Positions 1 through 64,000 of a stretch of 64,000 nucleotides of DNA are shown here, in pieces; within the stretch, counting starts at the first letter, position 1, and the number at the start of each line of letters is the position of its first letter. Location of the stretch: assembly GCF_000144625.1 (NCBI RefSeq), contig NC_014376.1:124001-188000 (forward strand), read 5' to 3'. The notes under the pieces were generated by a model. That model did no database searches. It saw only the letters and a program-made list of their open reading frames with translations, and had not been told where the DNA came from. Source of the stretch: [Clostridium] saccharolyticum WM1. Lineage in GTDB: Bacteria > Bacillota > Clostridia > Lachnospirales > Lachnospiraceae. The position numbers and the translations under genes were made by a program.

Positions 1-156
1 GTCAAAAACCATGGTTTGGGTTTAAATTCTGATTATTTTTTCTGAAAAGCCAATATTTTTATTATAATTTAGATGGGACTTACTTGAAAAATTCCGTTAG
101 ATTCCTTATGATGGTAAGCAGGATGTGATAAATTTATCTGGAAAAAGAAAGGTGTT

Positions 157-948
157 ATGATGTTTACAAAACAAAATCTGAAGCAGAATTTAAAGGAAAT
201 GGGAATTATGCCCCATGACACTTTGCTCCTGCACTCATCCATGAAGGCAATCGGAGAGGTGGAAGGCGGGGCGGATACCGTACTTGATGCTTTTATGGAA
301 TATATGTCTGACGGTCTGCTGATACTGCCCACTCATACTTGGGCTGCCATGTCTGAATACCACAATGTATATGATCCAAGAATAGAGCCGGCTTGTGTGG
401 GAATTTTACCTAATCTTTTTATGAAACGGAAAGGTGTGCTTCGTTCCTTACATCCAACCCATAGTGTGGCTGTATACGGAAAGGATGGAAAAGCATTTAT
501 TGAGGGAGAGGAACATCGGACAACGCCCTGCCCGCCAGGCGGCTGCTATGACCGTTTAAAAGACAGAAATGGGAAAATCCTGCTTCTTGGAGTTGGTCAC
601 GAGCGAAATACGTTTATCCACTGCGTAGAAGAACATCTAGAGGTGCCGGAGCGGCTGACCAAGGAACCTACTTATTTTAAGATAGTTATGCCAGGCAATC
701 AGATAAAGCCCTCCTTCATGCACTGTCATGAAAATCCTGTTACGGATCATATTTCAGAGAATTACACGAAGCTGGAACAGGCCTTCTATGACAGAAAAGC
801 TGCGGTTAAGGCCACTTTCGGCGATGCTGCCTGCATTTTGTGCGATGCCAATGGAGTCTACGAGGTGACGAAGGATGTGCTGTCCCACCAGATAAATTGT
901 CTGATAGAATTGGAAACGATTCCTAAGGAGTGGTGGCGGAAAGAATAA
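157..948 (+). CDS. AAC(3) family N-acetyltransferase
   Basis: The 263-residue protein has the layout of the Antibiotic_NAT / AAC(3) family, which transfers acetyl from acetyl-CoA to an amine, classically the 3-amino group of aminoglycosides. The early HSSMKAIGEVEGG segment (about residues 26-38) matches the family's cofactor-binding start, and HPTH (99-102) fits the conserved catalytic-histidine region. A GGCYDRL segment lies near residue 130. The start is the first of two adjacent ATGs after an AAAGGTG ribosome site; the second, at 160, is equally possible. It appears to be a single-gene unit. Members of this family in Firmicutes (YokD-like) are often not drug-resistance enzymes, so the family is clear but the substrate is not. 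Confidence 0.85.
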   Translation: MMFTKQNLKQNLKEMGIMPHDTLLLHSSMKAIGEVEGGADTVLDAFMEYMSDGLLILPTHTWAAMSEYHNVYDPRIEPACVGILPNLFMKRKGVLRSLHPTHSVAVYGKDGKAFIEGEEHRTTPCPPGGCYDRLKDRNGKILLLGVGHERNTFIHCVEEHLEVPERLTKEPTYFKIVMPGNQIKPSFMHCHENPVTDHISENYTKLEQAFYDRKAAVKATFGDAACILCDANGVYEVTKDVLSHQINCLIELETIPKEWWRKE

Positions 949-1030
949 ATGGAATATCTGGTGCATGGTTTATAAGAGGATAGAACGGAAAACGGTCTGT
1001 AAGCCATTTCCGGTAATTTATGGGTACAGC

Positions 1031-1059
1031 TTGCATTTTCTCTGGATTTGTGCTATAGT
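1031..1059 (+). promoter_or_regulatory. Sigma-A promoter of queT leader
   Basis: TTGCAT at 1031-1036 and TATAGT at 1054-1059 are separated by 17 bases. Initiation near 1066 would place the structured leader at the very 5' end of the transcript. Confidence 0.7.
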
Positions 1060-1065
1060 ATCCCC

Positions 1066-1160
1066 CGTAATAAGGCCGAGGAACCCTTGATTTTAAAGGG
1101 ATTCTCACAACAATGACCGGTGTGTTCGAGACCTTCCACACCTAAAACAAAACTAAAGGA
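1066..1160 (+). promoter_or_regulatory. Structured queT leader, probable preQ1 riboswitch
   Basis: The leader can fold into two stems. The first pairs GAG-AA-CCCTT (1078-1088) with AAGGG-TT-CTC (1096-1106), with single-base bulges. The second is GGTGTG (1119-1124) with CACACC (1137-1142). An A-rich linker then leads into AAAGGAG, the ribosome site of queT. queT genes in Firmicutes are commonly controlled by preQ1-sensing riboswitches that hide the ribosome site, which is the basis for the call. I could not match it base for base to preQ1 class I, II or III, so the class is open. Confidence 0.45.
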
Positions 1161-1169
1161 GAAATGAAT

Positions 1170-1679
1170 ATGCATTACAAAACATCAGAAAGGACCTATT
1201 TTATGGTCTTTTCGGCTGCGATTGCTGCAGTCTACACTGTGCTGACCGTGATTTTTGCCCCTGTCAGCTTCGGACCTATCCAGTTTCGAATCTCAGAGAT
1301 CCTCTGTATTCTCCCATTTTTTACGCCGGCAGCGATTCCCGGATTGTTTATTGGCTGTTTCCTGTCTAATTTATTATGCGGAGCAGCGACCCTGGATGTG
1401 GTTTTCGGCAGCCTTGCCACCCTTTTAGGAGCCATTGGTTCCTACAAGCTTAGGAAAAGCAGATGGCTGGTATGCGTCCCCCCGATTTTAGCGAATACTA
1501 TCATCATCCCATGGGTTCTTCGTTATGCTTATGGCTCAGAGGACATGATCTGGTATGCCATGATAACAGTCGGTATCGGTGAAATTCTTGTGATAGGGAT
1601 CCTTGGCAATATCCTGATTGGTGTTTTAAATAACTACAGGCACATAATATTCGGGCGTTTCCTGTCAGATAAAGAATAA
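1170..1679 (+). CDS. queT: QueT-family queuosine precursor transporter
   Basis: This protein of about 169 residues is almost wholly hydrophobic with five to six membrane segments. Features such as SFGPIQFRISEILCILPFF and GLFIGCFLSNLLCG are typical of the QueT family, membrane S-components that import queuosine precursors such as preQ1. It presumably sits in the cytoplasmic membrane and works with a shared ECF energizing module that is not in this window. An ATG at 1164 lies only 2 bases after AAAGGAG, while the ATG at 1170 has an 8-base gap, so 1170 is chosen. It is preceded by its own promoter and structured leader and followed by a terminator, so it is monocistronic. Regulation by preQ1 is inferred from the leader. 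Confidence 0.85.
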   Translation: MHYKTSERTYFMVFSAAIAAVYTVLTVIFAPVSFGPIQFRISEILCILPFFTPAAIPGLFIGCFLSNLLCGAATLDVVFGSLATLLGAIGSYKLRKSRWLVCVPPILANTIIIPWVLRYAYGSEDMIWYAMITVGIGEILVIGILGNILIGVLNNYRHIIFGRFLSDKE

Positions 1680-1702
1680 AACATATTTGTAAGCCGTATT
1701 TT

Positions 1703-1748
1703 AGCTTGTTCAGGTGTTGCATCATAAACTGCCTGGACAAGCTTTTTT
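1703..1748 (+). terminator. Rho-independent terminator after queT
   Basis: AGCTTGT-CAGG pairs with CCTG-ACAAGCT across a 17-base loop and runs directly into six T residues. Confidence 0.8.
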
Positions 1749-2050
1749 CATTATTCCGTATCCCCTGCCCAAGAACTTCAAAAAAACCCCATAATAACGA
1801 AGCAGAAGAATATTCCTCCCGGTAAATTTTGGAAAAGGCGGCTGCATGATTGAAAAGGCGGCCGGATTTCCTTTTATTTCAACTCCGGCTGCAGGATAAT
1901 GTCTGGAAGAGCATGGCAAATTGTACCATAGCATAAAGGCTTGAAAGGTTACAACCGGAATATGAAATTTTGACAAAAACAGCAGATGTAACCAAAATGT
2001 AACCGCCCCGGTTTATAATTATAAAACAACAAAAGGATAATGGTGAAATT
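1749..2050. other. Intergenic region with paired ATGTAACC repeats
   Basis: No gene is evident here. ATGTAACC occurs at 1986-1993 and again at 1997-2004, one helical turn (11 bases) apart, with an inverted GGTTAC at 1947-1952. A TATAAT at 2014-2019 is a candidate -10 for the next gene, but no good -35 stands in front of it. The spaced direct repeat could be a binding site for a transcription factor; this is inference. Confidence 0.35.
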
Positions 2051-2935
2051 ATGGCAAAAGGAAGAATGAGTGTAGTTCGAGGCACCGACCGGTACATTAC
2101 GCTGGCAGTGGATGAATGCGATGCCTGTGGTATAAAGGGAATTATGTTCCACTGCGATGATCCTCAGGGAATCCAATACGGCAGTACGCTGGAGATGATT
2201 TTAAATATGGACCGTATCTTTGATTCCATGAGCGGCCCTAAACAGACATTTCAAATGCGGCATTTTCCAGGAACGAATCCCGTTGATTTTGAGACACGGA
2301 CCAGTGATGAAGAGGTGCGAAAAGGAAAATTAAGCACCTTCCGTATATATGTACAGTACCGTTACCACGCCAGCTGGCAGGGGTTGATCCAATGGGAGGA
2401 GGGAGAACGGCAGGAGCTGTTTGAAAGCACGCTCCAACTGATTCTCATTATGAGCCGGATGCTGAAAGGGGATTTTCAGGCAGGACAGGAAGGGGAAGCG
2501 CTGAGTTTCTTTCATGTAGCCATTGATTCGTATGATTACGGACGGATTGTGGGAAATTACCAGAGTATTCCTGCTGTCCTGACGGAACAGTATGATGTTC
2601 CTGCCGACCTGGCTGGAACGCTGGGAAATTTTATGGAAGCCAAAGCCTTAAAAGAAAAATATTCAGCTTATGGACTGAATTATGGCAGGCTGGTTTCCAA
2701 TGAAATCTGTTCCATATGCAGAAAAAGTGGACAAAAGGCAACCTTTACAATAAAAATCATGTTTTGTGACCATTCTACATGGCAAGGCATTATTCACTGG
2801 AGGGAAGGCAGGGCGGAACAGACTTTCCGCAGCTTTAAGGAGATGCTTTATCTGATTGTATCTGTAGTTGGAGCAACAACGGCAGGAGCCGAAAGCTATG
2901 AGGATGAGGTTTCGACCATTGCCTTAGGGTTATAA
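2051..2935 (+). CDS. Conserved hypothetical protein with internal WQG repeats
   Basis: I do not recognise a named function. The 294-residue protein is soluble, with no signal peptide or membrane segment. It contains an internal repeat: residues about 98-139 (hASWQGLIQWEEG then ELFESTLQLILIMSRML) and 232-273 (HSTWQGIIHWREG then QTFRSFKEMLYLIVSVV). The N-terminal stretch 27-60 (GIKGIMFHCDD then STLEMILNMDRI) looks like a third, diverged copy. Short segments of the form YxYGRxVxN precede or follow the copies. Proteins with this WQG...F.S..E.. unit are, to my knowledge, common in Lachnospiraceae and uncharacterised. It stands alone between two terminators. Confidence 0.75.
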   Translation: MAKGRMSVVRGTDRYITLAVDECDACGIKGIMFHCDDPQGIQYGSTLEMILNMDRIFDSMSGPKQTFQMRHFPGTNPVDFETRTSDEEVRKGKLSTFRIYVQYRYHASWQGLIQWEEGERQELFESTLQLILIMSRMLKGDFQAGQEGEALSFFHVAIDSYDYGRIVGNYQSIPAVLTEQYDVPADLAGTLGNFMEAKALKEKYSAYGLNYGRLVSNEICSICRKSGQKATFTIKIMFCDHSTWQGIIHWREGRAEQTFRSFKEMLYLIVSVVGATTAGAESYEDEVSTIALGL

Positions 2936-2947
2936 GGACTGTGTCAT

Positions 2948-2992
2948 AAAATGCACTTTACAGGACATAAAATCTGTAAGGTGCATTTTTTG
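2948..2992 (+). terminator. Rho-independent terminator
   Basis: AAATGCAC-TTACAG pairs with CTGTAA-GTGCATTT with one mismatch, and T residues follow. Confidence 0.8.
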
Positions 2993-3129
2993 ATTATAAT
3001 TATTTTGTAGATTTTCTCAGTGCTTTCTTATATAATAAAGAGGAAGCAGCTGCCTTTACATAAGAAAAGCGGTAAAAGTGAAGGAAGGCATCAGATATTA
3101 CAGAAAACATAATTAAGGATGGAAAAAGC

Positions 3130-4509
3130 ATGTATCAAATTCATTTTCATAAACCAGAGGCAATTCATTTTATTGGAATAGGCGGAATTAGCATGAGCGG
3201 ACTGGCGGAAATTCTCATTGACGAGGGATTTACCGTGACAGGGTCAGATTCCCATGAATCAGAGCTGACTCGCCATTTGGAGGCAAAGGGTGCGGCCATT
3301 GCATATGGCCAGAGAGCGGAGAATATTAAAGAAGGAATTGATGTGGTTGTTTATACGGCCGCAGTCCATCCGGATAACCCGGAATATGCAGAAGCAAAGG
3401 AAAAGGGACTTCCCATATTAAGCCGTGCGGAGCTCCTTGGACAGATGATGAAAAATTATGAGAACTCCATAGCGGTATCAGGAACCCACGGTAAGACCAC
3501 GACTACCTCTATGATAACGGAGATTCTTCTGGCAGCCGAAGCGGACCCTACCATATCAGTGGGCGGGATTTTAAATTCCATAGGCGGAAATATCCGTGTG
3601 GGAGGTCCCGGACTTTTTGTAACGGAAGCCTGTGAATATACCAACAGCTTTCTTTCCTTTTTTCCCACCATGGAGGTGATCCTGAACATAGAGGCGGATC
3701 ATCTTGATTTCTTTAAAGATATTAAGGATATCCGACATTCCTTCCGTCTTTTTGCCGAAAAACTTCCCCCAAACGGATCACTGGTAATCAACAATGACAT
3801 TGAAAGCAGAGAGGAAATCACTGAGGGACTGCCATGCCAGGTGATCACCTATGGGAAGAAGCCGGGGAGCCGGTATCAGGCCGAAGCCATACGCTTTGAT
3901 GAATACGCAAGGGCTACCTATGATTTAAAGTTGGACGGAAATGTTGTGGATACCGTAACACTTGGCGTTCCGGGAGAGCATAATGTGTATAATTCCCTGG
4001 CAGCAGCGGCCGTATGTACAGAACTGGGTATTGAATTTGATTTGATTAAGAAGGGGCTGAAGCGTTTCACCGGCACCAATCGTCGTTTTGAAAAGAAGGG
4101 AGAGCTGTCGGGGGTTACCATCATTGATGATTATGCCCACCATCCACAGGAAATCCGGGCGACCCTGGAGACGGCGAAGCATTATCCCCACAATAAGCTT
4201 TGGGTGGCATTCCAGCCCCATACCTATACAAGGACTAAGGCGTTTCTGGAGGAATTTGCAGATGCCCTGTCACTGGCAGATGAGGTGATCCTGGCAGATA
4301 TTTATGCAGCCCGTGAGACAGATGATTTAGGCATCAGCTCCGGGGATATTGCGGAAAGAATCGGGAAAAGAGGGGTAAAAGCCCACTATTTTTCATCCTT
4401 TGATGAGATTGAAACTTTTATTTTAGAAAATTGTATACACGGTGATTTGTTGATAACTATGGGGGCCGGAGACATTGTAAAAGTGGGAGAGAAGCTTTTA
4501 GGCTTATAG
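3130..4509 (+). CDS. murC: UDP-N-acetylmuramate--L-alanine ligase
   Basis: The 459-residue protein is a full-length MurC, the cytoplasmic Mur ligase that adds L-alanine to UDP-MurNAc using ATP in peptidoglycan precursor synthesis. The N-terminal Rossmann part carries HFIGIGGISMSGLAE (about 13-27), the Mur-ligase P-loop is GTHGKTTTT (118-126), and the central domain contains EACEYTNSF and NIEADHLD. The C-terminal domain has DDYAHHP and the VAFQPHTYTRT stretch. A TATAAT at 3031-3036 is a likely -10 element, though the -35 is weak. The gene ends in a terminator whose stem contains one of a pair of DnaA boxes. Confidence 0.97.
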   Translation: MYQIHFHKPEAIHFIGIGGISMSGLAEILIDEGFTVTGSDSHESELTRHLEAKGAAIAYGQRAENIKEGIDVVVYTAAVHPDNPEYAEAKEKGLPILSRAELLGQMMKNYENSIAVSGTHGKTTTTSMITEILLAAEADPTISVGGILNSIGGNIRVGGPGLFVTEACEYTNSFLSFFPTMEVILNIEADHLDFFKDIKDIRHSFRLFAEKLPPNGSLVINNDIESREEITEGLPCQVITYGKKPGSRYQAEAIRFDEYARATYDLKLDGNVVDTVTLGVPGEHNVYNSLAAAAVCTELGIEFDLIKKGLKRFTGTNRRFEKKGELSGVTIIDDYAHHPQEIRATLETAKHYPHNKLWVAFQPHTYTRTKAFLEEFADALSLADEVILADIYAARETDDLGISSGDIAERIGKRGVKAHYFSSFDEIETFILENCIHGDLLITMGAGDIVKVGEKLLGL

Positions 4510-4708
4510 TTATCCACATTATCCACATAGTTTTCAACATTTTATGTTAAGAAACTATGTGGATTTTTTAATTTACATAATTTATAGTCTTACAATTTAA
4601 AAAATCTAGGTTTTATCAGCAAATCGACATGATTCGAAGAAGAAATTCTATTTATGTATACCTGGTTTCCACATTATCCACATTATCCACAATTCATTTA
4701 GTGGATAA
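4510..4708. promoter_or_regulatory. DnaA-box cluster (two tandem pairs)
   Basis: Four exact TTATCCACA boxes occur as two head-to-tail pairs with no gap: 4510-4518 plus 4519-4527, and 4674-4682 plus 4683-4691. A variant GTTTCCACA lies at 4665-4673, in phase with the second pair, and an inverted TTATCCACT at 4700-4708. The roughly 135 bases between the pairs are very AT-rich. TTATCCACA is the canonical high-affinity DnaA site. The cluster is upstream of a DnaD-like protein and a helicase loader, so DnaA control of that operon, DnaA titration or an origin-like role are all possible; which one is not decidable from sequence. Confidence 0.75.
4521..4572 (+). terminator. murC terminator overlapping a DnaA box
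   Basis: A perfect 13-base stem pairs ATCCACATAGTTT (4521-4533) with its complement at 4552-4564. A second stem AACAT/ATGTT lies inside the loop, and T residues follow at once. The left arm uses most of the second TTATCCACA box (4519-4527). Confidence 0.75.
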
Positions 4709-4924
4709 CTGGGGCTATTTTCTTTTGATGAGACCTGTGGTATGATATTCATGAAGACAAAGAGCAGTGCAAAACAGGACACGGCTAAATTTTTCGTTGT
4801 GCTTGCACTTAAGAAAATCCGGCCATGCCCTGTTTCACAAATGGAATGCCCGTGAGTGAGAGAAGCCACAGGCTTTACCCGCTGTACGGCGGGCTGGCGA
4901 TATAAAAAAGGTGAGGTTAAGGCA

Positions 4925-5962
4925 TTGAAAATAAAGAGCAGTTTCAAGATCAGCGCTACAGTGATTTCCAATGAGTTCATTGATGAATATATGGCTGCGG
5001 CCAATGGGGAGTACATAAAGGAATATATATATTTGATGCGCCATGAAGGGGAAGAAATCACCGTTTCTATGATTGCGGATGCGTTAAACCATACGGAAGC
5101 GGATGTAACACGGGCCTTATCTTACTGGAAGAATGCCGGGGTCCTTAAAGAGAGCGTCCCGCTAAAACAGACGGAGTCCCCTGCGGTATCCGAGACGGCC
5201 TGTTCCGGAATTGGCAGGGAGGAGCAAAAGAAGCCGGAGGCAGGAGGCCGCCGGATGGTCTATCCGCCTGAGAAAATAAGCGGACTTGCGGGAGATGAAG
5301 ATTTTTCCCAGCTCCTTTATATTGCTCAGAAATATATGAATAAGGTATTCACCCAGCGGGAGTGTGAGGTTTTCGCTTATCTTTATGACGGCCTTCACAT
5401 GTCGGCCGAGCTGTTGGAGTTTGTGGTGGAATACTGCGTACAGGGCGGCCACAGCAGCATCCGTTATATTGAAACAGTGGCTATCAGTTGGCATGAAAAA
5501 GGATTTCGCACCGTAGAGGATGCCAAGAGCTATGCCCTTACCTTTACAAAGGATTCCTTTGCCGTCATGAAGGCTTTTGGATTAAATGACAGGAAACCAG
5601 GAGATATGGAGAGGGATCTTATAGAACGATGGTTCCGAAACTATGGATTTACCAGGGATCTTGTGGTTGAAGCCTGCAACCGGACCCTAGCTGCTACCCA
5701 CACCCCCAGCTTCCAATATGCGGACAAAATCCTGGAGGGCTGGAAAAAATCCGGAGTGCGTTCCATGGAGGAGGTCAGAAAGCTGGATGAACAGTATGCC
5801 GGCCGTATGAAGAGTGGAGATAATAAGGCGGGAAAAAGCGGAGAATACAAACAGACCCAGGCCCCTAAGGGGAGAAGGGGACAGAACCAGTTTCAGAATT
5901 TCCCTCAAAGGGAGATTGATTATGATGCCCTTGTTTTAAGGCAGCTGACAGAACAGAAGTAG
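4925..5962 (+). CDS. DnaD-domain replication initiation protein
   Basis: The protein (345 residues from this start) resembles DnaD/DnaB-type primosome proteins that remodel DnaA-bound origin DNA and recruit the helicase loader. The N-terminal part (about 1-70) fits a winged helix and starts with SSFKISATVISNEFIDEYM. Two C-terminal DnaD-type helical units follow, one with FTQRECEVFAYLYDGL and HSSIRYIETVAISWHEKG, the other with IERWFRNYGFTRDLVVEAC and FQYADKILEGWK. A longer frame opens at 4856, but a TTG at 4925 is 8 bases after AGGTGAGG and gives the usual family N-terminus. It is followed 55 bases later by the helicase-loader gene. The leader of about 180 bases from the DnaA boxes is unusually long. 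Confidence 0.88.
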   Translation: MKIKSSFKISATVISNEFIDEYMAAANGEYIKEYIYLMRHEGEEITVSMIADALNHTEADVTRALSYWKNAGVLKESVPLKQTESPAVSETACSGIGREEQKKPEAGGRRMVYPPEKISGLAGDEDFSQLLYIAQKYMNKVFTQRECEVFAYLYDGLHMSAELLEFVVEYCVQGGHSSIRYIETVAISWHEKGFRTVEDAKSYALTFTKDSFAVMKAFGLNDRKPGDMERDLIERWFRNYGFTRDLVVEACNRTLAATHTPSFQYADKILEGWKKSGVRSMEEVRKLDEQYAGRMKSGDNKAGKSGEYKQTQAPKGRRGQNQFQNFPQREIDYDALVLRQLTEQK

Positions 5963-6017
5963 TTTATACAAAGGTTAGCGAAGTCAGCAAACGTCGGTAA
6001 GAGGAATGGAGGTAATT

Positions 6018-7013
6018 ATGGCGCTGAGCAATTCGCAGTACGATGCCATTATGCGGGCATATGGACAGCAACAGTTTAAGAACCGCCATGAACAGGAAAA
6101 GAGGATTGAGGAAGTATACCGGAAGATACCGGTTATAAAAGAGCTGGATGATTTCATCAGCACCAGTGCAGTAGCCAGTGCACGAAGGCTTCTTGAAGGG
6201 GACAGGGGTGCTCTTAAGGACCTTCGGAATGAAATCGCAGACTTGAGAGAACAGAAGGGCGTGCTTTTAAAGGCTGCCGGCTTTTCCGCGGATTATATGG
6301 AGATGCGGTACCGATGCCAGGATTGTAAGGATACCGGATACTCAGATGGGACAAAGTGCCATTGTTTCCGCCAGTTTGAAATGAAATATCTATATGCCCA
6401 GTCAAACATTGAACAAATCATTGCGGTGGAAAATTTTAATAATTTTTCTTATGAATATTTTGATCATACCAGAGTTGTTCCGGTTCTTAACCGAACCGTC
6501 AGACAGTATATGGAGCAGGTGGTGGAGACCTGCCAGTGCTTTGTAAGGGGATTTTCTGCAGAGCATGGGAATCTGCTGTTTACAGGCCCTACGGGAGTTG
6601 GTAAGACATTCTTAACCAACTGCATTGCAAAGGAATTGATTGACCGGTATTACTCCGTCATTTACTTATCAGCCAATGACCTGTTTGAGGTCTTTTCCAA
6701 GAACCGGTTTGATTACCAGGATGAAGAAGATATGAAAGGGATGTATCAGTATATACTGGATTGTGACCTTTTAATCATTGATGATTTGGGAACGGAACTG
6801 AATAACAGCTTTACATCCTCAGAATTGTTTTACTGCATCAATGAACGGCTTAATTCTTCCAAATCAACCATCATTTCCACCAATCATCCCATCAATGAGC
6901 TGAGAGACCGGTATACGGAGCGTGTCACCTCCAGGCTCATCAGCCGTTATACGGTGATTCCCCTTTACGGAGATGACATCCGCATCAGAAAAAAAGAAAA
7001 GCGTGTGAACTAG
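6018..7013 (+). CDS. DnaC/DnaI-type helicase loader ATPase
   Basis: This 331-residue AAA+ protein matches DnaI/DnaC loaders, which place the replicative helicase on DNA. An N-terminal coiled region (about 20-90) is followed by a zinc-binding CxxC...CxC cluster (RCQDCKDTG...KCHCF, cysteines near 100, 103, 114 and 116). The Walker A motif is GPTGVGKT (about 190-197) and Walker B is LLIIDDLGTE. The sensor STNHPINEL and arginine-finger region RLISRY follow. The start is the ATG 5 bases after GGAGG at 6008-6012. It forms an operon with the DnaD-like gene, as DnaB-DnaI do in Bacillus, which supports a role in replication rather than in a transposon. Confidence 0.93.
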   Translation: MALSNSQYDAIMRAYGQQQFKNRHEQEKRIEEVYRKIPVIKELDDFISTSAVASARRLLEGDRGALKDLRNEIADLREQKGVLLKAAGFSADYMEMRYRCQDCKDTGYSDGTKCHCFRQFEMKYLYAQSNIEQIIAVENFNNFSYEYFDHTRVVPVLNRTVRQYMEQVVETCQCFVRGFSAEHGNLLFTGPTGVGKTFLTNCIAKELIDRYYSVIYLSANDLFEVFSKNRFDYQDEEDMKGMYQYILDCDLLIIDDLGTELNNSFTSSELFYCINERLNSSKSTIISTNHPINELRDRYTERVTSRLISRYTVIPLYGDDIRIRKKEKRVN

Positions 7014-7018
7014 TAAAA

Positions 7019-7062
7019 ATCCAGGAAGCCTTTGGAAGCAGGCTCCTGGATCTTCTGTTTTT
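7019..7062. terminator. Terminator between convergent genes
   Basis: ATCCAGGA-GCCT (7019-7031) pairs with AGGCTCCTGGAT (7040-7051) with one bulged base. T-rich sequence follows on the plus strand. Confidence 0.75.
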
Positions 7063-7093
7063 GTTTGGCAGGTGCAGGCGGTTATGATATTTA

Positions 7094-8767
7094 TTATATA
7101 CTGGCAAGCCGTTCAAAAAGGTTATTCACATCAATCTGCCCATGGCCCCATATGTTATTGGGATAAATGTTTGAGCTGCTGCGGGCCGCCCCGTTTATTA
7201 AGAGGCGGTTAACATTGTTACCGGTCATTCTTGGATAATTTCCTCTGACAATGGCCCATTCAAGAACCATAGCAACGATCCCGGTCGCTTGGGCCGCCGA
7301 CGCTCCTGTACCAGTCACAGTTCCATACATGTTTCCCGGGACCGCGCAGGTAAGCTGATAGCCTGGTGCAGCCAGGTCTGGTTTGATCTCTCCGATCCTT
7401 GTAAAGCCTCTGCTGGATTCCGGCAGAATGCTGTTATTGGCATCATTGTAGCCGGCCACTGTTAATTGGTGTCTCCCGTTTCCAGGTGAGGTCAGGGTGG
7501 TATCAGGATTAGAGTTAAGGAAATACGTCTCTCTTGTGATTAAGTCTCCGGAAGGCAGCCAGGAATGGAAGGCAAAGGGTTCGTTTTCTATGCTTTGCAC
7601 CCGCAGGTACCAGATGCCGGGAAGGAGATTGTTAAACCGGAGCAGAATGAGCTGGTCACCGCTCTCCTCCTCAAATATGGTATTGTTGACGTAGATGGTG
7701 GTCTGGTTAAATATGAAACTGAACCTCCTGCATTGATTAAAGGAAGGAAATACCGGCTGGGTGGATTCCCGGTTGGGAGAGGAAATATCCACGGAAAGCC
7801 TTGCCGGAGCGTAAGACCAGATTTCCATGGAAAACATCTTGTCATTGCTCCCGACCCTTAGCTCGAAATCATTGTAGTAAGGGGCCCCGGTGGTGGAGTT
7901 AAAATAATGCCTTTGATTGTTTCCTTCATTTCCTGCTGAAACGCAGATTCCGATACCCGGAAGCAATGAGAGATAATCAATATAACTGTCCATAGCACCT
8001 CTGCCGTCGTGGCCGCCCTGGCTGCTTCCCAAGGCAATGCATACCACAAGAGGACGGTTGAACTGTTGGGAGGCCTGAAATGCATAGCGAATGCCAAGTA
8101 TGATATCGGATTCCTGATAACAGAGAGCGTTTTCCGGAACAAAAAATAATTGTTTTAAATTTTGTTTTGCTTCTTTTAATTTTATGATTACAAGTTCCGC
8201 CTGAGGAACCACGCCGCTGAAGGATTCTGCTGTGTTGGGGCTGCCAGCCAGAACACTGGCAATGGCAGTTCCGTGTCCAATGGAATCTGTGGTTGGAACA
8301 ACGGACAAAGGATTCTCTGCGCTTAAAGCGGTATTGATTTGATCCCTGGTGTATTGGGTGCCGTATGTAAAGGTTTCGGGAGGTGTGCCGCTTTGGTCTG
8401 TCTGGTCCCACATGGTGAGAATACGGGTGGTTCCGTCATTATATTTAAATGCCGGATGCTGGTAATCAATACCTGTATCGATAACGGCCACCAGGACCCC
8501 GCTTCCAAACAGGGCAAGAAAGGGGTTTCTCTGAACCGTTGAGATGCCGGATTTTTCCAGACTGGTGGTGGAAGTGAGGGTATAGAGAAAGGGAAAATTG
8601 TTATAGGGGTGCCGGCCTAAATCACAGGGGTTCACGGTGCTGACTGGAACGTGCAGAAGGGAATCCCTTATATCCAAATAGGTAATATTATCTCCAGTAT
8701 CATAGGAAGGAGCCAGAGTATTGCTGATAATTAAGTCATAATAATTATTATCCAAAATTTTTGACAC
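7094..8767 (-). CDS. Subtilisin-like (S8) serine protease, Csp-like
   Basis: The 557-residue protein carries the full S8 catalytic triad: Asp97 in VAVIDTGIDYQHP, His165 in GHGTAIASVLAG and Ser490 in GTGASAAQATG. A beta-rich insertion of about 100 residues separates the N- and C-terminal parts of the catalytic domain. It has no Sec signal peptide, and its length matches the clostridial Csp proteases that activate the spore cortex hydrolase SleC during germination. All three catalytic residues are kept, so it should be active, unlike CspA or CspC pseudoproteases. The start is GTG, preceded by AGGGAGG. Assignment to S8 is firm; the germination role is inferred from length and the missing signal. 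Confidence 0.85.
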   Translation of the reverse strand: MSKILDNNYYDLIISNTLAPSYDTGDNITYLDIRDSLLHVPVSTVNPCDLGRHPYNNFPFLYTLTSTTSLEKSGISTVQRNPFLALFGSGVLVAVIDTGIDYQHPAFKYNDGTTRILTMWDQTDQSGTPPETFTYGTQYTRDQINTALSAENPLSVVPTTDSIGHGTAIASVLAGSPNTAESFSGVVPQAELVIIKLKEAKQNLKQLFFVPENALCYQESDIILGIRYAFQASQQFNRPLVVCIALGSSQGGHDGRGAMDSYIDYLSLLPGIGICVSAGNEGNNQRHYFNSTTGAPYYNDFELRVGSNDKMFSMEIWSYAPARLSVDISSPNRESTQPVFPSFNQCRRFSFIFNQTTIYVNNTIFEEESGDQLILLRFNNLLPGIWYLRVQSIENEPFAFHSWLPSGDLITRETYFLNSNPDTTLTSPGNGRHQLTVAGYNDANNSILPESSRGFTRIGEIKPDLAAPGYQLTCAVPGNMYGTVTGTGASAAQATGIVAMVLEWAIVRGNYPRMTGNNVNRLLINGAARSSSNIYPNNIWGHGQIDVNNLFERLASI

Positions 8768-8993
8768 GAGTAATCCTCCCTGCTTTTATTGGGTACATAA
8801 TACATTTTATGCGGATAAATATCTATTATGAGAATCTCCTGGAGCATGCCATAGATTCCCGTTTGGACTTGGGGGTTTTTGCCCGGAGGGATTTAAAGCT
8901 GAGCTTCCGGTTTAAGTGTAAGAAATTAGAAGTTGCATCAAGTGGTCACAAAGGTTACAATGAGAGGAAAGAGTATGAAACCCATCGTTTAAC

Positions 8994-9022
8994 TTGACTA
9001 TTTTCGCACATAATGTTATAAA
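8994..9022 (+). promoter_or_regulatory. Sigma-A promoter of PRPP synthetase
   Basis: TTGACT (8994-8999) and TATAAA (9017-9022) are 17 bases apart. The rest of 8768-9063 shows no gene or strong structure. Confidence 0.75.
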
Positions 9023-9063
9023 AGAACCGTTGCATTGTATTAGAAACGTTGGAGGAGAGAAGA

Positions 9064-10242
9064 ATGCTTTACGAAGAAAAAACGATAGAAACCATTCCGG
9101 TAGGTCCGCTGGGTTTGATACCGTTAAAAAGCTGCAAGGAATTGGGAGATAAGGTCAATGATTACCTGGTGTCATGGAGACAGGAGCGGGAGAGCGAGCA
9201 TAAATCTACCATCGCTTTCTCAGGCTATCAGAGGGATTCCTATATAATCGGAGCCAGCACGCCAAGATTTGGAACCGGAGAGGCAAAGGGTACCCTGCAG
9301 GAATCTGTACGCGGCGATGACCTTTATTTCATGGTAGATGTGTGTAACTACAGCCTTACCTATTCCCTTTGCGGGATGACCAACCATATGTCTCCGGATG
9401 ACCACTTTCAGGATTTGAAGCGTCTGATTGCTGCATCGGCAGGAAAAGCCCGCCGAATTAATGTGATCATGCCTTTCTTATACGAAAGCAGACAGCATAA
9501 GAGATCCAGCAGAGAATCCTTGGACTGTGCTCTTGCCCTTCGGGAGCTGGTGAACATGGGAGTGGAGAACATCATTACCTTTGATGCCCACGATCCAAGA
9601 GTTCAGAATGCCATTCCATTAAAGGGTTTTGAGACTGTTCAGCCAATTTACCAGTTTATTAAATACCTGCTGAGGGAAGAGAAGGAGCTGGATATTGACA
9701 GCGAGCATATGATGGTCATCAGCCCGGATGAGGGCGGTATGGGACGAGCCGTATTCTTTGCCAATGTTCTCGGCCTGGATATGGGTATGTTCTATAAGCG
9801 CAGGGATTATACTCAGATCGTCAACGGCCGCAATCCAATCGTTGCCCATGAGTTTCTGGGAAGCAGCGTAGAAGGCAAGGATGTGATCATTGTTGACGAC
9901 ATGATCTCTTCCGGCGAAAGCATGCTTGATGTGGCTAAGGAGCTTAAAAGAAGAAAGGCCAGAAAAGTATTTGTCTGCTCCACTTTTGGCCTGTTTACCA
10001 ACGGTCTTGCAAAGTTTGATGAATACTATGAGAACGGATTCATTGACAGGATTCTTACTACCAATCTGGTATACCAGACTCCTGATCTCTTATCCAGACC
10101 ATACTATATCAATGTTGATATGAGCAAATACATTGCGTTGATCATAGACAATTTAAACCATGACGCCTCCTTAAGTGAGCTTCTGAATCCCACAACCAGA
10201 ATTAACCGGCTTTTAGAACGCTACCGTGCAGGTTACAGGTAA
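9064..10242 (+). CDS. prs: Ribose-phosphate pyrophosphokinase (long form)
   Basis: The enzyme makes PRPP from ribose 5-phosphate and ATP for nucleotide, histidine and tryptophan synthesis. The PRPP-binding loop is seen as VIIVDDMISSGESMLDVA, the metal/pyrophosphate region as FDAHDPRVQNA, and RINVIMPFLYESRQHKR corresponds to the flexible catalytic loop. At 392 residues it is longer than the usual 310-320. The extra length lies in an N-terminal segment and insertions, a form I associate with Lachnospiraceae. The ATG at 9064 follows GGAGGAGAG by 4 bases; an in-frame TTG at 9049 lies before this ribosome site and is discounted. brnQ follows by 9 bases. Confidence 0.92.
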   Translation: MLYEEKTIETIPVGPLGLIPLKSCKELGDKVNDYLVSWRQERESEHKSTIAFSGYQRDSYIIGASTPRFGTGEAKGTLQESVRGDDLYFMVDVCNYSLTYSLCGMTNHMSPDDHFQDLKRLIAASAGKARRINVIMPFLYESRQHKRSSRESLDCALALRELVNMGVENIITFDAHDPRVQNAIPLKGFETVQPIYQFIKYLLREEKELDIDSEHMMVISPDEGGMGRAVFFANVLGLDMGMFYKRRDYTQIVNGRNPIVAHEFLGSSVEGKDVIIVDDMISSGESMLDVAKELKRRKARKVFVCSTFGLFTNGLAKFDEYYENGFIDRILTTNLVYQTPDLLSRPYYINVDMSKYIALIIDNLNHDASLSELLNPTTRINRLLERYRAGYR

Positions 10243-10251
10243 AGCAGGGCC

Positions 10252-11574
10252 ATGGAAAAATTATCGAAGCAGAAACTGATCTTAGTGGGTCTTACACTTT
10301 TCTCCATGTTTTTTGGGGCGGGAAATCTCATTTTTCCGCCCTATTTGGGTGCTTTGGCAGGAACCAGTACATGGACGGCCATGACCGGCTTTGCGGTAAC
10401 AGCGATCGGGTTTCCAGTCCTTGGCGTGGTAGCAGTGGCCAGGTCCGGCGGTCTGGCCAGACTGGCCGGCCGCGTTCATCCGAAATTTGCATTTATCTTC
10501 ACACTGCTTATCTATCTGTCCATAGGGCCGTGTCTTGCCATTCCCAGAACTGCCAGCACATCTTTTGAGATGGCAGTGGTCCCTTTTTTAAAAGAAGGAA
10601 GCTCAGGAGCATTTATCCAGTTCCTTTATTCGGCTTTTTTCTTTGCCGCAGCGTTTGCTGTATCTTTAAAGCCGGACAGGTTGACGGACAGGCTGGGGAA
10701 AATACTGACTCCCTGTCTTCTGGCTTTGATCGTGGTAATTTTTGCAGGCTGCATGGTCCATCCGGCAGGCTCCTACGGGACTCCGGAAAAGGCTTATGGA
10801 TCCAATCCCTTTGTAAAAGGATTTCTTGAAGGGTATTTGACCATGGATACCATTGCCGCCCTGAATTTTGGAATTATTATTTCTTTGAATGTACAGGCAA
10901 TGGGAGTCAAACAAGAGGCCTCTGTGGTCAGAGAGACGATTAAAGCAGGTTTTATCGCTGGAGGAGTCCTTCTCCTGGTATACAGCGCTCTGGCTCACGT
11001 AGGAGCCGTTACAGGCGGTACCTTGGGACTGGGAGAAAACGGTGCCCAGACCTTAAACCAGGCGGTACGTTTTTTATATGGGAACGTAGGGCTTGTGATG
11101 CTGGCCGCTGTCTTCTTTATTGCCTGCTTAAATACATGTATCGGACTTATCAGCTGCTGCAGCAGGTATTTCAGTACCATTATACCCAGGGTGGGGTATA
11201 GTGCCTGGGCGTTTCTTTTTGCCATGGTGAGTTTGGTGGTCTCCAATATCGGCCTTAACAAAATACTGGAAGTCTCTGTTCCGGTGCTAAATGCCATTTA
11301 TCCGGTAGCCATTGTTCTTATTCTGCTGTCCTTTGCCTTCCGGGATGGAAGGCGGTGGAAGGCAGTTTATGTTTGTTCCATAGGCTTTACCGGAACCGCC
11401 AGCGTGCTTTTGGCTCTGGAGCAGGCAGGCTTTGTCTTTTTAAATGCCGGACTTTCCAGACTTCCTCTTTATAATGTGGGACTTGGATGGATGGGGCCTG
11501 CGTTTGCAGGGATCGCTGCCGGTGCCCTGGCCGGTATTGGAGGAAAGAGATATGGACAGGAAGGAAGTCGCTGA
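10252..11574 (+). CDS. brnQ: Branched-chain amino acid transporter (LIVCS family)
   Basis: This 440-residue membrane protein with about 12 hydrophobic segments is a BrnQ-type cation-coupled importer of leucine, isoleucine and valine. The N-terminal LFSMFFGAGNLIFPPYLG is the diagnostic family sequence. GPCLAIPRTASTSFEM and CLNTCIGLISCCSRYF are further conserved blocks. It begins 9 bases after the PRPP synthetase stop and lacks a strong ribosome site, suggesting co-transcription. No T-box or leucine-responsive leader is visible. Its stop codon is followed within two bases by a 17-bp tandem repeat array and then a terminator. Confidence 0.94.
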   Translation: MEKLSKQKLILVGLTLFSMFFGAGNLIFPPYLGALAGTSTWTAMTGFAVTAIGFPVLGVVAVARSGGLARLAGRVHPKFAFIFTLLIYLSIGPCLAIPRTASTSFEMAVVPFLKEGSSGAFIQFLYSAFFFAAAFAVSLKPDRLTDRLGKILTPCLLALIVVIFAGCMVHPAGSYGTPEKAYGSNPFVKGFLEGYLTMDTIAALNFGIIISLNVQAMGVKQEASVVRETIKAGFIAGGVLLLVYSALAHVGAVTGGTLGLGENGAQTLNQAVRFLYGNVGLVMLAAVFFIACLNTCIGLISCCSRYFSTIIPRVGYSAWAFLFAMVSLVVSNIGLNKILEVSVPVLNAIYPVAIVLILLSFAFRDGRRWKAVYVCSIGFTGTASVLLALEQAGFVFLNAGLSRLPLYNVGLGWMGPAFAGIAAGALAGIGGKRYGQEGSR

Positions 11575-11576
11575 TA

Positions 11577-11725
11577 GGAGGGCACACTGGTGGAAAGCAG
11601 AACTGGTAGGAAGGCACAACTGGTGGAAGGCAGAACTGGTAGGAAAGCAAAACTGATTGGAAGGCAGAACTGGTAGGAAAGCAGAACTGATTGGAAGGCA
11701 GAACTGGTAGGAATGCAGTACTGAT
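11577..11725. repeat. 17-bp tandem repeat array, nine copies
   Basis: Nine head-to-tail copies of a 15-17 bp unit with consensus GGAAGGCAGAACTGGTA start at 11577, 11592, 11609, 11625, 11642, 11659, 11676, 11693 and 11710. Copies 4 and 6 share an ACTGATT ending while their neighbours end ACTGGTA, so a 34-bp higher-order period is visible. It is entirely noncoding and lies in the 3' untranslated region of brnQ. There are no spacers, so it is not CRISPR. Confidence 0.9.
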
Positions 11726-11743
11726 GGAAAAATAGTAACGATG

Positions 11744-11793
11744 AAAAAAGACTGTCCGGAAGGCGGAGGATCCTTCTGGACAGTCTTTTTTTG
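11744..11793. terminator. Bidirectional terminator after brnQ
   Basis: AAAGACTGTCCGGAAGG pairs with CCTTC-GGACAGTCTTT (one mismatch). T residues follow on the plus strand, and an A tract precedes it that would serve the minus strand. Confidence 0.85.
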
Positions 11794-11821
11794 CTTCCCG
11801 GAACATTGAGTTCCGGGAAGC
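11793..11821. repeat. Perfect 12-bp inverted repeat
   Basis: GCTTCCCGGAAC (11793-11804) and its exact complement (11810-11821) flank a 5-base loop, immediately after the brnQ terminator. No T tract follows. The following 11822-11941 region has no gene; TGAATACCGG occurs twice in it. Confidence 0.7.
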
Positions 11822-11941
11822 CGGATAGATTCTTCCATGAATACCGGAGCAGGCAAAAGTATGATAGCAGCAGTTGAAGCCAGTGAATACCGGCAGTCAA
11901 GCAGGCGATGCAGACACTTTATATCTCAATTTTTTACTGGG

Positions 11942-13804
11942 TCATATCTCAACAAGATGGTAAGGGATTAAGTTCGCTGTCAGCATCTGGGCCTCCCGCT
12001 GATGGCAGGTAAAGATGATGACCTGGTCGGAATAAGCATTTACCAGCCACTTTAAGGCAGTCTTAAGTCTGTCATCGTCATACAGCACAAAGCTGTCGTC
12101 AAATATGAACGGCATACGCTCTGTACCTTCCTGTATCAGTGTAGCGGCCGCCAGACGAAGTGCCAGATATACCTGGTCCATGGTACCGCTGCTGACCTGT
12201 TCTAGTGGAACCAGTTTTGTTTTCGTATTCAAAAATACATTCAGGTTCTCATCCACGCTCATGCTGGTATAAATTCCTCCAGTGATCCCTGCAATGAGGT
12301 CGGAGGCTGTTTTATTCAAATACAAGCCAAAGGAGTCTCTGATTGAGGTTGAGAGGCTAGTCATGGTTTCCAGAGCCAGGTCAATGGCAGAAATTTCCTC
12401 CCGTATCCGGTCGTTTTCCGTCAGGATGTGCTTAAGCCCTTCTGCCTGAGTTTTGCAGCTAGACAAATGCTCCAGCTTCTTTTCCAGCTCCCACTGGCTT
12501 TTCTGTTGTTTTTCAATGGATTCTCCGCAGTTTTCCTGCTTTTTCGAAAGATCCTCCAGCTCGGCCGCCTTCTGTGCGATGACCGCCTCGGATTTGGAGA
12601 CAGCAGAGCATAAGCGGGTAAATTCCGCCATCCTGGTCTGGAAGGCCCGAAGGGCTTCCGGGGAGATATCGGTAGTTCCCAAATGTCTGGAAAGGATCTC
12701 CTGAAGGATCTTGGCACTCATTTCCATGTCCTTTTGGCTGTGTCTCAGGCGTAAAAACAGGATCAGGCCGATCAGGTAGAAAATAGTGGCTGTTCCAATG
12801 AAAATGCCCAGCAAAAGAATGAGGTCCAGTCCATAATAGGCGGTAAAATAATTTGCTTCTCCCAGATAGTAAAGGACGCCAGTGCCGCATAAAAGCAGGG
12901 TTGCAATAAACAGGGAAAGGACGGAGAGTATTTTTCTTGGTTTTCTGTTGCAGGATTCTTTGGCTTCCCTATACTCTTCATAGCTTTCCTGAGCCTTTGC
13001 CAGACAGGCGTTTATGGAGGACTGGTCAGAAAACTGGTTGCTGGACAGCACCTGCCTGCCCCTTGCCGCCTTTTGCAGAAGCTCCTCCTTCTCCTTCTGC
13101 TGTTCTTCAATGGAGGATTTGATATGAGAACGGAGCTTTTGGTATTCCTGGATCTGATTTTCATATTCCGGAGATGAGATTTCTTTTTCCGTATTGCGTA
13201 TCTCGCTTAACAATGAGGTATAGGTACGGGCCGCCTCAGGAACCATCTGGGATTCTAAATCTTTTCTCTGGGATTTCAAAAAGGCGGCGGCTTTCGTGAT
13301 GTTAAGGGACAGGTTTCCTGTTGTGTTTAAGTTGGCAATGTAATTCTTAAGTTCAGAAACCATTCCCTCATCGGTAGCACTTTTAAGCTGGCCGATGCTG
13401 ACCGTATTAATGTAGGCGGCTTCGCTGAGACCGCATAATAAATCGTCTAAAAATGCCTTCGTAGGTTCTATTTCCCGTCCGGCGGTTTCGTCTACGATCT
13501 TAAATTCCTTTTTGTTTTTCTGGAACGTGCGTTCGATCCGGTAGATGTGATCCTTGTGCTCAAGCCGTATCTGTCCTTCATAGGTACCGCTGTTTTCCCA
13601 GGGTTCATATTTTGTATAAAGGTCATTCCGTGAGGCACGGCCTCTCTGACGCTCAATACCGAAAAGCATTCCCCGTATAAACGTATGAATGGTGGATTTT
13701 CCGGCCTCATTCTTGCCGTATACAATATTCAGCCCATCCCGGAAGGTAAGGTTTCTGCCATGGAATTTCCCAAAGCCATTGATATAGAGATCAATTATTT
13801 TCAT
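11942..13804 (-). CDS. YhaN/SbcC-like AAA ATPase with membrane hairpin
   Basis: The 620-residue protein has split ATPase halves of the SMC/Rad50 type. Walker A is YGKNEAGKST (29-38) near the N-terminus; an ABC-type signature LEQVSSGTMDQVYLAL (about 530-545) and Walker B PFIFDDSFV lie near the C-terminus. Coiled coils fill about 190-285 and 355-500. Two adjacent hydrophobic segments at about 290-352 interrupt the coil, as in Bacillus YhaN, while no CxxC zinc hook is present. Such ATPases work with an SbcD/YhaO nuclease on DNA ends. The nuclease gene lies directly upstream (3-base gap). It is shorter than typical YhaN (near 960 residues). Confidence 0.85.
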   Translation of the reverse strand: MKIIDLYINGFGKFHGRNLTFRDGLNIVYGKNEAGKSTIHTFIRGMLFGIERQRGRASRNDLYTKYEPWENSGTYEGQIRLEHKDHIYRIERTFQKNKKEFKIVDETAGREIEPTKAFLDDLLCGLSEAAYINTVSIGQLKSATDEGMVSELKNYIANLNTTGNLSLNITKAAAFLKSQRKDLESQMVPEAARTYTSLLSEIRNTEKEISSPEYENQIQEYQKLRSHIKSSIEEQQKEKEELLQKAARGRQVLSSNQFSDQSSINACLAKAQESYEEYREAKESCNRKPRKILSVLSLFIATLLLCGTGVLYYLGEANYFTAYYGLDLILLLGIFIGTATIFYLIGLILFLRLRHSQKDMEMSAKILQEILSRHLGTTDISPEALRAFQTRMAEFTRLCSAVSKSEAVIAQKAAELEDLSKKQENCGESIEKQQKSQWELEKKLEHLSSCKTQAEGLKHILTENDRIREEISAIDLALETMTSLSTSIRDSFGLYLNKTASDLIAGITGGIYTSMSVDENLNVFLNTKTKLVPLEQVSSGTMDQVYLALRLAAATLIQEGTERMPFIFDDSFVLYDDDRLKTALKWLVNAYSDQVIIFTCHQREAQMLTANLIPYHLVEI

Positions 13805-13807
13805 GGG

Positions 13808-14878
13808 TCAGCTCCTTTCGTCCGTTGTACGAAGCAATGCATTGATGCCGTAATGAAGGGCCTTTTTTTCCACCGGGCTCATCTCAGGCTTTTGAAGGGC
13901 CTGGATATAAAATCCGATCATATCGCTTGGGTGTTCGGCAAACAAGGCGGAAAAGTCATACTGAGGCTCGGATTCGTCAATGATTTCCATAATCTTAAAC
14001 CGGGTGGAAAGCATCTCCAAGTCAAAGGAAATATCCGGATCCCTCATGCCCCGGATCCGGAACCGGAATATGTTTTCAGGCCCCCGGTTCTGGATTTCCT
14101 GGGTAATTTTCATGGCAAGTTCTGTATTGGTAGTTGCTGTTGTCACATTGACGGCCAGGGAGATGTATTGAAGCTTTGCCATGGGTATAAACTTTAAGGA
14201 AGTCACCATACGGGTCACTTCATTGATCTCTCCCACCATCATACCGTGCTGGCCGGATTCCGTTTTGTCCAGAGGCTCCAGGGAGCCGGCAAATGCCATG
14301 CGGTTTTCCAAAAGGATCTCCGGACGGTGGATATGCCCCATGGCTATATAGGAAAAGTCCAGATTGGCCATGGCGCCCTTGTCAAAGGGGATGTGGTTGG
14401 CATCCCCGCCATGGCCAAGAAGAACATGGATGCGTCCGTTGTTTGGTACCTTTAAATGATCCAGGCGGTTTTCCGGAATCTCAGGCGTATGGTAACTGAA
14501 GCCGTAAACCTCCGTATTGATTTCCTTAAAGTAAACGCTTTCCAGCTCCTTACCCATGAGGTACGATACATTGGGTGCCCAGGAAAAGCTTAGCAGGGCG
14601 GAGTTGCTCCGGATGCGGTCATGGTTGCCGGCAATGATGACCACGTGGACCTCCGGTATGGTGGAAAAAAGATAATTTACTTCTTTAAGATCCCTGGCAA
14701 GGGGCTGCCGGTGAAATAAGTCTCCGGAAATAAAGAGGCAGTTGGCCTCCAGGGACTTTGCCTGGCTGACCGCCTTTGCGAAGGTGTCCCTGATGTCCTG
14801 ATACCGTTCCTTGCTCCACGGTTTGTCGCTGTCCGGGCTCATACCCCAATGAACATCTGCAATATGTATGAATTTCAT
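13808..14878 (-). CDS. YhaO/SbcD-like metallophosphoesterase (nuclease)
   Basis: The 356-residue protein has all calcineurin-type phosphoesterase motifs: HIADVHWG at the N-terminus, FISGDLFHR, IAGNHDR, LGHGG and MGHIH, which bind two metal ions. This is the architecture of SbcD/Mre11/YhaO nucleases. A longer frame reaches 14905, but the ATG at 14878 gives the canonical MKFIHIADVH start, with GAGG 8 bases upstream. It is co-transcribed with the YhaN-like ATPase, and the two probably form a DNA end-processing complex, perhaps at the membrane given the partner's hydrophobic hairpin. The function is inferred from family and pairing. Confidence 0.88.
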   Translation of the reverse strand: MKFIHIADVHWGMSPDSDKPWSKERYQDIRDTFAKAVSQAKSLEANCLFISGDLFHRQPLARDLKEVNYLFSTIPEVHVVIIAGNHDRIRSNSALLSFSWAPNVSYLMGKELESVYFKEINTEVYGFSYHTPEIPENRLDHLKVPNNGRIHVLLGHGGDANHIPFDKGAMANLDFSYIAMGHIHRPEILLENRMAFAGSLEPLDKTESGQHGMMVGEINEVTRMVTSLKFIPMAKLQYISLAVNVTTATTNTELAMKITQEIQNRGPENIFRFRIRGMRDPDISFDLEMLSTRFKIMEIIDESEPQYDFSALFAEHPSDMIGFYIQALQKPEMSPVEKKALHYGINALLRTTDERS

Positions 14879-14944
14879 TGTCATTACCTCGCTGGTCTTC
14901 TGCACAAATAGTTACAGTACTCTCCATGGCTGAACGAAAACCAC

Positions 14945-14973
14945 AAATTCCCTGCCGGTGAGGAAGGGAATTT
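14945..14973 (-). terminator. Possible asnS terminator
   Basis: AAATTCCCT (14945-14953) and AGGGAATTT (14965-14973) form a perfect 9-base stem downstream of asnS on the minus strand. The following T content is modest. Confidence 0.5.
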
Positions 14974-14984
14974 GCGTTACAGGC

Positions 14985-16376
14985 TTACAGTTCGCAGTTG
15001 TTGACAGTTCTTGGGAATGGAACCACGTCGCGGATATTGGACATACCGGTTAAATACATTACACAGCGCTCAAATCCAAGGCCAAAGCCTGCATGGCGGG
15101 TGGATCCGAATTTTCTTAAGTCAAGGTAGAAGTCATAATCCTCTTTCCTTAGGCCAAGCTCATCCATGCGTGCCACCAGCTTGTCATAATCGTCCTCCCT
15201 CTGACTTCCGCCGATGATCTCCCCGATTCCCGGAACCAGGCAGTCCACGGCAGCTACGGTCTTGTTATCCGGATTCATCTTCATGTAAAAGGCTTTGATT
15301 TCCTTTGGATAGTCCGTTACGAATACAGGCTTTTTATAGAGCTGCTCCGTTAAATAGCGCTCATGCTCGGTTTGCAGGTCACAGCCCCAGAATACTTTAT
15401 AATCAAATTCATCGTTGTGCTTTTCCAGAAGCGCTATCGCCTCCGTATAGGTCACATGGGCGAATTCAGAGTTCAGAACATGATTTAAGCGGTTAAGCAG
15501 CTCCTTGTCCACAAACTGGTTGAAGAAATTCATCTCCTCCGGAGCATGCTCCAGGACGTAGCGGATCACATATTTCAGCATGGATTCCGCCAGCTCCATA
15601 TTGTCGCTTAAATCGGCAAAAGCCATTTCAGGCTCGATCATCCAGAACTCTGCCGCATGGCGTGTGGTATTGGAATTTTCTGCACGGAAGGTAGGCCCAA
15701 AGGTATAAATATTGCGGAATGCCATGGCATAGGTTTCACCATTAAGCTGGCCGCTTACCGTTAGGTTGGTAGGCTTTCCGAAGAAATCCTGGGTGAAATC
15801 CACGGCACCTTCTTCTGTCTTTGGAATATTTGTTAAATCAAGGGTAGTGACCTGAAACATCTCGCCGGCTCCCTCACAGTCGCTTCCCGTGATTATGGGG
15901 GTGTGCACATAGACAAAATCCCTTTCCTGGAAAAACTGGTGAATGGCATAAGCAATCAGAGAACGGACTCGGAAAACAGCCTGGAAGGTATTGGTTCTTG
16001 GACGCAGATGGGAGATGGTCCTTAAATATTCAAAGGAATGGCGTTTTTTCTGAAGGGGATAATCTGGTGCAGAGGCTCCTTCAACCGTGATTTTTTCCGC
16101 TTGAATCTCAAAGGGCTGCTTCGCATCCGGAGTAGCCACCAGGGTACCAGTGACGATGATTGCGGCCCCCACATTTAATTTGGAGATTTCAGAAAAATTA
16201 TCCATGGTGTTATGGTAGACAATCTGTAGTGTTTCAAAATAAGTTCCGTCGTTTAATACGATGAATCCAAATGCCTTGGAATCTCTTAAACTTCTCACCC
16301 AGCCTCCGACCGTAACCTGGGAGTTAAGAAGTGATTCTTTGTTTTTATATATTTGTCTGACAGTGATTAAATCCAT
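14985..16376 (-). CDS. asnS: Asparaginyl-tRNA synthetase
   Basis: The 463-residue protein charges tRNA(Asn) with asparagine. An N-terminal OB-fold (about 15-115, [22 protein letters not shown]) precedes the class IIb catalytic core. Motif 2 is seen around [21 protein letters not shown] and motif 3 around [15 protein letters not shown], with C-terminal DVVPFPRT. The AsnRS-specific pattern, rather than AspRS, is supported by the lack of a large GAD insertion and by the length. It has its own promoter on the minus strand and no T-box leader. Its presence means the organism can charge tRNA(Asn) directly. Confidence 0.96.
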
Positions 16377-16414
16377 ATTGGCTTCTCCTTTTATATGTTC
16401 GCATACTTAGTAAG

Positions 16415-16443
16415 ATTATACTGTATTTCGAGCCTTGATTCAA
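16415..16443 (-). promoter_or_regulatory. Sigma-A promoter of asnS
   Basis: Read on the minus strand, TTGAAT (16443-16438) and TATAAT (16420-16415) have a 17-base spacer. The start codon is about 40 bases downstream of the -10. Confidence 0.8.
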
Positions 16444-16554
16444 GGGGGATGGGTGTAAAAACGCAAGATATGGCTTAAAATGTAAAAGAATTAAAAAAAA
16501 GTAGAAAAATGTCGGAAAATGCACAAAAAATTATGGATATAGTTCAAAATTTTG

Positions 16555-16583
16555 TTCACTATTTTATAAATGTGTGCTATAAT
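16555..16583 (+). promoter_or_regulatory. Promoter of glgC operon (extended -10)
   Basis: TTCACT at 16555-16560, then 17 bases, then TATAAT at 16578-16583, preceded by TG in the extended -10 position. The surrounding 100 bases are AT-rich. Confidence 0.65.
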
Positions 16584-16621
16584 GCTAGTACAATAAAATT
16601 ACAACAGCGAGAGGTGATAAC

Positions 16622-17896
16622 GTGATCAAGAAAGAGATGATTGCCATGCTTTTGGCAGGCGGCCAGGGAAGCCGCTTAGGCGTGTTAACGCAAAAAGTGG
16701 CCAAACCAGCAGTATCATTTGGCGGCAAGTACCGTATTATTGATTTCCCACTGAGCAACTGCATCAATTCAGGAGTGGATACGGTGGGGGTTCTGACCCA
16801 ATATCAGCCATTGCGTTTGAACACCCATATCGGTATCGGAATCCCATGGGATTTGGACCGAAACGTTGGCGGCGTTACAATCCTTCCTCCTTATGAAAAG
16901 AGCAAGGGCAGTGACTGGTATACCGGTACGGCCAATGCCATCTATCAGAATCTTGAATATATGGAAACCTACAATCCGGATTATGTCCTTATATTGTCAG
17001 GTGACCATATCTATAAGATGGATTACGAGGTGATGCTGGAATATCATAAGGCGAATAATGCTGATATCACCATTGCTGCTATGCCGGTGCCCATTGAGGA
17101 TGCCAGCCGTTTTGGAATCCTCATAACCGATGAAAACAACCGGATTACGGAATTTGAGGAGAAACCGGTGAATCCAAGAAGCAACCTGGCGTCTATGGGA
17201 ATCTACATATTTAGCTGGAAGGTATTAAAAGAGGCACTGATCCGGATGTCCGAGGTTCCGGGCTGTGATTTTGGAAAGCATATCATTCCCTACTGCTTCG
17301 AATCAGGGGACCGGGTATTTGCCTACGAGTACAATGGTTACTGGAAGGATGTGGGTACCTTAAGCTCCTACTGGGAAGCCAATATGGAACTGATTGATAT
17401 CATTCCGGAATTTAATCTTTACGAAGAATACTGGAAAATATATACCAAAAGTGACATCATACCCCCTCAATACGTGGCGGAGGAAGCTGTCATAGACAGA
17501 AGCATCATTGGGGAAGGATCGGAAATCTACGGAGAGATCCGCAATTCCGTTATCGGTGCCGGCGTTACCATTAAACATGGAGCCGTTATTAAGGATTCCA
17601 TCATCATGAGAGAATGTGTGATAGGAGAAAATGTTAAGATCCAGAAGGCCATTATCGCTGAGAATGTGAAAATAGGTGCAAACTCTGAGCTGGGTTTTGG
17701 GGAATTTGTTACAAGCAAATACGACCCTAAAGTTTATCAGTCCGATCTGGTAACCGTCGGTGAGAATTCAATCATACCGGAAAATGTGAAGGTAGGCAAG
17801 AATACGGCAATTGCCGGTGAGACAACAGCAGAGGATTATGCTGACGGAGAACTGGCTGGCGGAGACTACATCATAAAGGCAGGTGGTATACGATGA
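16622..17896 (+). CDS. glgC: Glucose-1-phosphate adenylyltransferase
   Basis: The enzyme makes ADP-glucose from glucose 1-phosphate and ATP, the first committed step of glycogen synthesis. The N-terminal nucleotidyltransferase loop reads [15 protein letters not shown] (about residues 10-24), the catalytic segment is [11 protein letters not shown], and the substrate-binding segment EEKPVNPR follows. A C-terminal left-handed beta-helix is seen as hexapeptides such as [21 protein letters not shown]. The 424-residue length is normal. The start is GTG after GAGAGGTG. It overlaps glgD by 4 bases (ATGA), so the two subunits are translationally coupled. Firmicutes GlgC and GlgD form a hetero-oligomer. 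Confidence 0.96.
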
Positions 17897-19014
17897 GAGC
17901 GATAGGAATTGTATTAGCAGGCGGAAACAGTAAAAGAATGCGGGAATTATCCAATAAAAGGGCAATTTCGGCAATGCCCATTGCAGGGAATTACCGCAGC
18001 ATTGATTTTGCCCTCAGCAATATGACGAATTCCCATATTCAGAACGTAGCGGTTTTGACCCAGTATAATTCCAGATCGCTTCATCTTCATTTAAGCTCTT
18101 CCAAATGGTGGGATTTTGGAAGAAAGCAGGGGGGACTGTTCGTATTCACTCCAACCATAACTGCGGAAAGCAGTGACTGGTACAGGGGGACCGCAGATGC
18201 GCTTTACCAGAATCTTACATTCTTAAAAAACAGTCATGAACCTTATGTGGTTATTGCAGCCGGCGACGGCATCTACAAGCTGGATTATGGGAAAGTTCTG
18301 GAATATCATATTGAGAAAAAGGCGGATATTACCGTAGTTTGCACGGAGCTTCCGGGGGGAGAGGATATCACCCGGTTCGGATTGGTAAGGACCAATGAAG
18401 ATGGAAGGATCACGGATTTTGAAGAAAAGCCCATGGTGGCCTCCTCTAATATCGTATCCTGCGGCATTTATGTGATCCGCAGAAGGCAGCTGATCGAACT
18501 CATTGAGCGCTGCGCCATGGAAGACCGTTATGACTTCGTAAACGATATATTAATACGTTACAGGAATCTAAAGAGAATTTATGCTTATAAGATGAACACC
18601 TACTGGAGGAATATTGCTTCTGTTGAGTCTTACTTCAAGACCAACATGGATTTTCTAAAGTCAGAGGTCCGGGATTATTTCTTCCGCCAGTATCCGGATG
18701 TTTATTCGAAGATAGATGATTTGCCTCCGGCAAAATATAATCCGGGAGCCGCGGTGAAAAACAGCCTGATTTCCAGCGGCAGCATTGTCAATGGAGTGGT
18801 TGAACATTCCGTTTTGTTTAAAAAGGCATATGTAGGCAATAACTGTGTCATTAAAAATTCAATTATTTTAAATGACGTATACATAGGTGATAATACGGTT
18901 ATTGAAAATTGTATTGTGGAGAGCCGGGATACGATCCGGGCCAATACTACCCATATCGGGACACCAGACAACATAAAGGTTGTCTTAGAGAAAAACGAAA
19001 GATACACATTATAA
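17893..19014 (+). CDS. glgD: ADP-glucose pyrophosphorylase subunit GlgD
   Basis: The 373-residue protein is a GlgC paralogue that acts as the partner or regulatory subunit of ADP-glucose pyrophosphorylase in Firmicutes. It keeps the overall fold but has a degenerate nucleotide loop ([13 protein letters not shown] in place of GGxGxRL) and [10 protein letters not shown] in place of the GDHIY segment, typical of GlgD. A shortened C-terminal beta-helix ends the protein. Translation is coupled to glgC by an ATGA overlap. spoVG begins only 25 bases downstream, giving a glgC-glgD-spoVG unit without an intervening terminator. Confidence 0.95.
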
Positions 19015-19039
19015 GGAAATGTGGGGGAAGGGGCTTGAC

Positions 19040-19324
19040 ATGCAGATTACAGACGTGAGGGTTAGACGCATTGAAAAAGAAGGAAAGATGAAAGCCATTG
19101 TATCCATTACACTGGACAATGAATTTGTGATTCATGACATTAAGGTGATCGAAGGAGAAAAAGGTTTATTTATTGCTATGCCCAGCCGAAAGGCAGCAGA
19201 TGGGGAATACCGGGATATTGCACATCCCATTAATTCCGACACGCGGGATATGATCCAAAAGGTCATTCTGGACAAATATGAGACCACGGCGTTAGAAATG
19301 CCGGAGGTGGAGGCATTTGCTTAA
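19040..19324 (+). CDS. spoVG: Septation/RNA-binding regulator SpoVG
   Basis: The 94-residue protein is a clear SpoVG: it starts [11 protein letters not shown] and carries [30 protein letters not shown] and [14 protein letters not shown]. SpoVG is a small nucleic-acid-binding regulator implicated in septation, sporulation and virulence gene control. The ATG at 19040 follows GAAGGGG by 6 bases. It lies 25 bases after glgD, so it is likely co-transcribed with the glycogen genes. A terminator follows directly. Confidence 0.96.
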
Positions 19325-19338
19325 TACGATTTAAAATC

Positions 19339-19374
19339 CGCAGGCAGGGGAGTGACTCTGCCTGTGTTTTTTTC
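19339..19374 (+). terminator. Terminator after spoVG
   Basis: CAGGCAG (19341-19347) pairs with CTGCCTG (19358-19364) and is followed by a run of T with one G. Confidence 0.85.
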
Positions 19375-19409
19375 TGAGAAAACAGGCCGGTTATCCGAAA
19401 AAGACGGGA

Positions 19410-19439
19410 TTTACATGAGACTCATTTTAGAGTTATAAT
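19410..19439 (+). promoter_or_regulatory. Sigma-A promoter of ddh
   Basis: TTTACA (19410-19415) and TATAAT (19434-19439) are 18 bases apart. Confidence 0.7.
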
Positions 19440-19473
19440 AAATCAAATAATTTTTTGAAAGGTTGATGAACAT

Positions 19474-20460
19474 ATGACGATGAAAATAGGGATAGCAGGT
19501 TATGGAAATCTGGGAAAAGGGGTGGAATGTGCAATTCGCCACAATCCGGATCTGGAGCTTTCCGCCGTATTTACCAGAAGAGAACCGGCATCGGTGACCC
19601 TTCTTACTCCGGGTGTAAAGGTGTATTCCATGAATGAAGCCGTTTCGAAAAAGGATTCCATTGATGTTATGATCCTCTGCGGCGGAAGTGCCGTGGATCT
19701 TCCTGAACAAACTCCCCTTCTTGCAAGGTATTTCAACGTGGTGGACAGCTTTGACACCCATGCCAGGATCCCCAGGCATTACGAGGCGGTGGATGAGGCG
19801 GCAAAGAAAGGAAACAAGGTAGGGATCATTTCCGTTGGCTGGGATCCGGGCATGTTTTCCTTGAACCGCCTGTATGCAGATGCTGTCTTGCCAGGCGGTC
19901 ATGATGATACGTTCTGGGGCAGGGGAGTGAGCCAGGGACATTCTGATGCCATCCGCAGGATCCAGGGGGTAAAGGATGCCAGACAGTATACCATTCCGGT
20001 GGAGGCTGCCCTTGAGGCAGTTCGCAGCGGGAAGTATACAGAGCTTTCCGCCAGGGAAAAGCATACCCGTGAATGCTTTGTAGTAGCGGAAGAGAATGCA
20101 GACTTAAATCGGATCAGGGAAGAGATCGTATCCATGCCCTATTATTTTGCGGATTATAATACCACGGTCCATTTTATCAGTGAGGAGGAGCTTAACCGGG
20201 ATCACAAGGGGATTCCTCATGGCGGCTTTGTCATCCGGTCCGGAAAGACAGGCTGGGAGGATGAACACAGTCATGTGATCGAATACAGCCTGAAGCTGGA
20301 CTCCAATCCGGAATTTACAGCCTCCGTGCTGACCGCTTATGCAAGAGCCGCTTACCGCCTGAATCAGGAAGGCCAGAGTGGTTGCAAAACCGTGTTTGAT
20401 ATTGCACCGGCATATTTAAGTGCTTTAAGCGGTGACCAGCTCAGAGGTCATCTGTTGTAA
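19474..20460 (+). CDS. ddh: meso-diaminopimelate dehydrogenase
   Basis: This 328-residue NADP-dependent enzyme converts tetrahydrodipicolinate and ammonia to meso-diaminopimelate in one step, feeding lysine and peptidoglycan synthesis. The nucleotide-binding loop is GIAGYGNLGKGVE at the N-terminus. The substrate region carries VVDSFDTHARIPRH, SVGWDPGMFSLNR and WGRGVSQGHSDAIRR, all diagnostic of Ddh. An ATG at 19480 (MKIGIAG) is an alternative start 6 bases downstream. It has its own promoter and is followed by the small DUF3783 gene. Confidence 0.96.
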   Translation: MTMKIGIAGYGNLGKGVECAIRHNPDLELSAVFTRREPASVTLLTPGVKVYSMNEAVSKKDSIDVMILCGGSAVDLPEQTPLLARYFNVVDSFDTHARIPRHYEAVDEAAKKGNKVGIISVGWDPGMFSLNRLYADAVLPGGHDDTFWGRGVSQGHSDAIRRIQGVKDARQYTIPVEAALEAVRSGKYTELSAREKHTRECFVVAEENADLNRIREEIVSMPYYFADYNTTVHFISEEELNRDHKGIPHGGFVIRSGKTGWEDEHSHVIEYSLKLDSNPEFTASVLTAYARAAYRLNQEGQSGCKTVFDIAPAYLSALSGDQLRGHLL

Positions 20461-20484
20461 ATCAAGAGGCAGGAGGAACAGACA

Positions 20485-20895
20485 ATGGCAGTAAGAAAGG
20501 AAATGGTCCTGTATTACCAGCCTGAGAAGGAACGGCAGAGCGGGAATGATACAAAGACCGCGAAGCTGAAGGCGGTCCTGGTCCGTATGGGAATACGCAT
20601 CAAAAATATTACCCCGGATCAGGTAAATCAGACCGTAGGATACTTGGCAGGTTTTAACGGCTTTGAAGAGTCGGAGCAGGAGGATTGCCCTTCTGTGGAA
20701 GAGGAGATCCTGGTGATGAAAAATTTTTCAAACCAAAGGATCGATGAACTGCTTTTAAACTTAAGGCGGGCAGGAGTTCCCAAGATCCTATTAAAGGCGG
20801 TAATTACCGATACCAACTGTAAGTGGAAATTTTATGACCTGTATCTGGAGCTTAAGAAGGAACATGATACCATGTCCGGAACAGGCGGGTCATAA
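20485..20895 (+). CDS. DUF3783 domain-containing protein
   Basis: This 136-residue soluble protein matches the DUF3783 family as I recall it. The C-terminal half carries EILVMKNFSNQRIDELLLNLRRAGVP then LKAVITDTN and WKFYDLYLELKKEH, the conserved core. The N-terminus (VLYYQPE, KAVLVRMGIRIKNITPDQ) is the usual lead-in. The function is unknown. It starts after an AGGAGG site, 24 bases downstream of ddh, and is probably co-transcribed with it. A terminator shared with the convergent gene follows. Confidence 0.75.
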   Translation: MAVRKEMVLYYQPEKERQSGNDTKTAKLKAVLVRMGIRIKNITPDQVNQTVGYLAGFNGFEESEQEDCPSVEEEILVMKNFSNQRIDELLLNLRRAGVPKILLKAVITDTNCKWKFYDLYLELKKEHDTMSGTGGS

Positions 20896-20944
20896 ACCTT
20901 CGAGGGATCATGAGGCATGCTGGATACCGCTCATGAGAAAAGTT

Positions 20945-20996
20945 AAAAAACGCGCTTTGATCCGGCTTTTACTGCCTGGTCAAAACGCGTTTTTAT
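20945..20996. terminator. Bidirectional terminator
   Basis: AAAAACGCG-TTTGA pairs with TCAAA-CGCGTTTTT, giving T tracts in both directions between convergent genes. Confidence 0.85.
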
Positions 20997-21007
20997 GTCA
21001 GATATCT

Positions 21008-21757
21008 TTACTGGTAATCACATACATTGGCCCACTGCTGCAGCAAATCCGCCTCCTCCGGCCGTTTCTTTGAAAGCTGTGCAGCAGCAACGATGGGAAG
21101 CCAGCTTTGTACGTATTTCTTCGCCGTGCCGGTCTTTTTACAAAACAGGTTCATATACATATCTGCCTTATTCTGGTCCTCTAAGCAGAACAGGAGATAA
21201 GTTCTGGCCACATCTGCACTGGCATTTCCCTGGGTGGCATGGACCCAGTCCAGAACATACATGGTTCCGTCTTCCTTGACAATAATATTACTGGGGTTAA
21301 AATCTCCATGGCATAATTTGGTATGTTTCGGCATGCTGTCCAGCTGTGTTCTCATGTCATATCTGGTTATATCGCCTAACTCCTCCGTATCCAATATCTG
21401 CCTTGACATCTTATCTTTCAGCTTGTTAAGAAGCGGGCACTGCTTTGACAGGATGTTTAAATGGAGGTCCACCATATGTTCCATGTAATCCGGCAGTTTA
21501 TCCGGATTTTCCTCCATGAGCTGCTGGAGAGTCTTGCCTTCAATGAAATCAAAGGTAATGGACCATTTTCCTTCGAAAACGCCAACTTCTAAAACCTTGG
21601 GAACATTAATGCCGCCGACTTCTTCCACGCGTGCGGTAATCAATGCTTCATTCAATACATCTGCTTTTGGAAAATCAGCGTTGAAAACCTTGATCGCTTT
21701 CTCTCCATCACGAAAGACACTTTTTGTTGCAGTTGTAGCAATTAATTCTGCTGCCAT
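21008..21757 (-). CDS. APH-family phosphotransferase
   Basis: The 249-residue protein has the aminoglycoside phosphotransferase / choline kinase fold. LCHGDFNPSNIIV is the catalytic loop (HGDxxxxN) and MYVLDWVHATQGNASADVART supplies the metal-binding Asp and the conserved tail. An N-terminal KAIKVFN lysine likely binds ATP. Such proteins phosphorylate small hydroxyl compounds, sugars or drugs; the substrate cannot be read from the sequence. The start at 21757 follows GGAGAGG by 5 bases and is preferred to the longer frame reaching 21796. It lies downstream of glgB with about 140 bases between. Confidence 0.85.
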   Translation of the reverse strand: MAAELIATTATKSVFRDGEKAIKVFNADFPKADVLNEALITARVEEVGGINVPKVLEVGVFEGKWSITFDFIEGKTLQQLMEENPDKLPDYMEHMVDLHLNILSKQCPLLNKLKDKMSRQILDTEELGDITRYDMRTQLDSMPKHTKLCHGDFNPSNIIVKEDGTMYVLDWVHATQGNASADVARTYLLFCLEDQNKADMYMNLFCKKTGTAKKYVQSWLPIVAAAQLSKKRPEEADLLQQWANVCDYQ

Positions 21758-21896
21758 AAGAACCTCTCCTTCCATCCAACCATTTGTATGAACCATTATG
21801 TAATGATTTTGTACTTATATTTTACTACAAATTCCATAAAAAGTATAGCTTGTTTTTGGCATATATCAGGAAAAATCTACTGAATATACCTGAAAA

Positions 21897-23807
21897 CTAG
21901 AAACGGAAAACGGCAGCGCCATAAGCCGGAAGAGGATAAGAGAAGGAGTGTTCCTGCCCATCCCATTCCGTCTTTACGGAACGGAAAGACGGCGCTTTCT
22001 CTCCCCTCTTGTACAATCCGTGTTTTTCATCTAATACCAGGGTATAGGCTCCGCGTTTTGGAACTCCCACCCGGTAATCCGGGCGTTCCACCGGAGTAAA
22101 GTTTAAAACAAACAGGAGACTGCGCTTGTGATCCTTGCTGTACCGGATAAAACTGAAGATGCTGCGTTCCTTGTCATTGGCATTGACCCAGGAAAATCCC
22201 TCCCAGTCAAAATCCTTCTCATAAAGGGCCGGATATTTTTTATACAGGTGAAGAAGGTCCCTTACATAATCCTTCAGATCTTTTCCTAAAGGCTCCTCTG
22301 ACAGATACCAATCTAAGGCTGACTTTTCATCCCATTCATGGAATTGCCCGAAATCCTGCCCCATAAACAGCAGCTTTTTCCCGGGATGGCCCAGCATAAA
22401 GGTATATCCCAATTTTAGATTGGAAAACTTATCCTCCAGAAGTCCCGGCATTTTGTGGATCATGGAGCATTTTAAATGCACTACCTCATCGTGTGACAAT
22501 ACCAGTATATAGTTTTCGCTGGTAAAATATGAAAGACCAAAGGTCATCTTATGGTGGTTGTATTTACGGAAATAGGGATCCAGCTTCATGTATTCCAAAA
22601 AATCGTGCATCCAGCCCATGTTCCATTTAAAGGTAAAGCCAAGGCCTGCCTGCTCCTGATTTCCGGTGACCCTGGGCCAGGCGGTGGATTCCTCTGCAAT
22701 GACCATGGCCCCGTTTCCCCGGTTTTTAATGACACTGTTTAAATGCTTAAAAAACTCAATGGCCTCCAGATTCTCATTTCCCCCGTATTGGTTTGGGACC
22801 CATTCCCCGTTGTTTCTGCCGTAATCCAGATAAAGCATGGAAGCTACTGCATCCACCCGCAGGCCGTCTACATGGAATTTATCCACCCAGTAAAGGGCGT
22901 TGGCTATAAGGAAATTATCTACCTCATATTTGCTGTAATCAAAAACCTTTGTACCCCAATCCGGATGTTCGCCTTTCCGGGGATCCCCATATTCATAACA
23001 GGGTTCTCCGTCAAAATCTGCCAGTCCGTGGGCATCCTTAGGAAAATGGGCAGGAACCCAGTCAAGGATGACCCCGATTCCCTTTCTGTGCAGGTAATCA
23101 ACAAAATACATGAATTCTTCTGGAGTCCCATACCGGGATGTCGGGGCAAAATATCCTGTAACCTGGTAACCCCAGGAGCCATCATAGGGATGCTCTGCAA
23201 TGCCCATCAGTTCCACATGGGTGTAGCCCATTTCCAGTATATAGTCCGCCAGTTCATGGGCGGCTTCTGTGTATGTATAGAAACCATCCTTTTCCGCTCT
23301 GTTTTTCTTCCGCCAGGAGCCCAAATGCACCTCATAGATACTAAGAGGCTCATGAAGCGGGTCTTTGGTCATCCGCTTTTCCATCCATGACCGGTCCTTC
23401 CACTGAAAAACAGACAGGTCTGCAGTAACCGAAGCGGTCTGGGGACGGTACTCCGCCTGAAAGGCGTAGGGATCCGACTTGAAAAGGATCTTGCCGCTTC
23501 TGGTGGTGATTGCATATTTATACAGTTCCCCGATGCCCAGGCCCGGAACAAAGGTTTCCCATATCCCGGAGTCGGAAAGGGATGACATCAGGTTTGCCTC
23601 AGGATCCCAGCCGTTAAAATCTCCAACCACACTGACCTGACTGCCATGAGGTGCCCAGACGGCAAAATACATTCCGTCGTTTCCTTCATATTTTTCCGGA
23701 TGGGCGCCCAGCTTTTCATAGATTTCGTAATGCCTTCCATTGTTATAAAGGTACCGGTCAACTTCTGTGATAAATCCGGTTCCGATTTCAGCTCTGTCTA
23801 TTTCCAT
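21897..23807 (-). CDS. glgB: 1,4-alpha-glucan branching enzyme
   Basis: The 636-residue GH13 enzyme introduces alpha-1,6 branches into glycogen. An N-terminal CBM48-like domain contains YFAVWAPHGSQVSVVGDFNGWD. The catalytic barrel shows GVILDWVPAHFPKD, DGLRVDAVASMLYLDYGR (nucleophile Asp), VIAEESTAWP (acid/base Glu) and VLSHDEV. The C-terminal all-beta domain follows. The GlgB-specific ELMGIAEHPYDGSWGYQVTG block separates it from amylases. It lies 4 bases downstream of the GH13 hydrolase gene, so the two are co-transcribed. Confidence 0.96.
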   Translation of the reverse strand: MEIDRAEIGTGFITEVDRYLYNNGRHYEIYEKLGAHPEKYEGNDGMYFAVWAPHGSQVSVVGDFNGWDPEANLMSSLSDSGIWETFVPGLGIGELYKYAITTRSGKILFKSDPYAFQAEYRPQTASVTADLSVFQWKDRSWMEKRMTKDPLHEPLSIYEVHLGSWRKKNRAEKDGFYTYTEAAHELADYILEMGYTHVELMGIAEHPYDGSWGYQVTGYFAPTSRYGTPEEFMYFVDYLHRKGIGVILDWVPAHFPKDAHGLADFDGEPCYEYGDPRKGEHPDWGTKVFDYSKYEVDNFLIANALYWVDKFHVDGLRVDAVASMLYLDYGRNNGEWVPNQYGGNENLEAIEFFKHLNSVIKNRGNGAMVIAEESTAWPRVTGNQEQAGLGFTFKWNMGWMHDFLEYMKLDPYFRKYNHHKMTFGLSYFTSENYILVLSHDEVVHLKCSMIHKMPGLLEDKFSNLKLGYTFMLGHPGKKLLFMGQDFGQFHEWDEKSALDWYLSEEPLGKDLKDYVRDLLHLYKKYPALYEKDFDWEGFSWVNANDKERSIFSFIRYSKDHKRSLLFVLNFTPVERPDYRVGVPKRGAYTLVLDEKHGLYKRGEKAPSFRSVKTEWDGQEHSFSYPLPAYGAAVFRF

Positions 23808-23811
23808 TTGC

Positions 23812-25146
23812 TCATCCCTCCATGATCTTTAAGATAACACCCTGGTTTGCAGGTAGGGTCAATCCGATTCTGCGGTCAGTCACTGGGAACACTTCTCCAT
23901 TCAGAAGATTTACGGCAGTATTTCCCTCACAAGGACAGGGAATCGAAACAAATGCACCGGACTCATCGTTGTTGGCTCCAATGATGATTGTATGTCCATC
24001 ATGGAACCGGGCAAAGGCGTACTGCCGGTTGGTGAGAAGCAGTTCCTGGTAACGCCCTCCGTGGAATTCCGGATTTTCTTCATGGATATGCCCCAGCTTG
24101 CTGATTAAGTCCTTAAGTGGGGAGGAAAATTCCCTTATTTCAGTTATGGATATTGCAGGACGCAGCATGGAGTCGTCCGTATTGGTGCGTTTTCCTTCCA
24201 GCCCAAGCTCGCTGCCATAGTAGATAGAGGGGATTCCCGGAAGGGTATACAGCAGGAGGTAAGTAAGGGGAAGATGCCGGAGATCGTGAAGTTTACTTGC
24301 GATCCGGTTTTCGTCATGATTGTCCACAAAGGTATAGAGCTGGGAGCCTATGGATTCCAGCCTCTTTACATTGTGTGCAATTTCAAAATAATTGTGGTCA
24401 TTGTGACCGGAATAAATGCTCTTATGTAGTTCATAGTTGGTGACGGAATGAAGCATCTCTTGATTGACCCATCTGCCGTATTCTCCATGGATCACTTCCC
24501 CCATAAGCCAGAAGTCCTCTTTCATGTCCCTGGTGTGTTCCCGCAGTTCTTTCATAAATCCGAAGTCCAATACATTGGCGCAGTCAAGACGTATCCCGTC
24601 AATGCCAAAGGTATGGATCCAGAACCGTACGGTATCAAACAAATACTGCTTTACTTCGGGATTTAAAAGATTCAGGCAAGGAAGCTGGAAATGTCCCTGC
24701 CAGCCTTCGTATCCGAAAGAATCTCCCAATGGGCTGCCAGCGGCAAAATTGATCCCCCGGTACCAGTCCCTGTAGGGAGAATTCTCCCTGTGCTCCAAGA
24801 TATCCTGGAATGCAAAGAATTCCCGTCCGGTATGGTTAAAGACGCCGTCGACCACTACCTTGATACCGGTTTCGTGACAGCGGGAAACAAACTCCCGAAA
24901 GTTTTCAAAACCGCCGAGACGGCGGTCCACCATCCGGTAATCACGTGTATCGTACCCATGGGTGGAGGATTCAAACAGTGGCCCGATGTAGATCGCATTG
25001 CACCCAAGAGACCGGATATGGGGAATCCACTGGCAAAGCTCCCCAAAACGATCTGTAACAGAGGATTCCCTGTTTTCTTTCGGAGCGCCCACAAGCCCCA
25101 GGGGATATAGATGATAAAAAACTCCCCTTTCATACCACTTGCTCAT
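23812..25146 (-). CDS. GH13 alpha-glucosidase / maltodextrin hydrolase
   Basis: The 444-residue protein is an alpha-amylase family enzyme with all catalytic blocks: KVVVDGVFNHTG, DGIRLDCANVLD (nucleophile), WLMGEVIHGEYGRW (acid/base) and FVDNHDENRI. It has no signal peptide, so it acts in the cytoplasm on maltodextrins or glycogen breakdown products. The compact size without an N-terminal CBM resembles intracellular cyclomaltodextrinase- or maltogenic-type enzymes. It is coupled to glgB downstream and probably trims or remodels glycogen. Exact specificity is not decidable. Confidence 0.9.
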   Translation of the reverse strand: MSKWYERGVFYHLYPLGLVGAPKENRESSVTDRFGELCQWIPHIRSLGCNAIYIGPLFESSTHGYDTRDYRMVDRRLGGFENFREFVSRCHETGIKVVVDGVFNHTGREFFAFQDILEHRENSPYRDWYRGINFAAGSPLGDSFGYEGWQGHFQLPCLNLLNPEVKQYLFDTVRFWIHTFGIDGIRLDCANVLDFGFMKELREHTRDMKEDFWLMGEVIHGEYGRWVNQEMLHSVTNYELHKSIYSGHNDHNYFEIAHNVKRLESIGSQLYTFVDNHDENRIASKLHDLRHLPLTYLLLYTLPGIPSIYYGSELGLEGKRTNTDDSMLRPAISITEIREFSSPLKDLISKLGHIHEENPEFHGGRYQELLLTNRQYAFARFHDGHTIIIGANNDESGAFVSIPCPCEGNTAVNLLNGEVFPVTDRRIGLTLPANQGVILKIMEG

Positions 25147-25172
25147 ATACTTATCCTCCAGATTAAATTAGT

Positions 25173-25391
25173 TTATACCTCCCGGCTTTTGAAACGGCGC
25201 AGAAGGAACTGATAACGCAGTTGTGCCGCGTTAAGTTCGTAAATATAACAATCAATAAGTGTTGGGTCAACCACCTGTTCAAAGTGGTTTCTGGCTGCAT
25301 CTATGGCGGTTTTGGAACGTTCAATCTCACGTCTTAAGTTCCGTTCTTCCTCTGACGGGGCCAGATGTTTTTTTAATTGTACATGTTTCAT
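25173..25391 (-). CDS. YaaL-like (DUF2508) small protein
   Basis: This 72-residue charged, helical protein contains LRREIERSKTAIDAARNHFEQVVDPTLID-type sequence matching the DUF2508/YaaL family, small cytoplasmic proteins of unknown function in Firmicutes. YaaL in Bacillus lies near recR and bofA; here it sits between an ArsR regulator and glycogen genes instead. It starts close to the 5' end of the minus-strand glycogen block and may be co-transcribed with it. Confidence 0.7.
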   Translation of the reverse strand: MKHVQLKKHLAPSEEERNLRREIERSKTAIDAARNHFEQVVDPTLIDCYIYELNAAQLRYQFLLRRFKSREV

Positions 25392-25491
25392 TTCATCATC
25401 TCCAGATCTATCATTTTACCAAATCCAATAAATTCAGTATGCCTGGAAATTGGAACTTTATTCATAAATTACCTGTATATCTTTTTAAAAC

Positions 25492-25869
25492 CTATGAAAC
25501 CTGGCTCAAAAGCTGCTGCAAATACTGCCCAAGGGAACAAAGTTTTTTCGTGCTGTCACCGATGGTCAGATAATAATAATTGGCTGTCCCCTCCTGGCGG
25601 ACACTTACAAGACCGGCTTCTTTTAATATCTTTAGATGGTGGGAAACGGCAGGGCGTGATAATCTGGTCATTTCCGTGATTTCTTTAACATTCATTCCCT
25701 GTCCGGGCCTTATATATAAGCCGTCCTTGTTTGTCACATCGTTTTCCGGTTTGCCATAAAAGCCAGTGCGTGCAAGACCCTCTATGATGGAGAAGCGGAC
25801 CTCATCTCCCAGAGCGATAAAAATAGGCATGCAACTCTGGAAAAGTTCGTTAAATTCCTGGGCTTGCAT
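25492..25869 (-). CDS. ArsR-family transcriptional regulator
   Basis: The 125-residue protein is a winged-helix ArsR/SmtB-type repressor. The recognition region MNVKEITEMTRLSRPAVSHH and the wing VRQEGTANYYYLT are clear. No cysteine cluster for metal sensing is visible in the usual position, so the signal is unknown. The ATG follows AAAGGAGG by 9 bases. A perfect palindrome 30-47 bases upstream is a likely autoregulatory operator. The gap of 100 bases to the YaaL-like gene leaves it open whether it controls the glycogen block or something else. Confidence 0.88.
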   Translation of the reverse strand: MQAQEFNELFQSCMPIFIALGDEVRFSIIEGLARTGFYGKPENDVTNKDGLYIRPGQGMNVKEITEMTRLSRPAVSHHLKILKEAGLVSVRQEGTANYYYLTIGDSTKKLCSLGQYLQQLLSQVS

Positions 25870-25898
25870 GAACGGATCCCTCCTTTGGTTTAAAAAAG

Positions 25899-25916
25899 TA
25901 AACTAATGATAGTTTA
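25899..25916. promoter_or_regulatory. Palindromic operator upstream of ArsR gene
   Basis: TAAACTA (25899-25905) and TAGTTTA (25910-25916) form a perfect inverted repeat around ATGA, at the position expected for the promoter of the ArsR gene. The remainder up to 26086 is AT-rich with no gene. Confidence 0.6.
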
Positions 25917-26086
25917 TCATCCTGGCAGGATAACGTCAATGTGTTATCGGTAAATATTTGTGATTTATGCTGCAAAAAATGAAAAAATATAGGAAAAATT
26001 GTTGAAAATAACAATAAAAGTGATGAGGGGCCAGATGGCTATCAATAGACACTTTGAAAAGATATATAACATTTAAAAAAAAACGG

Positions 26087-26115
26087 TTGACATTTCAACC
26101 CCTCTTGTGCATAAT
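26087..26115 (+). promoter_or_regulatory. Promoter of the Tad/Flp locus
   Basis: A perfect TTGACA (26087-26092), a 17-base spacer and CATAAT (26110-26115). The resulting leader of about 130 bases contains the inverted repeat TTATGGA/TCCATAA near 26171-26193. Confidence 0.75.
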
Positions 26116-26255
26116 AAAGGCACATTCTTTTATGCGTTCCGCATACAGCAGTTCAAACATTTTCTAAGAGTTATGGATGCTCTATTCCATAATGCAAAGC
26201 TGATTATCCAGCGAACATTCCAGAATTGATTTTTTAAGAAAAGAGGGGGGATTCT

Positions 26256-26771
26256 ATCGTTTCATATGTTGTTTTACTGTTGATTTTAGGGACAGGGGCA
26301 TTCTTTGATGCCCAAGAGCACCGCATTCCTAACGGTTTGGTGCTTTGGGGAGTTATCATCGGCTTCTTGCTTGAGATTGCTGGGTCAGGAAAGCCTTTGG
26401 CAGGCCTTCTGTTCCTTCTGAGGCTTTTGATTGTAACCATGGTATTTTTTTTATTGTTTCTGTGCCGGATGATCGGCGCAGGGGATATTAAGCTGGCCGC
26501 TTTGATATGCGGTTTTCTGGGGCTTAGAGCTGGTGCTCTGGCAGTTGGATTTGGTTTTCTTATAGGGGCTATCTGGTCATTTATTAAAATGACAGTAAGA
26601 GGCAGTCTATTCATCCGCTTTTCCTGTCTTTTTGCCTATATCAGGCGTGTATTTCAAACTGGGAAACTTACAACCTACTACGATCCGGTCCAGGATGGAT
26701 ATGATGTGGTAATTCCTTTGGGCCTTTGCCTGTTTTTAGGGACCATAGGCTCTATGATTTTCGTGAAATGA
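26256..26771 (+). CDS. Prepilin peptidase (A24, TadV/CpaA-like)
   Basis: The protein of about 171 residues is a short integral-membrane A24 aspartic peptidase that removes leader peptides from Flp-type prepilins. The two catalytic aspartates are in FFDAQEHRIPN and GAGDIKLAA (GxGD motif). About six membrane segments are predicted. The start is uncertain: the first ordinary initiation codon is TTG at 26280, which lacks a ribosome site and cuts the first membrane segment short. ATC at 26256 lies 5 bases after AGAGGGGGG and restores IVSYVVLLLILGTG. No ATG, GTG or TTG occurs in frame between the upstream stop (26235) and 26280. Confidence 0.85.
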   Translation: MVSYVVLLLILGTGAFFDAQEHRIPNGLVLWGVIIGFLLEIAGSGKPLAGLLFLLRLLIVTMVFFLLFLCRMIGAGDIKLAALICGFLGLRAGALAVGFGFLIGAIWSFIKMTVRGSLFIRFSCLFAYIRRVFQTGKLTTYYDPVQDGYDVVIPLGLCLFLGTIGSMIFVK

Positions 26772-26866
26772 GTTGATAACAATGAAATTTCAGCCTAAAT
26801 CTGCGGGTAGTGGAATATGGCAGTATTTCTGCCAGGTTCATTGAGTAATCAAAAGGAGGTCATGTA

Positions 26867-27868
26867 TTGGCAAAAAGAGTGATGGCGGTTTATGATGAGG
26901 ATCCGTTGTATGCTGAGAGATTGGCGGAATATGTAAACCAGAAGGAACAGGTCCCGTTCTCAGTACTGGGTTTTACTGCCCTGGAGCGGCTGACGGATTA
27001 TGGAGCAGATCACAGGATAGAGCTTCTGCTGGTTGATTCCTCCGTATCCCGGGAGGATATAGAGAAAATAGGAGCAGCCTTTGTGATCCTGCTGGCTGAC
27101 GGGGAGGTGGCCCCCTTGGAAGAGCCATATCCAAGAGTTTATAAGTACCAGGCCGCAGACAGAATCATGCGTGAGGTGATGGGATTCTATTGTAATAATT
27201 CCGGGGAACCTGGATATGCCATGGTTTCAAGGTCAGGAAGGGTCATGGGGGTCTACTCGCCCATAAACAGGTGCTTAAAAACTTCTTTTGCCCTTACCAT
27301 GGGACAACTGCTGGCCAGGGATTTAAAGGTTCTTTATATGAACTTTGAGGATTGTTCCGGTTTTGGGCGTCTCATGGGAGAGGAGTATAAGGGAGGACTG
27401 TCAGATCTGTTGTATTATTATGGGCAGGAGGGATTTCACTGGGGCAGGCTTGGGGCAGTAGTTCATACCTGGGGGGACTTGGATTATGTGCCTCCGGTAC
27501 AGTATCCCGAGGATCTTTGCCAGGTGACCGGGCAGATGATGGCAGAGCTGGTGGGCCATATTGCAAGGGAAAGCACTTATGGGTCCATTATCCTGGATCT
27601 TGGCCAGTTTGGTAAGAAAGGAGCAGAGCTGCTGGAAGTATGCGATGTGGTATACATGCCGGTAAAGGATGACTGCGTGTCTGCAGCAAAGGTGGAAGAA
27701 TTTGAAGAATACTTAACCTCATCCGGTCATGAAGCACTAATAAGCCGGATTCAGAAGATAAAGCCGCCCTACCACAGCAGCTTTGGACGGAGAGATAACT
27801 ATCTGGAACAGCTTTTGTGGGGAGAGCTGGGGGATTACACAAGACAGCTTTTGAGAAAATTCCCTTAG
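26867..27868 (+). CDS. tadZ: TadZ/CpaE-like pilus localisation ATPase
   Basis: The 333-residue protein has an N-terminal receiver-like domain (about 1-110, with LLLVDSSVS at a phospho-acceptor-like position) followed by a MinD/ParA-type domain. The P-loop is atypical, YSPINRCLKTSFAL, lacking the usual glycines, as is common in TadZ proteins. GSIILDLGQFGKKGAELLEVCDVVYMPVK corresponds to the Walker B and following region. TadZ positions the Tad pilus machinery at the membrane. The start is TTG, 7 bases after GGAGG at 26855-26859; an ATG at 26862 leads to an early stop. It precedes tadA. Confidence 0.8.
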   Translation: MAKRVMAVYDEDPLYAERLAEYVNQKEQVPFSVLGFTALERLTDYGADHRIELLLVDSSVSREDIEKIGAAFVILLADGEVAPLEEPYPRVYKYQAADRIMREVMGFYCNNSGEPGYAMVSRSGRVMGVYSPINRCLKTSFALTMGQLLARDLKVLYMNFEDCSGFGRLMGEEYKGGLSDLLYYYGQEGFHWGRLGAVVHTWGDLDYVPPVQYPEDLCQVTGQMMAELVGHIARESTYGSIILDLGQFGKKGAELLEVCDVVYMPVKDDCVSAAKVEEFEEYLTSSGHEALISRIQKIKPPYHSSFGRRDNYLEQLLWGELGDYTRQLLRKFP

Positions 27869-27951
27869 GGGAGGCGATTAAGGGAAACAGATCGGGCAAG
27901 GAGGAAACTGTCATTAGCCGTAAGGAAATGACAGCACAAGGAGGAACCGTC

Positions 27952-29169
27952 ATGGAAGAACAGAGAAGGAAGCTGCGGGAAGAAATCTTAAGAGAACTGG
28001 ATGAACGGCAGCAGGTGGCCGATGAAGAGCTGTGTGATATCATTGACAGTAGAATTCTGGAATATGGAAAAAACAATTTTTTACCCCTAAAGGATAAGAT
28101 GGAGCTTCGGAGCCGGCTGTTTGACTCATTCCGAAGGCTGGGGGCACTTCAGGAACTGGTGGACGACCAGGATGTGACAGAGATCATGGTAAACGGGGCG
28201 GACCGTGTTTTTGTAGAACGAAACGGGAGAATGGAACCGTGGGTCAGAGCTTTTGACAGCCCGGAGCAGTTAGAGGATACCATCCAACAGATTGTCAGCA
28301 GGGTAAACCGCACGGTAAACGTATCAAGACCCATCGCTGATGCCCGTCTGTCTGACGGCTCCAGGGTCCATGTGGTACTCCCGCCCATTGCCCTGGATGG
28401 CCCTGCAGTGACCATCCGGAAGTTCCCCAAGCCCATTACCATGGCAAGACTGTTAAAGCTTGGTTCAATTACGGAGGAGGCTTCGGATTTTTTAAAATGC
28501 ATTGTAGAAGCCGGATACAATATTTTTATCAGCGGCGGGACCAATTCCGGAAAGAGCACGTTTCTCAATGCTTTGTCTGCCTGCATTCCAAAGGATGAGC
28601 GGATCGTGACCATTGAGGATTCGGCGGAGTTAAAAATCACCCACCTCCCAAACCTGGTACGGCTTGAGACCAGGCAAGCCAATGGGGAAGGAGACGGGGA
28701 AGTGACGATTGGGGACCTGATCCGGGCGGCTTTGCGGATGAATCCTTCCAGAATCATCGTAGGGGAGGTAAGGGGAAAGGAAGCTCTGGATATGATATCG
28801 GCTATGAACACCGGACATGACGGAAGTCTTAGTACCGGACATGGAAACAGTCCCAGAGACATGCTTTCCAGACTTGAGACTATGGTGCTCATGGGGGCAG
28901 ATATTCCATTGGCGGCAGTCAGAAGCCAGGTGGCGGCGGCAATTGATATATTAATTCACTTAGGACGGCTGAGGGATAAAAGCAGAAGGGTCCTGTCCAT
29001 TGTGGAGGTGGTTGGCTATGAAAATGGAGAAATCAGGCTCAATCCGTTATACCGGTTTGAGGAAGATTATGAAGACCGGGAAGGGAGCCAGACCGTCCGG
29101 GGGAGTCTTAAAAAGGTGGGATGCATTCAAAATACCGAAAAACTCAAAGCAGCAGGCATTGAGATATGA
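27952..29169 (+). CDS. tadA: TadA/CpaF-type secretion ATPase
   Basis: This hexameric ATPase powers Flp pilus assembly. The 405-residue protein has the conserved N-terminal PFLF domain (TEIMVNGADRVFVERNG) and C-terminal ATPase core: Walker A SGGTNSGKSTFLNAL, Asp box IVTIEDSAELK, Walker B IIVGEVRG and His box TGHDGSLSTGHGNS. The ATG at 27952 follows AAGGAGG by 6 bases; the open frame continues upstream to 27817 but overlaps tadZ and lacks a better site. The name refers to the Tad pilus and must not be confused with the tRNA deaminase near 63,200. Confidence 0.93.
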   Translation: MEEQRRKLREEILRELDERQQVADEELCDIIDSRILEYGKNNFLPLKDKMELRSRLFDSFRRLGALQELVDDQDVTEIMVNGADRVFVERNGRMEPWVRAFDSPEQLEDTIQQIVSRVNRTVNVSRPIADARLSDGSRVHVVLPPIALDGPAVTIRKFPKPITMARLLKLGSITEEASDFLKCIVEAGYNIFISGGTNSGKSTFLNALSACIPKDERIVTIEDSAELKITHLPNLVRLETRQANGEGDGEVTIGDLIRAALRMNPSRIIVGEVRGKEALDMISAMNTGHDGSLSTGHGNSPRDMLSRLETMVLMGADIPLAAVRSQVAAAIDILIHLGRLRDKSRRVLSIVEVVGYENGEIRLNPLYRFEEDYEDREGSQTVRGSLKKVGCIQNTEKLKAAGIEI

Positions 29170-29896
29170 TAATTATGTTCTGACGCCGGCTCAATGGTTC
29201 CTGTACGGGTTCCAGGGTCTGGCAGCGGCAGGAATTTTCTCTTACGTTTTTTACCGCAGTGTTGCGTCATTTCTGTTATTTCTTCCAATGATTTTTATTT
29301 TTCCCCATATTAAAAAAAGTGAATTAAAGAAGAAAAGGCTTCAACAGCTGAATCTGGAATTTAAGGAAGGAATCCTTCTCTTAGCCTCTTTTCTTAGTGC
29401 CGGATACTCTGTGGAAAATGCTTTTTCAGCCTCTGTAAAGGAACTGGTTATTCTTTATGGAGAAGAAGGGATGGTTTCCATGGAATTTGGCCATATTGTA
29501 AGCCAGATCCGGATAAACCGCTCCGTGGAGCAGGCACTTTCTGAATTTGCGGGACGCAGCGGCCTGGATGATGTTAAAAACTTTGCGGAAGTATTTGCCG
29601 CTGCAAAACGAAGTGGAGGTGAGTTGGTTTCCATCATCAGCCATACAGCGGCGGTAATAAGGGATAAGATGCAGGTAAGGCAGGAGATTTTGACCATGAC
29701 AGCCTCAAAGCAATTTGAACAAAAGATTATGACCATGATTCCCTTTTTTATCGTTCTCTATATTGACATGACCTCTCCAGGCTTCTTTAACATCATGTAC
29801 AATACGGGAATTGGAAGAATTCTTATGACTCTTTGCTTGGCCGTCTACATCGGGGCTATCGCCATAGCAAGGCATATCATGAAGATCGAGATATGA
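29069..29896 (+). CDS. tadB: TadB-like inner-membrane platform protein
   Basis: The protein (about 275 residues) has the type II secretion F domain: ILLLASFLSAGYSVENAF and later AAAKRSGGELVSIISHTA, with membrane segments near the start and at the C-terminus (MIPFFIVLYIDM and ILMTLCLAVYIGAIAIA). It forms the membrane platform on which TadA acts. The ATG at 29069 is 6 bases after GAGG and would overlap the end of tadA by 101 bases in another frame. The hydrophobic core starts only after tadA ends, so the extra N-terminal residues are a basic cytoplasmic tail whose true length needs checking. Confidence 0.85.
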   Translation: MKTGKGARPSGGVLKRWDAFKIPKNSKQQALRYDNYVLTPAQWFLYGFQGLAAAGIFSYVFYRSVASFLLFLPMIFIFPHIKKSELKKKRLQQLNLEFKEGILLLASFLSAGYSVENAFSASVKELVILYGEEGMVSMEFGHIVSQIRINRSVEQALSEFAGRSGLDDVKNFAEVFAAAKRSGGELVSIISHTAAVIRDKMQVRQEILTMTASKQFEQKIMTMIPFFIVLYIDMTSPGFFNIMYNTGIGRILMTLCLAVYIGAIAIARHIMKIEI

Positions 29897-29910
29897 ATGG
29901 AGGAAAGAGA

Positions 29911-31173
29911 ATGGTAAGGAAAAGCGAAAAAAAGTGGATTTTCCCTTTTACCAGAGTACAGGCGGTCTGTGCAGTGTCGGGGTTTGTTTTTTATATTGCC
30001 ATGAAGCTGGTATTTGGGTCAGGGGGCAGGGAGCTATCGGAGGGGGCAGGGCTTAAAAGAGCAGGACCGGGCCAGGGGGAGTCTACCTATGATGTCCTGG
30101 TATCCGGGCTTGATAAGGACAATGAAGATAAGAGAGTGCCGGTGAAAATTCCTGTCAGAGAGAGGAAATACAGTGAGGAGGAGGCAAGAGAGCTGTTCCA
30201 AAAGATCCAGCCTGAGCTGACAGAACAGATGTTGGGAGAAAATGAATCCCTGGAGGATGTGAGAGGAAATCTAAATCTAAAGGGAAGCCTTGGCGAGTAC
30301 GGGCTTAGAATTATTTGGGAATCCGAGAATCCTCAGGTCATTGATGCCTTCGGGATCGTACACAATGAGGATATACCGGAAGAGGGTAAGTCGGTTTGGT
30401 TAAGGGCAAGGGTGACTGACGGAAGCTATGAGCGGCAATTTGAGTTTAAGGTTACCGTTTACCCTGCTTCTCTTACCCGGGAACAAAGGGCTGCCGATGA
30501 CTTTGTCCGGTGGATCGGGCAAATCGATCTTAAACAGCAAACGGAGGACCGCCTGTCTCTGCCACCGGTTTATATGGGGGAGCGGCTGACATATTTCCAG
30601 CCTGAAGAGACGGATTATCGGATCCTGCCGGTGCTGGGAATTTTGCTGGCTGCACTTCTTCCTTTAAAAGGGGAGTTTGACAGGAAAAATCAGGCAAGGG
30701 TGCGGGAGCGGCAATTACTTTTTGATTATTCAGAGGTAGTTTCCAAGCTGGTGGTTTACATGGGCGCAGGACTTACGGTCAGAGGCGCCTGGGAACGGAT
30801 CACGGCGGGCTATAAGGACGGGGTAAAACAGGGAAAAAGAAGCGTAAGGCCGGCTTATGAGGAGATGGTGAAAACGGCAGCACAGCTTGGCAGCGGGCTG
30901 TCAGAAGGGAAGGCCTACAGTGAATTTGGAAGGCGCTGCGGGGTTCAGGTCTACATTAAGCTTTCCGCTCTTCTGGAACAGAGCCAGAAAAACGGGAGCC
31001 GCCAGCTTCGGCCGGCGTTGGAGCTTGAAATGGTGTCTGCCTTTGAACAGAGGAAGAACCTGGCTAAAAAGCTGGGGGAAGAAGCCGGAACCAAGCTATT
31101 GCTGCCCCTTCTCATGATGCTGGGAGTAGTCATGGTCATGATCGTGGTTCCTGCGTTCCTGTCATTTTATTAG
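29911..31173 (+). CDS. tadC: TadC-like platform protein with extracytoplasmic Ig-like insertion
   Basis: The 420-residue protein ends in a T2SSF domain (VVSKLVVYMGAGLTVRGAWERI and the C-terminal segment LLPLLMMLGVVMVMIVVPAFL). Unlike usual TadC, an N-terminal membrane segment (about 15-35) is followed by about 200 residues predicted to lie outside the membrane before the next membrane segment (near 250). Within it, GLRIIWESENPQVIDAFG and LRARVTDGSYERQFEFKVTVYP follow the pattern of atrophied bacterial Ig-like domains. The ATG at 29911 follows GGAGGAAAGAG; the gene starts 14 bases after tadB ends. Assignment as TadC rests on the C-terminal domain and the order after tadB. Confidence 0.78.
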   Translation: MVRKSEKKWIFPFTRVQAVCAVSGFVFYIAMKLVFGSGGRELSEGAGLKRAGPGQGESTYDVLVSGLDKDNEDKRVPVKIPVRERKYSEEEARELFQKIQPELTEQMLGENESLEDVRGNLNLKGSLGEYGLRIIWESENPQVIDAFGIVHNEDIPEEGKSVWLRARVTDGSYERQFEFKVTVYPASLTREQRAADDFVRWIGQIDLKQQTEDRLSLPPVYMGERLTYFQPEETDYRILPVLGILLAALLPLKGEFDRKNQARVRERQLLFDYSEVVSKLVVYMGAGLTVRGAWERITAGYKDGVKQGKRSVRPAYEEMVKTAAQLGSGLSEGKAYSEFGRRCGVQVYIKLSALLEQSQKNGSRQLRPALELEMVSAFEQRKNLAKKLGEEAGTKLLLPLLMMLGVVMVMIVVPAFLSFY

Positions 31174-31188
31174 AAGGGAGGTGAAAGA

Positions 31189-31374
31189 ATGCTGGATTGG
31201 ATTAAAGATCAGATCGGGGACTTTTTAAGAGAAGAAGATGGAGTCGGTGTGATTGAGGTGGTGTTGATCCTGGTGGTTTTAATCGGACTTGTTATCATCT
31301 TTAAAAAACAGATAACAACCCTGCTGGATAACATATTCAAGGAAATCAATAACCAGTCAAAAGAGGTGTATTAA
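31189..31374 (+). CDS. Flp-type type IVb pilin
   Basis: This 61-residue protein is the likely major pilin subunit. A short charged leader ends in REEDG, followed by VGVIEVVLILVVLIGLVIIF: cleavage after the Gly puts Glu at position +5, as required for prepilin processing. The usual +6 Tyr of Flp pilins is Val here. A short polar tail follows the single hydrophobic helix. A strong AGAAGGGAGG ribosome site precedes it, consistent with high expression. The stop codon overlaps the next start (TAATG). Confidence 0.88.
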   Translation: MLDWIKDQIGDFLREEDGVGVIEVVLILVVLIGLVIIFKKQITTLLDNIFKEINNQSKEVY

Positions 31375-33266
31375 TGCGCAAAAAAGGACAGATCACGGTA
31401 TTTTTCAGTTTGGCCCTTTTATGTGTATTCAGTCTGATGTGCGGACTCTTAGAGTCCGCACGGACCGCCGGGGCCAGGTGCTACTTAAAGCTGGCGGCTG
31501 ATTCCTCCATGGACTCGGTATTCAGCAGGTATCATAAGGAGGCCTGGGAAAAATACCGGCTCTTCCTTCTGGAATGTGAAAATGGTGATGAATTGGCAAA
31601 GGTGTGGAAGGGATATATGGAGCCTTATATGGACACCTCCGGCTGGTACTCCATGAATATGGAGCAGGCGGATACCATGCAGCTTATTTCTATTACCGAC
31701 GGGGGCGGCCATTATTTGAATCAGGAGATCCTTGATTATATGAAGTATGGAATCTTTGAAAATATAACCGATGAAAAAGGCGGGGAAGTGCTGCTTGAAA
31801 ATTTAAAAGAAGCCAGGGCCGTGAAACAGCTGTCCAGTTCATTTCGTAGTCATGAGCGGGAAGCGGTCCGTCTGGAACGGGCCTTAGAGGATATTAACAT
31901 CTCCCTAAAACAGCAGAAGGCTTTCTGGCAGGCGGCGAAAGAAGGGATCGCAGATTTTGACGGTCCAGAGTTTCGAAGAGAAGCGGACAGGCTTAAACGG
32001 GAGACGGACCGGATTCCTTCCCTTGTAAAGGCTTATGAGAAAAGGGCGGATGATTTAAAAAGTAGTATAACCGAGACAAACAAAGCCCTGTCTGAAGCTA
32101 AAGAAGAATTAAGCCAGAAGGTCAATGAAGCTTTCATGAGTGATACCTCCTGCTATGAATCTTATGTTAATCAGGATGGAGACCGAAGAAAGGAAATCCA
32201 GGTACTTCCTGAAAAGATGGAGCTGGTGAGGCAAGTGGCCGAACGGGCGAAGGAGCGTTCCTATGAGGTGGAGAGCATCATTGATCAGTGGGACAGTGAC
32301 GATGAAGAAGATGATGGACCGGATTTAACTTCCTTGTGGGGTTCCGTCGGGGAAATATGGCACGAAGCGGATATTCCCGTTCTTTCCTATTCCAATGGTG
32401 TAAAGGATCCGGAAAAACAAAAACTCCTGGAACAGGTGGAAGGTTTTCTGCAAACTGGGCTGCTGGCTCTGGTGTTGCCTGAGGGGAAGGAAATATCCAA
32501 AGGCATTATATCTGACAATTCTTTTCCATCCGTCACCTGTATGAAAGAGCAGGGACCGGGAGTAGATGCGGGAATTATGGACCGGATCCTGTTTGGAGAA
32601 TATTGCAGTCGTTTTCTTACCAACTTTCTTTCCGAGGAGGATAAGGAGGTAAGGTACGAAATGGAGTATCTGATTTCAGGAAAGCATACAGATGAAGAAA
32701 ACTTAAAACAGACGGTTGCAGACGTTCTCATGGTGAGGGAGGGCTTGAACCTGATCCATATTTTATCCGACGGCCAGAAACGGGAGGAGGCAAGGGCTCT
32801 TGCCGGCCTTATTACCGGGGCTGTGGGAATGGCTCCTCTTACGGGAATCGTGGCATTTTTTGTAATGAGCGTATGGGCCTTAGGAGAGGCAATTACAGAT
32901 GTAAAAATGCTTTTGGAAGGGAAAAAGGTGGTCCTTTTGAAAACGCGGGATACCTGGAGGCTGTCTCTTACCGGTCTTATGGAGCTGGGAAAAACGGGAA
33001 CCTGTACAGGCGGTTCAGGAGATGAAACGGGGATTGATTATACTGCTTATTTAAAGCTGCTTCTATTCTTAGGGGAGATCAGGCGTCAGTATTACCGTGT
33101 TATGGACGTGATACAGATGAATCTATGCAGGGAACAGGAGGATTTTCGCATGATACACTGTGTCTATCAGGCAGAAATACGTGGGAGGGTAAAATCAAGG
33201 CATATGTTTTTCGGAGGAATTGATCCCTTTTTTCCGGTAGAAGTCCGGACTGAAAAGGCGTATTAA
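31374..33266 (+). CDS. DUF5702 domain protein of the Tad locus
   Basis: The 630-residue protein starts with KKGQITVFFSLALLCVFSLMCGLLESAR, a membrane anchor resembling the TadG/TadE-like start seen in DUF5702 proteins of clostridial Tad loci. A long, largely helical extracytoplasmic region follows, with coiled coil at about 140-260, and a second hydrophobic segment near residues 475-510 (GAVGMAPLTGIVAFFVMSVWALG). The acidic stretch SDDEEDDGPD lies near 305. The start overlaps the pilin stop by one base, indicating coupling. Its function is unknown; the position suggests an anchoring or tip role analogous to TadG. Confidence 0.78.
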   Translation: MRKKGQITVFFSLALLCVFSLMCGLLESARTAGARCYLKLAADSSMDSVFSRYHKEAWEKYRLFLLECENGDELAKVWKGYMEPYMDTSGWYSMNMEQADTMQLISITDGGGHYLNQEILDYMKYGIFENITDEKGGEVLLENLKEARAVKQLSSSFRSHEREAVRLERALEDINISLKQQKAFWQAAKEGIADFDGPEFRREADRLKRETDRIPSLVKAYEKRADDLKSSITETNKALSEAKEELSQKVNEAFMSDTSCYESYVNQDGDRRKEIQVLPEKMELVRQVAERAKERSYEVESIIDQWDSDDEEDDGPDLTSLWGSVGEIWHEADIPVLSYSNGVKDPEKQKLLEQVEGFLQTGLLALVLPEGKEISKGIISDNSFPSVTCMKEQGPGVDAGIMDRILFGEYCSRFLTNFLSEEDKEVRYEMEYLISGKHTDEENLKQTVADVLMVREGLNLIHILSDGQKREEARALAGLITGAVGMAPLTGIVAFFVMSVWALGEAITDVKMLLEGKKVVLLKTRDTWRLSLTGLMELGKTGTCTGGSGDETGIDYTAYLKLLLFLGEIRRQYYRVMDVIQMNLCREQEDFRMIHCVYQAEIRGRVKSRHMFFGGIDPFFPVEVRTEKAY

Positions 33267-33285
33267 GGGAAGGAGGCAGATGATC

Positions 33286-34209
33286 ATGCTCTTTTTCAAG
33301 GAGTTTCAAGGAAAAAATATTAAAAAAAAGGTTACTCTCCAGGTACAAATCCCCTTCATAATACAAGGATTCCTTGCAAAAAGGGCATTGTCATCTGCCT
33401 CCTTCTCCCGAATAAAGGGAAGCCTGACTGTAGAGGCAGCCTTTGTCCTGCCGCTTTTCCTGTTCTTTATGGCAATTCTCATGCTACCCATGACGGCTAT
33501 GAAGGAAGGAAGGCGTATTCAGACCGCCCTGGAGGCAGCAGGTGAAGAGGTGAGCCAGTATGCTTATGTGCTGCATCGGCTTGAACTGGGAGAGGGGCTG
33601 GAGTCAACTGGGCCGGGCGGCCTTTCAGAGGAATTATCAGACAGACTCACAGAGGAAGGGATGCTTCTATTTGTGAGAAAACGGATGGAAGGACGGGCGG
33701 GGAGTAAAAGGATTGAAGCGATATCCTTTGCTCGCTCTTCTGTTTTAAGGGATGGGGAGACCATCGACCTGATCATGGATTACAGAGTCAGAGTTCCATT
33801 TTCCGTCTTTGGATTAAGCAGCATACCAATGACAGCCAGATCCAGCCGAAGGGCCTGGATCGGACAGGAGGGAGGTAAGGGAAAAAAGGCGGGCCAGGAG
33901 GACGCGCTGGTATATGTGGGAAGGACGGGCACAAAATATCACCGGCAGCGGACCTGCCACTATTTGTATAATGACCTGGAACAGATTCCTTTTATCCAGT
34001 TGGAGAATGCTCGTAATTCATCCGGCGGAAAATACAAGCCCTGCAGCAGATGCGGAAGATTTGCAGAGGAAAACGGCAGTGTATTTATCATGCCGTCAGG
34101 AGAGAGATATCACAGTGACAGGAATTGCTCTTCCATCTTGGCATATGTGGAGGCAGTTCCTTTATCTGAGGTCCGTCACATGGGAGCATGTTCTTACTGC
34201 TCGCAATAG
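33286..34209 (+). CDS. TadE-like pseudopilin with two Cys/His modules
   Basis: The 307-residue protein has a prepilin-like segment at about 43-70: RIKG then SLTVEAAFVLPLFLFF, with Glu at +5. The leader before it is unusually long (over 40 residues). After about 130 residues typical of TadE, two tandem modules follow: VYVGRTGTKYHRQRTCHYL with KPCSRCG, and VFIMPSGERYHSDRNCSSIL with GACSYC. Each has the pattern YH..xxC...CxxC, like Ada-type or similar small metal-binding modules. The ATG at 33286 is 9 bases after GGAGG; an ATG at 33280 is too close to it. Zinc binding outside the cell is inference. Confidence 0.75.
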   Translation: MLFFKEFQGKNIKKKVTLQVQIPFIIQGFLAKRALSSASFSRIKGSLTVEAAFVLPLFLFFMAILMLPMTAMKEGRRIQTALEAAGEEVSQYAYVLHRLELGEGLESTGPGGLSEELSDRLTEEGMLLFVRKRMEGRAGSKRIEAISFARSSVLRDGETIDLIMDYRVRVPFSVFGLSSIPMTARSSRRAWIGQEGGKGKKAGQEDALVYVGRTGTKYHRQRTCHYLYNDLEQIPFIQLENARNSSGGKYKPCSRCGRFAEENGSVFIMPSGERYHSDRNCSSILAYVEAVPLSEVRHMGACSYCSQ

Positions 34210-34223
34210 GGAGGTGTCTTATA

Positions 34224-34655
34224 ATGGAAGGCGTATATAAGTCTTTATTCGGAATATTTTTACTGGCGGCTGCCTGGGAGGATGTTAGGGAAAAGGCCGT
34301 CAGCGTATGGGTTTTTGAAGGGGCAGCCATAGCTGGGGCGATCATGGCTCTATTGCAGGGAGAAATGGGGGCAGAGCGTTTGTTAAGCTGTATGGTCGGA
34401 GCGGGACTTCTTCTTTTAAGCAGGTTAACAAGTGAGGCAATCGGAATAGGGGATGGATGCTTTTTTGCAGTCAGCGGCCTTTATTTAAGCGCGGTTATGA
34501 ACCTGAAGCTTTTGATTTTCGGATCATTATTAAATGGCATCTTCTGCGGAGGAATGTATGTCTTTGGCCTTCTCAGGGGGAAGGATGTGAAAAAGAAAAC
34601 CGTACCCTTCCTGCCCTTTCTGGTCCCGGTCTGGATCGGACTGGAGATATTATGA
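34224..34655 (+). CDS. Second A24 prepilin peptidase-like protein
   Basis: The 143-residue membrane protein carries the A24 pattern with Asp in AAAWEDVREKAVSVW and the GIGDGCFFAVSG (GxGD) motif. It is as short as TadV and lacks the N-terminal methylase domain of PilD. A ribosome site GGGAGGTG precedes the ATG at 34224. It is the second such peptidase in this locus (the first is at 26,256), so the two may process different substrates, such as Flp pilin and TadE-like pseudopilins. It overlaps the next gene by an ATGA. Confidence 0.8.
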   Translation: MEGVYKSLFGIFLLAAAWEDVREKAVSVWVFEGAAIAGAIMALLQGEMGAERLLSCMVGAGLLLLSRLTSEAIGIGDGCFFAVSGLYLSAVMNLKLLIFGSLLNGIFCGGMYVFGLLRGKDVKKKTVPFLPFLVPVWIGLEIL

Positions 34656-35041
34656 GGGGAAAGCTGAGGGGAAGTTATACGGTTGAAGCTGCTTTTGTTA
34701 TGGCAATTGTTTTATGGGCGCTGGTGGTATCCATTCAGGCAGCTTACCGTCTTCGGGATGAGGTGGTAGGATCCATGGCGCTGGAAGAGTCTGCGCAAAG
34801 GCTGCGCCACAATGAAACGGAGCTGCCGGAAGAAGCAGAGAGGTGGGCGGCCAGAAGGGCTGGAAGTCCCTTTTCCTGGAAACAATACGATTTTCAGATT
34901 AAGATGACGGGGAATCCGGTTACAGGCAGAAAGGTAAAAGCGAGGGGGGCAGGGGGTACCTGGAAGCTGGAACTGGAACAGGGGGTGTTTGATCCGGAGA
35001 ATTTTTTAAGGGTGTTGAGTTTCGTCAATCAGGAGGAATGA
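34652..35041 (+). CDS. TadE-like pseudopilin
   Basis: The 129-residue protein starts MRGKLRGSYTVEAAFVMAIVLWALVVSIQ, a prepilin-like leader with Gly before SYTVE and Glu at +5, followed by one hydrophobic helix and a polar domain. It is a minor pilin candidate. It is translationally coupled to the peptidase gene through ATGA, and the downstream FHA gene begins one base after its stop. The charged C-terminal domain has no recognised motif. Confidence 0.78.
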   Translation: MRGKLRGSYTVEAAFVMAIVLWALVVSIQAAYRLRDEVVGSMALEESAQRLRHNETELPEEAERWAARRAGSPFSWKQYDFQIKMTGNPVTGRKVKARGAGGTWKLELEQGVFDPENFLRVLSFVNQEE

Positions 35042-35042
35042 A

Positions 35043-36356
35043 ATGAAGGCTGCATACAGGCGGGAAATGAGGCACAATTATTTGATTATAGAGCTGGAAG
35101 AGACTGGATATGACGGCTACGAAATACTTATGCTGGCTTCAAATGGAATTGAGGGCCTGTTGAAATTTCGTGCGAAGCAGATGGATGACAGAGTGCTTTA
35201 CTATTATGAAATCACCTCAAAGCAGCCCTTAAGTAGGGTTCTGGAATACCATAGCCTGGGCGGTGAGGAGCTTAAAAGGTTAATTGGTGATATTGGGCAG
35301 ACCCTGGGGCGGCTGGAGCTTTACCTCCTTAAGGAAAAGCAGATCCTTTTAGAACCGGAATATATTTATGTGGAGCCGGAGCAGTTTAAGGTTTTCCTTT
35401 GCCTGGTGCCCGGAAGGCACGTGGATTTTCCAGGAGAGATGACAGGTTTGCTGAGATATCTTCTGGGAAAGGTCAATCATCAGGATAAGGAATGTGTGGT
35501 AATGGCCTATGGACTGTACCAGGAAAGCCTTAAGGAGAATTACGGGATGAAGGATCTTCTTGAAATAGCAGGAAAAAATTGCTCCGGGACAAAAGGCAGT
35601 GATGAAAATATCCCACAGCCAGATGATACCAAAGCACCGGAAGAAAGCCAGATGTCTCCACTTCCATATGGACTCAGGGATTTAAACGAGGAAATGGAAG
35701 AACGGATAAGCCTTTCTGATGTGAGAAAAAAAGGGCTTCTGTTTGTTATTCCGTTTTCAGCCATGATCGGTATCACCTTAGTGTTATGGCTGTTATCTGG
35801 GCTGGAAGGAATCCTGAAATTCTGGTATGCGGTGCCTTTTGCAGGAATTTTTACGGCTTTCACGGCGTTGACAGCGTGGAGAAGATATTCCGGGCAGCAA
35901 AATGAGGCTATGGTTAAAGGAGAGGAAGGGGGCCGTCAACCGGTGGAAAGGGATGACTGGAAAATGGCCTTTGTGGAAGAAATAAAGGAAAAGGCTCCCA
36001 AATTTGAAGCGGGAGATGAAGAAATAATCCAGACGACCCTGCTGACGGATCCTGGAGCGGATAAGAATATCCGGTACTTACGGGCGTTGGGTCCAGATAC
36101 GGAAGATATATTAATAACTTATGTCCCCTTTCTGATCGGAAAGCAGGAAGGCATGGTTGACTGCGTCCTTTCCGGAGATGCCGTCAGCAGGATTCATGCC
36201 AGGATCGACCGGGATGGAGAGGAATACCGGATCAGTGACTTGAATTCCACAAATGGAACCACTGTAAACGGGCGGGTATTAGAGACTAATGAGACGGTCG
36301 GATTGAAGAAGGGAGATGAGGTTCTAATCGCAAACTTTGCTTATATATTTACATAA
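35043..36356 (+). CDS. DUF6382/FHA domain membrane protein
   Basis: The 437-residue protein has a cytoplasmic N-terminal domain (about 1-175; YLIIELEETGYDGYEILMLASN, the DUF6382 pattern), two membrane segments at about 228-275 and a C-terminal FHA domain: FLIGKQEGMVDCVL then DAVSRIHARIDRDG and ISDLNSTNGTTVNG, with the conserved phosphothreonine-binding SRIHA and NSTNGT segments. FHA domains bind phosphothreonine proteins, so it may link a Ser/Thr kinase to pilus assembly. It is the last gene of the locus and is followed by a terminator. No kinase gene is in this window. Confidence 0.85.
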   Translation: MKAAYRREMRHNYLIIELEETGYDGYEILMLASNGIEGLLKFRAKQMDDRVLYYYEITSKQPLSRVLEYHSLGGEELKRLIGDIGQTLGRLELYLLKEKQILLEPEYIYVEPEQFKVFLCLVPGRHVDFPGEMTGLLRYLLGKVNHQDKECVVMAYGLYQESLKENYGMKDLLEIAGKNCSGTKGSDENIPQPDDTKAPEESQMSPLPYGLRDLNEEMEERISLSDVRKKGLLFVIPFSAMIGITLVLWLLSGLEGILKFWYAVPFAGIFTAFTALTAWRRYSGQQNEAMVKGEEGGRQPVERDDWKMAFVEEIKEKAPKFEAGDEEIIQTTLLTDPGADKNIRYLRALGPDTEDILITYVPFLIGKQEGMVDCVLSGDAVSRIHARIDRDGEEYRISDLNSTNGTTVNGRVLETNETVGLKKGDEVLIANFAYIFT

Positions 36357-36380
36357 TGAAAACTTTTTGTCTATGAAACA

Positions 36381-36412
36381 GCAAACCGGCCATTTTTTGG
36401 CCGGTTTTGTTT
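36381..36412 (+). terminator. Terminator at the end of the Tad/Flp locus
   Basis: AAACCGGCCA and TGGCCGGTTT form a perfect stem around a short T loop, followed by T-rich sequence. Confidence 0.85.
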
Positions 36413-36423
36413 CGATAGGTATT

Positions 36424-37080
36424 CTATACCGGTTTTACCTCGTCCACCAGCAGGTAATAATACGTACTGCCTTCTTCCTGGTAGCTTTGAAATACACCTG
36501 TTATTTCTATTTCACTTTCCTGCTCCGGGTAATCATCCGGATATGTGTGTTCCCCGTTCCAGATAAATTCAAGTCCCTGCTGGCAGCAGGCAGTGGCATC
36601 TGCGATTACCACAGCATAATAATTTTTCTTTGTGCCGGGATCCTGATAAACCTGGAATGTGCCCTCAGCTTTCACTGATTTTCCCATGTATTGCTCCGGA
36701 GATGTCATCATGTAGTATACTTCAGAGAAAACCATAGTACTGCTTAATTTTGATAAGTCAATATCAACAGCAGAATTACCAGAGGAGTCCGCCGGACCTT
36801 CCTGGGGGGAATTGCCGTCATTCTCCGGCGGCTGCTTAGGGGCTGGACCAGCGAAATCCGGGGGATAGGGATTACTGCCGGCAACTTCCGGGTTTTCCGG
36901 ATCATTAGGTCCGGAATCTGCCATATCATATTTTGGGGGGCTGTTTCCCTCTGATTGCCCGGATTCTGCCGCATTGCCTTGAGGGAAAGACAGTCCGGAG
37001 GATGCACCCGTAACTTTCTTGCATCCAGTCAATATTATGCATGCCATGAGTAACAACATTATTTTCCTGATATGCTTCAT
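36424..37080 (-). CDS. Lipoprotein in zinc-type operon
   Basis: The 218-residue protein begins with a signal peptide ending in ILTGC, a lipobox, so it is membrane-anchored outside the cell. Residues about 20-115 are a Pro/Gly/Asn-rich linker. The C-terminal domain (about 120-218) looks beta-rich, includes ADATACCQQGLEFIWNG with a Cys pair, and resembles OB-fold-like metal-related domains such as the end of YcgQ-type proteins. The ATG is preceded by GGAGGAGTAAGGAG and overlaps the znuB stop by 4 bases, so it belongs to the zinc operon. A role in capturing or delivering metal is inferred. Confidence 0.75.
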   Translation of the reverse strand: MKHIRKIMLLLMACIILTGCKKVTGASSGLSFPQGNAAESGQSEGNSPPKYDMADSGPNDPENPEVAGSNPYPPDFAGPAPKQPPENDGNSPQEGPADSSGNSAVDIDLSKLSSTMVFSEVYYMMTSPEQYMGKSVKAEGTFQVYQDPGTKKNYYAVVIADATACCQQGLEFIWNGEHTYPDDYPEQESEIEITGVFQSYQEEGSTYYYLLVDEVKPV

Positions 37081-37931
37081 CTCCTTACTCCTCCTGAAAT
37101 CCTTCCGATGAGTGAACATAAGGCAAATGCCGCGATATCTACGGCAACAATGGTGGAGCCTACCGGCGTTCCGGCCAGTATGGAGGTGAGAATTCCCAGT
37201 ACGGCGCAGAAAACAGACAAGATTGCAGAACATATAATCACGGTCTTAAAATTTTTAAACAGCCGCATAGCCGAAAGGGCAGGAAAGATGACCAAAGCTG
37301 AGATCAGCAGAGAACCTACAAGATTCATGGCAAGTACAATGATGATGGCTATGATAACCGCAATCAGCAGGTTGTATTGGCCGGCATTTATTCCGGCAGC
37401 TTTGGCAAACTCTTCGTCAAAGGTGACTGCGAAGATCTTATGGTAAAAGAGAAGAAATACGGCGATCACTACCAATGAAAGTGCAGCGCAAAGCCAAACC
37501 TCTGTCTTTGTCAGCGTCAGAATGGAGGTTGATCCAAACAGCGTACTGCATACGTCTCCTGCCAGATTGGCGGAGGCGGAAAAAATATTTATCAGCAGGT
37601 AGCCCAGGGCCAATGCGCCCACAGAAATCATTGCAACAGCAGCGTCTCCCCTGATTTTGGCATTTTGTCCGGTACGCAGCAGAAGGATCGCGCAGACGAT
37701 TGTGACCGGCAGAATAAGTAACATGTGGTTGGTCATCTTAATCACCGTAGCGATTGCCATCCCCCCAAAGGCCACATGGGAAAGCCCGTCACCGATAAAG
37801 GAAAAGCGTTTTAATACCAGGGTAACACCCAGAAGAGAGGAGCAGAGAGCAATCAGTATTCCCACGATCAGTGCATAGCGCACAAAGGGGTATTCAAAAT
37901 ATAAAATTAGTTTTTCCATCAATCCATTCAT
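37077..37931 (-). CDS. znuB: Metal ABC transporter permease (ZnuB-like)
   Basis: This 284-residue membrane protein of the ABC-3 family has about eight hydrophobic segments. Family features include ALIVGILIALCSSLLGVTLV near the N-terminus and FIGDGLSHVAFGGMA, the conserved loop contacting the ATPase. It forms the channel for Zn(II) or Mn(II) import with the neighbouring ATPase and binding protein. The start overlaps the ATPase gene's end by 4 bases. Zinc rather than manganese is suggested by the Zur-like regulator and cysteine-rich accessory genes in the operon. Confidence 0.92.
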   Translation of the reverse strand: MNGLMEKLILYFEYPFVRYALIVGILIALCSSLLGVTLVLKRFSFIGDGLSHVAFGGMAIATVIKMTNHMLLILPVTIVCAILLLRTGQNAKIRGDAAVAMISVGALALGYLLINIFSASANLAGDVCSTLFGSTSILTLTKTEVWLCAALSLVVIAVFLLFYHKIFAVTFDEEFAKAAGINAGQYNLLIAVIIAIIIVLAMNLVGSLLISALVIFPALSAMRLFKNFKTVIICSAILSVFCAVLGILTSILAGTPVGSTIVAVDIAAFALCSLIGRISGGVRR

Positions 37932-38638
37932 GCGTTTGAACTCCCGTCCCGAGATAAGAATGCTTTGCCTGTATCATTGTCCAGGTATTCATCCCTTGTT
38001 CCGAAGAAGTGAGGATTTCCAATGTGCAGGATATGGCTTGCATATTTTACGGCAGCGCTGATATCATGAGAAATCATAAGGATGGTGATGCCTTCTTCAT
38101 TGAGCTTACGGATCAGACCGTACATTTCAGCGGTGACCTTTGGGTCAAGTCCTGAAACAGGCTCGTCAAGGAGAAGCATTTTTCCTGCGGCACACAGCGC
38201 CCGTGCCAGCAGAACCCTTTGCTGCTGGCCTCCGGACAATTCCCTGTAACACCGTCCTGATAAGTGGGAGATCCCCATTTTTTCCATATTGCTGCGGGCA
38301 AGCTGCTTTTCTTTATGATTATAATAAGGGCGCAGCCCGCATCGGTTCAAACAGCCGGACAAGACGATTTCCCAGACGGAAGCAGGGAAGTCTTTCTGGA
38401 CCACTGTCTGCTGCGGCAGATATCCGATTCCGGCAGACTGAAATCCGTTTTCCATAACAATGCTTCCTTCCATCGGGGAATGAAGGCGCAGAATGGCCTT
38501 CATCAAAGTAGTTTTACCGGAGCCGTTTTCACCTATAATACAAAGATAATCGCCACTGTTTACGGAAAAATCAAGTCCTTCAAGAACTGTTTTGCCATCG
38601 TAACCCAGGGTGAGGCTGTTACATGTTAGCTGTGCCAC
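37928..38638 (-). CDS. znuC: Metal ABC transporter ATPase (ZnuC-like)
   Basis: This 236-residue ABC ATPase energises metal import. Walker A is GENGSGKTTLM (about 36-46), the signature LSGGQQQRVLLARAL, Walker B MLLLDEPVSGLD and the switch histidine ISHD. It begins 15 bases after znuA and overlaps znuB. The length and close linkage with an ABC-3 permease mark it as the ZnuC/MntB class. Confidence 0.94.
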   Translation of the reverse strand: MAQLTCNSLTLGYDGKTVLEGLDFSVNSGDYLCIIGENGSGKTTLMKAILRLHSPMEGSIVMENGFQSAGIGYLPQQTVVQKDFPASVWEIVLSGCLNRCGLRPYYNHKEKQLARSNMEKMGISHLSGRCYRELSGGQQQRVLLARALCAAGKMLLLDEPVSGLDPKVTAEMYGLIRKLNEEGITILMISHDISAAVKYASHILHIGNPHFFGTRDEYLDNDTGKAFLSRDGSSNA

Positions 38639-38653
38639 TTTGATTCCTCCTTT

Positions 38654-39643
38654 TTATTTCAACGCTTCTTTCAGTACGTCCAGATTGGTCTGCATGATGG
38701 AAAGATAGGTAGCGCCATGTTCCATATCCTTTGAAGTGGTGGATTGCATGGAATCCATGGATCGCACGGTCTGATTTTTGTCCTTTGTATTTTGAATAAT
38801 GGTTTCTGCGATCTTATGTTTGGTCCCTTCGATTGTCAGCACGCTCTTTAGTCCTAATTCATCGACCTTTTTTGATAGAAAGGCAATGGTTTCAAAGCTG
38901 GCTTCCGTTTCAGCCGAACAGCCGGCAAAGGCGGCATAATAAGAAAGTCCATAATCATCTGCCAGGTAGCGGAAGGGGAAGCGGTCTCCGAATAAAACGG
39001 TGTTCAGCTGGGCGGAGTCCACAGTCTGCTGGTAGCCTTTATCTAATTCATCCAGCTTTTTTTCATAGGTATCTGCATTTACAGAATAATCTCCGGCATT
39101 TGCACTGTCGATCTCCCCCAGCTTTGATGCAATGTAATTGCAGAAGGTTTTGGCATTTTTTAAGGACAGCCAGACGTGCTCGTCATATTCCGGGCCTTCC
39201 CCGACACCTTCCTGGTCATGTTCTTCTTCCTCTGGTTCCATTCCCTCCATCATTTCTTCCTCCTTGACGGTGTCGCCCAGAACCTCCAGAAGATTGATTA
39301 CAGTCATGTTTTTATTTGCTGCCTCCTTTAAGGCATCTTCTACCCATTGGTCGGATTCACCGCCAACATAGATAAACATGTCGCAGTTTGAAATTTTGAT
39401 GATATCTTCCGCTGTGGGCTGGTAGCTGTGCAGGTCTACGCCGTTATCAAGAAGCATGGTAATTTCTACATCACCGGCGTGGCTGCCCAGGATCTCCCTG
39501 ACCCAATCGTATTCCGGGAAAATTGTGCAAACCACGCGCAGTTTGTCATTCTCGCTGGTCTTTGCATTGGTGCTGGAGCAGGCAGTAAGTGCTCCAATTA
39601 AAAGAAGTCCTGTCAAAAGACAGGCCATAAATAATTTTTTCAT
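38654..39643 (-). CDS. znuA: Zinc-binding lipoprotein (ZnuA-like)
   Basis: The 329-residue protein is a cluster A-I metal-binding lipoprotein. The signal peptide ends in GALTACSS with the lipobox cysteine. Metal ligands typical of the family are seen at DLHSYQPT, in DEHVWLSL and in DYGLSYYAAFAG, plus an acidic/His segment EEEEHDQEG that resembles the His-rich zinc loop of ZnuA, though with few histidines. It starts about 120 bases downstream of the small cysteine-rich membrane protein and is followed by the ATPase and permease genes. Confidence 0.92.
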   Translation of the reverse strand: MKKLFMACLLTGLLLIGALTACSSTNAKTSENDKLRVVCTIFPEYDWVREILGSHAGDVEITMLLDNGVDLHSYQPTAEDIIKISNCDMFIYVGGESDQWVEDALKEAANKNMTVINLLEVLGDTVKEEEMMEGMEPEEEEHDQEGVGEGPEYDEHVWLSLKNAKTFCNYIASKLGEIDSANAGDYSVNADTYEKKLDELDKGYQQTVDSAQLNTVLFGDRFPFRYLADDYGLSYYAAFAGCSAETEASFETIAFLSKKVDELGLKSVLTIEGTKHKIAETIIQNTKDKNQTVRSMDSMQSTTSKDMEHGATYLSIMQTNLDVLKEALK

Positions 39644-39764
39644 TATTCAGTACCTCCAGATAAATATTGATGATTAAAAATGGGCATGGATATACAGAGG
39701 AGTAAAAATAAAATCAATATCTGCCTGAAAATTGGGCAGACTTCTCCCCTGTATCATACAATAT

Positions 39765-40061
39765 TTAATTTGTCAGCTTTACCTTAAGAGAAACTAGGGT
39801 GTGTGAAGGGTTCCGGTGAATTACCGGGTTCGTGCAGATAATAAAGAATTGAGTTGCAGCAAATACGGCAGCAACAGTGAAAAGACCTGTTCCCAGGTTG
39901 TTAAGCACCTGGATACAAGCCTGGACCTCAAGACATATGGGGCAGTTTTCGCCTATGCAGTTATGGCGGGATTCGGCAGTTATAAAAAGTACGGAAAAGA
40001 GCAGCATAAAAATAACTGCCAGAGTCATAAGCCTGGCAAGAAGCTTTCGATTTTTTACCAT
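39765..40061 (-). CDS. Small membrane protein with HxC/CPIC motif
   Basis: The 98-residue protein has two hydrophobic segments (about 10-28 and 55-76) and between them SRHNCIGENCPICLEVQAC, giving His33, Cys35, Cys40, Cys43 and Cys49 in an extracytoplasmic loop. I do not recognise a named family, but such HxC...CPxC proteins accompany zinc uptake genes in Clostridia as far as I recall. It is the second gene of the operon, 30 bases after the Zur-like regulator. Binding of zinc outside the membrane is a reasonable inference, not shown. Confidence 0.65.
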   Translation of the reverse strand: MVKNRKLLARLMTLAVIFMLLFSVLFITAESRHNCIGENCPICLEVQACIQVLNNLGTGLFTVAAVFAATQFFIICTNPVIHRNPSHTLVSLKVKLTN

Positions 40062-40091
40062 GTCTCTTCCTCCTTTTAAATCACAGGATTA

Positions 40092-40481
40092 TCAGATGCA
40101 ATTTTTGCAGATGCCGTAAATCACAGACTTTTCTTTTTTGATCTGGAACCCGTCAATCCTTAAAATGTCATCCAGCATTCTGTCGGCGATGCCGGCATTC
40201 ATATGAACGGTCTCTCCGCATTTTATGCAGTTCATATGAATACAATTACGGCAATCATCCAAATGGATGTACTGGTAGAAAAATTCTCTGCTCCCTTCCT
40301 TCGTAAAACGGTTGATCCGTCCTTTGTCCTGGAGATAAGTGAGATTACGGTACACTGCACTTAAACTCACGGATGAATCGGAAAGGCAGTCAGCAATCTG
40401 TTTAGCAGAAAACTGCTTGTCAGGATTCTCCTGTAAAAAGGCAACAAGCTGTTTTCTTTGTTCTGTCTTATAGTTTGCCAA
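40092..40481 (-). CDS. zur: Fur-family regulator, probably Zur
   Basis: The 129-residue protein is a Fur-type repressor. The winged helix carries FSAKQIADCLSDSSVSLSAVYRNLTYLQ; the dimer/metal domain has YIHLDDCRNCIHMNCIKCGETVHM and the C-terminal CKNC, giving two CxxC pairs for a structural zinc site. The gene heads an operon of zinc-type transport genes, which favours Zur over Fur or PerR. The promoter region contains two perfect palindromes that fit autoregulation. Confidence 0.85.
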   Translation of the reverse strand: MANYKTEQRKQLVAFLQENPDKQFSAKQIADCLSDSSVSLSAVYRNLTYLQDKGRINRFTKEGSREFFYQYIHLDDCRNCIHMNCIKCGETVHMNAGIADRMLDDILRIDGFQIKKEKSVIYGICKNCI

Positions 40482-40507
40482 AGGGATTCACTTCCTAAAT
40501 TTGCGGT

Positions 40508-40575
40508 TTATTTGCAAATAAGTGTACTTCTGAATTGGAAGATTGTCAATATAATTTGCGAATATTTCGCAAATT
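40508..40575. promoter_or_regulatory. Palindromic Zur-type operators
   Basis: A 14-bp perfect palindrome TTATTTGCAAATAA lies at 40508-40521. A longer inverted repeat with arms AATTTGCGAA and TTCGCAAATT around TAT spans 40553-40575. Both share the TTTGC core, and another GCAAATTTCG half site occurs near 40617. They sit between the zur operon and the divergent rhomboid gene, so both could be controlled. Confidence 0.7.
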
Positions 40576-40634
40576 GAGAAAAGACTTTCACTAAGAGGAA
40601 AGGTGAAGTTTTTTCCGCAAATTTCGTGTTTATA

Positions 40635-40664
40635 TTTACATAATACGGCAGACTGTGTTAAAAT
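40635..40664 (+). promoter_or_regulatory. Promoter of rhomboid-HIT-sigma operon
   Basis: TTTACA (40635-40640), an 18-base spacer, and TAAAAT (40659-40664). Confidence 0.6.
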
Positions 40665-40693
40665 AAGCATAATATTTATCAAGGAGAGCGGTA

Positions 40694-41314
40694 ATGAAAG
40701 ACGTGTACAGGCGAAAGAGGGCATTTATAAATATTGGTTTAATTGCTATGAATGTCATCTATTTCCTTTATCTGGAGATGGCAGGTTCCACGGTGAATAC
40801 GCAGTTTATGGTGAACCATGGAGCGATGTACGCTCCGCTTGTTTTGGAGGAAGGAGAGTACTTCCGGCTGCTCACCTCTGTTTTTATGCATTTTGGTATC
40901 AATCATATTATGAATAACATGCTCATTCTGTTTATATTGGGAGATAATCTGGAAAGGGCATTGGGCCATATAAAATACTTACTTTTTTATCTGCTTTGCG
41001 GGGTGGGCGCCAATGTGATATCCATAATTTTGAACCTGGGTGATTATCGGAGCGTGGTCTCGGCAGGGGCTTCAGGCGCTATTTTTGGCGTGATTGGAGG
41101 CCTTTTATATGCGGTGTTTATTAATCGCGGCCGGCTGGAGGACTTAAGTGCCAGACAGCTGATTATTATGATCGCTTGTTCCCTGTATTTTGGTTTTACC
41201 AGTACAGGGGTTGATAATGCTGCCCATATTGGGGGGTTGTTTTTTGGCATTGTACTGGGGATTCTCCTGTATCGTAAGCCGAGAAAACGCTGTGATATGA
41301 AAAAATGGGGTTAA
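40694..41314 (+). CDS. Rhomboid intramembrane serine protease
   Basis: The 206-residue protein has the six-helix rhomboid core. The catalytic Ser is in GASGAIFGVIGG and the His in AAHIGGLFFG; HFGINHIMNNMLIL is the conserved HxxxN-type region of the second helix. Rhomboids cleave transmembrane segments of substrate proteins within the membrane. It starts after AAGGAG and is followed by a HIT gene and a sigma factor gene, with gaps of 23 bases and minus 4 bases, suggesting one operon. The substrate is unknown. Confidence 0.93.
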   Translation: MKDVYRRKRAFINIGLIAMNVIYFLYLEMAGSTVNTQFMVNHGAMYAPLVLEEGEYFRLLTSVFMHFGINHIMNNMLILFILGDNLERALGHIKYLLFYLLCGVGANVISIILNLGDYRSVVSAGASGAIFGVIGGLLYAVFINRGRLEDLSARQLIIMIACSLYFGFTSTGVDNAAHIGGLFFGIVLGILLYRKPRKRCDMKKWG

Positions 41315-41337
41315 TCCATATGGAAGGAGGTGAAAGA

Positions 41338-41775
41338 GTGAGGGAAGATAATTGCATTTTCTGCAAAATTGCAAATGGCGGGATACCTTCTGAAACCATA
41401 TATGAGGATAATAGCTTCCGCGTGATTCTGGATTTAGGGCCGGCTTCCAGGGGACATGCCCTGATCCTTCCAAAACAGCATTACAGAGATCTCTGTGAGC
41501 TGGATGAAGAAACAGCAAAAAAGGTTCTTCCATTAGCGGCTAAAATAGGAAACGCCATGAAGAAATCATTAGGCTGTGCCGGATTCAACGTTGTGCAGAA
41601 TAATGGGGAAGAAGCAGGTCAGACAGTTTTTCATTTTCATGTGCATTTGATTCCTCGTTATGAGGATGGTCCTGTTATGGTTTCATGGGTGCCTGGCGAA
41701 GCAGGTCCAAAAGAATTAACAGAGACAGGAGCCGCTATAAGGAGCGCCCTGCAATCAGAGGGACATAATCGATGA
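41338..41775 (+). CDS. HIT family hydrolase
   Basis: The 145-residue protein is a histidine-triad nucleotide hydrolase, with HFHVHLIPR as the catalytic HxHxHxx motif. The N-terminal CIFCKIANGGIPSETIYED, with its CxxC, is the classic Hint start. These enzymes act on purine nucleotide phosphoramidates or dinucleoside polyphosphates. GTG at 41338 lies 7 bases after GGAGG and gives the normal Hint N-terminus. Its stop overlaps the sigma factor start (ATGA). Confidence 0.92.
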   Translation: MREDNCIFCKIANGGIPSETIYEDNSFRVILDLGPASRGHALILPKQHYRDLCELDEETAKKVLPLAAKIGNAMKKSLGCAGFNVVQNNGEEAGQTVFHFHVHLIPRYEDGPVMVSWVPGEAGPKELTETGAAIRSALQSEGHNR

Positions 41776-42314
41776 GCATACATGAAGATGAAAATTTGCT
41801 GCTTCAGTCCATCTATGGCGAGTACCAGGGACTGCTGCGCAGGATAGCGAAAACACTCCATGTACCGGACATGGAACTGGATGATGTGGTACAGGAAACT
41901 TTTATTGCATATTTTGAGAATTATTCATTATCATGGTCCGATACGCGAAAGAAAGGCATGCTGATTAAGATATTAAAGCGTAAATCCATTGATTGTCTTC
42001 GTAAAAACGGTCATTATGAAAAGGTGAGCCTGGATGAGGATGATGCAGTCAATGAGGTGGCAATGCTTACGAGATATGTGGTCACGGATCCCCTTGATGT
42101 GATCCTTGGAGAAGAAGCACTGTTAAAGATTACCAGAGAGATATCCAATATGAGGGATGAATGGAAGGAAATGGCTGTTCTATATTTCTTAGAACAGCTT
42201 ACAATTCCTGAGATTTGTGAAATCTTAAAAATTCCGGGAACGGTTTGCCGTTCCCGGATATATCGTACAAGAGTTTGCTTAAAAAAGATTCTTGGTCCCA
42301 ATTTTGATATCTAA
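41772..42314 (+). CDS. ECF-type sigma-70 family sigma factor
   Basis: The 180-residue protein has region 2 (DDVVQETFIAYFENY, KRKSIDCLRKNG) and region 4 (WKEMAVLYFLEQLTIPEICEIL, then CRSRIYRTRVCLKKIL). The size and two-region layout fit ECF-like sigma factors. It is translationally coupled to the HIT gene. No recognisable anti-sigma factor follows; the next gene on the same strand is past murG. It ends 3 bases before the convergent murG stop, with no terminator visible between them. Confidence 0.88.
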   Translation: MSIHEDENLLLQSIYGEYQGLLRRIAKTLHVPDMELDDVVQETFIAYFENYSLSWSDTRKKGMLIKILKRKSIDCLRKNGHYEKVSLDEDDAVNEVAMLTRYVVTDPLDVILGEEALLKITREISNMRDEWKEMAVLYFLEQLTIPEICEILKIPGTVCRSRIYRTRVCLKKILGPNFDI

Positions 42315-42317
42315 TGA

Positions 42318-43385
42318 TTATTTTTTGATCTGGGACTCGATCATATCAATGATGGTATCTATTGCATTGTATAATTCACTTTGTTCCATTTTTGAAATAA
42401 AGGTCTGCCGGTTGGCAAAGGTTTCAGTAATGGCCTTTAACAGGGAATCACCGGTTAAGTTTTCTTCTTCCAGAAGGTAGCTGAACCCCTGCTTGGCAAA
42501 GGATCTGGCATTTAAAATCTGATCGCCCCTGCTGGCGGCAGCGGAAAGAGGAATCAGGATATTGGGTTTTCTAAGTGCAAGAATTTCGCAGATAGAGTTG
42601 GCCCCGGCTCTTGATATCATAAGGTCAGCAGCTGCAAAAAGATGTTTTAAAGGGGCATCTACATATTCATATTGTACATATCCTTCCATTCCGGTCAGGC
42701 TTTCATCCAGATTGCCTTTTCCGCAGATATGTATCACCTGGTAATTTTTAAGGAGTTTCGGAAGAATGCCCCTTAAGGCGGTATTGACCGTTACGGAACC
42801 TAAACTCCCGCCGATGATCAGGATCACCGGCCGGCTTGAAGATAACCGGGCATAATTTAATCCTGTGGTCCGATCTCCTTTTAAAAGTTCTTTCCGTATA
42901 GGAGAGCCTGTGAGCACGGCCTTATCTTTGGGAAGATAAGGGAGGGTTTCCGGAAAATTGCAGCATACTTTTACTGCAGCCGGAATGCACAGCTTATTGG
43001 CAAGTCCCGGAGTCATGTCTGACTCGTGAATGATGACAGGTACTTTGCAGTGCTTTGCGGCCATCACCACGGGAACGGCTACAAAACCCCCTTTTGAAAA
43101 AACCACATCCGGCTTGTGATTTTTTATCAGCTTCATAGCTTCCCAATATCCCTTTAAAACCCGGAAGGGATCAGAGAAGTTCTTTAAGTCAAAATACCGG
43201 CGGAATTTACCGGAAGAGATACCGTCATATGGGATGCCAGCTCCCTCAATGAGCTTCCGCTCGATTCCCTGGTGAGATCCTATATAGTGAATATCGTAGT
43301 TTCGCTCTTTTAAAGAGGGAATTAATGCAAGGTTCGGGGTAACATGACCGGCAGTACCGCCGCCGGTTAAAATGATTTTTTTCAT
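42318..43385 (-). CDS. murG: UDP-GlcNAc:lipid I GlcNAc transferase
   Basis: MurG converts lipid I to lipid II at the inner face of the membrane. The 355-residue protein starts KKIILTGGGTAGHVTPNLAL (GGTAGH loop) and shows FSKGGFVAVPVVMAA, IIHESDMTPGLANK and the C-terminal donor site ISRAGANSICEILALRKPNILIPL. The ATG at 43385 follows GGGAGG, and the frame's earlier TTG at 43403 overlaps this site. It is isolated from other mur genes, whereas in many bacteria it lies in the dcw cluster. Confidence 0.95.
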   Translation of the reverse strand: MKKIILTGGGTAGHVTPNLALIPSLKERNYDIHYIGSHQGIERKLIEGAGIPYDGISSGKFRRYFDLKNFSDPFRVLKGYWEAMKLIKNHKPDVVFSKGGFVAVPVVMAAKHCKVPVIIHESDMTPGLANKLCIPAAVKVCCNFPETLPYLPKDKAVLTGSPIRKELLKGDRTTGLNYARLSSSRPVILIIGGSLGSVTVNTALRGILPKLLKNYQVIHICGKGNLDESLTGMEGYVQYEYVDAPLKHLFAAADLMISRAGANSICEILALRKPNILIPLSAAASRGDQILNARSFAKQGFSYLLEEENLTGDSLLKAITETFANRQTFISKMEQSELYNAIDTIIDMIESQIKK

Positions 43386-43497
43386 AAAAGCGTTGCCTCC
43401 CAAAATCGATATACTATTATAGTAAACGTTAGCGATAAAAAGTCAACCCCAAAGCTTGTGGGAACTTAAGGATAACTTGTATTTAAGAGGTGTATAC

Positions 43498-43986
43498 GTG
43501 GTGAAGGAGAGAAACCATGGAAAAAAAAATTCCATTTTAAAACGGATGAATGTTTATGATTCGTCACAGGAAAAATTAGAAGCCCATCTGCTTGATTATA
43601 TGCAAAAACACCCGGAATTAACACCGGAGCCCCCATCCCCTCCTCCCGGCGAATTCCAGAAGATCATGGCGGAACTTAACCGGAGGGGAGCAAAGACGGT
43701 GGTTAGAAAACAGTTAAAGGTATTGCGTTATGGCCATAGATTTGTGAATTCTCTGCAAAAACCCCTGCTCGTGGTGATGGTGGTTCTGATCATACTGGCG
43801 GCCTCCGCGATAGGAGCATCTGCAAAAAAGGCAAATGATTACCGAATGAGAGAGCAGAATGCAGGGAAGAGCAAAAGCGAGGTTCTCAGGGCTAACAAGC
43901 TGTCAAATGCATATGAAAAAATAAAACAACAACCTGGGATCAGCATTCAGATGATTAACGGTGTATCCCATGAATTGCATTTATGA
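43498..43986 (+). CDS. Single-pass membrane protein of unknown function
   Basis: I do not recognise this protein (about 162 residues from the GTG at 43498, which lies 5 bases after AAGAGGTG). A cytoplasmic N-terminal part of about 80 residues (SQEKLEAHLLDYMQKHPEL, a PPSPPPG linker, and an EFQKIMAELNRRG helix) is followed by one membrane segment (PLLVVMVVLIILAASAIGAS) and about 60 extracytoplasmic residues. This topology resembles anti-sigma factors, but no zinc-binding HxxxCxxC motif is present. An ATG at 43546 is a possible later start. A terminator follows. Confidence 0.6.
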   Translation: MVKERNHGKKNSILKRMNVYDSSQEKLEAHLLDYMQKHPELTPEPPSPPPGEFQKIMAELNRRGAKTVVRKQLKVLRYGHRFVNSLQKPLLVVMVVLIILAASAIGASAKKANDYRMREQNAGKSKSEVLRANKLSNAYEKIKQQPGISIQMINGVSHELHL

Positions 43987-44002
43987 ATCTGTAATGCACT
44001 GT

Positions 44003-44052
44003 GCCCGGCGGAAAAGAAAGATCTGGAATCTTGAATTTCGCCGGGTTCTTTG
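44003..44052 (+). terminator. Terminator after membrane protein gene
   Basis: CCCGGCG (44004-44010) and CGCCGGG (44039-44045), with inner complementary segments including AAGAT/ATCTT, then TTCTTT. Confidence 0.75.
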
Positions 44053-44091
44053 GGTATTTAACCAGGAGAAGGGCTGATCATGAAAAATCAT

Positions 44092-44451
44092 TTACGGGAG
44101 CAATGCCGTCTCCCATTCCTTTTTCTTAAATCCTGCCAGTACAAAATGATCACCAATGATCAGGGGGCGCCTGACCAGCATTCCATCGGAGGCCAGAAGG
44201 GTGATCTGCTCATCTTCACTCATGTCAGGCAAAAGGTTCTTTATATTTTTTTCTTTGTAAAGGATTCCGCTGGTGTTAAAAAAACGTTTTATTGGAAGGC
44301 TGCTTTTTTTGATCCAGGCGGCAAGCTCTTCTGCGGTTGGGTTTTCCTCCTTTATATTTCTGGAATCATAAGATATTTCATGGGCATCCAGCCACTTCTT
44401 TGCATTTTTGCAGGTACTGCAGGGAGGATATTGTAAAAATAAAATGCTCAT
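44092..44451 (-). CDS. ArsC/Spx-family thioredoxin-fold protein
   Basis: The 119-residue protein belongs to the ArsC/Spx/YffB family. The N-terminal YPPCSTCKNAKKWLD provides a CxxC redox pair, and the C-terminal RRPLIIGD is the conserved Arg-containing motif of the family. It is either a redox-type arsenate-reductase-like protein or an Spx-type regulator of unknown partner. No arsenic genes are near. It is monocistronic on the minus strand, with the ribosome site AAAGGAG upstream of the ATG. Confidence 0.85.
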   Translation of the reverse strand: MSILFLQYPPCSTCKNAKKWLDAHEISYDSRNIKEENPTAEELAAWIKKSSLPIKRFFNTSGILYKEKNIKNLLPDMSEDEQITLLASDGMLVRRPLIIGDHFVLAGFKKKEWETALLP

Positions 44452-44592
44452 AGTTTCGAATCTCCTTTCGGTTTTTCTTTTCCCCTTCTATTTTACCTTG
44501 AAACGCTTTGAATGAAAAGGAAAGAATTGGAATAAACTATAACAATCAAGTTTTTTAGGCGCATATCCACTTCTTTCATCAGGAGGTATCAT

Positions 44593-45120
44593 ATGAAATT
44601 CTTATTATTTCTGTCAGAGGCAGCGGTGCCGCTTATAATTTTTTATATGGTAGGTTTCGGAATATTGTCCAAGAGGCCGGTCTTTGATGATTTCATGGAC
44701 GGGGCGAAGGAAGGGATGAAAACAGTGGCAGGAATCATGCCAACTCTGATAGGGCTTATGACTGCAGTTGGGGTGCTTCGGGCTTCCGGTTTCCTGGATT
44801 TTCTGGCAAAATGTCTGACAAAGCCGGCTGCTCTTCTTTTTCTTCCCGCACCGGTGGTACCGGTAATTTTAATACGTCTGGTATCAAACTCAGCGGCAAC
44901 AGGACTTGTCCTTGATATTTTTAAAAGATATGGAACTGATTCCTATATCGGCATGCTGACTTCTGTGCTGATGAGCTGTACGGAAACCGTTTTTTACTGT
45001 CTGAGCATTTATTTTGGAACCGTAAAGATCAAGAAAACCCGGTATACCCTGGGCGGTGCTTTGGCTGCTACGGCGGCAGGAGTAGCTGCCAGCGTTATAT
45101 TATCCCGTTTTCTGGTATAA
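44593..45120 (+). CDS. spmB: Spore maturation protein B
   Basis: This 175-residue nucleoside-recognition (Gate) domain membrane protein matches SpmB: IIFYMVGFGILSKRPVFDDFMDGAKEG, MPTLIGLMTAVGVLRASG and RLVSNSAATGLVLDIFKRYG. SpmA and SpmB are needed for full spore core dehydration. In most spore formers spmA lies directly upstream of spmB; here the upstream neighbour is the ArsC-like gene on the other strand. A clear ribosome site CAGGAGG precedes the ATG. The promoter region is not obvious and may use a sporulation sigma factor. Confidence 0.9.
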   Translation: MKFLLFLSEAAVPLIIFYMVGFGILSKRPVFDDFMDGAKEGMKTVAGIMPTLIGLMTAVGVLRASGFLDFLAKCLTKPAALLFLPAPVVPVILIRLVSNSAATGLVLDIFKRYGTDSYIGMLTSVLMSCTETVFYCLSIYFGTVKIKKTRYTLGGALAATAAGVAASVILSRFLV

Positions 45121-45169
45121 AAGGTATTTTTTTGTTCTGATTTTAAGAATTTCATAAGAATTCAGGTGG

Positions 45170-45198
45170 TTGTCTTGGGATACATAATCATGTATAAT
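45170..45198 (+). promoter_or_regulatory. Promoter and operator of MarR gene
   Basis: TTGTCT (45170-45175), 17 bases and TATAAT (45193-45198). An inverted repeat TACAT/ATGTA with a 4-base centre (45181-45194) covers the spacer end and -10, a position suited to autorepression. Confidence 0.65.
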
Positions 45199-45238
45199 TA
45201 CGAAGAAGCTTTTATTGTCATATATGAAGGGGATAAAC

Positions 45239-45673
45239 GTGGATACTTACGGGACTCTTAACGAAGTTTTGGTAAGACTGTTTCGGGATATTATGGATAT
45301 AGAACAACAGGCTATCATTACCCAGGAATTTAGTAATTTAACGAATAATGATATGCATGTCATCGAGGCCATTGGCATTGGAGAGCCAAAGAATATGTCG
45401 GCAATAGCCAGGGAACTGTCCGTAACGGTGGGAACCCTGACCATAGCCATGAACAGTCTTGTGAAAAAGGGGTATGTGACCCGCCAGAGAGGAAAAGAGG
45501 ACCGGCGCGTTGTATATATCTCTCTTTCAGAAAAAGGGAAAGAAGCCTACGAGCACCATGCCAGATTTCATCAGGAGATGATAGCCGGCGTTGTTGCAGG
45601 CTTAAGTGAGAATGAGATAGAAGTTTTGATCAAAGCTCTGACCAAGCTGAATCAGTGGTTCCGGAGCCTTTAA
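45239..45673 (+). CDS. MarR-family transcriptional regulator
   Basis: The protein (144 residues from the GTG start) has the MarR winged helix: MSAIARELSVTVGTLTIAMNSLVKKGYV and the wing RQRGKEDRRVVYISLSEKG. GTG at 45239 follows AAGGGGATAAAC; upstream in-frame starts at 45215 and 45224 lack ribosome sites. It resembles the FabT-like MarR proteins that sit before fatty-acid genes in Firmicutes, but no such genes follow here. The next gene is a lipoprotein 27 bases downstream, so they may be co-transcribed. Confidence 0.88.
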   Translation: MDTYGTLNEVLVRLFRDIMDIEQQAIITQEFSNLTNNDMHVIEAIGIGEPKNMSAIARELSVTVGTLTIAMNSLVKKGYVTRQRGKEDRRVVYISLSEKGKEAYEHHARFHQEMIAGVVAGLSENEIEVLIKALTKLNQWFRSL

Positions 45674-45700
45674 CAGAATTTAAGGAGGCAATATGCAATT

Positions 45701-46237
45701 ATGAAAAAATTCATCGTGTTTTTAATGAGCGCAATGATGATGATGTCCCTGGCGGCATGTACACCAACACAGCCTAAGATGGAGACTACTGCACCTGATC
45801 CTCAGGTCATGGCTTCTACGGGAGGCGCCAGTGATAAAGTTCCAGATCCCAATGCAGAGCCTATGGAGATCATCTCCATATACAGCAAAAATGATGATGC
45901 AACCGGCCTGAATCAGGCGATGGATGCGGTATCTGAGCTGACAGCAGAAGCCATGGTGGACAAGCTGATCGAATATGGGGTATTAGAAGAGGGTACAAAG
46001 GTTCTGAAATTTGATAAAGGGGATGGAACCGCCACCCTAGATTTATCCAAGGTACCGGAAAAGAGTTCAGACGGAGATATCATCATGCTGACAGCCATTG
46101 GAAATACCTTTACTGAAAATTTTGAGCTTAACAAGTTAAAACTGCTTGTAAATGGAAAGAATTTTTCCGGCGGGCAGATCAAGCAGGGTGATAATGATTA
46201 CCTGGAATACGATAAAAATTATAAGAAATTGAAATAG
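45701..46237 (+). CDS. GerMN-domain lipoprotein
   Basis: The 178-residue protein starts with a signal peptide ending MSLAACTPT (lipobox Cys). A Pro/Thr-rich linker leads to a domain at about 50-150 (IISIYSKNDDATGLNQAM, AEAMVDKLIEYGVLEEGTKV, DLSKVP, then ITMLTA-like sequence IIMLTAIGNTFTENFEL and KLLVNGK), which fits the GerMN sporulation/germination domain. Such lipoproteins act at the outer face of the membrane, probably in peptidoglycan-associated complexes. It is downstream of the MarR gene and ends in a strong terminator. Confidence 0.78.
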   Translation: MKKFIVFLMSAMMMMSLAACTPTQPKMETTAPDPQVMASTGGASDKVPDPNAEPMEIISIYSKNDDATGLNQAMDAVSELTAEAMVDKLIEYGVLEEGTKVLKFDKGDGTATLDLSKVPEKSSDGDIIMLTAIGNTFTENFELNKLKLLVNGKNFSGGQIKQGDNDYLEYDKNYKKLK

Positions 46238-46247
46238 AATCTAAAGG

Positions 46248-46288
46248 AAAAGGCAGAAGCGGCAAATGACCGCTTCTGCCTTTTGGAT
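46248..46288. terminator. Strong bidirectional terminator
   Basis: A perfect 15-base stem AAAAGGCAGAAGCGG / CCGCTTCTGCCTTTT with a 7-base loop lies between two convergent genes. Confidence 0.9.
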
Positions 46289-48109
46289 CTAATGGCTTCT
46301 TAATTGTTTGGCCAGCCAGTTTCGAAACGCAGGCTGGATCACGGTAAATGGAGCAGGCCCCACATCAAGTAAAAAGGTATGGAAGTCCTTTAAGTTAAAA
46401 TCATCCTTTAAAATCTTTTTGGATGTATTCAGCATTTCCATAATTTCCATATATCCTACATAGTATTCCATGTAATTGGTTGGATTATCAATCAGGCTGG
46501 TATAAATGGAATCCACGATATCTGTTTTTTCTATATTGTAAAAAGTGCCCAGGTATTTGGCTGTCTGGTCTTTATCCCATCCCTCATAATTGATGCAGAT
46601 ATCCAAATATGCATAAAGACCCAGGGTAACGGCAGTATTATGGGCCAGAAGCTTTCCCAGCTCCGGATTCAGGCCGTTATCTAGGGTGTAGGAATAAAAC
46701 TCCACATAGGTGGCCCAACCTTCCGAATAGCTGGGGAAGGAGAGGAGGCTTCTTATATCGTTAGGCTTTCTGCTTAAGAAATAGACGTTCTGATACAAAT
46801 GCCCAGGATAGCCCTCGTGAGCCAGGGTGGTGAAAAGATCCTCGTTCTGAAATCGCGGATTTCCGTTGATGTAGATGACATTATCCTCATAACGATCCAG
46901 AGGAGGAACCAAATAAAAGGCAGGGCTTAAAGAAGATTCCAGGGAGCTGGGAACGTATTTTACCGTATAGCTGCAGTCTGGAAGCTCCGGGAAATCGTTA
47001 GATATAAGGGATTTTAAAGATTCCAGTATCTCCGCCGGCTTGGTATAATGGAAGGAATAATTGTCAAGGGCATTAAGTACCTCAGGATGCTCCTTTGTGA
47101 TCTGCCCAATGGCCTGTATATCGGAATTAAGCTGTTTTTCGATTGCCTTTGTCAGACTTCTTATGGAGCCATAAGAGGTTCCTGTGTTGGATTTAACCAG
47201 ATATTCAAAATATTCTTTTCCTTTCGGATACCAGCTTAAGCCTTTGTCATTGGTTCCGGTTCCCATCAGGGAAGTAATGCCGGTTGCAAGATTTTTATAG
47301 GCAGGAATAAAATGCTCTTCCAGGACTTTTAAATTCTTTTCCTTATAAGCAGCTTTTTCTTCCGGGGTTAGGTCCGTAAGGGCATCGATTCTGGTATTGA
47401 AGGTCTCTGCAAGAAAACTATGGTCAGGCTGGATCAGGTACGCTTCACAGGATTTTAATACATTGTCGGCGGAGGTGTCGGACATAAAAAGTCCGGCTTC
47501 CGATTTCTTCTTTTCAAACTCCATGATCTGCCCATAATAATCATCAATGGTAGAAAGGAGTGCAAGATAGTGATCCACATCATTGCGGGTGTAAAAGGCA
47601 TACTCTGAAAACAGGATGGGAAGCTGTGCCTGGATCCCGATGGTATTTGTTAAAGGCTGGGCGTAAAGCTCCAGACCATCGGAGCTTAATTCCGTGTCTA
47701 TGTAGGAACGGAGGATCTGCCATGTGAACCGCTGCTCGTCGGTCAACTGACGCTGGTTGAAGCCATCTAAATTCTTTTTTAACTCAAGAAGTTCTTTTGT
47801 TCCCTCTTTCATCTTCTCCATGGAATAATCCCCCAGGGTCAGGGGAACCGTGTCAAGTCCCCGGGAAGCCGGGTCAGCAATGCTGAAATGAAAACTGATC
47901 CCGGATTCGCTGATCTCTTTCCGAAACAGGTCGTTCGTCAGCTGATCAAACTTGTTTTGAGCGGACAGATTCTTGGCATGATACTGTTCATACTCGGCCC
48001 ATGACGGGGAGGCAGGCGGTTGTTTCATTGGAGCACAGGCGCAAAGCAGGGTAACTGAAAGGATGAGGGATAGAAAACGGCGGCCCTGTTTGAAAACTTT
48101 GTTTTTCAT
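46289..48109 (-). CDS. DUF885 metallopeptidase-like lipoprotein
   Basis: The 606-residue protein has an N-terminal signal ending LLCACAPM (lipobox) and belongs to DUF885. The conserved TTLAHEGYPGHLYQ (near 425-438) is an HExxxxH metal-binding motif characteristic of the family, with YSEGWATYVEFY further on providing another ligand. Other helical repeats flank it. It is presumably a surface-anchored zinc peptidase of unknown substrate. The length is normal for DUF885. A terminator shared with the GerMN gene lies at its end. Confidence 0.88.
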   Translation of the reverse strand: MKNKVFKQGRRFLSLILSVTLLCACAPMKQPPASPSWAEYEQYHAKNLSAQNKFDQLTNDLFRKEISESGISFHFSIADPASRGLDTVPLTLGDYSMEKMKEGTKELLELKKNLDGFNQRQLTDEQRFTWQILRSYIDTELSSDGLELYAQPLTNTIGIQAQLPILFSEYAFYTRNDVDHYLALLSTIDDYYGQIMEFEKKKSEAGLFMSDTSADNVLKSCEAYLIQPDHSFLAETFNTRIDALTDLTPEEKAAYKEKNLKVLEEHFIPAYKNLATGITSLMGTGTNDKGLSWYPKGKEYFEYLVKSNTGTSYGSIRSLTKAIEKQLNSDIQAIGQITKEHPEVLNALDNYSFHYTKPAEILESLKSLISNDFPELPDCSYTVKYVPSSLESSLSPAFYLVPPLDRYEDNVIYINGNPRFQNEDLFTTLAHEGYPGHLYQNVYFLSRKPNDIRSLLSFPSYSEGWATYVEFYSYTLDNGLNPELGKLLAHNTAVTLGLYAYLDICINYEGWDKDQTAKYLGTFYNIEKTDIVDSIYTSLIDNPTNYMEYYVGYMEIMEMLNTSKKILKDDFNLKDFHTFLLDVGPAPFTVIQPAFRNWLAKQLRSH

Positions 48110-48197
48110 ATTTAATTCCTCCGTGATTCGCTAGTATTATTTATATGATGATATTAAAAAAGTCATGACAAAAGCCCTGATGTGCAAACTTACCTGC

Positions 48198-48226
48198 TTG
48201 ACAAACCCTATGGAAACCATTACACT
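48198..48226 (+). promoter_or_regulatory. Promoter of metG T-box leader
   Basis: A perfect TTGACA (48198-48203), a 17-base spacer and TACACT (48221-48226). Initiation near 48233 precedes the leader. Confidence 0.75.
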
Positions 48227-48232
48227 AGGAAT

Positions 48233-48545
48233 ACCGATAATTGATATATGAGAATGCTGAGAAAAGAAGAGTAAGAAATCCACCTCATGTCCAGAGACTT
48301 CCGGAAGCTGAAAAGGAAGCATGAGCGTATTTCCCAACATGGCCTTGGAGCAGCGGGATTGAATGGCAAAGCGGTGCCTTTAAATTCCGACGGTCACACC
48401 CGTTATCGTGTCAGACTGCTAGGAGGAATCCGAAACCCAGGAAGGTTCCGGAAATCAACGCAGCCGGTAAGGTCCGTACTGCAAGGTGCGGATAAATTAA
48501 AGTGGTAACACGGGACAGTTCCCCGTCTTTAAATTTCCGAAAGGA
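48233..48545 (+). promoter_or_regulatory. T-box riboswitch of metG
   Basis: The leader carries the T-box hallmark TGGTAACACGGG (48503-48514) followed by a terminator stem ACGGG/CCCGT and a T-rich stretch. Stem I features include an early GAGAAAAGAAGAGTAA and the AGAGA motif (CCAGAGACTTCCGG). The specifier loop likely contains ATG at 48339-48341 (AACATGGCC), the Met codon, matching the downstream gene. Uncharged tRNA(Met) would stabilise the antiterminator and allow metG transcription. The exact specifier is inferred from spacing. Confidence 0.85.
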
Positions 48546-48626
48546 TATTTTTAGGCGGGTTTTTCTTTGCAGATAGGGAAGAAAGCCCTTTTGCTGCTCC
48601 CAGTAAATAAACAGGAGGAAACCAGA

Positions 48627-50606
48627 ATGTGTAAAGATTCTAACAAAAAACCATACTATATCACCACAGCTATTGCCTATGCATCAGGAAAACCCCATAT
48701 CGGCAACACCTATGAGGCTGTTTTGGCGGATGCCATTGCCCGTTATAAAAGGGCGGAAGGCTATGACGTGTTTTTTCAGACAGGAACCGACGAGCACGGA
48801 CAGAAGATTGAAGAAAAGGCAGAGGCAGCAGGAATCACCCCGAAGGAGTTTGTAGACAGGGCGGCCGGAGAAATCAGGAAGATCTGGGATCTGATGAACA
48901 CTTCTTATGATAAATTCATCCGCACCACAGACAAGGATCATGAAGAACAGGTCCAGAAGATCTTTAAAAAGCTTTATGAGCAGGATGATATTTATAAAGG
49001 CTATTACGAAGGCTTATACTGCACTCCCTGTGAATCCTTTTTCACCGAATCCCAGCTTGTAGACGGCAAGTGTCCGGACTGCGGGCGTGAAGTAAAGCCT
49101 GCAAAAGAAGAGGCTTATTTCTTCCGCATGAGCAAATATGCAGACCGTTTAATCAAGCATATCAATGAGAATCCGGATTTTATCCAGCCAGTATCCAGAA
49201 AAAATGAGATGATGAACAATTTCCTGCTTCCGGGTCTTCAGGACCTTTGTGTATCCAGGACTACGTTTCAATGGGGGATTCCCGTGTCCTTTGATCCCAG
49301 GCATGTCACCTATGTCTGGCTTGACGCACTGACCAACTATATCACCGGGATCGGGTACGATTGTGACGGACAAAGCAGGGAACAGTTTTCTAAGCTCTGG
49401 CCGGCAGACCTTCACCTGATCGGGAAGGATATTATCCGCTTCCATACCATTTACTGGCCGATTTTTCTTATGGCTCTTGATATTCCCCTGCCAAAGCAGG
49501 TATTCGGCCATCCCTGGCTTTTACAGGGAGACGGCAAGATGAGCAAATCCAAAGGAAATGTCCTTTATGCAGATACTCTGGTGGATTTCTTTGGTGTGGA
49601 TGCTGTCCGTTATTTTGTCCTTCATGAGATGCCGTTTGATAATGACGGAATCATCTCCTGGGAGCTTATGGTAGAACGCATGAACTCTGACCTTGCCAAC
49701 ATCCTCGGCAATCTGGTGAACCGCACCATTTCCATGTCAAACAAGTACTTTGAGGGCATTGTAAAGGACGGGAAAGCAGCGGAAGCCGTTGATGAGGATT
49801 TAAAGGCAGTGGTTCTGGAGGAAGTAAAAAAAGTCCAGGAAAAGATGGAGAAGCTCCGTGTAGCAGATGCCATGACATCCATTTTCAATATATTCCGAAG
49901 AAGCAACAAATATATTGATGAAACAACTCCATGGACTCTCGCCAAGGATGAAGCTTCCAAAGAGCGTCTGGAAACCGTCCTCTACAATCTGACAGAGGCC
50001 ATTGCCATAGGAGCCAGCCTTCTTGATTCCTTTATGCCGGATACCTCCAAAAAGATTCTCAGCCAGCTTAATACTTCTAAGAGAGAGCTGTCCCAGATGA
50101 ATGAATTCGGTCTGTATCCCTCTGGAAACAAGGTGACCGACAAGCCCGAAATCCTGTTTGCCCGTATGGATATGAAGGAAGTTATGGAGAAAGTAGAAGC
50201 CATGTTTGGGAATAAAAAGGAAGAGTCCGCCGGGTCTGCCAGGGAAGCTGCCACTGATGGGATCGATATTGAAGCAAAGGCTGAGATCGAATACGGGGAT
50301 TTTGCCAAGCTGCAGTTTCAGGTAGGCGAAATCATTGCCTGTGAGGCAGTTCCAAAGTCAAAGAAGCTTCTGTGCTCCCAGGTAAGGATCGGAAGCCAGG
50401 TAAAACAAATCGTCAGCGGAATTAAAGCCCACTACTCTCCCGAAGAAATGGTTGGCAAAAAGGTGATGGTTGTGGTAAACTTAAAACCAGCAAAACTGGC
50501 TGGAGTCATGTCTGAAGGTATGCTTCTCTGCGCAGAGGATGCAGAAGGCAATCTGTCCCTTATGGTACCCGAGAAATCCATGCCGTCAGGAGCCGAAATC
50601 TGCTGA
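48627..50606 (+). CDS. metG: Methionyl-tRNA synthetase
   Basis: The 659-residue class I synthetase carries the HIGN signature (in ASGKPHIGNTYEA), the zinc-knuckle region CTPCESFF...CPDCGREV and the KMSKSKGN loop. A C-terminal tRNA-binding OB-fold (about 555-659; AKLQFQVGEIIACEAVPKSKKL) marks the long dimeric form. The ATG at 48627 follows AGGAGGAAACCAG; the open frame extends to 48567 but overlaps the leader. It is controlled by the upstream T-box. A hairpin follows about 120 bases downstream. Confidence 0.96.
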   Translation: MCKDSNKKPYYITTAIAYASGKPHIGNTYEAVLADAIARYKRAEGYDVFFQTGTDEHGQKIEEKAEAAGITPKEFVDRAAGEIRKIWDLMNTSYDKFIRTTDKDHEEQVQKIFKKLYEQDDIYKGYYEGLYCTPCESFFTESQLVDGKCPDCGREVKPAKEEAYFFRMSKYADRLIKHINENPDFIQPVSRKNEMMNNFLLPGLQDLCVSRTTFQWGIPVSFDPRHVTYVWLDALTNYITGIGYDCDGQSREQFSKLWPADLHLIGKDIIRFHTIYWPIFLMALDIPLPKQVFGHPWLLQGDGKMSKSKGNVLYADTLVDFFGVDAVRYFVLHEMPFDNDGIISWELMVERMNSDLANILGNLVNRTISMSNKYFEGIVKDGKAAEAVDEDLKAVVLEEVKKVQEKMEKLRVADAMTSIFNIFRRSNKYIDETTPWTLAKDEASKERLETVLYNLTEAIAIGASLLDSFMPDTSKKILSQLNTSKRELSQMNEFGLYPSGNKVTDKPEILFARMDMKEVMEKVEAMFGNKKEESAGSAREAATDGIDIEAKAEIEYGDFAKLQFQVGEIIACEAVPKSKKLLCSQVRIGSQVKQIVSGIKAHYSPEEMVGKKVMVVVNLKPAKLAGVMSEGMLLCAEDAEGNLSLMVPEKSMPSGAEIC

Positions 50607-50723
50607 CAAAAGGAACCATCAGGAGACACCTGAATGAAAACAGTGAACGGCCGGGTTAATTTCTGCAGGCAAAGATCCAGGGGCAGGAGTGGTTTCGTTC
50701 CTGCATGTGATAAACGCTGCAAG

Positions 50724-50763
50724 AGTCAAATACCCCGTAGGAAGCTACGGGGTATTTGACTTC
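50724..50763 (+). terminator. Perfect 17-base hairpin, probable terminator
   Basis: AGTCAAATACCCCGTAG (50724-50740) and its exact complement (50745-50761) enclose a GAAG loop. The T content after the stem is low, so termination efficiency is uncertain. It lies between metG and the TraX-like gene. Confidence 0.6.
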
Positions 50764-50793
50764 AATGTACCTTTTATTAAGAAGGAGGGTTCT

Positions 50794-51549
50794 ATGAAGG
50801 AGCCGATCAGTGCCCGTACTAGAGGATTATCAGGAAATACCTTAAAGATGATCGCCATTGTAACCATGCTCATAGACCACATCGGCGTGGCTGTCATTGA
50901 AAACGGCGTATTAAGATACCAAACCGTCAGACCGGCTTACGAAGCTTTCGGCATGCCGGGAGGAAGCATGTGGACCGTCATGGACCTGGCACTTCGGACC
51001 ATGGGGAGGATTGCATTTCCCATCTTTTGTTTTCTTCTGGTTGAAGGGTTTTTCCATACCAGGGATATAAAAAAGTATGGAACCAGACTTTTTTTGTTCG
51101 CACTTATTTCCGAGATCCCCTTTGATCTGGCGCTCTTTGGCAAATGGTATTACCCTGATTATCAGAATGTATATGTTACCCTGTTTATCGGCCTTTGTGT
51201 CCTTTACTGGTATGAAAAGTTCTCAGGGGATCTGGTCAGGAGGACTTTGATATTTTTCGCCGGTTGCGTCGCGGCTGTTTTATTGAAATGTGATTATAAT
51301 ATCATTGGGATTGCTATGATCCTGCTGTTTTATATTTATTACGGGAATAAAAAAATGCAGACCATTTTTGCAGGAATCCTGGCCGCCTATGAAAGTCTTG
51401 GGTGCTTTGGGGCCGCTATTCTGGCTTTCATCCCCATCCGCATGTATAACGGAACAAGGGGAAAAGGAAATTTTAAATACTTTTTTTATTGGTTTTATCC
51501 CGCGCACCTGATTTTGCTCTATATCCTGCGGTTATTTATCATACAGTAA
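50794..51549 (+). CDS. TraX-family integral membrane protein
   Basis: The 251-residue protein has about eight membrane segments and the TraX-family pattern: LSGNTLKMIAIVTMLIDHIGVAV near the N-terminus and RTMGRIAFPIFCFLLVEGFFHTRDIKKY. The C-terminal YFFYWFYPAHLILLYIL also fits. TraX of F-like plasmids acetylates pilin; chromosomal relatives in Firmicutes are common and their role is unknown. The ATG follows AAGGAGGG. No conjugation genes are close, so it is not evidence of a plasmid. Confidence 0.85.
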   Translation: MKEPISARTRGLSGNTLKMIAIVTMLIDHIGVAVIENGVLRYQTVRPAYEAFGMPGGSMWTVMDLALRTMGRIAFPIFCFLLVEGFFHTRDIKKYGTRLFLFALISEIPFDLALFGKWYYPDYQNVYVTLFIGLCVLYWYEKFSGDLVRRTLIFFAGCVAAVLLKCDYNIIGIAMILLFYIYYGNKKMQTIFAGILAAYESLGCFGAAILAFIPIRMYNGTRGKGNFKYFFYWFYPAHLILLYILRLFIIQ

Positions 51550-51600
51550 GAAAGGCATCTTCATGACTGGAAGGTAGCCTGCTTTTTAAAGGAGATTCCT

Positions 51601-52365
51601 ATGATTTTTGATACACACGCCCATTATGATGATGAGGCATTTGATGAAGACAGAGAGGAACTGTTTGCAAGCCTTTTTGCCCATGGCATTGAGGCTGTCA
51701 CCAATGTAGGCGCCAGCATGAAAACCTCCAGAAGCACCCTGGAGCTGGCTGAGAATTATCCATATATATATGGGGCCATCGGTGTTCACCCCAACGAAAC
51801 CGGAGAGATGACGGAAGAAGACATGCAATGGCTGAAGGAACAGTCTTCTCATAAAAAAATCGTGGCAATCGGCGAAATCGGCCTTGACTATTACTGGGAT
51901 GAGCCGGACCATGAGACCCAGAAAACATGGTTTATCCGTCAGCTTGGTCTGGCAAAGGAGGTAAAGCTTCCTGTTGTCATCCACAGCCGGGATGCGGCAA
52001 AGGACACTTTGGATATGATGAAGGCCGAGGGAGGAAAGGACATTGGCGGAGTGATCCACTGCTTTTCTTATGGAAAGGAGATCGCCAGGGAATACTTGAA
52101 TATGGGGTATTATCTGGGGATCGGAGGCGTTCTCACCTTTAAGAATGCCAGAAAGCTGAAAGAGGTGGTAGAGTACATGCCCATGGAACAACTGGTTCTG
52201 GAAACAGACTGTCCTTACCTGGCTCCGGCACCCAACAGGGGAAAGCGCAATTCCTCCTTGTATCTGCCTTATGTGGTACAGGAAATCAGCACGATCAAGG
52301 GGATACCGGAAGATGCGGTCATTGAAATCACCAATCAGAATGCCAAAAGGTTATACAACCTTTAG
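51601..52365 (+). CDS. TatD-family metal-dependent hydrolase
   Basis: The 254-residue protein is a TatD-type amidohydrolase/deoxyribonuclease. Metal ligands are visible in FDTHAHYDD, IGEIGLDYYW, VVIHSRDA, IHCFSYG and ETDCPYLAP. TatD proteins are 3'-5' exonucleases implicated in DNA repair. It starts after AAAGGAG and is followed 31 bases later by rsmA, a common pairing in Firmicutes. Confidence 0.94.
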   Translation: MIFDTHAHYDDEAFDEDREELFASLFAHGIEAVTNVGASMKTSRSTLELAENYPYIYGAIGVHPNETGEMTEEDMQWLKEQSSHKKIVAIGEIGLDYYWDEPDHETQKTWFIRQLGLAKEVKLPVVIHSRDAAKDTLDMMKAEGGKDIGGVIHCFSYGKEIAREYLNMGYYLGIGGVLTFKNARKLKEVVEYMPMEQLVLETDCPYLAPAPNRGKRNSSLYLPYVVQEISTIKGIPEDAVIEITNQNAKRLYNL

Positions 52366-52396
52366 GGACAGCCATTAAAGAAAACGGAGGACAGGC

Positions 52397-53266
52397 ATGG
52401 CAACACTGGGAAATCCCCAAAAAACCATTGAGATCATTCAGAAATATGAATTTGCATTCCAAAAGAAGTTTGGTCAGAACTTTTTAATTGACACCCATGT
52501 ATTGGATAAGATCATAACCGCAGCAGGCGTAACAAAGGACGACTGCGTCCTGGAAATCGGACCGGGGATCGGTACCATGACCCAGTACCTGGCTGAGAAT
52601 GCCAGGCATGTGGTGGCAGTGGAGATTGATTCCAATTTAATTCCCATTCTCAAAGAAACCCTGACAGATTATGAGAATGTGACGGTCATTCATGATGATA
52701 TCCTTAAGGTGGACATCAATCAGATCGCAGAGCAGTATAACGGGGGGCGCCCCATTAAGGTGGTGGCAAACCTTCCCTATTATATTACCACACCCATCAT
52801 TATGGGCCTTTTTGAAAATAATGTTCCTATTGATAATATTACGGTCATGGTCCAGAAGGAAGTGGCTGACCGCATGCAGGTAGGGCCTGGTTCCAAGGAT
52901 TACGGGGCTCTTTCCCTGGCTGTCCAGTATTATGCACAGCCCTATATTGTGGCCAATGTTCCCCCCAACTGCTTTATGCCCCGTCCTAACGTCGGGTCGG
53001 CGGTGATCCGCTTAACCCGCCACAAGGAGCCAGCCGTAAAGGCAGAGGATGCAGGACTGATGTTCCGGCTGATCCGGGCATCCTTTAACCAGAGAAGAAA
53101 GACCTTACAAAACGGTTTAAACAATTCACCGGAAATCCCCTATTCCAGAGAGCAGATCGCCGAAGCAGTGGAAAGCCTGGGCCTTGGCCCATCTATACGG
53201 GGAGAGGCATTGACATTGGAGCAGTTTGCTTCCCTAAGCAACTATTTCACAAAAATGAAAGATTAA
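52397..53266 (+). CDS. rsmA: 16S rRNA dimethyltransferase
   Basis: The 289-residue KsgA/RsmA methylates two adjacent adenines near the 3' end of 16S rRNA. FAFQKKFGQNFLID is the N-terminal signature, VLEIGPGIGTMTQYLAE the SAM-binding motif I and NLPYYITTPIIMG the catalytic NLPY motif. The C-terminal FNQRRKTLQNGL is conserved. It is co-transcribed with tatD and followed by a TetR regulator gene 15 bases downstream. Confidence 0.96.
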   Translation: MATLGNPQKTIEIIQKYEFAFQKKFGQNFLIDTHVLDKIITAAGVTKDDCVLEIGPGIGTMTQYLAENARHVVAVEIDSNLIPILKETLTDYENVTVIHDDILKVDINQIAEQYNGGRPIKVVANLPYYITTPIIMGLFENNVPIDNITVMVQKEVADRMQVGPGSKDYGALSLAVQYYAQPYIVANVPPNCFMPRPNVGSAVIRLTRHKEPAVKAEDAGLMFRLIRASFNQRRKTLQNGLNNSPEIPYSREQIAEAVESLGLGPSIRGEALTLEQFASLSNYFTKMKD

Positions 53267-53281
53267 AAGAGAGGAGGTCCT

Positions 53282-53845
53282 ATGTCGGATTCGCTGATTA
53301 CTAAACGCGCAATTGCGGAAGCCTTAAAGCAGGTATGCAGGGAAAAACCCTTTGATAAAATATCCATATCCAATATTACGTCCGTATGGGGGCTGAACCG
53401 GCAGACCTTCTATTACCATTTTCAGGATAAATATGAACTTTTAAGCTGGATCTATTATCATGAGAATTTTGCTAAAATTGCAGAAGACATCACCCTGCGA
53501 AACTGGGATCAGAAGATTTATGAACTGCTTTTAAATATGAAGAAAGAAAAAGCCTTTTATATGAATACCATAAAAGAACAGGAGCATACCTTTGAAAGCT
53601 ATTTGTTTGAGATGGCAAAGGCTCTGTTTACTGAAGCGATTGTATCGCTGGATGAAAAGAAGAAGCTCACCAAAGAGGAAAGGGATTTTGACGCAGAATT
53701 TTTTGCATACGGCATCTGCGGGATCATCGTTGACTGGGCGGAAAAGGGAATGAAAATGGAGCCGCGGCTGGTGGCGGAGCGTTTAAAAAGCCTGGCCAGG
53801 GCTGCGGAACGGATCGCTTACCTACGGGGCCAGGCGGAGCTTTAA
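53282..53845 (+). CDS. TetR/AcrR-family regulator
   Basis: The 187-residue protein has the TetR helix-turn-helix: ISISNITSVWGLNRQTFYYHFQDKYELL. The rest is an all-helical ligand domain resembling the DhaS-type subgroup (TetR_C_8), which lacks an obvious ligand signature. It lies 15 bases after rsmA and has its own AGAGGAGG site. Possible targets are the oleate hydratase gene downstream or other genes; symmetrical ATGTC/GACAT elements in the intervening region are candidate binding sites. It ends 4 bases inside the convergent small gene. Confidence 0.88.
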   Translation: MSDSLITKRAIAEALKQVCREKPFDKISISNITSVWGLNRQTFYYHFQDKYELLSWIYYHENFAKIAEDITLRNWDQKIYELLLNMKKEKAFYMNTIKEQEHTFESYLFEMAKALFTEAIVSLDEKKKLTKEERDFDAEFFAYGICGIIVDWAEKGMKMEPRLVAERLKSLARAAERIAYLRGQAEL

Positions 53846-54075
53846 GAAAGCTTATGCATGATGATATCCAGGCACTCTTCCAAGGAACAGCTTTTAATAA
53901 GAGCAACCAGATCAGAATAGGAAAAAAGCTCTCCGGATTTTGGACTGAACCTTTGCAGCAGCTCTTCCAAGTTTCTGGCGGTCCGCTCCGGTGATTTCTG
54001 CCCGTTTTTTAATTGATGGACAAGCGCTGTTTTCAGGACGGACTCCCGGATGTGTTTGTGAATGATGGCTGACAT
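53842..54075 (-). CDS. Small hypothetical protein
   Basis: The 77-residue protein is unrecognised. It has a helical, charged composition (TARNLEELLQRFSPKSGELFSYSDLVALIKSCSLEECLDIIMH) and no membrane segment. A strong AAAGGAGGG ribosome site 6 bases before the ATG makes translation credible. It overlaps the convergent TetR stop by 4 bases. Confidence 0.6.
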   Translation of the reverse strand: MSAIIHKHIRESVLKTALVHQLKNGQKSPERTARNLEELLQRFSPKSGELFSYSDLVALIKSCSLEECLDIIMHKLS

Positions 54076-54132
54076 AAAAAGCCCTCCTTTTAAACTAAAT
54101 TTATTTTAAGAGAAGACAAGAAAAAAACCCAT

Positions 54133-54190
54133 AGACAAAACCGGAAAAATGTCTGGTTTTCCGACATCATTGACCAGATGTCGTTTTTTT
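54133..54190 (+). terminator. Alternating hairpin region with terminator
   Basis: GACATC (54163-54168) and GATGTC (54177-54182) form a stem followed by GTTTTTTT, a terminator for plus-strand transcription from the rsmA-tetR side. Upstream, AGACA (54133-54137) can pair with TGTCT (54150-54154), and ATGTC (54149-54153) with GACAT (54163-54167), so three mutually exclusive pairings are possible. Confidence 0.6.
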
Positions 54191-54293
54191 ATACATCTGA
54201 AAAACCATGTATGGTGACGGATAAATTGAAGTATGATAATATAAGCGTATCAAGCAAATCAGTTATCATAATTCATAGAATGGAGCGTTGCAT

Positions 54294-56021
54294 ATGAAAG
54301 GAAAAAATAATTTCGGAAAAATGCTTGCATGGGGAGCTGCTGCCACCGCAGCAGGAATGGCAGCTAAAAAGGCCTATGATTATTCCAAAAAGCAGAAGGA
54401 TTTAAAAGATGAAGGAACCATGATGTCACCAAACATGGGCCGGACTTCAGGAAAAGCATATTTTGTAGGCGGCGGTCTGGGAAGCATGGCAGGTGCAGCG
54501 TATCTTATTCGTGACTGCAGCATGCCTGGAGAGCAGATCACCATTTTTGAAGGAATGCATATTTTAGGAGGAAGCAACGACGGCATCGGAACTCCGGAAA
54601 AAGGCTTTGTATGCCGGGGCGGACGTATGTTAAATGAAGAGACCTATGAGAACTTCTGGGAGCTGTTTGGTTCCATCCCGTCCTTAAATAATCCGGCCAG
54701 AAGCGTGACCGAGGAAATCTTAAGCTTTGACCATGCCCATCCCACTCATGCAAAGGCAAGACTTGTGGACAAGGATGGAACTATCCTTGATGTAAAGAGC
54801 ATGGGGTTTACCCAGAACGAGCGCATGGCCTTGTTAAGGCTTATGAACACACCGGAAGAAAAACTGGATGATATGACCATAGAAGAATGGTTCGCAGATA
54901 TGCCTCATTTCTTTACCACGAATTTCTGGTATATGTGGCAGACCACTTTTGCGTTCCAGAAATGGAGCAGTCTTTTTGAATTCCGCCGATACATGCGCCG
55001 GATGATCCTGGAATTCTCAAGGATCGAAACTCTGGCAGGAGTAACAAGGACTCCTTTAAACCAGTATGACAGCGTGATCCGTCCCCTGGAAACCTATTTA
55101 AGAAAGCAGGGAGTTGTCTTTGCGGAAAACTGTACCGTTACTGATATTGATTTTGCAGAGGGAGACGGAATTACGGCAAAGGTGCTTCACTTAAAAGATA
55201 ACGGGATTGAACGTCAGATCCAGCTTGAGGATGGGGATATCTGCATTATGACCAATGCCTGTATGACCGACAGTGCAACCCTGGGAGATCTCCATACTCC
55301 GGCTCCGGAGCCTGTTTTAAGGCCAATATCCGGAGAATTATGGAGCAAGGTATCTGCAAAGAAGGCAGGCCTGGGAAATCCCTACCCCTTCTTTGGGGAT
55401 GTTCATGAAACCAACTGGGAGAGTTTTACCGTAACCAGCCGGGGAAATAAACTGCTTAAACTGATTGAGAATTACTCCGGCAATGTTCCAGGAAGCGGAG
55501 CGCTTATGACCTTTAAGGATTCCAGCTGGCTGATGAGTATTGTTGTGGCTGCACAGCCTCATTTCATCAATCAGCCTATGGACCAGACAATCTTCTGGGG
55601 ATATGGACTTTATACGGACCGGGTAGGGGATTATATAAAGAAGCCTATGAAGGACTGCACCGGAGAGGAGATGCTGATTGAGCTTCTCCATCACCTTCAT
55701 ATGGAGAACCGTAAGGATGAGATCCTGGCCGATGTGGTCAATGTCATACCCTGCATGATGCCGTACGTTGACGCCCAGTTCCAGCCCCGTAAGATGACAG
55801 ACCGCCCGAAGGTAGTGCCAGCCGGATCCACCAACTTTGCCATGGTAAGCCAGTTTGTAGAAATACCGGAAGATATGGTATTTACCGAGGAATATTCGGT
55901 GCGGGCTGCAAGGATGGCTGTTTACACTCTTATGGGAGTGAATAAAAAGATATGTCCGGTCACTCCATATGTGAAGGACCCTAAGGTTTTAATGAAAGCA
56001 GTTCAGACCTCATACCGCTGA
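54294..56021 (+). CDS. ohyA: Oleate hydratase (myosin-cross-reactive antigen family)
   Basis: The protein (575 residues from this start) is an FAD enzyme that hydrates oleic and linoleic acid double bonds to hydroxy fatty acids. The FAD-binding GGGLGSMAGAAYLI (about 60-73), EGMHILGGSNDG and the conserved CRGGRMLNEETYENFW block are diagnostic. An extra N-terminal segment (LAWGAAATAAGMAAKKAYDYSKK) precedes the FAD fold and could be a weak membrane or interface anchor. The ATG at 54294 is 8 bases after GGAG. It is monocistronic, ends in a strong terminator and may be controlled by the upstream TetR protein. Confidence 0.93.
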   Translation: MKGKNNFGKMLAWGAAATAAGMAAKKAYDYSKKQKDLKDEGTMMSPNMGRTSGKAYFVGGGLGSMAGAAYLIRDCSMPGEQITIFEGMHILGGSNDGIGTPEKGFVCRGGRMLNEETYENFWELFGSIPSLNNPARSVTEEILSFDHAHPTHAKARLVDKDGTILDVKSMGFTQNERMALLRLMNTPEEKLDDMTIEEWFADMPHFFTTNFWYMWQTTFAFQKWSSLFEFRRYMRRMILEFSRIETLAGVTRTPLNQYDSVIRPLETYLRKQGVVFAENCTVTDIDFAEGDGITAKVLHLKDNGIERQIQLEDGDICIMTNACMTDSATLGDLHTPAPEPVLRPISGELWSKVSAKKAGLGNPYPFFGDVHETNWESFTVTSRGNKLLKLIENYSGNVPGSGALMTFKDSSWLMSIVVAAQPHFINQPMDQTIFWGYGLYTDRVGDYIKKPMKDCTGEEMLIELLHHLHMENRKDEILADVVNVIPCMMPYVDAQFQPRKMTDRPKVVPAGSTNFAMVSQFVEIPEDMVFTEEYSVRAARMAVYTLMGVNKKICPVTPYVKDPKVLMKAVQTSYR

Positions 56022-56043
56022 TAATTGATATAAATGTCTTTTT

Positions 56044-56085
56044 GGGCCAGACATTTTCCTGCCAGGAAATGTCTGGCCCTTTACT
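56044..56085 (+). terminator. Terminator after ohyA
   Basis: GGGCCAGACATTT and AAATGTCTGGCCC form a long stem that continues inward to CCT/AGG, then CTTTACTG. Confidence 0.85.
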
Positions 56086-56138
56086 GCTTTATCATGATAA
56101 CACTGCGTTGAATAAAGAAAGTGTAGAATTATTCCTCG

Positions 56139-56167
56139 TTGCAAGAACCTTCTTTCTGTGGTATGCT
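56139..56167 (+). promoter_or_regulatory. Promoter of oppA-like gene
   Basis: TTGCAA (56139-56144), 17 bases and TATGCT (56162-56167). Confidence 0.65.
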
Positions 56168-56223
56168 AGAGCTTGCGTTGTCTGTGATGGACGGACGCGA
56201 AAAAAAGATATGGAGGAATAGAT

Positions 56224-57897
56224 ATGAAGAAGATGGCGCTTGTATTAGCGGCAGTCCTTGCTTCAGGAATGATCCTGACGGCATGCGGCGGTTCCGGCAA
56301 GTCCGGTACAGCAGGCGGCGAAACACAGAAAACAGAAGCAGCAGGAAATACTACAGCCGGAGGTCTTGATCTGGCGGTTCAGATAGGTCCAGATCCGGAA
56401 ACCATTGACCCGGCCTTAAATTCCACGGCTGATGCTGCGAATATGATCCTGCATGCATTCGAGACTCTTATGACCTTTGACAAGGACAATCAAGTTATTC
56501 CCGGACAGGCGGAATCCTATGATGTAAGTGATGACGGACTTACATATACCTTCCATTTACGGGAAGGTTTAAAATGGAGCGATGGCTCCGACCTTACGGC
56601 GGAAGACTTTGTATATTCCTGGAAGCGTCTGGCAGATCCTGCTACGGCAGCTCCCTACGGAGCAGATATGCTTTCCATGGTTAAAGGCTATGAAGAAGCA
56701 GCGGATGGAAATTTAGATGCTCTGGCCGTAACCGCACCTGATGCGAAAACATTTGTGGTGGAGCTGGCGTCTCCCTGCGTTTATTTTGATAAAATTATTA
56801 CCCATGCCACCATGGTACCTGTAAAAAAGGATGTTGTTGAGGCAAAGGGGGACCAATGGTCCTTAACTCCGGATACCTATGTATCCAACGGACCCTTAAA
56901 GATGATCGAATGGGTACCAGGATCCCATATAACCTTTGCAAAGAATGAAAATTACTGGGATGCACAAAAGGTAACCTTAAACACCTTAAAATTTGTTCTT
57001 ATGGAAGATGCCAATGCAGCGTACAGCGCATACCAGACCGGTGAGGTCCAGATGATCAAGGATATTCCTACGGATGAGATCCCAAGCCTTCAGGGTACAC
57101 CGGATTATCACTTAGATCCCCGTATGGCCACTTCCTATACAATTTTCAACGTTACCAAGGCGCCCTTTGATAATGCGCTGGTACGCCGTGCATTGAGCCT
57201 TGCCATTGACCGTGATTACGTTGCCAATACGGTAATGGCTGGAACCGTTGTGCCGGCTACTAACTTTGTGGGCCCTGGTATATCGGATGAGGAATCCGGT
57301 TCTTCCTTTGAGGAAATAACCAGAAAGCTCAACGGCGGGGATTTCTTTCATGTAAGCAATTATGAGGAAGACTTAACCAAAGCCAAGGAACTCCTGGCAG
57401 AAGCCGGTTATCCAAACGGGGAAGGCTTCCCGATGATCGAATATATGACCAATGAAGCAGGTTACAATAAGCCGATTGCCGAGTATTTACAGAGTGCCTG
57501 GAGCGAACTGGGAGTCAGAATGGATATTAAGATTGTTGAATGGTCTACCTTTGCGCCAACCCGCCGGGCCGGTGATTTCCAGACCGCCCGGGGAGGCTGG
57601 GTATACGACTATGATGATCCTTCCAATATGCTGAATTTATTCACCACGGAAAGCGGAAACAACGATGGAAAATATTCTAATCCTGAGGTGGACAGCTTAT
57701 TAAAACAGGCTCGTGATACAGCAGATAAGACAGAGCATTATGAGAAGCTTCACAAAGCAGAAACGATGATCCTGGAAGATGCACCGATTTCCCCGCTTGT
57801 ATACTCCAGCGATTACTATTTACAGAGGCCTGAGTTAAAGGGAACATGGCACTCTCCATATGGTTTCTGGTTCTTTACACAGGCCACCATGGAATAG
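56224..57897 (+). CDS. Oligopeptide-binding lipoprotein (OppA-like)
   Basis: This 557-residue protein of the SBP_bac_5 family binds peptides for an Opp/Dpp ABC importer. The signal peptide ends MILTACGG (lipobox). GPDPETIDPALN, the family motif YTFHLREGLKWSDGSDLTAEDFVYSWKR-type block (about 115-142) and ALSLAIDRDYVAN are characteristic. No permease or ATPase genes are beside it, so it is an orphan that must use a transporter encoded elsewhere. It has its own promoter and terminator. Confidence 0.94.
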   Translation: MKKMALVLAAVLASGMILTACGGSGKSGTAGGETQKTEAAGNTTAGGLDLAVQIGPDPETIDPALNSTADAANMILHAFETLMTFDKDNQVIPGQAESYDVSDDGLTYTFHLREGLKWSDGSDLTAEDFVYSWKRLADPATAAPYGADMLSMVKGYEEAADGNLDALAVTAPDAKTFVVELASPCVYFDKIITHATMVPVKKDVVEAKGDQWSLTPDTYVSNGPLKMIEWVPGSHITFAKNENYWDAQKVTLNTLKFVLMEDANAAYSAYQTGEVQMIKDIPTDEIPSLQGTPDYHLDPRMATSYTIFNVTKAPFDNALVRRALSLAIDRDYVANTVMAGTVVPATNFVGPGISDEESGSSFEEITRKLNGGDFFHVSNYEEDLTKAKELLAEAGYPNGEGFPMIEYMTNEAGYNKPIAEYLQSAWSELGVRMDIKIVEWSTFAPTRRAGDFQTARGGWVYDYDDPSNMLNLFTTESGNNDGKYSNPEVDSLLKQARDTADKTEHYEKLHKAETMILEDAPISPLVYSSDYYLQRPELKGTWHSPYGFWFFTQATME

Positions 57898-57943
57898 TTC
57901 TTTGGTCCAAATAGATAAATATTATAAAATCCTATAAAAGTAA

Positions 57944-57998
57944 AAATAACCGCGCCTTGACGAAGCTGTAAAAGCTGTTTCAAGACGCGGTTATTTTT
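57944..57998. terminator. Bidirectional terminator after oppA-like gene
   Basis: AAAATAACCGCG-CTTGA pairs with TCAAG-CGCGGTTATTTT with one mismatch around an 18-base loop. Confidence 0.85.
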
Positions 57999-58051
57999 GT
58001 GCTTTTGGTTTTATACAGACTTACTCCTGTTTTCGAAGCAGATGCCTCTGA

Positions 58052-58603
58052 TCATCCCAGGGTATCGTCATAACAAGCGCGGGCACCGCCAATAAATTTA
58101 GGCCTTGTCCGGGCGGTGACTACATGGGCAGAACCGATGTACCGGGTCTTAATGCGTACCGGGACAGCCACAGTCTTTAAGTGCATTCCGATTAAAGTAT
58201 CCCCGATATCAATGCCCGCATGAGCCTTAATGGATTCCACTGCCACGGGGCACTGAAAGGTCTGGCAGGCAGCAGTGGCAAGGGAGCCGCCGGCTTTTAA
58301 CTGGGGAACTACATTGACAGGCTCATAGCCATAGAGCCTTGCCGCTTCTTTTTCCATAATTAAAGCCCGGTTTAGATGCTCACAGCATTGTGCGGCAACA
58401 TAAATTCCCTGAGCCTGGAAAACCTCGTAGATTGCGGAAAATACCGCCTGACCGATCTCTGCACTGGAATGGGAACCGATTCTGTGATCGGAGATCTCAC
58501 TGGAGGAGCAGCCGATAACGACTAAGTCTTTCTCATTTAAATGTGCAGCTTCCAAAAGTTCTTTTGCGGCCGTTGCGGCCTGTGTTCTGATTTCATCCAG
58601 CAT
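58052..58603 (-). CDS. UPF0340 / TIGR01440 family protein
   Basis: The 183-residue protein matches the YwlG family (TIGR01440, UPF0340). LVVIGCSSSEISDHRIGSHSS, VAAQCCEHLNRALIMEKEAA, and AHAGIDIGDTLIGMHLKTVAVPVR are the conserved blocks. It is a soluble protein of unknown function. The ATG at 58603 follows AAAGGAGG; a longer frame to 58654 lies upstream of that site. It follows the HIT gene on the same strand with a 37-base gap. Confidence 0.88.
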   Translation of the reverse strand: MLDEIRTQAATAAKELLEAAHLNEKDLVVIGCSSSEISDHRIGSHSSAEIGQAVFSAIYEVFQAQGIYVAAQCCEHLNRALIMEKEAARLYGYEPVNVVPQLKAGGSLATAACQTFQCPVAVESIKAHAGIDIGDTLIGMHLKTVAVPVRIKTRYIGSAHVVTARTRPKFIGGARACYDDTLG

Positions 58604-58640
58604 GATCCGGCCTCCTTTCATGAGTAAGTATGGTTTCTTT

Positions 58641-59060
58641 TTATAATGCTGCACGGATCGCGGCAGCCATTTCCTCGTATTCCTTATCTGACAGATATAC
58701 CTTGTCCGGATTCATGGCAAAGGTACTGCCCCATTCATCCTCACCGTTGTATTTGGGAACAATGTGCATATGAAGATGGCAGCCTGTATCGCCGTAAGCT
58801 CCGTAATTAACCTTATCCGGTTGAAATACTTTATGAACGGCCCTGGATACTCTGGCTACATCGGAAAAGAAAGCATTTCTCTCCACATCCTCAATATCCA
58901 CCAGCTCGCTGACGTGGTCTTTGTAAGCCAGGATGACTCTGCCTCTCTTGCTCTGTTCTTTAAATAAATACAGAAATCCTGTTTCCATTTCACAGATGGG
59001 ATAGCCGAACTTTGCCACAAGTTCTCCCTTCATACAGTATGCGCAATTTGGATCTTTCAT
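58641..59060 (-). CDS. HIT-domain protein
   Basis: The 139-residue protein has the histidine triad HLHMHIVPK near its centre-end, with an N-terminal CAYCMKGELVAKFGYPIC region containing CxxC and another Cys that probably bind zinc. It differs from the Hint-type HIT gene at 41,338. The ATG at 59060 is 9 bases after GGAAGG and is chosen over 59066. It probably hydrolyses nucleotide conjugates; substrate unknown. Confidence 0.85.
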   Translation of the reverse strand: MKDPNCAYCMKGELVAKFGYPICEMETGFLYLFKEQSKRGRVILAYKDHVSELVDIEDVERNAFFSDVARVSRAVHKVFQPDKVNYGAYGDTGCHLHMHIVPKYNGEDEWGSTFAMNPDKVYLSDKEYEEMAAAIRAAL

Positions 59061-59091
59061 AATCATATACCTTCCTTTGCTTTTCGGAAGA

Positions 59092-59496
59092 CTAGGACCT
59101 GCCTTTAATATGAGCAGCTACCTTTGCATCTTCTCTTTTAATATGGTTGATCAGCCAGCCGGCGATGGCGCTGTTTACCTCCCCTACAAGGGCGATGGTG
59201 GGGCCTTCCTTGTCAAGCTTTGAGCAGATGCCTGCAACTACCTTTTTGAATTCCTCATGATAACGCTTGTGATTTACATAATCTGGATATTGATATTGAA
59301 CCTGAAGCTTTTCTTCATTGCCGAAATGCCTGGCCGTATAATCCTGAAGAAACTTTGCCGTATTGGCCAGCTCTGCACGTCCCTTTCCGGTAGAGCAGGC
59401 GGCAAGCAGGTTATTGATCGCATCGATCAACTGGCGATGCTCAGAATCTATCAACTGATTGCCGGTTTCCAATTCTTTTGTAAATGTATATGCCAT
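59092..59496 (-). CDS. Bacteriohemerythrin
   Basis: The 134-residue four-helix protein carries a diiron site of the hemerythrin type: His in DSEHRQLIDAI, HFGNEE (His and Glu), NHKRYHEEF (two His) and NHIKREDAKVAAH (His and Asp). All ligands are present. It binds oxygen reversibly and in anaerobes is thought to scavenge or sense O2. It is a single-domain protein with no receptor attached. The ATG is preceded by AAGGAGAG. Confidence 0.93.
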   Translation of the reverse strand: MAYTFTKELETGNQLIDSEHRQLIDAINNLLAACSTGKGRAELANTAKFLQDYTARHFGNEEKLQVQYQYPDYVNHKRYHEEFKKVVAGICSKLDKEGPTIALVGEVNSAIAGWLINHIKREDAKVAAHIKGRS

Positions 59497-59746
59497 ATTT
59501 ATCTCTCCTTATCTTACGTTTTACACTCATTCTACACCATTTCCAATAAAAATCCAACCGGTAATTTTTCCGCTGTTATGAGCCAGGGTACATTCCACGC
59601 CTTCTTGATTTCTGCTTGAATTCTGGTGTTTGCCGTCCTGATTCCCCTGGTAGATTCCATTTTTAAAAAAGTGTCTGAAAAAGCCCGGCGCAGGAGCCGG
59701 GCTAAAACAAACCTATTATTTGACATCAGAGGAGTGAAGCACTCCA
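59497..59746. other. Intergenic region between bacteriohemerythrin and nagB
   Basis: No gene with a ribosome site is apparent in these 250 bases. On the minus strand AGCCCGGC/GCCGGGCT (59682-59703) with following T residues is the nagB terminator. Confidence 0.5.
59680..59706 (-). terminator. Terminator after nagB
   Basis: AGCCCGGC (59682-59689) and GCCGGGCT (59696-59703) form a perfect stem; on the minus strand TTTTT follows. Confidence 0.8.
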
Positions 59747-60481
59747 TTATATGTTTTTCACCTTGGATAGAGCCGCTTCGTCTGCAACAATGATAACATC
59801 TGGATGAAGCTGTAAAATGGAAGCAGGAACCCGGGAAGTGACCGGTCCGCAGATCACATCATGAAGGATGTCCGCCTTATCAGCTCCGCTGATAATCAGC
59901 AGGATTTTCTTGGCTCTCATTATGGTGCCGATTCCCATGGTATAGGCCTGGCGGGGAACTTCATCAATGGATGAGAAGAAACGCTTGTTGGCCTCGATGG
60001 TGCTTTCCTGCAGATCCACAATGTGGGTATCCTTTGGAAAGATGTCGGAAGGTTCGTTGAAACCAATGTGGCCGTTGTGCCCAAGCCCTAAGAGCTGTAA
60101 ATCTACGCCCCCCAGACTTCTTATGATGTCCTCATAACGGGCGGCCTCTTTGCTGGCGTCTGTTTCCGTTCCGTCGGGAATGTTTGTATTTGCTTCGTCA
60201 ATGTTCACATGGCGGAACAGATTTTCACGCATAAAATAATAATAGCTCTGATCGTTATTCCTGGTAAGTCCCTTGTACTCATCCAGATTTGCGGTTTTTA
60301 CCTGGGAGAAATCCAGATCTCCCTTGTTGTACCACTCAACCAACTGCTTATAAGTGCCTACAGGCGTGGATCCGGTAGCCAGTCCCAAAACACAGTTTGG
60401 TTTCATAATGATCTGGGCAGATATAATATTAGCTGCCTTACGGCTCATATCATTGTAGTCTTTCGCGCGATAAAGCTTCAT
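59747..60481 (-). CDS. nagB: Glucosamine-6-phosphate deaminase
   Basis: The 244-residue enzyme converts glucosamine 6-phosphate to fructose 6-phosphate and ammonia in amino sugar breakdown. LGLATGSTPVGTYKQL is the phosphate-binding loop, NLDEYKGL contains the catalytic Asp, and LGLGHNGHIGFNEPS the active-site block with the Asn/His pair. KKILLIISG and the C-terminal LQLHPDVIIVADEAA are conserved. nagA is not adjacent. A terminator lies downstream and a pyrimidine-rich leader upstream. Confidence 0.96.
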   Translation of the reverse strand: MKLYRAKDYNDMSRKAANIISAQIIMKPNCVLGLATGSTPVGTYKQLVEWYNKGDLDFSQVKTANLDEYKGLTRNNDQSYYYFMRENLFRHVNIDEANTNIPDGTETDASKEAARYEDIIRSLGGVDLQLLGLGHNGHIGFNEPSDIFPKDTHIVDLQESTIEANKRFFSSIDEVPRQAYTMGIGTIMRAKKILLIISGADKADILHDVICGPVTSRVPASILQLHPDVIIVADEAALSKVKNI

Positions 60482-60599
60482 TTCTTTATCCCTCCATACG
60501 TTTGAAAAATATTTTATTATATTCTTTTCCCTAGGATATCATTTTTGTGTCATAGATGCAATGGCATTTTGCATAAAATAACTATAAAGGAGTGATGGC

Positions 60600-62285
60600 A
60601 TGCCTAATTATCGAAGACTAATCTCATATATTTATGCCTATGAAGGCGCAGTCAAAGGAAAAAACATCGGATTTGCCAAGATAGAGACGAGAGGGGTCCA
60701 GTGCAAGATTACGGTCAGTGTCAAAAGGATATATGTGGGCGGCAATGATATTGGAGTATTCTTATTAGCAGCCGCAGATCAGGAAATATTCCTGGGCAAT
60801 ATTTTCATACGCGGCGGTTCCGGTGAATTCAGGACTGTGGTATCTGCAAGTGATATCGAACACTCCGGAATTAACGTGGATCAGTGCTATGGATTGACCA
60901 TCCATGATGTAAAAAATACATGGCGTTCTTACACGACCATTTGGGAAGATGCCGTAGCCCATGCGGCAGAAGTCGATCTGGGAAGCATGGCCGCTGCAAT
61001 TTCCGGTAAGGAACAGGCCGTTATTTCAGAAGAGCAGATTAAACGGGCGGTACGTGAAATCGAAGAAGAATTCCCACTGAAGTCTGATGAGTCCCAGGAG
61101 GCACTCCAGACAGATGTTTCTCATGCAGACGAAGCCTTGGGGGCATCTTCCAAAGATCAGGAGGATGAGATGGCTGCTCCGGCGTCCGAAATACAGGAAC
61201 AGCCGGAAGAGAACGATTTGCAGGCAGAAAACCTGGATGCAGAGGCGGAGGAACCGGATGAGGAAACCGGAGCAATGGCAGCACCGGATGACAAAGAATT
61301 GGTGAATGCGGAATCAGAGAACGTGGAACAGATCATGTCTGATGAGACAGAGACAGAGATTGAGACAGAGGAAGAAGTGCAGTATGATGGAACAGAGGAG
61401 ATCCGGCTGGAAGAAGCCGCAGAGTCTGATACAGAGCCTGATGCCTCCGCCGCAATGAATGCCCGGCAGCAGGAATATTGGGATCAGGCAGAAGAGCCAA
61501 TACCGGAAGCTTTACAGGAAGAACTGCAGTCTGCAGAAGAGCCAATACCGGAAGCTTTACAGGAAGAACTGCAGTCTGCAGAAGAACCAATGCCGGAAGC
61601 TTTGCAGGAAGAATTGCAGTCTGCAGAAGAACCGGTATCAGAAGAGCGGCAAAGTGCAGGACAGGAAGACATACCGGATGAATTACAGGGGGAGGAACTG
61701 GAAAACCGGGAAGCGGTGGATGTCCAGGAGAGGGAAGCGGTGTTCAGCGAACCATATCCCTGCAGCGGCCAGGATATGACGGAAGATCATACCCTCTGCT
61801 ACCGGGCAGATGCTGTGATAAAAGAAGACAGGAGCGATCCGGAGGTCCGGCCAGAGCTGGGAAATCCGGATGAATTAGAGCGCCTGCGTCAAAACGAAGA
61901 TATGGAATTAAGCTCCCATGAAATGATCTGGGAGAAACTGAAACGTGAACATACAAGAATTCTGGCTTTTGATTATGAGGATGGCTGTGAAATTCTCACC
62001 ATTAAACCGCAGGATATCGGTCTGCTTCCAAGAGATGCCTGGGTTTATGGTAATAACAGCTTTCTTCTCCACGGTTACTACAATTACCGTTACTTAATCC
62101 TGGCAAAATTATTGAACCCAAGTGGAATGCCCCGTTACCTTCTGGGGATCCCAGGACATTATTACAGCAATGAGCGTTATATGGCTTCCATGTTTGGTTT
62201 TCCAAATTTCGTGCTGTCTAAAGATCAGCCCATGGAAGACGGCAGGTTTGGATTCTGGTATACCGATGTAAAATTAGGGGGCTGA
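60600..62285 (+). CDS. DUF6128-type protein with acidic repeat linker
   Basis: The 561-residue protein has an N-terminal globular domain (about 1-140, ISYIYAYEGAVKGKNIGFAK) and a C-terminal domain (about 430-561, including GHYYSNERYMASMFGFPNF) that together resemble the DUF6128 family as I recall it. Between them lies about 290 residues of acidic, Glu/Ala-rich disordered linker, with three and a third copies of the 15-residue unit AEEPIPEALQEELQS. There is no signal peptide or membrane segment. The function is unknown. It starts after AAAGGAG and stands alone between nagB and the NrdG-like gene. Confidence 0.78.
   Translation: MPNYRRLISYIYAYEGAVKGKNIGFAKIETRGVQCKITVSVKRIYVGGNDIGVFLLAAADQEIFLGNIFIRGGSGEFRTVVSASDIEHSGINVDQCYGLTIHDVKNTWRSYTTIWEDAVAHAAEVDLGSMAAAISGKEQAVISEEQIKRAVREIEEEFPLKSDESQEALQTDVSHADEALGASSKDQEDEMAAPASEIQEQPEENDLQAENLDAEAEEPDEETGAMAAPDDKELVNAESENVEQIMSDETETEIETEEEVQYDGTEEIRLEEAAESDTEPDASAAMNARQQEYWDQAEEPIPEALQEELQSAEEPIPEALQEELQSAEEPMPEALQEELQSAEEPVSEERQSAGQEDIPDELQGEELENREAVDVQEREAVFSEPYPCSGQDMTEDHTLCYRADAVIKEDRSDPEVRPELGNPDELERLRQNEDMELSSHEMIWEKLKREHTRILAFDYEDGCEILTIKPQDIGLLPRDAWVYGNNSFLLHGYYNYRYLILAKLLNPSGMPRYLLGIPGHYYSNERYMASMFGFPNFVLSKDQPMEDGRFGFWYTDVKLGG
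61488..61637 (+). repeat. 45-bp coding tandem repeat
   Basis: Units start at 61488, 61533 and 61578, each encoding AEEPIPEALQEELQS (the third has Met for Ile), and a partial copy from 61623 diverges after AEEP. The first two are nearly identical at DNA level, which suggests recent slippage. Confidence 0.9.
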
Positions 62286-62297
62286 TCCGGCCCCCTA
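62276..62297. terminator. Weak stem between convergent genes
   Basis: AGGGGGC (62276-62282) and GCCCCCT (62290-62296) form a stem overlapping the stop of the DUF6128 gene. No T tract follows. Confidence 0.35.
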
Positions 62298-62309
62298 TCA
62301 GCATATACC

Positions 62310-63005
62310 CTAATTATCAATGCCACGGAGCAAGGCATTGGGAATTAATGGTTTCAGGACATTGAAAAATTGATCCAGTTCTCCCTTGGAAAACGGCTGA
62401 AAGCCGGAACATAGGACCTGTCCGGAATCTGCATAGTTCTGCAGATAGTAATGGGAGCAGCCGGCCAGCCATTCCCCGATATCCATAAAATCCCGTATGC
62501 TGTGAATTCCTTTTACCGCGGTGGTACGGAATTCATAAGGAACGGATCCTTCCAGCAAAAACTCAGCGCTCTCCTCAATCTCTGATATCTTTATGTCCTT
62601 TACACCCGCGGCCGCGGAATAATTATCCCTGCCGGCTTTTATATCCATTGCCACATAATCCAAAAGGCCGTTGGCTGCCAGCCTTTTTAAGACATCCGGC
62701 CGGTAGCCGTTGGTATCCAGCTTGATAAGATAGCCAAGCTCCCGGATATTCCGGATAAAGGATTCCAAATCCTCAGATAAGGTGGGTTCCCCGCCTGTTA
62801 TGCAGACCCCTTCTAAGATCCCTTTTCGCCTGCTTAAAAAATTTAATAGTTCCTCTTTGCTGTATTCTGACTTTGCTTCACTTCCGATCAGTCCGCTGTT
62901 ATGGCAGAAGGGGCAGCGGAAATTACAGCCCCCAAGAAAGACCGTGGCTGCCACATGGCCGGGAAAGTCCAGAAGCGTTGTTTTTTGAAGCCCACATACT
63001 TTCAT
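62310..63005 (-). CDS. nrdG: Anaerobic ribonucleotide reductase activase (NrdG-like)
   Basis: The 231-residue radical SAM protein has the CxxxCxxC cluster motif in GGCNFRCPFCHN and the glycine-rich GVCITGGEPTL. It matches the TIGR02495-type NrdG that activates anaerobic ribonucleoside-triphosphate reductase by forming a glycyl radical. nrdD is not adjacent. The ATG at 63005 is chosen because AAGG lies directly before it; the longer frame to 63029 has no ribosome site. It could also activate another glycyl radical enzyme. Confidence 0.85.
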   Translation of the reverse strand: MKVCGLQKTTLLDFPGHVAATVFLGGCNFRCPFCHNSGLIGSEAKSEYSKEELLNFLSRRKGILEGVCITGGEPTLSEDLESFIRNIRELGYLIKLDTNGYRPDVLKRLAANGLLDYVAMDIKAGRDNYSAAAGVKDIKISEIEESAEFLLEGSVPYEFRTTAVKGIHSIRDFMDIGEWLAGCSHYYLQNYADSGQVLCSGFQPFSKGELDQFFNVLKPLIPNALLRGIDN

Positions 63006-63195
63006 ACCTTCACCATTCCTTTTTTTCATGATATACTATACCAGTATACCATATGAAAACGTCCAAAGGGTATCCCTTTGTGCTGAAATATGAGGCTGTG
63101 ATATTAAGTTTCCAGGTATTTCTTCCCCCGTTATAACGTGATGAACTTTGCACAAAAAGCGTTAATAATCATATGAAAAACAATGAGGAACGACT

Positions 63196-63690
63196 ATGAC
63201 CATCGATGAAAAATATATGCGGGCAGCAATCAGACAAGCAGAAAAGGCAGGCGCCATGGGTGAGGTTCCCATCGGCTGCGTCATTGTTTATGAAGATAAG
63301 ATCATTGCCCGAGGATATAACCGGCGTACCATTGATAAAAATGTCTTATCCCACGCGGAAATCAATGCCATCCGCAAAGCATGCAGAAAAGTAGGGGACT
63401 GGAGGCTTGAGGGCTGTACTATGTACGTGACCCTGGAACCGTGTCCCATGTGCGCAGGAGCCATTGTCCAGGCCAGGATTCCAAAAGTTATTATGGGCTG
63501 TATGAATGCAAAGGCTGGCTGCGCGGGATCAGTCCTTGATCTGTTTCACCAGGACGGCTTGAACCATCAGGTGGAAACGGAATCCGGGGTTTTGGGAGAT
63601 GAGTGCTCCCGGCTGATGAAGGATTTTTTTAAGGCACTGAGAGAAAAAAGTAAAAAGAAACCAGAAGGAATATCCTTCATAACTCCTTGA
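63196..63690 (+). CDS. tadA: tRNA-specific adenosine deaminase
   Basis: The 164-residue enzyme converts A34 of tRNA(Arg) to inosine. HAEINAIRKA is the catalytic HAE motif and PCPMCAGAI the PCxxC zinc motif. The N-terminal MRAAIRQAEKAGAMGEVPIGCVIV is typical, as is CGM-like segment MGCMNAKAGCAGSVLDLF. No clear terminator follows; its last codons overlap the SRP RNA promoter. This gene is unrelated to the Tad pilus tadA at 27,952. Confidence 0.95.
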   Translation: MTIDEKYMRAAIRQAEKAGAMGEVPIGCVIVYEDKIIARGYNRRTIDKNVLSHAEINAIRKACRKVGDWRLEGCTMYVTLEPCPMCAGAIVQARIPKVIMGCMNAKAGCAGSVLDLFHQDGLNHQVETESGVLGDECSRLMKDFFKALREKSKKKPEGISFITP

Positions 63691-63715
63691 CAACCTGCCC
63701 GTTTCCATGTATACT
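63687..63715 (+). promoter_or_regulatory. Strong promoter of SRP RNA
   Basis: A perfect TTGACA (63687-63692), 17 bases and TATACT (63710-63715). The -35 includes the stop codon of the deaminase gene. Transcription would start near 63722, leaving a short 5' extension before the mature RNA. Confidence 0.85.
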
Positions 63716-63746
63716 AAAGTGCGATTAAACCAACACATGTCATAAA

Positions 63747-64000
63747 GTTTCCGTGCAGCCGGGGAGATAGCGGTGCCCTGTACCTGCAATCCGCTCTAGC
63801 AGGGGTGATGTCTCACCCAGGGCTGTCTATTGCAGGGCTGCCCCTGATAAGTGGCGATGACGTTTGGGTCTCACGCAACAGATCTTCATGAACCGTGTCA
63901 GGGCAGGAATGCAGCAGCACTAAGTGGAACCTTCTGTGTGCCGTGAGGGTGCCTGGACCGAGTTAACTGTCAGGGTAACGCCTGTGATAGCGGTTCAAAG
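63747..64000 (+). ncRNA. ffs: SRP RNA, large bacterial type (3' end outside window)
   Basis: The sequence begins CCGTGCAGCCGGGGAG and continues with the conserved GCGGTGCCCTGTACC and GTTTGGGTCTCACGCAAC blocks of the Alu domain. The S domain hairpin with GTCAGGGCA-GGAA-TGCAGCAGC (GGAA tetraloop at 63906-63909) is unmistakable, and TAAGTGGAACC follows. The overall layout matches the Bacillus-type RNA of about 270 bases. The window ends before the 3' strand that would pair with the 5' CCGTGC. Confidence 0.93.

Follow-up and report, generated by a model that had tools for sequence, protein, structure and literature searches.

A family-wide conserved DnaA-box cluster between murC and dnaD in Lachnospiraceae is a candidate control element of the helicase-loader operon

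Introduction

The binding sites of the replication initiator DnaA gather near oriC in Escherichia coli (PMC12371093), and both oriC and its DnaA-trio have been described in Clostridioides difficile (PMC7561715). According to the accessible parts of the respective reports, several systems place such sites elsewhere on the chromosome. In Bacillus subtilis, DnaA activates sda, whose promoter region carries a multi-box array outside oriC (PMC4447404), and the DnaA-box clusters (DBCs) of the same species are dense, intergenic and likewise outside oriC (PMC5295017). The E. coli loci datA, DARS1 and DARS2 are non-coding DnaA-box clusters outside oriC that tune DnaA. Double DnaA boxes serve as a bound unit in E. 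coli (PMC11317965), and in Caulobacter the DnaA regulon includes dnaB, a gene of the helicase step with predicted DnaA boxes upstream (PMC8203912).

Here, we describe a dense cluster of this kind outside oriC, with four exact DnaA boxes within 182 bp, which fills the murC-dnaD intergenic region about 128 kb away from dnaA and precedes the genes for DnaD and the helicase loader. A literature search that covered few subscription papers did not return any account of a dnaD or dnaC promoter with DnaA boxes, and the sole match for Lachnospiraceae together with DnaA box concerned a Psychrobacter plasmid.

Results

The murC-dnaD intergenic region is filled by DnaA boxes

The window, a stretch of 64,000 nucleotides from the chromosome of [Clostridium] saccharolyticum WM1, contains murC (3130..4509, plus strand; open reading frame with a TIGR01082 match above cut-off), followed on the same strand by a DnaD-like gene (4925..5962; PF07261, TIGR01446 and a profile match to DnaD 8ojj), whose TTG start was assigned by comparison with relatives, and a gene for a DnaC/DnaI-like AAA+ ATPase, the helicase loader (6018..7013; PF01695, NF005304 and matches to DnaC and DnaI structures). 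Among named relatives, those nearest to the loader gene belong mostly to Lacrimispora, family Lachnospiraceae. The original prediction had placed the cluster directly upstream of these two genes, and the domain matches uphold both gene calls.

The cluster is organized in two modules. Module 1 begins at position 4510, right after the murC stop codon that ends at 4509, and consists of box 1 (4510..4518) and box 2 (4519..4527), two exact copies of TTATCCACA on the plus strand found by motif scan and joined with zero gap. A weak box read off the sequence, TTTTCAACA, follows 3 bp past box 2 with two mismatches (4531..4539, plus strand), and several relatives carry a better box at the same offset (+21). 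Module 2 comprises box 3 (4674..4682) and box 4 (4683..4691), again exact TTATCCACA copies on the plus strand from the motif scan, with 9/9 and 7/9 columns invariant among close relatives, respectively. It is preceded by the weak direct box GTTTCCACA (4665..4673, plus strand, two mismatches; read off the sequence and compared with relatives), and the motif scan places an inverted box, TTATCCACT, on the minus strand at 4700..4708 (8/9 columns invariant). The predicted arrangement of four exact boxes as two zero-gap pairs, at 4510, 4519, 4674 and 4683, with two further near-matches of which one is inverted (the weak direct box at 4665 and TTATCCACT), was thus recovered in full. The DNA between the pairs is indeed A+T-rich (75% A+T vs 54% for the window), and its length is 146 bp rather than the predicted 135 or so, or 137 bp if measured to the weak box at 4665. 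It includes a poorly conserved A+T-rich spacer (4581..4664), with 28/80 columns invariant in 4581-4660.

Across the whole genome (4,662,871 bp) there are 85 exact boxes, vs 34 for the reversed control. From this genome-wide count, the Poisson expectation for four exact boxes in 182 bp is about 0.003, so the cluster is not a chance assembly. The genome holds three exact copies of the zero-gap 18-mer, two of them in the murC-dnaD region and one at position 686555. By hand count, the exact boxes are strand-biased by chromosome arm, with 30 on the minus and 9 on the plus strand below 2.2 Mb and 35 on the plus and 11 on the minus strand above it, and the four murC-dnaD boxes run counter to this bias. 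A further group at 419 kb has one box inside a 242-codon open reading frame and the others inside or beside that frame.

Box 2 is shared with the predicted murC terminator

Folding predicts an intrinsic terminator of murC at 4521..4570 on the plus strand, made up of a hairpin (4521-4564) and a T run. The RNA of 4505-4572 folds with -19.7 kcal/mol (z -4.84), and the ATCCACA of box 2 forms the 5' arm of the stem, as had been proposed when one box was described as built into the murC terminator. Within the family, an outer stem that starts from the box (TCCACA pairing with TGTGGA, followed by T-rich sequence) was found without a shuffle control in 46/68 regions of at least 60 bp, and a stricter earlier script counted a box-coded terminator stem in 43/68. 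In 45 of the 46 regions, at least three inner pairs lengthen the stem, and their sequence differs between genera. Since a stock terminator scan of the murC-dnaD region and a stock promoter scan of the same part of the window detected neither element, the predicted terminator and the dnaD promoter discussed below rest on folding and comparison. A box inside a terminator is an unusual double use of one sequence.

This overlap raises the question of whether the boxes have any DnaA function, or simply arise from A+T-rich sequence or from the terminator hairpin, given that box 2 is part of the stem. As a by-product of the stem they can be dismissed on two counts: module 2 lies in no significant hairpin (z -0.70), and the inner stem varies between genera while the box part stays. 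Together with the shuffles reported below, these observations already refute an absence of function as the account of the conservation, and we give it practically no weight.

Directly after the terminator, the plus-strand element TTTACATAA (4572..4580) is invariant in 9/9 columns over 16 rows. It recurs at a nearly fixed place, +52 to +74 from the first box, in 29/54 long regions of the family with up to one mismatch. Upstream of dnaA, both the own genome (L005 3613) and 2/10 other family genomes (L169 810, L172 906) have the same element 11-12 bp ahead of a DnaA box. We rejected it as the site of a general factor, as its genome count of 125 is close to the reversed control of 104.

The cluster is conserved throughout Lachnospiraceae

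Among close relatives (15 loci plus the window), 17/18 columns of module 1, 40/44 columns of the terminator stretch and all nine of TTTACATAA are invariant, and the distance from box 1 to box 3 is 164 or 165 bp in 15/15 loci. Between the dnaD -10 and the ribosome site, a stretch of about 140 bp (about 4750-4905) is common to the window and one relative (L014) and missing from the other 14, which gives the window a long dnaD leader.

To follow the region across the family, 120 genomes were drawn, of which 117 gave a DnaD match; regions were read in 70 of those, namely the 30 best-scoring including the own genome and 40 whose match reached near the N terminus, with 47 left out. Three more family regions came from a class search, giving 73 Lachnospiraceae genomes, one per genus. 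One genome without a DnaD match in the first search (G073) has a diverged murC-dnaD region with degenerate boxes and was excluded from all counts; in two others without a match (G020 and G033), neither murC nor dnaD was found.

Gene order is nearly constant, with murC directly before dnaD in 72/73 genera. The 72 regions hold 172 exact boxes, whereas 200 shuffles gave 0.40 on average and never more than 3, which rules out a chance origin. At least one exact box is present in 62/72 and at least two in 50/72, while at least two boxes with up to one mismatch occur in 65/72; the conserved boxes stand upstream of the predicted promoter described below. A zero-gap pair is found in 57/72 regions vs none in any shuffle, and the first box lies within 12 bp of the murC stop in 61/72. 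The conservation that the original prediction had made decisive is therefore present family-wide. Only five of the 72 regions are free of boxes, all merely 1-69 bp long, which supports the reading of the cluster as part of a DnaA-controlled promoter.

In the 54 regions of at least 180 bp, a further box follows 60-260 bp from the first in 52 and at 140-190 bp in 40, and neighbouring direct boxes are spaced by 0 bp 99 times and by 3 bp 15 times. Other genera have a short form in which two or three boxes are followed by the promoter and the A+T-rich stretch is missing. The single exception in gene order, G030, carries another open reading frame (membrane-protein-like by eye) between murC and dnaD. 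Here, three exact boxes stay directly after murC, and the 550 bp preceding dnaD have none. This layout, seen in one genome of 73, argues against strict promoter control.

Outside the family, the arrangement disappears. The class search covered 147 genomes with a DnaD match in 141, and 37 from outside Lachnospiraceae were read, mostly one per family. Two boxes within 500 bp before dnaD were found in 0/37 of these, and a single genome has an exact box; within the same distance, at least two boxes occur in 64/73 family genomes and an exact box in 59/73. The boxes are not tied to murC in general either, with no exact box within 500 bp after murC in the 22 non-family genomes with a recognised murC end, of which two have a single one-mismatch box and one has a contig that stops 78 bp after murC.

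The boxes stand upstream of a predicted dnaD promoter

Comparison with relatives predicts an extended -10 for dnaD (TGGTATGAT, 4738..4746, plus strand) with a poor -35 that matches in 3 of 6 positions. A poor -35 is usual for activated promoters. In 62 family regions, a -10-like hexamer, nearly always extended (TGn), lies downstream of a box, 32-178 bp (median 59) past the end of the last direct box. The upstream direct boxes stay clear of the -35 and -10 in all of these regions, and none comes closer than 32 bp to the predicted -10. The computed box centres would fall near -66, -76, -86 and -96, positions like those of class I activator sites.

This geometry bears on whether DnaA would activate or repress. 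In a repressing arrangement, DnaA filaments or a loop between the modules would hinder the dnaD-dnaC promoter and form a negative loop. The inverted box between module 2 and the promoter fits such an arrangement, and several B. subtilis targets of DnaA appear directly repressed in the accessible text of PMC4447404. Against it stand the clearance of the -35 and -10 in all 62 regions and the poor -35, as in activated promoters, and we regard repression as unlikely.

The distances from the last exact box to the -10 in long regions (n=40) group at 48-50, 58-59, 66-72, 77-79 and 87-94 bp. Their phasing has an R of 0.76 for a period of 10.0 bp and of 0.45 for 9 bp, the latter being the repeat length of the boxes. 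The strictest subset (n=20) gives an R of 0.82 for 10.1 bp and of 0.66 for 9 bp. The distances from the murC stop to the -10 and from the -10 to dnaD show no phasing (p 0.14 and 0.30). The distance from the first box to the -10 is also periodic, more weakly (R 0.56 at 11.0, p 0.001), so part of the signal may be shared descent, which these R-value tests ignore. A sister-pair control on the murC tree gave no phasing for the first box definition (p 0.41, 13 informative pairs). For exact boxes, it gave p 0.014, 0.016, 0.050 and 0.11 at 10, 10.2, 10.5 and 9 bp in long regions (16 informative pairs), and p 0.058, 0.050, 0.082 and 0.31 in all regions. The phasing was sought post hoc, after the distances had been seen, and the exact-box definition was set after outliers had been inspected. 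Short-class distances of 52-53 or 32 bp are in a different phase. Helical phasing of the boxes to the -10 is thus suggestive only, with the phylogenetic control backing part of it.

Further short elements occur in the family regions. Where box and -10 are about 69 bp apart, the gap contains a CCCTTGATTTTACTGGG-like element in many regions (e.g. L114, L115, L125, L133, L134 and L137). CCCTTGA is present in 8/54 long regions vs 1 expected. TTCGACA, which we take to resemble a Spo0A box, occurs in 11/54 vs 1.3 expected, in many cases +113 from the first box; the window lacks an exact copy and shows ATCGACA at that place.

A second cluster lies between hpf and secA

A second DnaA-box cluster with the same zero-gap pairs is located outside the window between two genes named hpf and secA by eye from their sequences (L006 2043-2458; G000:C1:686543-686965). 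A zero-gap pair upstream of hpf was found in 20 of the best-scoring 30 of 58 family loci, without a shuffle control, and in many genera the cluster keeps the same box layout 220-400 bp upstream of hpf. Across 35 family genomes, zero-gap pairs with up to one mismatch number 82 copies in 28 genomes, vs 3 for the reversed pattern; with 900 bp as the limit, 48 of them lie near dnaD, 18 near hpf and 16 elsewhere. The exact pairs are distributed as 28 near dnaD, 13 near hpf and 5 elsewhere.

The hpf-secA cluster argues against a control element at dnaD, as the same layout hundreds of bp from hpf fits a role that is not tied to a promoter. One such role would be titration, in which the boxes act as a high-affinity sink that holds DnaA off oriC, like the B. 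subtilis clusters, and the place before dnaD is secondary. The retention of three exact boxes at murC in G030, with none near dnaD, points the same way, as does the distance of the operon from dnaA given below, and deletion of six clusters in B. subtilis leads to early initiation according to the accessible text of PMC5295017. A sink needs no fixed neighbour, yet the cluster sits at one junction and always has dnaD downstream, only a few such places exist in the genome, and the possible phasing to the -10 also counts against sequestration. We therefore consider titration an alternative that is possible but on the unlikely side.

The cluster does not look like a replication origin

That the cluster is not a standard oriC, with dnaA outside the window, agrees with the position of dnaA at C1:433, about 128 kb off, where DnaA boxes are found on both its sides. 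GC skew was followed in full from 4 to 180 kb and as 20 kb samples over the rest. Apart from a single 8 kb step (28-36 kb), the values read are positive between 4 kb and 2.14 Mb, and beyond 2.26 Mb they are negative. The skew is thus positive on both sides of the cluster (128.6 kb), and the only sign changes fall in the interval from 2.14 to 2.26 Mb and at the dnaA end. In the seven genomes with both genes on one contig (14 searched), a distance of about 100-520 kb separates dnaC from dnaA.

An auxiliary or relic origin would use boxes around A+T-rich DNA as a site of DnaA unwinding and helicase loading. The two box modules do bracket the 75% A+T stretch, and TTTACATAA is common to the region upstream of the own dnaA. 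The boxes that flank dnaA and the sampled skew without a switch at the cluster speak against such a function. Furthermore, the DnaA-trio repeat (TAGTAGTA/TACTACTA) is found in 0/72 murC-dnaD regions of the family, though the own dnaA-dnaN region has TACTACTA; this is a thin positive control, with the repeat in just 1/10 other dnaA-upstream regions. The A+T-rich stretch is also poorly conserved and missing from the short class. The suggestion of an origin-like element was accordingly not borne out, and we consider an origin at this place highly improbable.

Discussion

The murC-dnaD cluster is most economically explained as a conserved element through which DnaA would control the helicase-loader operon. 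Among the three readings first offered (a DnaA-controlled promoter, a titrating cluster and an origin-like element), the promoter is the best supported, as the cluster is kept before the dnaD promoter family-wide with no upstream direct box closer than 32 bp to the predicted -10 in 62 regions. We judge it somewhat better than an even chance that the intergenic region is bound by DnaA and controls the dnaD-dnaC operon from upstream, and that its effect is probably activating.

In such an element, the zero-gap arrays would be bound cooperatively by DnaA. Module 2, upstream of a poor -35 and an extended -10, would most likely raise transcription via contact with RNA polymerase, and the supply of loader would then track free or ATP-bound DnaA. 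Module 1, with its fusion to the murC terminator, could keep transcription of murC from running into the promoter, and a single DnaA complex may span both modules. A more elaborate scheme would be a Lachnospiraceae feedback circuit, in which DnaA activates the DnaD and loader operon from helically phased arrays, the terminator-fused module acts as a DnaA-gated insulator about 165 bp upstream that loops to the promoter module, and the hpf-secA cluster is a second node. As a whole, this circuit is speculative and we hold it to be unlikely.

The placement of the boxes suggests that DnaA, the starter of chromosome copying, controls the supply of its own helpers. If true, the initiator would be linked, through its control of the DnaD and loader genes, to the step that immediately follows the opening of the origin. 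The conserved element offers a precise site to test in a non-model family, the Lachnospiraceae, whose members are abundant in the gut. As DnaD inhibits cooperative DnaA binding in B. subtilis, according to the accessible text of PMC5295017, DnaA control of dnaD would also close a feedback loop.

Among the known systems, the likeness to datA and DARS lies in the non-coding box clusters outside oriC. These E. coli loci, as far as their accessible descriptions go, act on the nucleotide state of DnaA, a feature of their own. A defined box core with IHF or Fis sites also marks them. The Caulobacter case concerns the helicase rather than its loader, and another phylum (PMC8203912, accessible text). 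The E. coli pairs are described with a spacing of 2-3 bp in the available part of PMC11317965, vs the 0 bp that prevails here. The B. subtilis regions named in the accessible text of PMC4447404 (sda, ywlC, vpr, yyzF-yydD, trmE-noc, ywcI-sacT and gcp-ydiF) include no helicase loader. The sda promoter region, likened here by description, has an unrelated target, whereas the murC-dnaD element is set apart by the helicase-loader operon as its target, by its zero-gap boxes and by a box embedded in a terminator.
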